IMG/VR virus record: IMGVR_UViG_3300046028_002299
Span: 1-29,917 of that record
Reading direction: 5' to 3' (one strand)
DNA from: a virus
DNA: 29,917 nt
Made by a program: the position numbers and the translations under genes
Shown here: positions 1-29,917 of the stretch, in pieces
Layout: every line of letters begins with the position of its first letter
Numbering within the stretch: position 1 is the stretch's first letter
The notes under the pieces: model-generated
Told to the model about the DNA's origin: nothing
The model's database searches: none
The model's input: the letters and a program-made list of their open reading frames with translations, nothing else

Positions 1-720
1 AGGATTCTCAGTCAACATCTTAACGATGTCGTTACGTACCATGTTATTATCTAGGGATTTCTTTAAAGCTTCTGCACCGAGTACATAGTCTTCTTCTTCG
101 CTTAATCGCATAGCAAAGCTATCACCGAATGTCAGTCCTTCTTTGGCTTGTACGAAGTGTTGTACTTCATGGAGGATTGTTTTCTTTAAACCGTTTTGTT
201 TAACATAGTCATGTTTACGGTTAATCACAAGTACGTTCTGTACTGGATCGAAGCCACCTGCTGTGTTTGATTTAGGATCATCTACAAAGCGTAGTTTCAT
301 TTCACCGATGTCCGGATAAGCATTCTCTAGCAAGTCAGCCTTGTAAAGTTCTAGGAATCCTACGTCACCTTTAATCTTCTCAGGGTCTTTACCTTTAAGA
401 AGACGTACTTCATTGTCCGGGATTTCGTACATTACTTTGTCAGCATTGACATCGATCTCAACACCTTTACCAAGCCAGTCAGTTCTTGCAAACTGGTCAG
501 CACCTAGTTCATCGAAGTCTCGTTTAGCGAATGCTAGATCTTCTGCTCTAAGAGACTGAGGCATTCCTGCTTCTTCTAGGTTTCTTAGTCCGGTCTCACC
601 GATCATCATCTTAGGAACTAAGTCAGGGAACATACCACCTTCTAGTGGGTTCTGTTGTCTTAATCCCTGTACCATTTCCATAGGATCAATACCGAAGATG
701 TTCTTTACAATTTTTAACAT
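1..720 (-). CDS. Partial HExxH (zincin-like) phage protein downstream of TerL
   Basis: This reading frame starts at an ATG (718-720) that overlaps the TerL stop codon as TAATG, and stays open for 240 codons to the window edge, so the C-terminus is missing. Around residues 184-191 it reads HEVQHFVQ, a zinc-metallopeptidase-like HExxH followed by Q. This form is typical of the predicted zincin domains found in large polyvalent phage proteins (LPD23-like, from memory). The N-terminal 100 residues (MLKIVKNIFGIDP and onward) contain no domain I recognise. Its place directly behind the terminase suggests a virion or DNA-ejection protein, or a protease acting in capsid maturation. That role is inference; the frame and the HExxH motif are seen directly. 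Identity beyond the motif is uncertain. Confidence 0.8.
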   Translation of the reverse strand, partial: MLKIVKNIFGIDPMEMVQGLRQQNPLEGGMFPDLVPKMMIGETGLRNLEEAGMPQSLRAEDLAFAKRDFDELGADQFARTDWLGKGVEIDVNADKVMYEIPDNEVRLLKGKDPEKIKGDVGFLELYKADLLENAYPDIGEMKLRFVDDPKSNTAGGFDPVQNVLVINRKHDYVKQNGLKKTILHEVQHFVQAKEGLTFGDSFAMRLSEEEDYVLGAEALKKSLDNNMVRNDIVKMLTENP

Positions 721-1973
721 TAGTATCCTGATATCCAGTCTAAAGGTTCAACACCGTCACTATCATCATCATGAAAATAAGTAGTGACCGCCAACTGATC
801 TACGAAAGACAAAGCATCCACTAAGTCATCATGAACCTGAGTAGTAGGGAACATTAACAACTGATCCCTGAACTCTTCCCAGTCTTCATCTTCGTTTAAC
901 GTAATCTTGCCATGCTCGAATCGTCCTTGCAATGACCAAACAATACGTTCTGTTTTCTTTTTACCACCATGCGTTAAGTCAGTGATGTGAGCATAGACAT
1001 TGTTCGATCTCATGCAATCACTTAAGTAAGGCATTACAGCATTTCTACTAGTACCTCGTTCTATACCTATACCTACCGGTTGGAACTCTTTAATGTTCTT
1101 TAGAATACGTTGAGCAGTCTCTTTAGTATCCCATCGTCCATGTTCAATCTTCTTAACAAACCAGTTACCATCATCAGTAACCTTGACCACTGCAATAGCG
1201 GATTGGTCTAGCTTCTTCTGTCGTGATTGAGAATAGTTCTCATTTAGAAATCCTGAGATATCTAGTCCAATATAATAGACTCCACCATCAGGTTCTTCTC
1301 CTAGCTTTATCCACTTCTCTTTAAACAGGTCTGTGCCGGCATTATCAAAAGAAGCTTCGTATTCTTGCTTGAAAGAAAAACTACTTAATGTCTTCCTCGC
1401 ACCCTCAATCTCTTTTGGATCGATCAGTGGATTATCTCTAGTCGTAAAGTGCCACGACTTCCATTCCTCATCATCACCTTCAGTACCTAGGTTATACATA
1501 TCGTAGAACCAGTTACGACCTTTAGGTGTTCCGATGAATAAGGCATTACCCTTTTTATCAGACAAAGCAGCACGTAGTACCTTCTCCCAAGTATCCGATT
1601 TAATGTCAGCTACCTCATCCAGTACTACGAATGTAAGCGAGACACCTCGAAGCGTATCAGGTCTATCAGCACCACGAACATAAATCTTAGCACCGTTAAT
1701 CAGGGTAATATCCATGTTGTTCACATGACTACCACTGATAACATCTCTACCTAAGTCCATGAGCAAGTCCCAAATAATCTGTCTTGCTTGTCCTTGAGTA
1801 GGAGCTACATACATCACTGCAGATCCTTGCGGACACTTTAAACCCTCTACGAGGAGAGCAACTGCAGACAATCTACTTTTACCGCATCGTCTACCTGCAA
1901 CAATTACTTTGAATCTAGTCTTGTCGCTATAGACTTCTTTCTGCCAAGGCAACAGTTCAAAATTAAGATTCAT
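720..1973 (-). CDS. terL: Terminase large subunit (packaging ATPase/nuclease)
   Basis: This is the DNA-packaging motor and headful or site-specific nuclease that docks on the portal. The 417 residues show the expected order. The N-terminal ATPase has Walker A AGRRCGKS (26-33), Walker B FVVLDE with D119-E120, and the coupling motif FIGTPKG (146-152). The C-terminal RNase H-fold nuclease has acidic residues in YIGLDISG (D238), GIGIERG (E305) and HDDLVDALSF (D382, D383, D386). The length is normal for a short-form podovirus TerL. The start overlaps the 3' end of the TerS frame by 11 bases, and the stop overlaps the next ATG, so the three genes form one translationally coupled late unit. All catalytic motifs are present and there is no sign of damage. 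Confidence 0.96.
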   Translation of the reverse strand: MNLNFELLPWQKEVYSDKTRFKVIVAGRRCGKSRLSAVALLVEGLKCPQGSAVMYVAPTQGQARQIIWDLLMDLGRDVISGSHVNNMDITLINGAKIYVRGADRPDTLRGVSLTFVVLDEVADIKSDTWEKVLRAALSDKKGNALFIGTPKGRNWFYDMYNLGTEGDDEEWKSWHFTTRDNPLIDPKEIEGARKTLSSFSFKQEYEASFDNAGTDLFKEKWIKLGEEPDGGVYYIGLDISGFLNENYSQSRQKKLDQSAIAVVKVTDDGNWFVKKIEHGRWDTKETAQRILKNIKEFQPVGIGIERGTSRNAVMPYLSDCMRSNNVYAHITDLTHGGKKKTERIVWSLQGRFEHGKITLNEDEDWEEFRDQLLMFPTTQVHDDLVDALSFVDQLAVTTYFHDDDSDGVEPLDWISGY

Positions 1974-2346
1974 CGTTGTACTCTACATCAGTTACATCAA
2001 CGTCTACAATCTCTGCTGCCTCTACTTTGGCATCGCCAATCCCAGTGATGTTAATTGTTACAGCATTCCGCTGACCCTTAGCATCCTTCTCGAATAGCGA
2101 TGTTGGTAAGACACGATCCATGCACATCTTCAGTGCAGCCATCTGACCATTATGAGTATCATCCATTGCTATCGAGACAATCTTATTGATCACTTTGTCA
2201 CCAGTTGTGGCGAGTAATCGTGCTTTTAATTCTTGTATTCTTCCTGTATCACCTTGTGGTCTACCGAGTTTACCCGGTTTCTTCTTAGACTCTACTAGTG
2301 ACTTAGGTGGTCTTCCTCTACGAGGCTTGACTGGTGCTTCATTCAT
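1963..2346 (-). CDS. terS: Probable terminase small subunit, AT-hook-like
   Basis: A 127-residue protein immediately upstream of and overlapping TerL, the usual place of the small terminase subunit that recognises phage DNA and loads it onto TerL. The N-terminus is strongly basic and carries two AT-hook-like cores, RRGRPPK (about residues 9-15) and GRPQG (28-32), which fit minor-groove binding in an AT-rich genome. The middle (about 38-85) is predicted helical and the C-terminus is acidic. It is the first gene behind the strong minus-strand promoter at 2463-2491, with an AAGGA-type ribosome site before the ATG. There is no motif that proves TerS; the call rests on position and DNA-binding character. 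A non-terminase DNA-binding regulator is the alternative. Confidence 0.7.
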   Translation of the reverse strand: MNEAPVKPRRGRPPKSLVESKKKPGKLGRPQGDTGRIQELKARLLATTGDKVINKIVSIAMDDTHNGQMAALKMCMDRVLPTSLFEKDAKGQRNAVTINITGIGDAKVEAAEIVDVDVTDVEYNDES

Positions 2347-2370
2347 TCTTTATCCTTAAAGGGAGAACTT

Positions 2371-2390
2371 GTATAATTATATAATTGTAT
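2371..2390. repeat. AT-rich palindrome in the TerS leader
   Basis: A near-perfect inverted repeat centred on AATTATATAATT, lying in the presumed TerS mRNA leader some 25 bases before the start codon. It could fold weakly near the ribosome site or bind a protein. Base composition makes chance palindromes common here, so confidence in a function is low. Confidence 0.3.
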
Positions 2391-2449
2391 AGTGTTCTTA
2401 ACTACTTAGAATTATCATTGTTATTCTTATTCATATCTACTTAAAAACC

Positions 2450-2462
2450 ATTACTAAGTAAT
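2450..2462. promoter_or_regulatory. Dyad ATTACTAAGTAAT across the TerS transcription start
   Basis: A perfect 6+1+6 inverted repeat directly abutting the -10 box (2463-2468) of the leftward TerS promoter, so it covers the predicted +1. A repressor bound there would block late transcription; alternatively it forms a short hairpin at the mRNA 5' end. The dyad is seen directly; its role is inference. Confidence 0.4.
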
Positions 2463-2491
2463 ATTATAACACACTTTTTAGAATTTGTCAA
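2463..2491 (-). promoter_or_regulatory. Strong sigma70-type late promoter upstream of TerS
   Basis: Read on the minus strand this is TTGACA (2491-2486), a 17-bp spacer, and TATAAT (2468-2463), with TGT just before the -10, which makes an extended -10. Both hexamers are perfect matches to the bacterial housekeeping consensus. The spacer shares CTA and AGTnTGTTATAATAT with the other late promoter at 27492-27520. Transcription would start near 2456 and give a leader of about 110 bases to TerS at 2346. Confidence 0.85.
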
Positions 2492-2537
2492 GAGGTAATT
2501 GACTTTTATTTTAATAGACAACAAGAACTGTTACTTA

Positions 2538-2567
2538 TTGTAGACAATTATGAACATTTGTATACAA
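2538..2567. promoter_or_regulatory. Two TTGTAkACAA dyads 20 bp apart
   Basis: TTGTAGACAA (2538-2547) and TTGTATACAA (2558-2567) are two copies of one 10-bp dyad, the second perfectly palindromic, with centres exactly 20 bp apart, about two helical turns. They lie some 50-80 bp upstream of the TerS promoter -35 on its upstream side, a typical spot for a dimeric activator or a cooperatively binding regulator. Confidence 0.45.
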
Positions 2568-2586
2568 TTAGTTACAATCCATTCTC

Positions 2587-2595
2587 TTATGCACA
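2587..2595 (+). promoter_or_regulatory. DnaA-box match TTATGCACA
   Basis: Matches the bacterial DnaA 9-mer TTATNCACA. It is followed within about 70 bases by a long AT-rich stretch with repeated ATTGATTA-type units (2668, 2684, 2708), the arrangement of a small replication origin. A single 9-mer can occur by chance; the call is tentative. Confidence 0.3.
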
Positions 2596-2597
2596 TC

Positions 2598-2634
2598 TGC
2601 GGGGTTCACTTATGAGCTTCTTAGCCTCTCCGCA
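2598..2634. other. GC-rich hairpin in an AT-rich gap
   Basis: TGCGGGG (2598-2604) can pair with CTCCGCA (2628-2634) as seven pairs including one G-U, with a 23-base loop. TGCAC (2590-2594) and GTGCA (2647-2651) could add an outer stem. The element is clearly more GC-rich than its surroundings. It is not a tRNA. It may be a structured RNA, a protein site or a packaging signal. Confidence 0.35.
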
Positions 2635-2850
2635 AGTCCTCTTCGAGTGCACATATTGTCTTCCTTTATTGATAGTCATTATCATTGATTACTATTAACT
2701 ATAAGTTATTGATTATAATCATTATTATCTCTAATTATTATTCGTCCTATTTCCCAATCTTTCTTTAGTTTATGTAATTATATAACTGATCTACTTCATT
2801 TCCTTTTTTGCGTGTTCTAGAGCCATAATAACGCACCGTATATTAAATTA

Positions 2851-2863
2851 CCCCCTCCCCCCC
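2851..2863. other. C-tract (five C, T, seven C)
   Basis: Thirteen bases of CCCCCTCCCCCCC in a very AT-rich gap, giving a G-run on the minus strand. It is the only tract of this kind I noticed in the window. Function unknown; runs like this are also prone to length errors in assembly. Confidence 0.5.
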
Positions 2864-2929
2864 ATGTTGCAAAAATACAACAGTTTGTGTAGTAAACTAT
2901 GCAAAAAGCCAAAGAAGTGCTATCGAACA

Positions 2930-2943
2930 TGACAAAGTTGTCA
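2930..2943. promoter_or_regulatory. Dyad TGACAA-AG-TTGTCA
   Basis: A perfect 6-bp inverted repeat with a 2-bp centre, about 120 bp before the early promoter. Its half-site TTGTC resembles the half-sites of the 2538-2567 dyads. Operator-like by form only. Confidence 0.35.
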
Positions 2944-3010
2944 AATTGGGAGTATGTATGTTTGGAATTGACCCTTAAGCATACTTTTAGCACCCTGTCA
3001 ATACAATCTA

Positions 3011-3058
3011 TATCATATGGTGAAATATATCAATAGGATTCTATCACATTGTGAAATA
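3011..3058. promoter_or_regulatory. Two 17-bp direct repeats, operator-like, before the early promoter
   Basis: TATCATATGGTGAAATA (3011-3027) and TATCACATTGTGAAATA (3042-3058) agree at 15 of 17 positions and start 31 bp apart, about three helical turns. The second contains the perfect dyad TCACA-T-TGTGA (3044-3054); the first has an imperfect version. The inner copy ends 6 bp before the early promoter -35, which suits an activator or an autoregulatory protein. Seen directly; the function is inference. Confidence 0.5.
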
Positions 3059-3064
3059 AAATCA

Positions 3065-3093
3065 TTGACTCAGGTAGCAAATCATGAGACTAT
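3065..3093 (+). promoter_or_regulatory. Early rightward promoter
   Basis: TTGACT (3065-3070), a 17-bp spacer and GACTAT (3088-3093) preceded by TGA, the TGn of an extended -10. The -10 is a poor consensus match, which would fit dependence on an activator at the 3011-3058 repeats. It sits about 30 bp upstream of the first early gene. Confidence 0.55.
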
Positions 3094-3127
3094 GTAATCA
3101 CTGAAGCACAACAACGAAAGGGTAATT

Positions 3128-3295
3128 ATGAGCGATACAATTTATAGATTATATGTAGATAACAAGTATGTAGACTATTTCACTGGGTTAAAACGTGCTA
3201 GAATCACTGCTAACATGTACTTAAACCTAGGTCATACAGTTAAGATTTTAGAAGACAATTTGAGCGGTACTGGTTCACTTAAGGAGATTGTATAA
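3128..3295 (+). CDS. Small early protein, 55 aa
   Basis: First gene of the rightward block. It begins MSDTIYRLYVDNKY and ends with a TAA that overlaps the next ATG as TAATG. AAAGGG lies 8 bases before the ATG. There are no cysteines and no membrane segment; it is a mixed basic/acidic small soluble protein. Being first behind the early promoter, it is a candidate host-takeover or regulatory protein, possibly the factor acting on the adjacent operator-like repeats. I do not recognise a family. Confidence 0.75.
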   Translation: MSDTIYRLYVDNKYVDYFTGLKRARITANMYLNLGHTVKILEDNLSGTGSLKEIV

Positions 3296-3516
3296 TGGAA
3301 TTAAATTACAGACAGAGAAGCAGATTATTAGCTATCGTAAAACAATCAAGACTAGATTTATGGGAGGAGATTAACACTATCAATTCTAAATTCAAGCAAG
3401 AAGATTGTAGTATGATTAACGATAAGCGGGCTTATTGGTTAGAGCAACAATCAGAAGCTTATGACCGTAAAATGATACTTGATGAGATTATCTATCAGAT
3501 TAACGAAAGCTTATAA
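3295..3516 (+). CDS. Small early helical protein, 73 aa
   Basis: Begins MELNYRQRSRLLAIV behind an AAGGAG site inside the previous gene's end, and is coupled to it by TAATG. The sequence is almost entirely helix-forming with alternating charged residues and no Gly or Pro, so a short coiled coil or helical hairpin is likely. No family recognised. It is followed by a gap holding a 9-bp stem at 3521-3561. Confidence 0.75.
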   Translation: MELNYRQRSRLLAIVKQSRLDLWEEINTINSKFKQEDCSMINDKRAYWLEQQSEAYDRKMILDEIIYQINESL

Positions 3517-3520
3517 TTCT

Positions 3521-3561
3521 ATACCTAGGGTTTTACCTAATTGCGTAGAATCCTAGAGTAT
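3521..3561 (+). other. Hairpin between early genes
   Basis: ATACCTAGG (3521-3529) pairs with CCTAGAGTAT (3552-3561) as nine pairs with one bulged A and a 22-base loop. It begins five bases after a stop codon. There is no U-run after it, so it is more like an RNA processing or stability stem than a terminator. A weak promoter-like pattern (TTGCGT at 3541, TGA then AATTAT at 3564, 17-bp spacing) overlaps it. Confidence 0.4.
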
Positions 3562-3590
3562 GAAATTATCTAACTAACAACGGAGGAATT

Positions 3591-3791
3591 ATGCAATTAG
3601 TTAAATCAGAATTAGAAGTTTTATGCAATGTTTATAACAGCATCAAACAAATTGAGAATGAATTAGACGATACTTACAATATTAAGAATGATAACCTTGA
3701 CGTATTGTACAAATTTATAGTAGAATTTAAGCAAGATTTAGCATTCGATATCAGAGTATTAAAAGCAACGGAGGCAATTGAAAATGATTAA
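3591..3791 (+). CDS. Small early protein, 66 aa, acidic helical
   Basis: Starts behind a good GGAGG site seven bases before the ATG. The sequence (MQLVKSELEVLCNVYNSI and onward) is acidic and helix-forming throughout, with one Cys and no membrane segment. Its end overlaps the next gene's ATG by ATGA-type coupling at 3784. No family recognised; probably an early host-interaction protein. Confidence 0.72.
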   Translation: MQLVKSELEVLCNVYNSIKQIENELDDTYNIKNDNLDVLYKFIVEFKQDLAFDIRVLKATEAIEND

Positions 3792-4425
3792 ACTATCAAA
3801 AACTAGTAAGCTTGACGGGATACAATCGTGGTCTCTGAATGCCTTAGACACGTGTCAAGGTTCGATAGGTAAGGATGGTAATCTAGTGCCTGCCTGCCAA
3901 GGATGCTATGCAACGACAGGGAATTACAGGTTTCCCAATGTGAAAGCACCTAGAGATTTTAACAAGCAAGACTGGCAACGTAGTGACTGGGTTAATGACA
4001 TGGTTCAAGCTTTGGATAATTCTAGATTTTTTAGGTGGTTCGATAGCGGGGATATGTATTCTGTGGATTTAGCGGAGAAGATTTATCAGGTAATGAATTT
4101 AACTCCCCACGTTAAGCATTGGTTACCAACACGTATGCATAAATTTACTAAGTATGATAGAATCATTAATCTTATGATGAAATTGCCTAATGTAGTGGTT
4201 CGATTATCTAGCGATTCAGTGACAGGTGAGATTATCAACGGTCTAACAACGTCCACAATCTTTAGCGATACCCTACCTAGCGGATCTTTTGAATGCAAAG
4301 CTTATGAGAATGAAGGCAAATGCAACGGGTGTAGGGCTTGTTATTCTAAGGACGTGCAAGTTATAGCATATAAAGCACATGGAAAAAAGATGGCAAAAGT
4401 TATTAAGATTTTATCAGTTAAATAA
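3784..4425 (+). CDS. Gp88-like cysteine-rich phage protein
   Basis: 213 residues. The start chosen is the ATG at 3784, nine bases behind GGAGG; a TTG at 3778 is in frame but too close to that site. The sequence matches the phage Gp88 family from memory: LSKTSKLDG and SWSL near the N-terminus, CQGCYA with C38-C41, FRWFDSGD (84-90), HWLPTR (112-117), and a C-terminal CNGCRAC cluster (C180, C183, C186) followed by VIAYKAHGKK. Seven cysteines (24, 38, 41, 171, 180, 183, 186) suggest a metal or Fe-S site. No biochemical role is known to me. It is the largest protein of the early cluster and stands apart from its tiny neighbours, which suggests a conserved job such as nucleic-acid or nucleotide modification (speculative). 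Confidence 0.8.
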   Translation: MIKLSKTSKLDGIQSWSLNALDTCQGSIGKDGNLVPACQGCYATTGNYRFPNVKAPRDFNKQDWQRSDWVNDMVQALDNSRFFRWFDSGDMYSVDLAEKIYQVMNLTPHVKHWLPTRMHKFTKYDRIINLMMKLPNVVVRLSSDSVTGEIINGLTTSTIFSDTLPSGSFECKAYENEGKCNGCRACYSKDVQVIAYKAHGKKMAKVIKILSVK

Positions 4426-4435
4426 GGGGATTATA

Positions 4436-4642
4436 ATGTTAGTATTCAAATACAAAAGTAAAAAAGATTTAAAATTATGTATTGGTAAACCATTGCGATA
4501 CATTGAGACTAGTATGTTTGGCAATGAATACCTAGATAATGGTACGTTAACAGGTGCGAACCGTCCACATATTACAGGCATAGGACGTGAGTTTTTCGCT
4601 AATGTTACAATGGTCAATGGCTTAATTGAGAAGGTGAGATAA
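4436..4642 (+). CDS. Small conserved-looking phage protein, 68 aa
   Basis: The start at 4436 has AAGGGG seven bases upstream; an in-frame ATG at 4379 would overlap the Gp88-like gene by 47 bases and lacks this site. It reads MLVFKYKSKKDLKLCIGKPL, then a TSMFG-EY segment and a C-terminal FFANVTMVNGLIEKVR strand. This looks like a compact beta-rich domain of a kind found in small phage hypothetical proteins, but I cannot name a function. Confidence 0.75.
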   Translation: MLVFKYKSKKDLKLCIGKPLRYIETSMFGNEYLDNGTLTGANRPHITGIGREFFANVTMVNGLIEKVR

Positions 4643-4646
4643 TAAA

Positions 4647-4886
4647 ATGGGAATGTTATATACAATTCAGCCCGATGATTTAGAGCCGGTAGAATTCACC
4701 CACTTTGATTGTTGGGATGATGATACAACGATGGAGGAGATTATTAATTCATGGAGTGCATCACTAGGCTTGACATTACCTACTGATTCATGGGATAGTG
4801 CTATCATGCAGTTATTACGACACGGGTATGATGTCTATGAGGGTGATGAGTTTATTGAAATTTATGAGGGGAAATATAATGGATAA
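4647..4886 (+). CDS. Small acidic early protein, 79 aa
   Basis: Starts MGMLYTIQPDDLEP behind AAGGTGAG. Strongly acidic (many D/E) with several Trp residues and no cysteine pair or membrane segment. Such acidic small early proteins are often inhibitors or DNA mimics, but nothing here proves it. It overlaps the next gene's ATG (ATGGATAA). Confidence 0.72.
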   Translation: MGMLYTIQPDDLEPVEFTHFDCWDDDTTMEEIINSWSASLGLTLPTDSWDSAIMQLLRHGYDVYEGDEFIEIYEGKYNG

Positions 4887-5049
4887 CTATACAGCAGTAG
4901 GAATAGCAGAAGGATTCATTCAAGCAGATAACGAAGAGCAGGTAATACAAGCATGGCAGTACTTACACGATACTAGATTAGGTTATCAATTGCAGGGATA
5001 CTTTGGACGTACATTAAACCAATTATTAGACGAAGGGATTATATCGTGA
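4879..5049 (+). CDS. Small early protein, 56 aa
   Basis: The start is the ATG at 4879, with GAGGGG ten bases upstream inside the preceding gene; the longer frame starting at 4798 would lie mostly within that gene and is unlikely. It reads MDNYTAVGIAEGFIQADNEE, a helix-rich soluble protein ending in LLDEGIIS. It resembles short helical phage proteins of unknown function. It is coupled to the next gene through GTGA. Confidence 0.7.
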   Translation: MDNYTAVGIAEGFIQADNEEQVIQAWQYLHDTRLGYQLQGYFGRTLNQLLDEGIIS

Positions 5050-5222
5050 CTAAATACAGAGTAACAATCGCATCAACAATCTATTATCAAGCAGAGATTG
5101 AAGCCAATAATGAATCAGAGATTAGCGACATGTTCGATAATCAAGAGTTTGACTTTACAACGTGGAGAGAGATAGACTTAGATTCAAGCATCGAATCAAT
5201 ATATAAAATTAAAGAGGATTAA
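5046..5222 (+). CDS. Small early protein with GTG start, 58 aa
   Basis: A frame opening with GTG at 5046 that overlaps the previous TGA (GTGA), running to TAA at 5220-5222. It reads M-T-K-Y-R-V-T-I-A-S, then YYQAEIEANNESEI and an acidic C-terminal half with DFTTWREID. The strand-helix-strand pattern resembles small phage proteins that process sensory-like beta hairpins. Chosen because it fills an otherwise unexplained 175-base gap, keeps the coupling pattern of the cluster and has phage-like composition. Function unknown. Confidence 0.65.
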   Translation: MTKYRVTIASTIYYQAEIEANNESEISDMFDNQEFDFTTWREIDLDSSIESIYKIKED

Positions 5223-5224
5223 TC

Positions 5225-5494
5225 ATGTACGAATATAATTTTGAAGGACGTAAGCCTAGCAATGCACAAGTGCTAAAGAAGATTAACGAAGCAATTAATC
5301 AAGGCAATAAACTAATTGAAATATCGTGGGGTGAGAATATGATTACATTACAGAAGACAGGATACAGTGACCTGTGGCATGGTTACGGATGGATTAAGAA
5401 TATAGCGGGTTCAGATATTGCATATAAACTAAACGAAGCAGTGCAAGATAAGTTTATAAGTGAGCATTTTCAATTTATTAAAGTGGGGTTTTAA
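5225..5494 (+). CDS. Small early protein, 89 aa
   Basis: Starts two bases after the previous stop with AGAGGA seven bases upstream. It reads MYEYNFEGRKPSNAQVLKKI; the first half is helical with a NEAINQGNK segment, the second has several Trp/Gly (LWHGYGWIKNIAG) and ends in a helix. Soluble, neutral, no known motif. Part of the coupled early cluster. Confidence 0.74.
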   Translation: MYEYNFEGRKPSNAQVLKKINEAINQGNKLIEISWGENMITLQKTGYSDLWHGYGWIKNIAGSDIAYKLNEAVQDKFISEHFQFIKVGF

Positions 5495-5495
5495 T

Positions 5496-5690
5496 ATGAT
5501 TAAAGTAGATAGATTAAATCGTGGTACAGGTGGAGTATATCTAATCAGTGGAATGAACCACGATGAAGTTAGAGCTAAGGCAAAAGAGATTAAGGCAGAT
5601 ATAGATTATATGCAGTCACCGTTTATCAGTGAGAAAATACAAAACACTGGTGAATTATTATGCGAAGTTAAATATTATGGGTTAGATTAA
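5496..5690 (+). CDS. Small early protein, 64 aa
   Basis: The ATG at 5496 has GTGGGG eight bases upstream; a GTG at 5460 is in frame but would overlap the previous gene by 35 bases. It reads MIKVDRLNRGTGGVYLISG, a likely beta hairpin followed by a helix (HDEVRAKAKEIKADIDYM) and a last strand. The stop overlaps the next ATG as TAATG. No family recognised. Confidence 0.72.
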   Translation: MIKVDRLNRGTGGVYLISGMNHDEVRAKAKEIKADIDYMQSPFISEKIQNTGELLCEVKYYGLD

Positions 5691-5980
5691 TGGCTGATTA
5701 TGATTATAAAAATGGTGGCTTTGTTAATGAAGCTGAAGCAAAACAATACAGAGAGGATAATAATATGAGAGAATTTATTATGAGTAGTGACCAATTAGAT
5801 GATGGTTCATTATGTATTAATTTTGATCAGCAAGATGACAATGGTATCTGTAATACCGGAGGGTATGTACTAGTAAGGCAAGAGGATGATGGCTTTATTA
5901 TTACAGCAATAGATGGGAGGGGTTACGTTGTTAATGAATACACTATGCCTTACAGTGAAGCTTATAATGGGGATCAATAA
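5690..5980 (+). CDS. Small acidic early protein, 96 aa
   Basis: Coupled to its upstream neighbour by TAATG. It reads MADYDYKNGGFVNEAEAKQY and then an acidic, Asp-rich body with many Gly and Asn (FDQQDDNGICNTGG). Very low pI expected. The function is unknown; an inhibitor of a host DNA-binding enzyme is one idea consistent with charge but not shown. Coupled by TAATG to the gene at 5980. Confidence 0.72.
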   Translation: MADYDYKNGGFVNEAEAKQYREDNNMREFIMSSDQLDDGSLCINFDQQDDNGICNTGGYVLVRQEDDGFIITAIDGRGYVVNEYTMPYSEAYNGDQ

Positions 5981-6117
5981 TGGATATCAAAACTAAATCT
6001 ACAAAGGAATTAAAAACATTGCTCAAGCAGTTTAGTATTGTGAGCTTAGGATTAAAAGACTTAATACTTAAGCAGATGATTGAAGATGAATTACAATGGA
6101 GGAAGAATCATGCATGA
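5980..6117 (+). CDS. Very small basic early protein, 45 aa
   Basis: Opens with the ATG of a TAATG overlap and ends with TGA at 6115-6117, overlapping the next gene. It reads MDIKTKSTKELKTLLKQFS and ends LQWRKNHA; a single amphipathic helical pair, lysine-rich. It continues the spacing logic of the cluster, which is the main evidence. Unknown function. Confidence 0.6.
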   Translation: MDIKTKSTKELKTLLKQFSIVSLGLKDLILKQMIEDELQWRKNHA

Positions 6118-6262
6118 TTTTGGTGAGGCACATCGCAAGCAATTCTTAGAAGAGGAAAAGATTAATCGTAAGCATGAGCGACAGGCATATTGGTTATTGC
6201 TTATCACCTCAACGTATGTTATTATTCACATGAGCATTTATTTATATAGGACATACTTATGA
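6110..6262 (+). CDS. Small single-pass membrane protein, 50 aa
   Basis: The ATG at 6110 has GGAGGAAG about eight bases upstream; an alternative start at 6080 lacks a site. The N-terminal half is charged (FLEEEKINRKHERQ) and residues about 27-45 form one hydrophobic segment (WLLLITSTYVIIHMSIYL). Likely an inner membrane protein with a cytoplasmic charged head. It might be a superinfection-exclusion or other host-envelope factor, but that is only inference. Confidence 0.7.
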   Translation: MHDFGEAHRKQFLEEEKINRKHERQAYWLLLITSTYVIIHMSIYLYRTYL

Positions 6263-6450
6263 AAATTTACCGTATCTTAGACGAAGATAACCACTTATTC
6301 CGCATTGTGAAATGCGAATACGAAAGAGATAAACTATTGAGCTTGGATTCTAGGTTCAGATGTGATACAATAGTTATGCATAAAGTTTTTAATAAGAAGG
6401 ACGATGCGTATACTTGGGCATACAACAAAGTGGGAGAAGCTTTACTATGA
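6259..6450 (+). CDS. Small early protein, 63 aa
   Basis: Coupled by ATGA to the membrane gene. It reads MKIYRILDEDNHLFRIVKCE, with beta strands at the N-terminus, a KCEYERDK motif, then a helix ending DAYTWAYNKVGEALL. The order of strands and helix is like other short phage proteins with a WAYNKVGEA-type tail. No function recognised. The stop overlaps the next ATG. Confidence 0.72.
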   Translation: MKIYRILDEDNHLFRIVKCEYERDKLLSLDSRFRCDTIVMHKVFNKKDDAYTWAYNKVGEALL

Positions 6451-6686
6451 GATGCAGATGCTGTGATAAAAAACTTAGTGACTTTGAGGCAACACGAAAG
6501 TCAATACATACCGGTGAGTATTTAGACATGTGTAACAAGTGTTATAATACAATTAGTAATCAAGTACTTAGCTACGAAAGATATGACCTATACGATGACG
6601 AAGACGAACAAGATACACCCGAACAGTTGGATATGGACTATGTTGCAAATAATTATCACACTCGTGGGGTTGACAATGATCTATAA
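6447..6686 (+). CDS. Four-cysteine zinc-binding small protein, 79 aa
   Basis: The start at 6447 overlaps the previous stop (ATGA) and removes an out-of-pattern extension from 6414. It reads MRCRCCDKKLSDFEATRK; a CRCC cluster (C3, C5, C6) pairs with CNKC (C29, C32), making a small treble-clef or zinc-ribbon knuckle. The C-terminal half is very acidic (YDDEDEQDTPEQ). Zinc knuckle plus acidic tail suggests a protein binding host transcription or translation factors or nucleic acid. The knuckle is visible, the target is not. Similar zinc-knuckle proteins occur in other aquatic phages. Confidence 0.78.
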   Translation: MRCRCCDKKLSDFEATRKSIHTGEYLDMCNKCYNTISNQVLSYERYDLYDDEDEQDTPEQLDMDYVANNYHTRGVDNDL

Positions 6687-6698
6687 CTATGCTACCCT
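6670..6698 (+). promoter_or_regulatory. Promoter candidate before the replication genes
   Basis: TTGACA (6670-6675), a 17-bp spacer ending in TGC, and TACCCT (6693-6698): perfect -35, extended -10 TGn, weak -10. It lies at the end of the zinc-knuckle gene and would transcribe the primase-helicase region. The -35 overlaps coding sequence. Confidence 0.45.
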
Positions 6699-6752
6699 AT
6701 ATATTAAATAATATTATAGAGTATACTTAATTAATATTATTATTATAATTAA
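6697..6752 (+). other. AT-only hairpins in the gap before the replication module
   Basis: CTATATATT (6697-6705) can pair with AATATTATAG (6710-6719) with one bulge, and TTAATTA (6727-6733) with TAATTAA (6746-6752). All stems are A-T, so stability is low. The 90-base gap (6687-6776) is nearly pure A/T; it may be an unwinding element or a processing site. Confidence 0.3.
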
Positions 6753-6776
6753 TAATAACTAAGAAGGATTGATAAG

Positions 6777-6941
6777 ATGTTAGAATATGAACGATACTTA
6801 GATGCAGAACAAGCTAACTATCACTTCACCTTAGCTGACTTGGTAGAATTCGTTGAGCTGTATGGATGGGATCAAGTGGTCTCAGATTTAAAAGATTATT
6901 ACGATGCAAAGGTCTACTATGCACAACAAAGTAACAAGTAA
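6777..6941 (+). CDS. Small protein upstream of primase-helicase, 54 aa
   Basis: AAGGATTGATAAG precedes the ATG. It reads MLEYERYLDAEQANYHFTLA, with DLVEFVELYGWDQVVSDLKD in the middle, an acidic and aromatic helical protein of a type seen next to replication genes in related phages. It overlaps the primase-helicase start by 23 bases in another frame, so the two are translated together. Unknown function; possibly a replication accessory factor. Confidence 0.7.
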   Translation: MLEYERYLDAEQANYHFTLADLVEFVELYGWDQVVSDLKDYYDAKVYYAQQSNK

Positions 6942-8538
6942 ACTAGTTAAAACACATGAACCATGCTCTGATTGTGGGTCTAGTGATGCACTGGCGGTCT
7001 ACGATGATGGACACACTCACTGTTTTAGCTGTGGTATGACACGATTTAACAACGATGCAGGGGTAGGTATTACCTCACACAAACAAACGCAACCAAGAGG
7101 CTCTATGAAAGAATTAGAAGCATTAAACAGCATGGAATCAGTAGCAGTAGTGGAACGTGGTCTAACTAAACAGACTATGCACTACTATGGTGCAGGATCT
7201 GATGGTAACAAGTACTACTTCCCTTACTCTGATAAAGATAACAAGGTGGTGGCATGTAAGACACGAGGTGTTCAAGAGAAAACCTTTGGTGTTATCGGTG
7301 ACTGGAGGGATGCCCAGTTATTTGGACAGCAGTTGTTCAGTGCCGGTGGCAGAGCTATCACGATTACTGAAGGTGAGTTCGATGCACTAGCTGTGTTTCA
7401 GATGACAGGATCTAAGTACCCCGCAGTATCAATTCGTAACGGTGCACACTCAGCACTCAAGGATTGTCGCAATGCTTATGAGTACCTGAATTCTTTTGAT
7501 AAGATTGTGCTATGCTTTGACTCTGATGAACAAGGACAACAAGCAACGAACCAAGTAGCAGAGTTGTTTGGTAGCAAGGTAGCTATCTTCAAGCATAAGC
7601 CGGACATGAAGGATGCATGCGATTACCTAAGTGCAGGTAAGAGCAAGGAGTTTATTGATTCATGGTACAGTGCAGAGAAGTTCGTACCTGATGGTATCAT
7701 TGCAGGTTCAAGCTTATGGGATGAAGTCAACGCACCTGTAGAGAAGGCAGAAGTACAGTACCCTTACGAAGGTATCAACAGTTTGACATACGGTATTCGT
7801 AAAGGTGAATTGGTTACAGTCACTGCGGGATCAGGACTAGGTAAGTCACAGTTCTTGCGTGAGATTGTATGGCAGATTCTTAACAAGAGCACAGAGAATA
7901 TTGGACTGATGTTCTTAGAAGAATCAGTTAAGAAAACAGCTAAGTCTCTGATGAGTTTAGCAGTGAACAAGACATTACATTTACCTGATTGTGAGACTAA
8001 CGATGAAGAATTACGTGAAGCATTTGACAAGACAATGGGCACTGACCGTCTGTATTTGTTTGACCATTTTGGTAGTACTAGCATTGATAACATTATTAAT
8101 CGAGTACGCTATATGGCTAAGGGTTTAGACTGCAAGTACATCTTTGTTGACCACGTATCGATCATCGTATCGGCACAGGAATCAGGTGATGAACGTAAAG
8201 CAATTGATGAGATCATGACCAAGCTTCGCATGTTGGTGCAAGAGACTGGGATTAGTTTGTTTGTTGTCTCACACTTGAAGCGTCCATCGGACAAGGGACA
8301 CGAAGAAGGTGCAGTCACATCACTAGCACAGCTACGTGGATCAGGTTCAATTGCACAGCTAAGTGATATCGTGATTGGCTTAGAGCGTAACGGACAGCAT
8401 GAGGATATGAATGAACGTAACACTACTCATGTTCGTGTACTTAAGAATCGTTTCGCAGGGTTGACAGGTAAGGCATGTCGCTTACTTTACAATCGTGTGA
8501 CCGGACGTATGTCTGAGATACCGGAAGAAACACTATGA
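6919..8538 (+). CDS. Bifunctional DNA primase-helicase, T7 gp4-like
   Basis: Makes RNA primers and unwinds the fork as a hexamer. 539 residues, close to T7 gp4. The ATG at 6919 is preferred over 6904 because AAAGG lies seven bases before it. Order: N-terminal zinc ribbon CSDC (C16, C19) and CFSC (C35, C38); TOPRIM core with ITEGEFDA (E151) and CFDSDEQG (D201, D203); then a RecA/DnaB-type helicase with Walker A AGSGLGKS (303-310), LEES (333-336), Walker B YIFVDH (D411) and the SHLKRP loop (451-456), where the sensing histidine is H452. All motifs are intact, so primase and helicase should both be active. The stop overlaps the next ATG. Confidence 0.95.
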   Translation: MHNKVTSKLVKTHEPCSDCGSSDALAVYDDGHTHCFSCGMTRFNNDAGVGITSHKQTQPRGSMKELEALNSMESVAVVERGLTKQTMHYYGAGSDGNKYYFPYSDKDNKVVACKTRGVQEKTFGVIGDWRDAQLFGQQLFSAGGRAITITEGEFDALAVFQMTGSKYPAVSIRNGAHSALKDCRNAYEYLNSFDKIVLCFDSDEQGQQATNQVAELFGSKVAIFKHKPDMKDACDYLSAGKSKEFIDSWYSAEKFVPDGIIAGSSLWDEVNAPVEKAEVQYPYEGINSLTYGIRKGELVTVTAGSGLGKSQFLREIVWQILNKSTENIGLMFLEESVKKTAKSLMSLAVNKTLHLPDCETNDEELREAFDKTMGTDRLYLFDHFGSTSIDNIINRVRYMAKGLDCKYIFVDHVSIIVSAQESGDERKAIDEIMTKLRMLVQETGISLFVVSHLKRPSDKGHEEGAVTSLAQLRGSGSIAQLSDIVIGLERNGQHEDMNERNTTHVRVLKNRFAGLTGKACRLLYNRVTGRMSEIPEETL

Positions 8539-8777
8539 TGTATGGCTTTGTATTCATCTTCGCATTCATGGGTGGCTTTGCTTATGGTTCACTGAACCAC
8601 TACGTAGAGAACATGACTGAGTGTACAACTTATCGACAAGGGGATACAAGGTGGGTTGGATACAGAGCTATCAGTGATGACTATGATCGAAGATGTTTTT
8701 GGTTAGAGGATAGATTCCCTAACAGGGTTAGACAAGGAGTAGAAGTTAATGGAAAAGAATATTCAATTCGTAGATGA
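8535..8777 (+). CDS. Small membrane-anchored or exported protein, 80 aa
   Basis: Coupled to the helicase by ATGA. The N-terminus MMYGFVFIFAFMGGFAYG is a hydrophobic segment of about 18 residues, a signal anchor or uncleaved signal. The remainder is hydrophilic with two cysteines (C30, C54) that could form a disulfide in the periplasm. Unknown function. The end overlaps the next gene by about 30 bases. Confidence 0.68.
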   Translation: MMYGFVFIFAFMGGFAYGSLNHYVENMTECTTYRQGDTRWVGYRAISDDYDRRCFWLEDRFPNRVRQGVEVNGKEYSIRR

Positions 8778-9036
8778 TTTGATTAACAGGTTAGTTAAAC
8801 GTGCAGAGATACGTAGGCAGATACCTAGTCGTAAGTCTGTTAAGAACAACGAACCGGATAGGATTGCTGACCTGCTTGAAGAGGCTGCGTATTGTATAAC
8901 TGTATTAAACAACTTGGTTGATTATTATAAACATACTAATTGTAATGGTTTCTGTGGTGAGTATGAGTGTAAAGAGAATCAAGCTAACTGTAAAAGGATT
9001 CAAAGAGTAGAACGTGTCGCTGAAATGGAGAAATGA
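8749..9036 (+). CDS. Small helical protein with Cys-rich tail, 95 aa
   Basis: AAGGAG lies ten bases upstream of the ATG. The N-terminal two thirds are helical and basic then acidic (RLVKRAEIRRQIPSRK, DRIADLLEEAAYCI). The C-terminal third has cysteines in a CNGFCGEYEC and NC pattern that could bind metal. Unknown function; no family recognised. Confidence 0.72.
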   Translation: MEKNIQFVDDLINRLVKRAEIRRQIPSRKSVKNNEPDRIADLLEEAAYCITVLNNLVDYYKHTNCNGFCGEYECKENQANCKRIQRVERVAEMEK

Positions 9037-9040
9037 GAAC

Positions 9041-9217
9041 ATGAAACATAGACCATGTGGTAACGGTAAAGGTGACACACCTAGACCTATTACCGATAGG
9101 GAACAATTCGATAGAAACTGGGATGATATCTTTAAAAAGTTACCGAAAGGGAATGTAGATGCTGAAGTGGACAGGAACAATCCTATGCCTGATCGGGATA
9201 GCACTAACAAGTCTTAA
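9041..9217 (+). CDS. Small phage protein with GKGDTPRP motif, 58 aa
   Basis: The start at 9041 is preferred over a GTG at 9014, which lies inside the previous gene. It reads MKHRPCGNGKGDTPRP and then REQFDRNWDDIFKK. A short G-x-G-x-x-PRP loop followed by a W/Y-D-x-IF helix recurs in many small phage proteins of unknown role. The last 59 bases overlap the next gene in another frame, so the C-terminal tail is probably not conserved. Confidence 0.75.
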   Translation: MKHRPCGNGKGDTPRPITDREQFDRNWDDIFKKLPKGNVDAEVDRNNPMPDRDSTNKS

Positions 9218-9368
9218 CATCTATCCTTTGAATCTGTGGTTCGGGTTCATTGGTTCAGGACTGTGGACTTATGCGGGATTACGACAGCGGGACTATGCAT
9301 TATTCATAGTAGAATTTGTAGCTGTCCTAATGTATTTAGGTGGACTAATTAAACATAGCATGGTATAA
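9159..9368 (+). CDS. Two-pass membrane protein, 69 aa
   Basis: AAAGGGAATGTAG precedes the ATG. Two or three hydrophobic stretches (about residues 4-18, 21-38 and 47-66; LCLIGIALTS, WFGFIGSGLW, ALFIVEFVAVLMYLGGL) around a short basic loop (GLRQRD). It resembles small membrane proteins encoded beside replication genes in several marine phages. Function unknown. The stop lies seven bases before the DNA polymerase ATG. Confidence 0.74.
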   Translation: MLKWTGTILCLIGIALTSLNIYPLNLWFGFIGSGLWTYAGLRQRDYALFIVEFVAVLMYLGGLIKHSMV

Positions 9369-9369
9369 T
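9341..9369 (+). promoter_or_regulatory. Promoter candidate giving a leaderless DNA polymerase mRNA
   Basis: TGGACT (9341-9346), a 17-bp spacer ending TGG, and TATAAT (9364-9369), a perfect extended -10. The polymerase ATG at 9376 is only six bases past the -10, right where transcription would begin, and has no Shine-Dalgarno sequence. Confidence 0.6.
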
Positions 9370-9375
9370 AACTGT

Positions 9376-11025
9376 ATGAAAATTATACTTGACATTGAAA
9401 CTAACAGTAAGCACAACGTGATTTGGTGTTGTGTTACAAGAGATATAGATACTGATGAGGTTAAGGTATGGAAAGAAGCAAACGGATTACAAAAGTATTT
9501 GGATCAATGCGATTTGATTATCGGTCACAACATAATAGCATTCGACAATCAAGTACTGAGCAAGACTTGGAACGTATCGATGAGGAAGAACCAACTGTAC
9601 GATACGCTCGTGTCCGCAAGACTTCTAGATCCAAGCAAGGAGGGAGGTCATAGTTTAGATTCATGGGGTAAACGATTAGGGTATGCTAAGTTTGAATTCT
9701 CTGACTGGGATTCAGGATGCACAGCACAGATGATTACTTACTGTATACAGGATACGCTAGTCACTAAGAAGTTATATGATTATTTATTAACAGAATTTAA
9801 CAGACAACATTTTGACTATAGGAGTATAGAACTTGAGCTTAATGTACAACATATTATCTACAAGCAAACGGAAAATGGTTTCAAACTGGATGAAAGAAAA
9901 GCTATCGAACTTCAAGCAGACCTTACGAATAAACTGGTTAATATTGAAGCTTCATTACAGAGTATATTTCCAACGAAAACAATTGAAAGAATCTCAGAAA
10001 AGACAGGCAAGAAACTCGCAGATGGTATCGAAGTATTCAACCCCGGCAGTAGAAAACAAATCGGAGAAAGACTCATCGAAAAAGGTTGGAAGCCGAAAGA
10101 CTTCACAGACAAAGGACAACCAAAAGTTGACGAAACAACCCTCGAAGGAGTCGACATCCCGGAAGCGAAAGCCATCGCAGAATACTTGATGTTGCAGAAG
10201 CGGATTGCTCAGATCAGTTCGTGGTTAAAGGAGATGAAGGAAGATGGTAGGGTTCATGGTAAAGTCATCACTAACGGTGCAGTTACAGGAAGAATGACAC
10301 ACATGAGTCCAAACATGGCACAAGTACCTAACTCAAGTGCAGTATATGGGCATGAGTGTAGGGAGTTATGGACGGTAGAGAAAGGATACAAGTTAGTCGG
10401 TATCGATGCTTCAGGTTTGGAGTTAAGGATGCTTGCTCACTATATGAAGGATGATGAATATACAACTGAAGTCGTATCGGGTGACATCCACACAGCTAAC
10501 CAAAGGGCAGCGGGATTGGAAACGAGGAATCAGGCTAAGACGTTTATCTATGCATTCCTCTATGGTGCAGGAGCTAGTAAGATCGGGAAGATTGTTGGTG
10601 GTTCATCGAAAGAAGGAGAGCGGCTCATATCTAATTTTCTTAAGAACACACCTAAGCTACATGCGTTACGTCAAACAGTCTCTAGCTTACTCTCTAAGGA
10701 AGGAACGCTACCGGGTCTTGATGGACGTAGGTTACAAGTTAGGTCGGAGCATTCCGCACTCAACACACTCCTCCAAGGTGCGGGTGCAATTGTCATGAAG
10801 CAAGCTTTAGTTATCTTGGATGATAAACTTAGCAAGCTTGGTGTTGATTATAAGTTTGTAGCAAATGTCCACGATGAGTGGCAGATAGAAGTAGAAGATG
10901 GTTATCACGACATCGTAGGTAAGTTAGGGGTACAGTCCATAGAACAAGCCGGTAAGAAGCTGAATATGAATTGTCCTTTGACTGGTGAGTATAGAGCAGG
11001 ATTAACATGGAAGGACACACACTAA
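9376..11025 (+). CDS. DNA polymerase, family A (T7 gp5-like) with 3'-5' exonuclease
   Basis: Replicative polymerase, 549 residues, shorter than T7 gp5. The N-terminal proofreading domain carries DIET (D6, E8), IIAFD (D57) and CIQD (D126). The polymerase domain has motif A GIDASGLELR (D344), motif B RNQAKTFIYAFLYG (384-397) and motif C VHDEW (H499, D500, E501). The residue equivalent to E. coli Pol I position 762 is Tyr (Y392), as in T7, which lowers discrimination against dideoxynucleotides and is associated with fast virulent phages. The start follows a TATAAT at six bases with no ribosome site, so translation may be leaderless. The thumb-region codons (about 9830-10190) differ from the rest: many C-ending and CTC/GAA codons. 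The stop overlaps the next ATG as TAATG. Confidence 0.96.
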   Translation: MKIILDIETNSKHNVIWCCVTRDIDTDEVKVWKEANGLQKYLDQCDLIIGHNIIAFDNQVLSKTWNVSMRKNQLYDTLVSARLLDPSKEGGHSLDSWGKRLGYAKFEFSDWDSGCTAQMITYCIQDTLVTKKLYDYLLTEFNRQHFDYRSIELELNVQHIIYKQTENGFKLDERKAIELQADLTNKLVNIEASLQSIFPTKTIERISEKTGKKLADGIEVFNPGSRKQIGERLIEKGWKPKDFTDKGQPKVDETTLEGVDIPEAKAIAEYLMLQKRIAQISSWLKEMKEDGRVHGKVITNGAVTGRMTHMSPNMAQVPNSSAVYGHECRELWTVEKGYKLVGIDASGLELRMLAHYMKDDEYTTEVVSGDIHTANQRAAGLETRNQAKTFIYAFLYGAGASKIGKIVGGSSKEGERLISNFLKNTPKLHALRQTVSSLLSKEGTLPGLDGRRLQVRSEHSALNTLLQGAGAIVMKQALVILDDKLSKLGVDYKFVANVHDEWQIEVEDGYHDIVGKLGVQSIEQAGKKLNMNCPLTGEYRAGLTWKDTH

Positions 11026-11204
11026 TGGATGCACGTATCAAACAGGTAATACTTGAGATGCTACGCATGGGAGAAGATCCTCTTGCTATCCACGATTCAA
11101 TGAAAGAAGCTATGTGTTTGTTGACAGGGGTTAAAACTTATACCCCTAATCATGACATGGCAGACTTCTATCGTGCATACAAAGATGCTGATTTTAGACC
11201 ATGA
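11025..11204 (+). CDS. Small protein after DNA polymerase, 59 aa
   Basis: The start at 11025 is coupled by TAATG and has GGAAGGA upstream within the polymerase end; an ATG at 11007 is in frame. It reads MDARIKQVILEMLRMGED, helical at the N-terminus, ending MADFYRAYKDADFRP. Soluble. Unknown function, perhaps a polymerase or SSB accessory by position. Overlaps the next gene by ATGA. Confidence 0.7.
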   Translation: MDARIKQVILEMLRMGEDPLAIHDSMKEAMCLLTGVKTYTPNHDMADFYRAYKDADFRP

Positions 11205-11377
11205 TACCTGATGATGATAAGAAAGAAGTCATTGAAGCAATTACAATCGGAGTTAGTGAAGATGGAATGATCCATATCTATACTCGATTAGACATGCAAG
11301 ACGTGATGGATTTGTTGGAAGATGCGTTTGATATTATTTCAGACGAAGTTGCAGAAGAAGGCTATACAAAGCATTGA
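11201..11377 (+). CDS. Small acidic protein before SSB, 58 aa
   Basis: ATG at 11201 overlaps the preceding TGA; it ends with TGA at 11375-11377. It reads MIPDDDKKEVIEAITIG and then DMQDVMDLLEDAFD. The charge is strongly acidic; one strand pair followed by helices. Found by reading the gap between two genes, and supported by the coupling and composition. Unknown function. Confidence 0.66.
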   Translation: MIPDDDKKEVIEAITIGVSEDGMIHIYTRLDMQDVMDLLEDAFDIISDEVAEEGYTKH

Positions 11378-11391
11378 TTCTGTGATATAAT
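11363..11391 (+). promoter_or_regulatory. Promoter upstream of the ssDNA-binding protein
   Basis: TATACA (11363-11368), a 17-bp spacer ending TGA, and a perfect TATAAT (11386-11391). It lies 33 bases before the SSB ATG at 11424, which has TAGGAG about nine bases upstream. It would raise SSB above the rest of the operon, as expected of a protein needed in stoichiometric amounts. Confidence 0.65.
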
Positions 11392-11423
11392 ATATATGTA
11401 GTTTATTTTATAGGAGTAATACA

Positions 11424-11840
11424 ATGGATTTAAATAAACCAATCCCAGTTAAAGTTGATCTATATTGGGCATTCTTGACCGAACCTAATCAGATGAGCGA
11501 GAAGTACCAAGTTGACTTGTGTAACTTATCTAAAGAAGCAGTTAAGAAACTGATGGACATCGGTGTAGAAGTTAAGAACGATGAGCGTAAATCTGACCAA
11601 GGTTTCTATGTGACTGCTAAGAGCAAGCTATATCCAATCCTAGCTGTCGATGCTGATGGTCGTAAGATTGATGCTAAGGTAGCTAACGGATCTAAAGGTG
11701 TAGCATTCATCAAACCTTATGAGTACACATTCAAAGGTAAGAAAGCTATGGGTGTAGGTGTTAGCAAGATTGTTATCCAAGACTTAATTGTATACGAGAA
11801 AGATGACGTATCTATTGAAGACTTGAACGAAGCAGTCTAA
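11424..11840 (+). CDS. Single-stranded DNA-binding protein (T7 gp2.5-like position)
   Basis: 138 residues between polymerase and exonuclease. The beta-rich body (PVKVDLYWAFLTEP, KYQVDLCNLS, GFYVTAKSKLYPILAVD, KGVAFIKPYEYTFKG, GVGVSKIVIQDLIVY) is consistent with an OB fold, and the acidic tail (EKDDVSIEDLNEAV) resembles the C-terminal tails of phage SSBs that contact polymerase and helicase. It has its own promoter. It coats ssDNA at the fork and in recombination. OB-fold assignment is by pattern, not by a diagnostic motif; an alternative is another nucleic-acid-binding protein. Confidence 0.8.
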   Translation: MDLNKPIPVKVDLYWAFLTEPNQMSEKYQVDLCNLSKEAVKKLMDIGVEVKNDERKSDQGFYVTAKSKLYPILAVDADGRKIDAKVANGSKGVAFIKPYEYTFKGKKAMGVGVSKIVIQDLIVYEKDDVSIEDLNEAV

Positions 11841-12517
11841 TGCAGATTGCCTTGATCGATGGTGACATACTAGTTTATCGCATTGGCTTTGCCTCAGAAG
11901 ATGAGCCGGAGTCGATAGCGATAGCTAGATGTTGCGAGTTCATAGAAGATATTATTCTCTTCAATGGCTTTGATGAGTATCAGGGTTATTTGACAGGTAA
12001 AGGAAACTTCCGTAACGAGATAGCAGTTACCGAACCATATAAAGGTAATAGAACAGCACCAAAGCCTAAGCACTATCAGGCACTACGTGATTACATGCAG
12101 AACCACTGGCAGTTTGAAATGATTGAAGGTCAAGAAGCTGACGATGCTATAGGAATCGCAGCATATACCTTAGATCCTGAAGAGTATTGCATCTGTTCTA
12201 TTGATAAAGACCTAGATATGTTACGTGGTAAACACTATAACTTTGTTAAGGATTTCTTTTATCATGTCGATGAAGAAGAAGCTATCTTTAATTTCTATAA
12301 ACAGATTTTAACTGGAGATAGAGTTGACAATATCAAAGGTCTCAAAGGAATTGGAGACGTTAAAGCGAAAAGGATTCTTAAAGAATGCAAAGACGAAAAC
12401 GAAATGTATCTTGCTGTACTCAAAGCATACGAAGGAAACTCGGAGCGAGTACTGGAGAACGCACAACTACTGTGGATACGAAGAGAACCAAACCAAATTT
12501 GGAAACCTCCAAGCTAG
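11840..12517 (+). CDS. 5'-3' exonuclease, FEN/PIN superfamily
   Basis: Removes primers and degrades host DNA or recombination substrates, like T7 gp6 but shorter at 225 residues. Metal-binding acidic residues follow the family order: DGD (D7), GQEADDA (E99, D101, D102), SIDKDLDM (D122, D124) and GDRVDN (D160, D163). A helix-hairpin-helix segment follows (IKGLKGIGDVKAKRIL, 165-180), which contacts DNA. Coupled to SSB by TAATG. The C-terminus (QLLWIRREPNQIW) looks complete. Confidence 0.93.
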   Translation: MQIALIDGDILVYRIGFASEDEPESIAIARCCEFIEDIILFNGFDEYQGYLTGKGNFRNEIAVTEPYKGNRTAPKPKHYQALRDYMQNHWQFEMIEGQEADDAIGIAAYTLDPEEYCICSIDKDLDMLRGKHYNFVKDFFYHVDEEEAIFNFYKQILTGDRVDNIKGLKGIGDVKAKRILKECKDENEMYLAVLKAYEGNSERVLENAQLLWIRREPNQIWKPPS

Positions 12518-12816
12518 TCTATGTTGAGTGGGTTGACGCAGTATCAGATGGTGGTTGGGAAGACAGTGTTAAGGTAGATATCCATCCAGTTAAAACTGTT
12601 GGCTTCTTAATAGCAGAAACTAAGGATGGTATTTGTCTAGCATCTACTGTATCGGGTGATAATAGTAATGCACGAATGCACATTCCTAAAGCATGGATTA
12701 TTAAACGAAAGGTAATCAAGATTGAAAACACAATCAGCAAAAGCAAAAGGAAGAAACCTGCAGAAGTGGGTAAGGGACAAGATATTGGCAACGTTCCCGG
12801 TACTGAGTTTAGATGA
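12472..12816 (+). CDS. Small phage protein, about 114 aa, uncertain start
   Basis: The conserved-looking body reads KLVYVEWVDAVSDGGWED, then VGFLIAETKDGICLAST and MHIPKAWIIKRKVIKIE: a compact beta-rich domain known from many small phage proteins with a VEW-D-A start. The frame is open from 12385, but that start would overlap the exonuclease by 133 bases. GTG at 12472 (46-base overlap, GGAG upstream) is the more likely start, and TTG at 12499 is a third option. The basic C-terminus overlaps the next gene by 95 bases in another frame. Function unknown. Confidence 0.6.
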   Translation: MDTKRTKPNLETSKLVYVEWVDAVSDGGWEDSVKVDIHPVKTVGFLIAETKDGICLASTVSGDNSNARMHIPKAWIIKRKVIKIENTISKSKRKKPAEVGKGQDIGNVPGTEFR

Positions 12817-13054
12817 TGTACGAAGCACAAGCATGGGTGCAGGTGGTGAAGATGTACAGTTAAGTCCTGCTGCTAGAGAACAATTCCCCTTCCAAGTGGA
12901 GTGTAAGAATCTAGCTAAGGTCGCTGTGTATAACTATTACAAGCAAGCACAAGAACATGGTTATCATCAACCAGTAGTGTTCATAAAGCAGAACGGTGAT
13001 AGACCACTAGCAATTGTAGATGCGGAGTACTTCTTTAAGATGGTGGCGAAATGA
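12722..13054 (+). CDS. PD-(D/E)xK-type endonuclease, possible Holliday junction resolvase
   Basis: 110 residues starting at TTG (12722), with AAGG about ten bases before. It reads MKTQSAKAKGRNLQKWVRD, then DDVRSTSMGAGGEDVQLS with an acidic residue after the glycine loop, and QVECKNLAKV carrying the E-x-K half of the site (VECKN). This arrangement is that of small restriction-fold endonucleases in phages. Near an exonuclease and a second exonuclease it may resolve branched replication DNA, the role played by T7 gp3. The fold is inferred from the motif order; the substrate is not shown. Coupled to the next gene by ATGA. Confidence 0.8.
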   Translation: MKTQSAKAKGRNLQKWVRDKILATFPVLSLDDVRSTSMGAGGEDVQLSPAAREQFPFQVECKNLAKVAVYNYYKQAQEHGYHQPVVFIKQNGDRPLAIVDAEYFFKMVAK

Positions 13055-13302
13055 GTTGCACTAACCACAATTATGATTCTAGGATTAATGATCTGACTGA
13101 AGAAGTATATGATCGTGAGTGTGAGATTGAAACACTAGAGCTAGAGAACAGACTGATGAGAGCAAGGATGGATCGCTTACAAGAAGAGAACCTTCTGCTT
13201 ATCAAACAAGTCGATGCTTTACTAATCATGGTCAAGAGTAACGAAGCAGATCGTCTAAAGGTAATACAGGAAGTATGGCAAAGAACAATCGAAAAGTCAT
13301 AG
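13051..13302 (+). CDS. Coiled-coil protein, 83 aa
   Basis: Overlaps the nuclease stop by ATGA. After MSCTNHNYDSR the whole sequence is heptad-like (DLTEEVYDRECEIETLELE, RLMRARMDRLQEENLLLIKQ), predicting a long parallel coiled coil. Possibly an oligomerising partner of a nuclease or a DNA-binding regulator. No function recognised. Confidence 0.74.
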   Translation: MSCTNHNYDSRINDLTEEVYDRECEIETLELENRLMRARMDRLQEENLLLIKQVDALLIMVKSNEADRLKVIQEVWQRTIEKS

Positions 13303-13353
13303 ACTACAGAATGTTCTTGCTATACAAACTTGTTAAACTAATAAGGAGAATGA

Positions 13354-13524
13354 ATGAGCAATTACGGATTAAACTATAGTGATGGGACTAGGCACATTAC
13401 CTACTCTTTTCAAGTACCGGATGAAGCAACACCCTCGGATGTGCATGATCAGTTCGCACAATTTTTAAACGCAGTATACGGATGGGATGTTAGAAAACAC
13501 TTATATGAAAATATTACTCCTTGA
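13354..13524 (+). CDS. Small protein, 56 aa
   Basis: A strong ribosome site (AAGGAG) precedes the ATG at 13354. It reads MSNYGLNYSDGTRHITYSF and ends VYGWDVRKHLYENITP. The last 20-38 bases overlap the exonuclease start. Soluble with a beta hairpin then helix. Missed by longer-ORF criteria but supported by the site and composition. Unknown function. Confidence 0.66.
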   Translation: MSNYGLNYSDGTRHITYSFQVPDEATPSDVHDQFAQFLNAVYGWDVRKHLYENITP

Positions 13525-14239
13525 TATTGAAAGTAGCCCTAACGTAGCACACGTATGGGGTATTTGGCAACAGAACGTTGGCATTAATCAGTTGATGGAA
13601 TCATCATACGTATTATGTTGGGCAGCTAAGTGGCTAGGAGAAGACGAAATTATGTTTGATTCTGTTCACGTAAGCAAACCTAAGAAGATGTTGCGGAGAA
13701 TACATGACTTAATCTCCGAAGCAGATGCGGTGATTCACTACAACGGTACTAAGTTTGATATGCCTACGTTGAATAAAGAGTTCTTGTTACATGAGATGAA
13801 TCCTCCTGCTCCTTACAAGCAGATTGATTTGCTCAGACAAGTACGTAGTCAGTTTAGATTCCCTAGCAACAAGCTAGATTATGTGGCACAGCGACTAGGT
13901 TTGGGTAGCAAGACTTCTCACGAAGGTCATGAGCTTTGGGTTAAATGTATGAACAAAGACAAAGATGCTTGGTTCAGAATGGAGGAGTATAATAAACAAG
14001 ATGTCATACTATTGGAAAAACTTTATCACAGATTGTTACCTTGGATTAAGAACCATCCGAACCACAATCATCACAAGGACGGTGCAGTTTGTCCGAGCTG
14101 TGGCGGTACTCACTTACAGAAGCGTGGTATTTCTGTTACTACTACCTCGACTTATCAGAGATATCAATGCAGAACGTGTGGCTCATGGAGTCAGGGAACG
14201 AAACAAGCGAAAGCCTCAGTAGGAGTTAAACCGTTATGA
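13505..14239 (+). CDS. RNase H-like 3'-5' exonuclease with C-terminal zinc ribbon
   Basis: 244 residues from MKILLLDIES, the usual N-terminus of DnaQ/YprB-type exonucleases; an ATG at 13487 adds six residues and is possible. Catalytic acids: DIES (D7, E9), YNGTKFD (D85) and YNKQD (D166). A zinc ribbon follows, CPSCGG (C196, C199) and CRTCGSW (C222, C225), which should bind nucleic acid. This is a second proofreading-type nuclease beside that of the polymerase, perhaps for host DNA breakdown, RNA processing or recombination. Similar proteins are frequent in aquatic podoviruses. Coupled to the next gene by ATGA. Confidence 0.88.
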   Translation: MKILLLDIESSPNVAHVWGIWQQNVGINQLMESSYVLCWAAKWLGEDEIMFDSVHVSKPKKMLRRIHDLISEADAVIHYNGTKFDMPTLNKEFLLHEMNPPAPYKQIDLLRQVRSQFRFPSNKLDYVAQRLGLGSKTSHEGHELWVKCMNKDKDAWFRMEEYNKQDVILLEKLYHRLLPWIKNHPNHNHHKDGAVCPSCGGTHLQKRGISVTTTSTYQRYQCRTCGSWSQGTKQAKASVGVKPL

Positions 14240-14592
14240 GTGGAGATCACAATATGAATCAGATTAAAGAAGGATATAGACACTACGATGTACCGGTAGC
14301 TATGCCTGATCTAGGTGCACCACATGGTTTAACTCTTGAAGGATACTTTGCCGGTTTAAATAAGTTTCATGGTGATACAGGCAAATCCGTTAGGGATCAA
14401 CAGGTAGCAGGTACTCACTATCAGAAAGCTATTCAGCCTTGGGATATTATATCTGAGTGGGATCTTGACTTTTGGGAGGGTAATGTGGTAAAATATATAC
14501 TACGTTGGAAAGATAAAGACGGTGTGCAGGATTTGAAGAAAGCCAAGCACTATTTAGAATACTTAATTGAAAGGGAATTAAATGACAACTAA
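14236..14592 (+). CDS. DUF3310-type small phage protein
   Basis: 118 residues. The C-terminal half carries the family signature: GTHYQKAIQPWD (about 59-70), EWDLDFWEGNVVKYILRW (73-90) and KDGVQDLKKAKHYLEYLIE. The domain is widespread in phages and sometimes called a putative nucleotide kinase, without experimental proof known to me. The N-terminal 50 residues (SGDHNMNQIKEGYRHYDVP) are variable linker. GGAG precedes the ATG and the end overlaps the next gene by 11 bases. Next to the RNR, a role in nucleotide metabolism is reasonable inference. Confidence 0.88.
   Translation: MSGDHNMNQIKEGYRHYDVPVAMPDLGAPHGLTLEGYFAGLNKFHGDTGKSVRDQQVAGTHYQKAIQPWDIISEWDLDFWEGNVVKYILRWKDKDGVQDLKKAKHYLEYLIERELNDN
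14465..14494 (+). promoter_or_regulatory. Promoter-like site inside the DUF3310 gene
   Basis: TTGACT (14465-14470), an 18-bp spacer ending TGG, and TAAAAT (14489-14494). Good extended -10 form, placed about 90 bases before the 14582 gene and 600 bases before the RNR. It lies in a conserved coding segment (LDFWEGNVVKYI), so the match may be incidental. Confidence 0.35.
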
Positions 14593-14920
14593 GAAACAAA
14601 CAGTAAACTTTAACAAGTTCTTTCCGGATGATAATGCATTTGTCACATTAAAGGGTGCGTTTAATCCATTAGCAGATAGCATCTTTGATGATGAGTTTGA
14701 TCTTGATTTAACAATTCAAACAGCAACAAATCGATCTGTTAACTTGTACTCTTGGATGACTAGTAACGATGAAACATTGAAGCAGTTGAAAGCTATCCAT
14801 GAAGCTACAGGTAAAGCTATTGAGTTCTATGAGACTGTCGCTAAAGCTAAGAAGGAAAGTAAACCTAAAGCTAAACCAATTGACTTTGCACCAAAGCGTG
14901 TCTTGAAAACACGTAAATAA
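14582..14920 (+). CDS. Small protein upstream of RNR, 112 aa
   Basis: AAGGGA precedes the ATG inside the DUF3310 gene. It reads MTTKKQTVNFNKFFPDDNAF, a mixed body with two Trp/Tyr patches, and a strongly basic C-terminus (KAKKESKPKAKPIDFAPKR) that may bind nucleic acid or be disordered. No family recognised. Confidence 0.72.
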   Translation: MTTKKQTVNFNKFFPDDNAFVTLKGAFNPLADSIFDDEFDLDLTIQTATNRSVNLYSWMTSNDETLKQLKAIHEATGKAIEFYETVAKAKKESKPKAKPIDFAPKRVLKTRK

Positions 14921-14922
14921 TA

Positions 14923-15108
14923 ATGTATTCGTTGACGCTACAAGAATTACAAGAGAGGCTGAAACGTTTAGATGAGCTATCTCTTCTTGAGTTACTAGAT
15001 GTAACTTCGGAGGAGATAGTCGAGATGTTTGTAGACCGTATTGAAGATAACTTTGATAGACTGATGAATGAAGTCGACTATGATGGAGAAGAAGAAGACG
15101 ATGAGTAA
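14923..15108 (+). CDS. Small acidic helical protein, 61 aa
   Basis: No strong ribosome site, but the frame is tightly packed between neighbours. It reads MYSLTLQELQERLKRLDEL, a leucine-rich helix, then LLELLDVTSEEIVEMF and a terminal acidic run (DYDGEEEDDE). This L-x-E-L-L-x-V-T-S-E-E-I-V pattern recurs in small phage proteins. Coupled to the RNR start by overlap. Unknown function. Confidence 0.72.
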   Translation: MYSLTLQELQERLKRLDELSLLELLDVTSEEIVEMFVDRIEDNFDRLMNEVDYDGEEEDDE

Positions 15109-17008
15109 ATACGAATTAACACCTTACAATACCTTTATCGCTAAGAGCAGATACAGTCGCTACTTAGATGACAAGGGTAGACGTGAGCATTGGAATGAAA
15201 CAGTAGCACGTTACTTTGATTTCATGACTAAGAATCTTAAGGAGAAGAACGGTTATACATTGACTCCTGAGTTACGTGCAGAGTTAGAACAAGCAGTAGT
15301 TGGTCTAGATGTAGTACCTAGTATGCGAGCTGTAATGACTGCAGGTGCTGCATTAGAACGTCAGAACGTGGCTGCATTCAATTGTTCATACCTTCCTATC
15401 GATGATCCAAAAGCATTCGATGAAGCTATGTACATCTTGTTATGTGGCACTGGTGTAGGATTCTCAGTGGAGCAAAAGTATGTTAAGCAGTTACCTGAAG
15501 TACCGGATCAGTTGTACGATAGTCAAACTACTATTTCTGTTTCGGATTCTAAAGAAGGATGGGCTAAATCACTCAGGCAGTTATTGGCTTTATTATACTC
15601 TGGCGAAATTCCAAAGTTTGACTTGTCAATTTTTCGACCTGCGGGTGCGAGACTTAAGACCTTTGGAGGAAGAGCTAGTGGAGCGAAGCCTTTGGAAGAT
15701 CTCTTCAAGTTCACAATTACTAAGTTTAAAGGTGCGGTGGGACGGAAGCTTAGTTCATTGGAGTGTCATGACATTCTGTGTAAGATCGGGGAAGTTGTGG
15801 TCGTGGGAGGTGTACGAAGATCTGCGATGATTTCATTGTCTGACTTGTCTGATGATAAGATGGCTCATGCTAAAGCAGGTGCATGGTGGGATGGTCAAGG
15901 TCAACGTGCATTAGCTAACAACTCAGCTACTTACGAAGAGCGTCCAAGTATCGGTCAGTTCATGAGAGAGTGGACTAGTATTTATGAATCACATAGTGGT
16001 GAGAGAGGAATATTTAATCGTGATGCATCGCAGAAACAAGCAGCAAAGAATGGCAGACGAGACAGTACTTACGAGTTTGGTACGAATCCTTGCTCTGAGA
16101 TCATTCTTCGCCCTTATCAGTTCTGTAATCTATCCTCTTGCATTGTGCGTAGTGATGATACTATGGATTCTTTGGAGCGTAAGATTAGGTTGGCTACGAT
16201 TCTTGGGACATTCCAAGCTACGTTAACTAACTTCCCTTACCTACGTAAGATTTGGCAGAAGAACACAGAGGAAGAAGCACTACTAGGTGTATCAATGACT
16301 GGTATCCTAGACAATGCTTTGTTGAATAACCCTGATGATGTAGAGTTACCTAAACGATTGGAGAAGTTACGTGACGTTGCCATTACTACTAATTGTGAGT
16401 TTGCTAGTGCTGTCGGTATCAATCAGTCTGTCGCTGTTACAGCTATTAAACCCGAAGGAACAGTCTCACAACTATGTTCTACTGCTAGTGGTATTCATCC
16501 TCAGCATAGTCAGTATTATATTCGTAGGGTAAGGGCTGATAATAAAGATCCACTAACTCAGTTCATGATTCAAGCAGGGTTTGTAGCTGAACCATGTGTG
16601 ATGAAGCCTGATAGTACTACTGTGTTTAGCTTCCCAGTTAAGGTAGCTGATGGTGCACTGTTACGAGAGGACTTGTCTGCTATTAATCACTTGAAGTTAT
16701 GGCTGTTATTCCAACGTCACTACTGTGAACATAAGCCTTCAGTAACTATCAGTGTTAAAGAAGACGAATGGATGGAAGTAGGAGCTTGGGTTTACAAACA
16801 CTTTGATGAGGTAACTGGTGTATCATTCCTACCGATGGATGGTGGAACATACAAGCAAGCACCGTATGAAGAATGTAATGAAGAGCAATACAATCAGTTG
16901 CGTATGCTAGTACCTGATTCTGTTGATTGGGAAAACTTTAAGGAGTATGACGATAACGTGGAAGGTGTTCAGACGTTAAGCTGTACTGCCGGAGGATGTG
17001 AAATATGA
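15101..17008 (+). CDS. Class II (B12-dependent) ribonucleotide reductase
   Basis: Converts ribonucleotides to deoxyribonucleotides with adenosylcobalamin; 635 residues. Start 15101 (MSKYELTPYN) is preferred over 15068 because it fits the overlap pattern. Catalytic set by comparison with the Lactobacillus leichmannii enzyme: FNCSY with C95 and FCNLS with C342 (the active-site disulfide pair), NPCSE with the thiyl cysteine C331 (11 residues before C342, as in that enzyme), N329 and E333, and the C-terminal shuttle pair C628 and C633 (SCTAGGC). There is no NrdB-like subunit nearby, consistent with class II. It is about 100 residues shorter than the Lactobacillus enzyme. The phage depends on host cobalamin for this step. 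All key residues are present. Confidence 0.95.
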   Translation: MSKYELTPYNTFIAKSRYSRYLDDKGRREHWNETVARYFDFMTKNLKEKNGYTLTPELRAELEQAVVGLDVVPSMRAVMTAGAALERQNVAAFNCSYLPIDDPKAFDEAMYILLCGTGVGFSVEQKYVKQLPEVPDQLYDSQTTISVSDSKEGWAKSLRQLLALLYSGEIPKFDLSIFRPAGARLKTFGGRASGAKPLEDLFKFTITKFKGAVGRKLSSLECHDILCKIGEVVVVGGVRRSAMISLSDLSDDKMAHAKAGAWWDGQGQRALANNSATYEERPSIGQFMREWTSIYESHSGERGIFNRDASQKQAAKNGRRDSTYEFGTNPCSEIILRPYQFCNLSSCIVRSDDTMDSLERKIRLATILGTFQATLTNFPYLRKIWQKNTEEEALLGVSMTGILDNALLNNPDDVELPKRLEKLRDVAITTNCEFASAVGINQSVAVTAIKPEGTVSQLCSTASGIHPQHSQYYIRRVRADNKDPLTQFMIQAGFVAEPCVMKPDSTTVFSFPVKVADGALLREDLSAINHLKLWLLFQRHYCEHKPSVTISVKEDEWMEVGAWVYKHFDEVTGVSFLPMDGGTYKQAPYEECNEEQYNQLRMLVPDSVDWENFKEYDDNVEGVQTLSCTAGGCEI

Positions 17009-17157
17009 GCGTAGAACTAAGTGTGATTAAAGGCTTTGGTGTTGGTGTAGAATACGTCAACGGTGATGATGTAGGAGAGGATGATGTTTCAGTCTATGTA
17101 GTAATTGACTTATGTTTCATCCGTCTCTTGTTTACAACTTACAAAGTAGTAGTATAG
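17005..17157 (+). CDS. Small protein at the end of the early block, 50 aa
   Basis: GGAGGATG precedes the ATG at 17005, which overlaps the RNR stop; TAG ends it at 17155-17157. It reads MSVELSVIKGFGVGVEYVN and then VVIDLCFIRLLFTTYK: several beta strands, moderately hydrophobic at the end. Similar short proteins are common in phage genomes. Last gene of the plus block. Unknown function. Confidence 0.7.
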   Translation: MSVELSVIKGFGVGVEYVNGDDVGEDDVSVYVVIDLCFIRLLFTTYKVVV

Positions 17158-17215
17158 ATAATCGGAATATAACCGACTAACTATGTAGTTTCATGAAATG
17201 TGTAGTATATTACAC
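17158..17215. terminator. Convergent region with weak hairpins
   Basis: The two gene blocks meet here. Short inverted repeats: TCGG/CCGA around 17162-17175, TTTCATGAAA (17189-17198) and GTGTAG-TATA-TTACAC (17200-17215), the last overlapping the endolysin stop. None has a clear U-run, so this is a weak or Rho-dependent terminator at best. Confidence 0.35.
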
Positions 17216-17653
17216 AAAAGGACGTGTACCTGTTTTATCAATAATTAGTGCTTGTTTTCTTGGGCTTGCTTTAGGATCATTAGTAACGCTAATGTGAGTC
17301 CAAGATCCAAACTCTTCAATGATTTGATCAAACGGTACACCCTTAACCTGACAAGCTAGTACAACTTCTCTCGGTGTCATCCCCGGCACTCTAATATCAG
17401 CAGCACATCCTACTCTGTGTTGACTCGTATCCTTAGATCCTACCGCATCATTAACAGCTTTGCTTCTGAATGCAGAGTTAATCATAATAGGCTGACCTAC
17501 TACAGCTCTAACAATCTCAAGCAATGCAGCAAGCCTACTTAGGTTATGAATCTCCTGATCATTAGGAGTATTGTCTAAACCTTTACGCTCTGCAATTTCT
17601 GATACAGTTAGTTCTTCTAGTGTGAAGTGAACTGATAGTGGAGTAGCTGTCAT
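17210..17653 (-). CDS. Endolysin, M15-family D-Ala-D-Ala peptidase
   Basis: 147 residues, the length of a single-domain M15 (M15_3-type) enzyme that cuts peptidoglycan peptide stems. The zinc site is visible: SQHRVGCAAD gives H79 and D86, and SWTHIS gives H120; E113 or E114 (EEFG) is the likely base. There is no signal sequence, so release needs a holin, and two holin-like genes sit directly upstream with one-base overlaps. Strong call. Confidence 0.92.
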   Translation of the reverse strand: MTATPLSVHFTLEELTVSEIAERKGLDNTPNDQEIHNLSRLAALLEIVRAVVGQPIMINSAFRSKAVNDAVGSKDTSQHRVGCAADIRVPGMTPREVVLACQVKGVPFDQIIEEFGSWTHISVTNDPKASPRKQALIIDKTGTRPFV

Positions 17654-18234
17654 TATTTCCTCATTAACATTGAACTTGCTATAGATAACATAACTTGTGG
17701 GCTTTCAGGTTGTTCTTTCCAACCAACTGTTATCTGACCAATAAACTTATTAACATCAGGCGGTACAGAGATACGACAAGTATAGTTAATACCTATTGAT
17801 TTGTACCATAGTCCTATTTCTGATTGTGCTGTTTTGTATTCTGAACAAGGTATCTCATTAGCCATTAGCTTAATGATATCGTTATTGTTGTTTATGTTTG
17901 ATGTAAATAAACCTACATCGTAGCCATCAAAGTCTTTATATCTCTTGTCAGGAAGGTAGGCTCTTTCAACAACACGAGTACCTAGTAAAGGATTGACTGA
18001 AAAGATAACAACTAAGTCAGCGTTTGTACCTTTAAAGATTACTTGTGCTGCATCATCGTAACGAGCTGCATTCATGGTTGGCAGTTGTTTTGATTTAGTG
18101 TAGGCATCAACCATCAATCCTTGGTTCTGCCAAACAAAGTAACCAATGAAGGTCAGTACTGCCATTATAACAATAGCAAATAACCTGAACGGACTACTTA
18201 CATACGCTAGTATTTGAGGTACTAGATCTTTCAT
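17653..18234 (-). CDS. T4 holin T-like membrane protein
   Basis: 193 residues with one transmembrane segment (about 17-35, LFAIVIMAVLTFIGYFVW) and a large C-terminal domain, the same layout as T4 holin T. Local resemblance to T, judged by eye from memory: AYTKSK after the membrane segment, NADLVVIFSVNP, YDVGLF, and INYTC followed by IGQITVGW. Cysteines C130 and C153 could form the periplasmic disulfide. It would form the lethal membrane holes that release the endolysin and, in T4, is the target of lysis inhibition. It overlaps its neighbours by one base (TAATG type). An alternative is an unrelated type II membrane protein. Confidence 0.62.
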   Translation of the reverse strand: MKDLVPQILAYVSSPFRLFAIVIMAVLTFIGYFVWQNQGLMVDAYTKSKQLPTMNAARYDDAAQVIFKGTNADLVVIFSVNPLLGTRVVERAYLPDKRYKDFDGYDVGLFTSNINNNNDIIKLMANEIPCSEYKTAQSEIGLWYKSIGINYTCRISVPPDVNKFIGQITVGWKEQPESPQVMLSIASSMLMRK

Positions 18235-18635
18235 TACTTTTTAGATTTCATATCGATAATCTTTTCGAGAGTACGACCACCAAAGTAGAAGGACATGATC
18301 AACATCCCCCACTGACCTAGCAATTGTACATATACTTCGTTAGCATTCATACCAAAGGCAGACATCATAGCAAAGATAAAGTAACCTACAAGGATAGCTA
18401 CCAATGTCATAGGTCTAATGTTCTTACTTAACCATGAATCACTAGACATGTCCGCTTCTAATCTCTTAGTTAACTCTACTTGCTCTGCAGTGTCAGCTTG
18501 AATAGAAGCTAGTTCGCCTGATTGCTGTAGCTCTAATAGCTTTAGTTTAGCTTGCTCTGCTTGTGCAGGATCAGGAAATACTTTATCAAGCACTTTAGAT
18601 CCGATACTAAGTATTGCGTCTAATGGTAATATCAT
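18234..18635 (-). CDS. Holin of the GTA 3TM type
   Basis: 133 residues. The N-terminus is amphipathic (PLDAILSIGSKVLDKVFPDP), then a charged helix (about 25-62, AEQAKLKLLELQQSGELASIQ), then SWLSKNIRPMTLVAILVGYF and a second hydrophobic stretch (WGMLIMSFYFGGRTLEK), ending in a basic tail. The S-W-x-x-x-x-I-R-P-M-T segment and FYFGGR ending are typical of the GTA holin family. A second holin beside the T-like protein. Its start overlaps the large virion protein stop. Confidence 0.8.
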   Translation of the reverse strand: MILPLDAILSIGSKVLDKVFPDPAQAEQAKLKLLELQQSGELASIQADTAEQVELTKRLEADMSSDSWLSKNIRPMTLVAILVGYFIFAMMSAFGMNANEVYVQLLGQWGMLIMSFYFGGRTLEKIIDMKSKK

Positions 18636-21600
18636 TCTTCTAATCCCTTCTTAAGTCTTGCTATTCTACGTGCTTCTTCTCTGAACTCAGGATCACGAGA
18701 CATCTCTGCATACATCATGTTAGTAGCTGATTTTCTACCTTGCTGCATCTGTTGCTCAAGTAAGAACTTCTGTCTAGCTTTAGGCAATGATTGGAAGTAA
18801 GGGTTGTTAACAGCTTGTTGAATCTTCATGGTTAACATGTTGCTTGATAACTCTTGATATCTTGATTGTTGCTCAGTAGTTAACTCAACACCTTTTAGTT
18901 TCTTAGAAGGCATTACATAGTCAATACCTAAGTCACTCACAAGCTTCTGCTCAGGAGTCTGCTCTGCACTACGGATAGGTACACCAGTGAATGCAGCAAT
19001 ACCTTGCATTGGATTCTCAGCAACACCACCGAATAGATTGTATCTCTCAGGTAGTTGTTCACGTTGACCCGGAATACGGTTAAGAACTGCTTCACCGAAT
19101 GTCTGAGCAATACGTTGATTAGGATCACTTGCTTTAGAGAACTGAGCTACTGCACCCGGCACTGCTAGTGAAGAGAATCCCTTAACGAAGGCAGAACCAT
19201 GACGTTCAGGATCATTGATAGCTTGTACCACACCTGCAAGACCTTGTAAGAAAGTCTTGTTAGCTAAGTTGTTAGCTAGTGCAGCAGTTACCTGAGAAGC
19301 AATCTCTCCTGCTTTTCTATCGTTAGGATTCTTAGCTACTGTATCCTGAAGAATCTTCATACTATCAGCTACAAAACCTAGTGTAGTTGCAAGAGGTTCA
19401 ATACGACCATAAGGAATCCATTGATTACCTACCTTGATAGCATACTCAGGAATACCTGCAGCTTGCATCGCAGCACGTTTACCCGGATCTTTAGGATATG
19501 AACCAGTGATCTCATTATTGAATACGTGTTGTGCTAGTGTAACTGCAGCAGCAGTACCCATAACAGTTCTTGCTGCTAGTTGTTCTTTAGTTAAGTAAGC
19601 ACTACGCTTTGCATTACCTTTAGCATCGTACTTAATACGTCCATCTGCACCACGAAGGATACGAGTAGGAGTCATGCCGGGGATTAAGTTAATACCGGGA
19701 ATGTAGCTCACACCTTCTTTAAGAATGTTGATTGGTGTTTTAACGAAAGGAATAATCAAAGCAGCAGCAGGGTTGTTAGACTTTAACTTCAATAAGTCGT
19801 TACCGAACTTACCTAAGTCAGCTTGGAAAGTATTTAACTTAGCATACTCTTTAGCTGCTTCAGCAATTTGCTCAAGCCTACGCTTACCTACTCCGGGAAT
19901 CTTAGCATCAGCTAACTGTACTGCCCAGTCCTTATCACTAACATCAATCTTCTTTAGTGCATTATAGATGTCACGTTCTTGTCCCTTGAATCTACCTGAG
20001 TAAGCTAGTTTGTGGAACTGGTCATACAACTCCATCTTACGGAAGTATGTCTTAAAGAACTCATCAATACCTACTGATGGACGAGTACCAACTGTACGGA
20101 TGACATTACCTAAAGCTTGTTCAGCCTTGCTTGCACCCTTCTGTCTACCAATAGCACCTGCTACGTCACCGATATTATCCAATGATTGACCTTCTAAGAA
20201 GCCAGTCTTACCAAAGAATAATGCTTCTCTGAATGCATCAGTTAGTGCTGATAATGTAGAACCTGCTCTACGGAAGTCTAAGAATCTAGAAGAACCCGGA
20301 GTAGCTGTTAGGATAGCTGCTTCCATACCGTTCAATAGCATCTTAACAGGAGGAGATAGTGCGTTAACTACCGCAGTCTGAATACCTGAAGTATAGATGT
20401 TTGTGATTGCTTCTGAGAACTTCTGACCTAGTGTAGGATCTTTAACTTGCTTCTTAAGTAACTTAGCTACAGCTTGTTCTGCATCGATAGAACCATCTGC
20501 ACTTGCTGACTTAAGTTTACGAACCATGTCAACCATGTCTACAGTAGCGTCAGTATCTAAACCTTTACCGCTGTTCTCTAGCATGTTCATGAATGACTTC
20601 ATGTTACCAAACAACTTAGTAGTTGCTTTGTCAGACAACACACGAGCAGCTTGTGATCTGTTGCCTAATACTTGACTAGCTACCAATGAGAACTGATTGA
20701 ATGAATCACCTACTAACTTAGCTGCATCTTTAGAAGATACACCTGAGCGAATTAGATCATCATAGAAAGTATCAATGTTTTGGAATGATAATAGTTCTTT
20801 CTCTAACCAAGGAACAATAGCTTGTTGGAATTGATTAGGAAGTACTAGACCGTCTCTGCCTAAGAAAGCATTAACTGCATTAGATGTTGGTACAGTGAAG
20901 TCTTGAGGAGCACGTAATGCTTGGATGTCGTTGAATCTAGTCTGCATTAAGTTAAGACCATCAGAGAACTTCTCGATGTTCCATTGCTTTAATGCACCAA
21001 TGTTACGTTCATAGAAAGGATTAGTCTGATCTAGTGCACCCTGAATCTTCCAAATAGGAAGCTTACCAAATTCTACTTCAGTGGTGTATCCTTTGATTGA
21101 ATTGAAGAAGTCAGACCAGTCACCTGATTGTGTACCTTTAGTGAATGCTGCTTCAGCTTCTTCTCTAGCTAGTGGATTAACAGAATCCATAGACATCTGA
21201 TCGAACAATCCTTTAAACTCTGCCTTTGCAGGAATAGAGTCAGCAGTATTGATATTAATATTATCAACAGCAGGAGTTGATTCTATCTTAGCAGTGTTCT
21301 CAGGGAATAAAGAATCAACAGTCTTAGGTTCATCAACCTTGATACCAGTATCTTCTTGAATAACTTTAGCTACTTCATCGTCAGTCTTAGCACCCTTAGA
21401 CTTAGCTTTCTCTACTAATTCTTGAGCAGCCTTACGACCAAACTTACCTGATACTGCACCTAGTACTGTACCTAGTGTACCACCAATAGCAGTACCGACA
21501 GCAGCATTAACTAAGCGACTATCTTCTGCTTCATAAGTAGGTTCTAATCCACCACCAATAGCACCTGCTACAGCACCTGCAGTAGCTGCACCTTTAACAC

Positions 21601-21976
21601 CTTTGAATAGTAGAGCACCCGGAACAAGAGTTGATGGATTAACTAAGCCACCTGCTAGTGTACCTAATACACCTGACACAGGATTCTCAGAAGCCATCTG
21701 TCTACGTAGAGACTCTTCAGCAGTATCTAATTCAGCTAATCCAGTTAGTTGACCCAAGCCTTTTATTTCAGAGCCTACTTCTTGTTTAGCAGATTGTAAG
21801 AAGGTTTCAAACGGAGTAGCATTAGTCTTGTTTAAATGTTCAATGATATCTTTGAACTTATATCCTTCAGCTACTGCACCTTGGATATTAAAACCTGACT
21901 GACCTGCTAAATAACCTGCTATCTCTTCGTCTGTGTAACCTTCTTTCTTTGCACCTAGTACATCAAAGAAAGCCAT
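18632..21976 (-). CDS. Large internal virion/ejection protein, T7 gp16 position
   Basis: 1114 residues, the largest gene here. The N-terminus (MAFFDVLGAKKEGYTDEE) is followed by a long Gly/Ala-rich hydrophobic region (about 98-185, with GVLGTLAGGL, AGAVAGAIGGG and IGGTLGTVLGAVSG) able to insert into or cross membranes, then a long helical body. In T7 this position encodes gp16, which is ejected into the host and helps draw DNA in. I see no lytic transglycosylase motif, so unlike T7 gp16 it may lack cell-wall activity. Just downstream of gp14- and gp15-position genes and before lysis. Identity by position and form, not by sequence match. Confidence 0.72.
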   Translation of the reverse strand: MAFFDVLGAKKEGYTDEEIAGYLAGQSGFNIQGAVAEGYKFKDIIEHLNKTNATPFETFLQSAKQEVGSEIKGLGQLTGLAELDTAEESLRRQMASENPVSGVLGTLAGGLVNPSTLVPGALLFKGVKGAATAGAVAGAIGGGLEPTYEAEDSRLVNAAVGTAIGGTLGTVLGAVSGKFGRKAAQELVEKAKSKGAKTDDEVAKVIQEDTGIKVDEPKTVDSLFPENTAKIESTPAVDNININTADSIPAKAEFKGLFDQMSMDSVNPLAREEAEAAFTKGTQSGDWSDFFNSIKGYTTEVEFGKLPIWKIQGALDQTNPFYERNIGALKQWNIEKFSDGLNLMQTRFNDIQALRAPQDFTVPTSNAVNAFLGRDGLVLPNQFQQAIVPWLEKELLSFQNIDTFYDDLIRSGVSSKDAAKLVGDSFNQFSLVASQVLGNRSQAARVLSDKATTKLFGNMKSFMNMLENSGKGLDTDATVDMVDMVRKLKSASADGSIDAEQAVAKLLKKQVKDPTLGQKFSEAITNIYTSGIQTAVVNALSPPVKMLLNGMEAAILTATPGSSRFLDFRRAGSTLSALTDAFREALFFGKTGFLEGQSLDNIGDVAGAIGRQKGASKAEQALGNVIRTVGTRPSVGIDEFFKTYFRKMELYDQFHKLAYSGRFKGQERDIYNALKKIDVSDKDWAVQLADAKIPGVGKRRLEQIAEAAKEYAKLNTFQADLGKFGNDLLKLKSNNPAAALIIPFVKTPINILKEGVSYIPGINLIPGMTPTRILRGADGRIKYDAKGNAKRSAYLTKEQLAARTVMGTAAAVTLAQHVFNNEITGSYPKDPGKRAAMQAAGIPEYAIKVGNQWIPYGRIEPLATTLGFVADSMKILQDTVAKNPNDRKAGEIASQVTAALANNLANKTFLQGLAGVVQAINDPERHGSAFVKGFSSLAVPGAVAQFSKASDPNQRIAQTFGEAVLNRIPGQREQLPERYNLFGGVAENPMQGIAAFTGVPIRSAEQTPEQKLVSDLGIDYVMPSKKLKGVELTTEQQSRYQELSSNMLTMKIQQAVNNPYFQSLPKARQKFLLEQQMQQGRKSATNMMYAEMSRDPEFREEARRIARLKKGLEE

Positions 21977-23076
21977 TATTGAAACCTCACACCAGTGCCC
22001 ATCAACCTAGAAAGTTCTTGTTTCCTGTTCTCATAAGCAGCAGTAATGCTCTTAGCAAACTCAGGGTCTGTCTCTAGCAATTTTCTGTTTTGTCCTGCAT
22101 AATCAGAAATCATCTTGATAATAGGATCAGCATCTAAACGATATGTACCTGCATTCTGATTGTACGCAGCAGGATTATACGCTGACATATCAGCAGGAGG
22201 AGCAGCTACTGGAGCAGCCGGTACTGCAGCAGATGAAGTCGCAGGAGCAGCCGGTGGAGTAGTTGTATTAGTCTCAAACGTATTCAAAGGTGCTTTCTCT
22301 TTGTCAGACTTCTTTGCGTCTTTAGAAGGAGGAGCAAACTTAGCAGCAAGTTCTGCAGGAACTGGAACATACTGAGGATCTGTTTTACCTGACTTATCAA
22401 ACTTCCAGTTACCCGCTAAAGGATTGCTAGGATCTACTGGTTTGTATTCAAACTTCTCATCACTAGCTAGTTTATTCTGATAAGAAATGTATGCTCTGTC
22501 TTTAGCAATAGCAGTCTTCTTAGCTTCAAGAGTTAGTTCTCTATCTTGTGTTAGACGTGCATTTAGATTAGCTAAACGATTAGCTTCTGCTTCATTACCG
22601 CTTTCTAATGCTGAAGTGATACGACCTGCTAACAACTCAGGATTCTTCTCAAAGAGTTGAGTCTCTTTAAGTTGAATATCCATACCAGTTACTTTAGCTT
22701 TCTGTCCTTCTTGAGCAGCCATCAAAGCTTGTTGTCCCATGCCTTGTTCAGCGTATGCCTTCTGTAGAGTAGAGAAGAACTTCTCAGGATCTGCATTAGG
22801 ATCTACTTGTTGAGCTACTTGATTATAGATACCTTGAATCTGAGTTACTTTAGTAAGTAACGGATCTGATACATCAAAGAATCCTCTATCATTTGCAAGG
22901 TTAGAAATACCACCACCAAGGATAGTACCTAAGCGAGCAGCAGCTTGTTGGAAAGGATTCTGAATCTGTTGAAAACCTTTTTCACGTTGCTGAAGAATTT
23001 GACTACGGAGAAAATCAGGATCTACTCCGTATCCTAAAGCACCTGTACCTAATTGACTATTAACTGATTGACCCAT
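21976..23076 (-). CDS. Internal virion protein, T7 gp15 position
   Basis: 366 residues, upstream of the gp16-position gene with a one-base overlap. The N-terminal half is helical and Gln-rich; the middle has a Pro/Ala linker (about 270-305, TTTPPAAPATSS and PAAPVAAPP); the C-terminal third is helical. Expected to be part of the ejected internal core or transenvelope channel. Much shorter than T7 gp15, so the homology is positional. Confidence 0.62.
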   Translation of the reverse strand: MGQSVNSQLGTGALGYGVDPDFLRSQILQQREKGFQQIQNPFQQAAARLGTILGGGISNLANDRGFFDVSDPLLTKVTQIQGIYNQVAQQVDPNADPEKFFSTLQKAYAEQGMGQQALMAAQEGQKAKVTGMDIQLKETQLFEKNPELLAGRITSALESGNEAEANRLANLNARLTQDRELTLEAKKTAIAKDRAYISYQNKLASDEKFEYKPVDPSNPLAGNWKFDKSGKTDPQYVPVPAELAAKFAPPSKDAKKSDKEKAPLNTFETNTTTPPAAPATSSAAVPAAPVAAPPADMSAYNPAAYNQNAGTYRLDADPIIKMISDYAGQNRKLLETDPEFAKSITAAYENRKQELSRLMGTGVRFQ

Positions 23077-23088
23077 GATTATCCTCTA

Positions 23089-24144
23089 TTAAAACTGACT
23101 TTCCCAAGAGTTCGCACCAACTCCACCGCCTTGGAACGATCCCATATTTCTCATATACTGACCAAAATTCTGAGTGCCTCCTCCGAACATGCCACCACCG
23201 CCTCCACCGCTCATGCCACCAGCAGCAGAACCAATCAATGCAGACATGAACTGACCCTGAGCAGCAGCTTTCTGCATAGCACCTGATAGTTGTGTCTGAG
23301 CAGCTTGACCAAATCCTTGATTATAGATCTGAGCACCTGCTGTTTGACCCGGCATAGCAGATGTACCTAATTGTAATCCTAACTGATATGGTTGTTGAGA
23401 GTACTGTTCAATATTACCAGACATACCTAACAAGTTCTGGAATGGAGCATAAGAACCTACTTCTCCTTGAGTCTGAGTACCTAATAAGCCAGCTCCTGTA
23501 CCATACAACCCAGCACCAAACATAGCACGTTGTTGTCCAGCTTGTTCACCTTGAGCAGCTATCTGAGCATTCTGTTGAGCCATCGCATTATAGTAAGCAG
23601 CCATCTCAGGGTTAGTTGCTTGCATACCAGTAGATGTACCACCAGTAGCTAAACCTCCACGACCTGTTTGGAATAACTTATTACGAATACTTGATAATTG
23701 TTGTTCTCTTCCACCAGCTAACAATCCTTGCTGAGAATTTACATAGTCTTGAGCAGCTTGCTGAGGAGAAGTAGCTAGGTATTGTTGTCCTAGATTAAAT
23801 AGACCCTGAGCAGCTCCTCCAAGTGGAGCATACTGCTGACCCATCTGTTCTGCTTGAGTCATGCTTTGACCGAACTGACCAAACAATCTATCCTGCAGAG
23901 CAGCTAACTCAGGAGCAGCTGTATAACCAGCACTAGAGATGTAAGGCATACCAGTCTTTGGATCAATCTCACGAGTAAACTGAGATGAACCAAAACGAGT
24001 AGTCATTCCTACTGGTCTAAACTGAGCAGCAATAGATGCTTTCTCAGCAGCTTCTCTTTGTTGAGCAGCAGCAGCACTTGAAGCTTTCTCAGCAGCAGAG
24101 CCTCCAGTGATCGCTCCTACTACACTACCTATAGCCTTACCCAT
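23089..24144 (-). CDS. Gln/Ala/Gly-rich internal virion protein, T7 gp14 position
   Basis: 351 residues, starting MGKAIGSVVGAITGGSA, rich in Gln, Ala and Gly, with a glycine run (MSGGGGGGMFGGG) near the C-terminus. T7 gp14 and its analogues are Ala/Gln-rich ejection proteins that pass into the outer membrane. Composition and order support the same role. It lies between the 95-residue gene and the gp15-position gene. Homology cannot be proven by eye. Confidence 0.65.
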   Translation of the reverse strand: MGKAIGSVVGAITGGSAAEKASSAAAAQQREAAEKASIAAQFRPVGMTTRFGSSQFTREIDPKTGMPYISSAGYTAAPELAALQDRLFGQFGQSMTQAEQMGQQYAPLGGAAQGLFNLGQQYLATSPQQAAQDYVNSQQGLLAGGREQQLSSIRNKLFQTGRGGLATGGTSTGMQATNPEMAAYYNAMAQQNAQIAAQGEQAGQQRAMFGAGLYGTGAGLLGTQTQGEVGSYAPFQNLLGMSGNIEQYSQQPYQLGLQLGTSAMPGQTAGAQIYNQGFGQAAQTQLSGAMQKAAAQGQFMSALIGSAAGGMSGGGGGGMFGGGTQNFGQYMRNMGSFQGGGVGANSWESQF

Positions 24145-24431
24145 TATAAACTCCTTGTGTAGACATAGCCTACTTTTCCATTGTTTAAATTCATTTTATC
24201 TATGATACTCCATCCAGTTATTTCACCAAACTTAGCTAACTTCTTATCATCTTCTTCTACTAATGCTACTAAGGGGATGTTAACTAAGTGCTGTAATAAG
24301 TTTAAATCTTCTAAGTACTTTGTCTTTACTTCACTAGACCATCTATGTACATCTGTATGAAACCACAACATACCTGCATAATTCTCTAAGTACATTGTGT
24401 AGTCAATACGATTAACTACTGGTGTCTTCAT
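24144..24431 (-). CDS. Small virion-region protein, T7 gp13 position, 95 aa
   Basis: Begins MKTPVVNRIDYTMYLENYAG and ends NNGKVGYVYTRSL; strand-helix-strand pattern with WFHTDVHRW, and a GWSIIDKMNL segment. T7 gp13-type proteins have an acetyltransferase-like fold; the pattern is compatible but no cofactor motif is visible. The start overlaps nothing; the end overlaps the gp14-position gene by one base. Call by position only. Confidence 0.58.
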   Translation of the reverse strand: MKTPVVNRIDYTMYLENYAGMLWFHTDVHRWSSEVKTKYLEDLNLLQHLVNIPLVALVEEDDKKLAKFGEITGWSIIDKMNLNNGKVGYVYTRSL

Positions 24432-24440
24432 TAATTATTA

Positions 24441-25226
24441 TTAACCAACTACCATGACTGAAATTCTTGAACTTGTTGCACCAGAAGCAATTACGAATGT
24501 AAACCCTGATGATGATTTTGAAGCTATTACAAAAGCACGAACAAAAGTATCGCCACTATCATCTCCATAAGACCCTGTAATAGCATAATTAGCATCAGGC
24601 ATTGCAGTTGTAAAGGTTACTGTGTATTGACCACCACTAAAAGAAATAGATGAAATATTTCCAGAACCTAAGATTGTTGTACTATTAAAATAACCCCAAG
24701 CACGAACACCATAAATAGGAGCTGAACCTGATTGTGCTCCATTGAGTTTAGCTGGTGTAATATTTGCATCTGTAATTTGAGCTGTACCTACTGCTGATAA
24801 AGTAGCTAAAGAACCTAAACCTAGATTTGTTCTAGCATTAGCAGCTGTTGAAGCACCTGTACCACCGTCAGCAATAGCTAAGTCAGTAATACCAGTAATA
24901 GCTACACCAGTAATTGTGCCGCCAGTAATATCTACAGCAGTCTTATTCTGAGTAGACATAGTACCTAAAGAACCTGTTGCTGTAGTTATTTCAGATTTAA
25001 CATAAGCAGTGTTAGCAAGCTGTGTTGTGTTAGAACCAGCAGTGGCTGTAGGACCTGCAGGAGTTCCTGTAAATGTAGGAGAAGCTATGTCAGATTTAGA
25101 ACTGATAGCACCTGCAATAGAATTGAACTCGTTATCTATCTCTGTACCTTTTACAATCTTATTAGAATCACCTGAAGGAAGTGTATCTTTGGTTGCAAAG
25201 TTGGTGGCTTTAACGTATGAACTCAT
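24441..25226 (-). CDS. Short tail fibre or spike-like protein
   Basis: 261 residues with fibre signatures: ASPTFTGTPAGPTATAG and NTTQLANTAYV (about 48-76), the phage fibre repeat; IADGGTGASTAANARTNLGLG (about 117-137), a trimerisation-like loop; and a C-terminal beta-rich head (GVRAWGYFNSTT, GQYTVTFTTAMPDANYAITG) similar to receptor-binding domains of other fibres. AGGAA precedes the ATG and the start overlaps the gp12-like stop (ATGA). It is a second fibre gene beside the S74-type one at the right edge. Confidence 0.82.
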   Translation of the reverse strand: MSSYVKATNFATKDTLPSGDSNKIVKGTEIDNEFNSIAGAISSKSDIASPTFTGTPAGPTATAGSNTTQLANTAYVKSEITTATGSLGTMSTQNKTAVDITGGTITGVAITGITDLAIADGGTGASTAANARTNLGLGSLATLSAVGTAQITDANITPAKLNGAQSGSAPIYGVRAWGYFNSTTILGSGNISSISFSGGQYTVTFTTAMPDANYAITGSYGDDSGDTFVRAFVIASKSSSGFTFVIASGATSSRISVMVVG

Positions 25227-26839
25227 AGTAGTGTTTTTCCTTGCTTAAGTGCGAAGTCAATCTTTTGAATAGATAAAGGTGTTCCATCAATGTCAGATTC
25301 AAATCCTAATTGTAGAACTGTTCCAGATCCTGATGCTGGTATTCTAGCAATATCAAGAGCAATACCGTTTGTATATGTAGCTATGTTGTACTCTGCTGTA
25401 CCATACTCAAACACTTCAACTCTATCTAATGTAACACCACGAGAGAAGTAGTTACGAGTATAATCATATCCCCACTTAACAGCGATAGGTTGATTAGAAC
25501 CTCCAATAGCTGTTACGTTAATCTTCTTTAGAATCTTTAACTGTGCATCAGAATCAAAGTTAAAGTAATTAGTATAATAAGACATACGATACTTAGCACC
25601 GTCATCTTCATATGTATTATACTTTCCAATGTATCCTGCTTTACCAATATAAAACTGTCTATCTTGTGTTACACAGAATGCTGTAGGATTAAGTTGTTTC
25701 CAAATTGTAGTTCTTGCTGCACCGTTCTCTAAAGAACCTCTTGTATCAAAACAATAAGTAACACCATTAGAAGGTAAAGACAATAAGTAAAAAGCATCAG
25801 TAGGGAAGTAAACACCTTTAATATTCTTTAATACTTCAGAAGACACATTAGTTAATAACTCATCTCGTACATTCTTAGATACATCTCTAAATGGTAATGA
25901 CTTCTCTTGCACAACACGCTGTAAAGATTGGACACCAGTAGAAGACAAGAATAACAAGTCTGTACCTATAGATGCTACAGAGTCTCTAGCGATACAACCA
26001 ATACCAGTAATAACATCTTGTAATGATAAAGCTGATGGATCTACAGGATTGTTATAAACAACAATATGCTTTTCACAGAATATAATTAAGAAGCCGTTGT
26101 GAGAAGCTAAAGCAACAATAGGATCGTTGTTAGGTACAACTTCACTAATGTCTAAGTATCCTGAAGTTCCTGTCTTCCATTCCGCAGGATTTAACAAGTC
26201 ACTAAAATAAATTGTTTGTCTATCGTTAGCAATATCAGCTACCCAAGAACGACCAAACGCTGTCATAGAAATGTTTGGAGTAAAACTAGTTACAGTATAA
26301 GAACCCGGTAGATTCGTAGCAATATCACCTAATCTTTGTAAACCATAAGAGCCAGTGTGAGCATGAGCTGTAGCACCTAACTTATGATAAACTAAAAGAG
26401 GATGACCAGCTTGAGCTAAGATAGCGTGACCTGAAGGAGTTGCTCCAGTATCATAAGGCATACCACTGATCTGCCAATTATCATCAGTAATAGTATATGT
26501 TAAGTTAGCAGTGTCAGTTGAGTTACGAACAGCTAATGCAGTTAAAGTTGTAGTTCCTGAATAAATATTATTATTGGCTGCAGACAACAAAACATTACCA
26601 TCGTCTTTAAATACCTCAAAGATAGTTCTAAAGTTTCCTGTAGAAGCAGCAGAAGTATTTACCTTAGTCCATCCTTTTCTAGCACCAATACGTCCATACT
26701 TATCAATAACGCAGTTGTTAGCTTCTAAGGCAAAGCCACTAGATAGCTGAACAGACGAGTCTTGTATGTTTAATCCATAGAAACCCGGAGCTGCGATTGA
26801 TCCTGTTAAGAGTTGTTCAGACATTAAGAAGCCATCCAT
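25223..26839 (-). CDS. Tail tube/nozzle protein, T7 gp12-like
   Basis: 538 residues from the first Met, or 533 from the ATG at 26824, which couples to the gp11-like stop as TAATG and is my preferred start. The N-terminus (APGFYGLNIQDSSVQL, then EANNCVIDKYGRIGARKGW) is characteristic of podovirus tail nozzle proteins. The rest is beta-propeller-like with repeated strands. It forms the tail tip through which DNA leaves. Strong match to the family layout. Confidence 0.86.
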   Translation of the reverse strand: MDGFLMSEQLLTGSIAAPGFYGLNIQDSSVQLSSGFALEANNCVIDKYGRIGARKGWTKVNTSAASTGNFRTIFEVFKDDGNVLLSAANNNIYSGTTTLTALAVRNSTDTANLTYTITDDNWQISGMPYDTGATPSGHAILAQAGHPLLVYHKLGATAHAHTGSYGLQRLGDIATNLPGSYTVTSFTPNISMTAFGRSWVADIANDRQTIYFSDLLNPAEWKTGTSGYLDISEVVPNNDPIVALASHNGFLIIFCEKHIVVYNNPVDPSALSLQDVITGIGCIARDSVASIGTDLLFLSSTGVQSLQRVVQEKSLPFRDVSKNVRDELLTNVSSEVLKNIKGVYFPTDAFYLLSLPSNGVTYCFDTRGSLENGAARTTIWKQLNPTAFCVTQDRQFYIGKAGYIGKYNTYEDDGAKYRMSYYTNYFNFDSDAQLKILKKINVTAIGGSNQPIAVKWGYDYTRNYFSRGVTLDRVEVFEYGTAEYNIATYTNGIALDIARIPASGSGTVLQLGFESDIDGTPLSIQKIDFALKQGKTLL

Positions 26840-27471
26840 TCAGCTTCTTCAAGGTAACGACTACTCTCAATAGCAATAGCATCTGCTAGAGATTGATTAT
26901 ATAATGCATACATTTCACCTGATGCAATACCGCCATCTTCACCACGTTCAGCAAAAGCTCTTGCACAAGCATTAAAGATTACAGGCTCGTGTGGTACTAA
27001 TAATCTAGAAGAGTCAGTTGATAAAGGTAATTGTGGTTTAATGACGTTAAAGCGTACGTTATAAACACCATCAGGAATAGGATATAGATCTACTTGAGTA
27101 TCTCCGTTAGCGTCTACACCGTTAAAGTTATAGTAAGCTGGTGAACCCTTGTCAGAACTAGTCATCAAGAATAATCTATTCATCTCAGAAGTAGTCTGAT
27201 ACTTCAAGAAGAAGTCATCAGTATCATTAATAACATCAATCATTCGAAAGCGTTGACCTGATCCTACTAATACATAGTTAAAGATATCAGTAGCTGTTAC
27301 AGCAGATAATGTATCTGATAAAGAATTCCATGCATAAGCATCTTCTACCTGACGTTTAGCATCATTAACGAACTCACCGATCATCTTAGAATAAGCATTA
27401 TCAGCTACGGAAGAAACTTCAGTCTCTCGTAGTCTGCGTAATACCGAATTAACTAGTTGAATATATTGCAT
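26824..27471 (-). CDS. Tail adaptor/tail tubular protein A, T7 gp11-like
   Basis: 215 residues, MQYIQLVNSVLRRLRETEV. The N-terminal helical bundle (IQLVNSVLRRLRE, MIGEFVNDAKRQVEDAYAWN) and a beta-rich middle (DTQVDLYPIPDGVYNVRF) match gp11-like adaptors that join portal to nozzle. First gene after the strong promoter at 27492-27520, with AAGGATT upstream of the ATG. Confidence 0.86.
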   Translation of the reverse strand: MQYIQLVNSVLRRLRETEVSSVADNAYSKMIGEFVNDAKRQVEDAYAWNSLSDTLSAVTATDIFNYVLVGSGQRFRMIDVINDTDDFFLKYQTTSEMNRLFLMTSSDKGSPAYYNFNGVDANGDTQVDLYPIPDGVYNVRFNVIKPQLPLSTDSSRLLVPHEPVIFNACARAFAERGEDGGIASGEMYALYNQSLADAIAIESSRYLEEAEWMAS

Positions 27472-27491
27472 TATAATCCTTATGTTCGTAT

Positions 27492-27520
27492 ATTATAACA
27501 TACTTTATCTAGAATGTCAA
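27492..27520 (-). promoter_or_regulatory. Strong sigma70-type late promoter upstream of tail genes
   Basis: Read on the minus strand: TTGACA (27520-27515), a 17-bp spacer, TATAAT (27497-27492), with TGT before the -10. Perfect hexamers, extended -10, and the same AGTnTGTTATAATAT segment as the TerS promoter at 2463-2491. Transcription starts near 27485, giving a 15-base leader to the gp11-like ATG at 27471. Confidence 0.88.
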
Positions 27521-27536
27521 GCTTTATTTACCACTA

Positions 27537-27635
27537 TTATCTACTTCTTGATGTTTTATTCTTCATAGTTCTTGAACCACGAACAGGCATTGGTTTAGGA
27601 GCTTTCATTGGCTTTGGAGCTTTATATGCTTTCAT
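27537..27635 (-). CDS. Tiny basic repeat peptide, 32 aa
   Basis: ATG at 27635 with AAGGA eight bases upstream, TAA at 27537. The peptide reads MKAYKAPKPMKAPKPMPVR then GSRTMKNKTSRSR, with two KAPKPM repeats and a net charge above +10. It sits just before the late promoter. Such a basic peptide could bind DNA or serve as a minor capsid component. Too short to be certain it is expressed. Confidence 0.5.
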   Translation of the reverse strand: MKAYKAPKPMKAPKPMPVRGSRTMKNKTSRSR

Positions 27636-27644
27636 ATTATATCC

Positions 27645-27989
27645 TTAAGAAACATGCTGATAAGATGTGGTTTGTAATATTTCCATAGTGAAAATACAAC
27701 TCATAGTTGCACCTGCTTCTGGTGTGGCTGTAACATAATCAAACTCATCTAGAACCATGCGACCTTGGTTAAACTGAAGAGCTTCTCCAGCACCGAGTGA
27801 CTTAGCTCCTACAATAGGAACAGTAGCAGTAGTACTAGCATCATGCACTGCAGCAGAAATACCTTTAGTTGACCCACCGCTGTTTGCTAAAAATAATAAT
27901 GTAGCTATAGCTTTACATCCTTTAGGTACTGTATAAATAGTATTGGATGAACCTGCAGTAAGGTTTTTAAAGATTGTTAGTTCTCTCAT
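27645..27989 (-). CDS. Small beta-rich virion-region protein, 114 aa
   Basis: Begins MRELTIFKNLTAGSSNTIYTVPKG. Strand-rich with Gly and Thr, and a YTVPKG segment seen in phage proteins that decorate heads or tails. Overlaps the next upstream gene (27986) by ATGA. Probably a decoration or tail accessory protein; position and composition only. Confidence 0.66.
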   Translation of the reverse strand: MRELTIFKNLTAGSSNTIYTVPKGCKAIATLLFLANSGGSTKGISAAVHDASTTATVPIVGAKSLGAGEALQFNQGRMVLDEFDYVTATPEAGATMSCIFTMEILQTTSYQHVS

Positions 27990-28174
27990 TTAAAATGTCC
28001 GTTTCCAGCTAACCAAGTAACAAGGGCAAGAACCCCAATACCGATAATATAGAATGTCTTTTTAACAACACCTCTGCCGACTGAAATATATACATTGTCG
28101 ATAACTCTTTCAGTTACTCGCTCTACAATGACTTCAATCTGCTCATCCGTTAAAGGTAAGTTTTTATCGTTCAT
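27986..28174 (-). CDS. Small membrane protein, 62 aa
   Basis: The N-terminal half is acidic helix (PLTDEQIEVIVERVTERVID); residues about 40-56 are one membrane span (FYIIGIGVLALVTWLAG) with a basic flank. Single-pass protein in the virion region; could be an antiholin-like or minor lysis factor, unproven. Coupled to the 27645-27989 gene. Confidence 0.66.
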   Translation of the reverse strand: MNDKNLPLTDEQIEVIVERVTERVIDNVYISVGRGVVKKTFYIIGIGVLALVTWLAGNGHFK

Positions 28175-28186
28175 TATTCATCCGCT

Positions 28187-28477
28187 TTAGGTTAGTGTCC
28201 AAGGCAATCCGCTTGCTACCTTAGGTGCTTTTAATTCTGCTAATTGAGCATCAAGACTAGCTTCCATAGCTACTAAGTCTAGCTTTTCAGATAACCAAGT
28301 TTTAACTGTTTCTTCAGTAAGGCTTGCAAAAGGAATGACTGTATCTCCTACTTCTACACCGACTGTGCCATAAGAGGATGCTGTGAATTCACCATCGGCT
28401 TTAGAGGCTGTCCAATGAACAGTAGTAACAATGTCACCATCTGTGTTTCGGTCTAGTTGATTAATAATTAAGTTCAT
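28187..28477 (-). CDS. Conserved-looking phage protein, 96 aa
   Basis: Reads MNLIINQLDRNTDGDIVTTVHW and ends GLPWTLT. A beta-rich first half with a TVHWTASKADGEF segment, a helix (LTEETVKTWLSEKLD) and a helical end. Similar proteins with a W near the start and a PW-type end occur next to tail fibre genes in aquatic phages. Function unknown; a fibre assembly chaperone is possible. Confidence 0.7.
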   Translation of the reverse strand: MNLIINQLDRNTDGDIVTTVHWTASKADGEFTASSYGTVGVEVGDTVIPFASLTEETVKTWLSEKLDLVAMEASLDAQLAELKAPKVASGLPWTLT

Positions 28478-28491
28478 TTATTGCTCCTTAT

Positions 28492-29022
28492 TTAGATTCT
28501 GTTACCTTTAATTTTATTCTGCTTTGCTGTTATTACCTGAAGATTCCAAGGAACATGAAGTCCTGATGCTGTTTTACCGTTTAATGGGATAATATGGTCT
28601 ACATCCCACTTTTCTATTCCATGCTTGTTTAACATAGCAGCCACAGAGTATTTACATCTGATTGCAAGTAAATCATACTCAGTAAGCCATTTTGGAGTTC
28701 TGTTTTGCTTTGATGCTTTATATCTAGCATCTTTATCTTGCAAATAACCTGTATTTTCTTGGTTATATTTTGCTCTCCATGCCTTTACTTTTTCAGGATT
28801 TGCTTTAGCCCATGCTTTACTAGCAGCTTGGCATGACTTTTTATTGGCATCTCTGTATCGTTTTGATGTTGCTAATGCAATATCCAAGTTATCATCTCGC
28901 CATCTTTTGTTAGATTTCGCATGACATTCTCGGCAATAATAATGATAACCATCTTTCCTGTTCTTATTGCTACAGAACTGGTCAAATGGTTTATCAATAT
29001 TGCATTTAGCACAAATCTTCAT
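28492..29022 (-). CDS. HNH endonuclease (probable homing enzyme)
   Basis: 176 residues. The N-terminal zinc finger uses C4, C7, C30 and C33 (CAKC, CREC). The middle is a long basic helical region. The C-terminal HNH domain reads DVDHIIPLNGK with D142 and H143, then PWNLQVITAKQNKIKGN with N160 and K168-N169 for the site. Free-standing HNH genes between phage structural genes are usually homing endonucleases that spread by cutting homologous loci; the tail fibre gene next door is a likely target region. Three bases separate it from the fibre. Confidence 0.9.
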   Translation of the reverse strand: MKICAKCNIDKPFDQFCSNKNRKDGYHYYCRECHAKSNKRWRDDNLDIALATSKRYRDANKKSCQAASKAWAKANPEKVKAWRAKYNQENTGYLQDKDARYKASKQNRTPKWLTEYDLLAIRCKYSVAAMLNKHGIEKWDVDHIIPLNGKTASGLHVPWNLQVITAKQNKIKGNRI

Positions 29023-29024
29023 TA

Positions 29025-29917
29025 TTAAATTTTAGCCTTTAATTCAGCAATTTCAACAGCTTGAGCCTTAACAATCTCATGCAACTCCTGTATGGCTGCT
29101 GTCAAAGTTGCTGTTAAGAATGAAGTGTCAATACCTTGTGGCTTAATATTACCTTCTTCATCTAAAGCATCTTTTTCACCATTAACTGCATCAGGACAGA
29201 CTTCTGCAAGCTCGTGGGCAATAAAACCTTGTGATGATTCACCTGATGCTTTCCAAACATAAGTGCATGGTTTTAACAAGGCAACTTTATCTAAAGCACC
29301 TGTCATTGGAGCAATATTTTCTTTTAGACGATAATCTGAAGATGTTGTGTAGCTTACAGTTGTTGTGCTTGCTTGAACAATTCTACCAATTAAATTACCG
29401 CCATATCCAAATTGCATATAGTTTGAATCGTTACTAGAACCAGCAACAGATGAATGGTTTACTGTAATTCTTGAATTATTTGCAGCAGATGTTTCAACAG
29501 TAGTTGATAAAGTGTTAGCAATTCCAGCACTTGTAGTCCCTATTTGCAAGTTACCTGAGCTATCTATTCTCATGCGTTCTGCGTTGAAACCGCCATTAGG
29601 ATTTGTATAAAAAGCTAATGTTCCACCACTTGAGCCTTGACCTGCAATCCTAGCAACACTAGAAGAATAATCAATATAAGCACCAGCTTGGTCTAATGAT
29701 GTTGCTTGACCTGTAAATTTACCAGCACCAACGACCATTAGTTTTTCATTAGGACTACTTGTACCAAGACCTAGGTTGCCAGAGGTATCTAATCTCATGC
29801 GTGCTGAGTTATTAGCATAAAAGTCTACTGGGTGATTTGTAGTTGTTCCAATAGAAGCAACACCACCAGTTGAATTGTAAATAATAGTATTTACAGTTCC
29901 ATCATTAACCCCTCCTT
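29025..29917 (-). CDS. Tail fibre with C-terminal S74 self-cleaving chaperone, partial
   Basis: Open to the right edge, so the N-terminus is missing; at least 297 codons. Counting from an internal Met at 29798, repeats read MRLDTSGNLGLGTSSP and MRIDSSGNLQIGT, then the chaperone domain begins at SSDYRLKEN, with the catalytic pair S154 and K159 of the S74 family, followed by PCTYVW, GFIAHELAEVCPDAV and a terminal coiled coil (ATLTAAIQELHEIV). The domain trimerises the fibre and cuts itself off. It binds the host receptor. Downstream gene: HNH endonuclease. Confidence 0.93.
   Translation of the reverse strand, partial: GGVNDGTVNTIIYNSTGGVASIGTTTNHPVDFYANNSARMRLDTSGNLGLGTSSPNEKLMVVGAGKFTGQATSLDQAGAYIDYSSSVARIAGQGSSGGTLAFYTNPNGGFNAERMRIDSSGNLQIGTTSAGIANTLSTTVETSAANNSRITVNHSSVAGSSNDSNYMQFGYGGNLIGRIVQASTTTVSYTTSSDYRLKENIAPMTGALDKVALLKPCTYVWKASGESSQGFIAHELAEVCPDAVNGEKDALDEEGNIKPQGIDTSFLTATLTAAIQELHEIVKAQAVEIAELKAKI

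Follow-up and report, generated by a model that had tools for sequence, protein, structure and literature searches.

Most known T-type holins come from T4-like and T5-like phages, and the working of lysis inhibition is understood for only a few phages (T4, ICP1 and N4).

In phage T4, lysis is delayed when the T protein is blocked. T has an N-terminal amphipathic segment that is essential (PMC12162936), and its periplasmic disulfide is given a key role in the passage of the same paper that cites Moussa 2012. The T residues at the interface with the RI antiholin are R104, Y110 and F111, of which Y110 and F111 also matter for lysis (PMC11413866). TeaA of Vibrio phage ICP1, described as a remote relative of the GTA_holin_3TM family, has been tested by experiment: it is a holin through which lysis inhibition is exerted, it can act as a holin by itself, and its antiholin is a separate protein (PMC7182436). 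Two holin-like proteins, LysF1a and LysF1b, one of which modulates the other, are described in F1-cluster mycobacteriophages (PMC13056207). Our search of the literature found nothing that bears directly on a podovirus holin resembling T or on a holin with a GAF domain, and no measured function for any protein of phrog_31287, the family to which the protein described here belongs.

The lysis cassette

The window is the whole stretch of viral DNA analysed here, a linear contig of 29.9 kb (29,917 nucleotides; IMG/VR record IMGVR_UViG_3300046028_002299), and it is assigned to a podovirus from its gene content (terminase, DNA polymerase and internal virion protein), not from morphology. A search of host genomes gave a single match, partial and at a contig edge, to a Verrucomicrobiota MAG contig, which does not suffice to identify a host. 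The preliminary description had proposed a GTA-type protein and a single-span protein before an M15 endolysin, with overlaps of about one base, and this three-gene cassette is confirmed at 17210-18635 on the minus strand, with the genes in the order GTA_holin_3TM protein, 193-residue bitopic protein and M15 endolysin (Table 1). Stop and start codons overlap by one base in TAATG at both inner junctions, and the start of the GTA-type gene overlaps by 4 bases the end of the preceding internal virion protein gene. The 133-residue protein scores 49.8 bits with GTA_holin_3TM (PF11351; curated cut-off 24.8) and the 147-residue endolysin scores 74.6 bits with Peptidase_M15_3 (PF08291; curated cut-off 23.2). 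The proposal of a second holin family is also supported: the PF11351 protein adjoins a T-related bitopic protein that has a predicted periplasmic domain.

Table 1. Features of the window, with coordinates, strand and supporting matches
Feature	Coordinates	Strand	Evidence
GTA_holin_3TM protein (PF11351, phrog_3427), 133 aa, putative holin	18234..18635	-	Pfam E 6e-13, PHROG holin E 4e-24
T-related bitopic protein (phrog_31287), 193 aa	17653..18234	-	PHROG T-family profile E 1e-3; hhalign 94-96% to T family; AlphaFold2 pLDDT 87
M15 peptidase endolysin, 147 aa	17210..17653	-	PF08291 E 8e-21, phrog_894 endolysin E 2e-38
Internal virion protein gene, directly upstream of the cassette	18632..21976	-	phrog_6651 E 6e-37
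80-aa protein, early region, N-terminal hydrophobic stretch, two cysteines	8535..8777	+	no Pfam match; weak PHROG match of unknown function
69-aa protein, early region, two predicted spans	9159..9368	+	DUF6552 (PF20189, E 1e-9)
62-aa protein, coiled-coil-like N-terminus, C-terminal span	27986..28174	-	
Tail-fibre C-terminal domain, right contig end	29025..29798	-	many PHROG tail fibre matches

The endolysin is not one of the window ORFs for which a hydrophobic span was found, and it is probably a soluble enzyme that depends on a holin. No obvious ribosome-binding site accompanies the start of the 193-residue gene, which would fit coupled translation. That this is no chance frame is shown by the relatives encoded in more than 500 viral-contig stretches and by the recurring gene neighbourhood. 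A search of the window gave no ORF of the lipoprotein type and, in agreement with the preliminary description, no spanin pair is recognised there; a spanin could lie outside this linear contig, which may be incomplete.

Relationship of the 193-residue protein to T

The 193-residue protein has a short amphipathic N-terminus, one predicted span at about residues 16-34 and a GAF-like domain at residues 55-193, and its membrane topology, including the periplasmic side, is taken from hydropathy prediction and analogy with T. It matches phrog_31287, a PHROGs family without assigned function, over residues 3-179 (E 6.8e-21). The invariant residues of this family are P15, L18, R87, C130, C153, P158, G166 and P176.

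The likeness to T4 T claimed in the preliminary description stands as a resemblance by profile comparison and fold, and the protein is not T itself. The GTA holin profile matches its protein firmly (Table 1), and the outcome for T is different: the Pfam T family PF11031 has no match in the 193-residue protein at E up to 1, nor in the records of its relatives, with the T4 positive control found, while phrog_860, the PHROG T profile, matches residues 4-82 weakly (E 9.7e-4) and T4 T itself with E 1.6e-107. The alignment of the 193-residue family was compared by hhalign with an alignment of the T family, which ranges over holins of T4-like, T5-like and Ceto phages, and gave a probability of 94.1% over 189 columns, and of 95.6% over 167 columns with 61 environmental members added. 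The score of the real pair is 54-60, against at most 18 for shuffles of the T columns and their reversal and at most 21.5 for unrelated proteins of the same cassettes. Shuffling confined to the periplasmic columns of T still leaves a score of 37-41 (37 of 54 in one comparison), which shows that much of the profile score comes from the membrane part; taken by itself, the periplasmic part reaches 29.2 and its 12 shuffles no more than 21.6. Six distant members alone (Edno5, GF-2, IKEMa6-1, S13, Ci1 and ctah5458) reach a probability of 13% to T and of 99.9% to the environmental members.

Identity to T is about 14-25% in the aligned parts. The amphipathic moment of the N-terminus is 0.47-0.58 in family members and 0.60 in T4 T, with the best segment chosen for each sequence, a likeness that is only suggestive. 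Three tests, drawn from profiles and fold, link the 193-residue protein to T as a distant relative that stands outside the Pfam T family.

Predicted fold of the periplasmic domain

The AlphaFold2 model, built with 61 sequences, has a mean pLDDT of 87 and replaces an earlier one from 18 sequences, with a pLDDT of only 64. Its periplasmic domain is predicted to be GAF-like, a fold shared with T. Structure prediction, which the preliminary description had proposed as a check, gave a T-like periplasmic fold: the best Foldseek match in the PDB is the periplasmic domain of T4 T (6PXE, E 2.6e-5), with further T chains and GAF domains close behind. By VIA-align, the match to 6px4_T (Z 12.9, 127 residues, rmsd 3.1) is tied with that to a Geobacter GAF domain (Z 13.1). 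GAF domains of bacterial sensors score as high as T. T is thus not distinguished from them by fold, and since the fold is common to T and others the kinship rests on the profile comparison. In a viral structure library family members rank at the top, and GAF-like phage proteins and annotated T holins come next.

Members of the family in isolated phages

In phages Edno5, GF-2 and IKEMa6-1 the T-related gene is followed by a soluble lysozyme gene and an Rz-type gene; an Rz1-like lipoprotein ORF that overlaps Rz is seen in Edno5 and IKEMa6-1, and the Rz of GF-2 was recognised by PHROG. PF11351 has no match in these phages (0/3), phrog_1544 has none in the two of them that were searched, and no further non-spanin membrane protein is seen beside the T-related one in their lysis operon. 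The other Edno5 proteins with strong hydrophobic spans all lie outside the operon. The phrog_31287 protein of these three phages stands where a holin is expected, and this is the strongest functional hint. Phages S13 and Ci1, which are Straboviridae and relatives of T4, have a phrog_31287 protein and no PF11031 T, and the gene does not adjoin a recognised endolysin in either.

Environmental cassettes

Relatives of the 193-residue protein are encoded in 519 viral-contig stretches found by an alignment scan. A second membrane protein adjoins the T-related gene, before or after it, in 65 of the 73 cassettes with enough flank, a count that does not represent independent events because many cassettes are close relatives and were drawn from the best-scoring matches. 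The partner is of the GTA type in 43, of the TeaA type (phrog_1544) in 19 and phrog_6637 in 3, as labelled by BLAST to seed sequences, several of which were checked against Pfam and PHROGs. The endolysins of the paired cassettes are M15, GH19, GH108 or T4-lysozyme-like, the GH19 and GH108 names coming from reading the sequences and not from profile searches. The two-protein arrangement is therefore conserved, and with unrelated endolysin classes. Six of the 73 cassettes have Rz/Rz1 and GH19 and no GTA, TeaA or phrog_6637 partner, and the remaining two loci lie outside any recognised lysis cassette. Judged from sequences and models, phrog_31287 would represent a new, widespread branch of T-type holins that is paired with a second holin type.

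Some further features of these loci can be described. Among the fetched cassettes, Rz/Rz1 occurs only where the GTA/TeaA-type partner is absent (L018, L022, L024 and L025), and these are maybe one lineage. At L039:3721-5597 and L040:3745-5600 the gene just before the T-related one is dicarboxylate-symporter-like and no recognised endolysin adjoins; in L039 a substrate-binding-protein-like gene also precedes the T-related gene. Many cassettes encode, upstream of the T-related gene, a protein of 148-192 residues with a C-terminal span, such as that at L108:4519-4965 (phrog_32327 in L108). Small proteins built like the 62-residue protein of the window (Table 1) precede the T-related gene in many relatives.

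Lysis inhibition

The cysteines C175 and C207 of T are invariant in the T-family alignment. C153 of the 193-residue protein aligns with C175, and C207 has no counterpart; C130, the second invariant cysteine of phrog_31287, is different from the T pair, and a C130-C153 disulfide is a guess. The RI contacts R104, Y110 and F111 are not kept in the alignment of the 193-residue family, which has its invariant R87 at about this place. The RI antiholin (PF24205) was found in the T4-like control and in none of the 19 T-related records (the window and 18 others, several of them possibly fragments). With no RI found, different RI contacts and no partner for the aligned cysteine, lysis inhibition of the T4 type, which the preliminary description had inferred from the likeness to T, is not indicated. 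The 80-residue protein of the early region (Table 1), which looks exported, was considered as an analogue of RI and is left as a guess.

A link to lysis inhibition can be argued equally, by analogy, from the GTA-type holin via TeaA. The teaA gene was taken as ICP1 ORF137, from the numbering in its description and from its match, and its profile family is phrog_1544, whose proteins stand in the GTA position next to the T-related gene of relatives. The window has no match to phrog_1544, and its 133-residue protein, which belongs to phrog_3427, compares with the TeaA profile with a probability of 91% over 20 columns only. ArrA of ICP1 was considered as a relative of the T-related protein and rejected, as neither candidate ORF scores above noise; one of the two was found in none of the T-related records examined.

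Two holins or one holin with a regulator

The cassette probably encodes two holins of different types, the distant T-type protein of 193 residues and the GTA_holin_3TM protein, together with a soluble M15 endolysin. The T-type holin would have a cytoplasmic amphipathic helix, one span and a periplasmic GAF-like domain, would most likely accumulate in the inner membrane and oligomerise, and once triggered may open holes large enough for the release of the endolysin. The GTA-type protein would be a second hole-former or a co-holin from the same message, and the TAATG overlaps point to translational coupling and to products made in a fixed ratio. The periplasmic domain may help to set the trigger time. 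GTA-type and T-related genes each occur without the other, which favours two holins over a holin and an antiholin.

It is possible, if doubtful, that the GTA-type protein is the sole holin and that its timing is set by the T-related protein, a periplasmic regulator anchored in the membrane that would be an antiholin or trigger sensor. The pair is conserved in 65 of the 73 cassettes, the GAF domain is a common sensor fold that matches as well as T, GTA-type and M15 cassettes exist where no T-related gene adjoins, and the holin TeaA has an antiholin that is a separate protein (PMC7182436). Against such a regulator, the T-related gene is found where no GTA/TeaA-type gene is, in Edno5, GF-2, IKEMa6-1 and the Rz/GH19 group; the ArrA candidates, which are membrane genes neighbouring teaA, are unrelated to it; and its N-terminus and span resemble T too, not the periplasmic part only.

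The converse, a T-related true holin delayed by a GTA-type antiholin or accessory protein, is judged unlikely. It would agree with the Edno5-type phages, where the T-related gene is alone in the holin position, and with the modulation of one holin-like protein by another in the F1-cluster mycobacteriophages (PMC13056207), but TeaA, described as a relative of the GTA family, can act as a holin unaided (PMC7182436), and some loci have a GTA-type protein as their annotated holin and no T-related gene nearby. Mere convergence, by which an unrelated bitopic protein with a GAF domain came to look like T, is very unlikely: GAF domains do match the structure as well as T, PF11031 has no match, and the disulfide partner and RI contacts differ, but the profile score of 54-60 over 167-189 columns compares with at most 21.5 in controls that lack the membrane segment of T, C153 takes the place of C175 of T in the alignment, T is the top Foldseek match, and the genes lie in lysis cassettes throughout, except for two loci.

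A more ambitious proposal builds on the two-holin reading and is quite unlikely as it stands: the T-related and TeaA/GTA-type holins would jointly decide the time of lysis, as a widespread dual trigger with a periplasmic GAF-like sensor that possibly senses a signal directly, with no RI. With a T-related family common in small environmental phages, T-type holins would span a far broader set of phages, and the relation to T would give phrog_31287 a likely function. This family regularly adjoins another holin type that is linked to lysis inhibition, and the pairing makes it a directly testable question why a phage keeps two holins.

Comparison with known systems

T4 T (PF11031, phrog_860; 6PXE, 6PX4, 6PSK) resembles the 193-residue protein in its length of about 200 residues, its amphipathic cytoplasmic N-terminus, single span and periplasmic GAF-like domain, one aligned cysteine and its role in lysis, which for the 193-residue protein is assigned by position. 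Unlike T4 T, the protein of the window has no PF11031 match, no C207 and a conserved C130, the RI contacts are not kept, no RI gene was found, and a second holin family stands alongside. The T-family holins of T5-like and Ceto-like phages also directly precede an endolysin, which in the T5-like case is of the M15 type (L-alanyl-D-glutamate peptidase), but they keep both T cysteines, are found by tblastn with T4 T and have no GTA-type gene adjoining, unlike the cassette of the window.

In ICP1, unlike the window, no T-related gene adjoins teaA. LysF1a and LysF1b are like the window pair in being two membrane proteins of different topology with a joint role in lysis (PMC13056207); they differ in their Gram-positive host and other topology and, going by their description, are unrelated. 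The Edwardsiella phages Edno5 and GF-2, Vibrio phage IKEMa6-1 and Cronobacter phage S13 differ from the window in that a GTA-type partner was not found and, in the first three, in their lysozyme and Rz-type spanin genes, but their proteins belong to the same family and share the invariant residues with the protein of the window.
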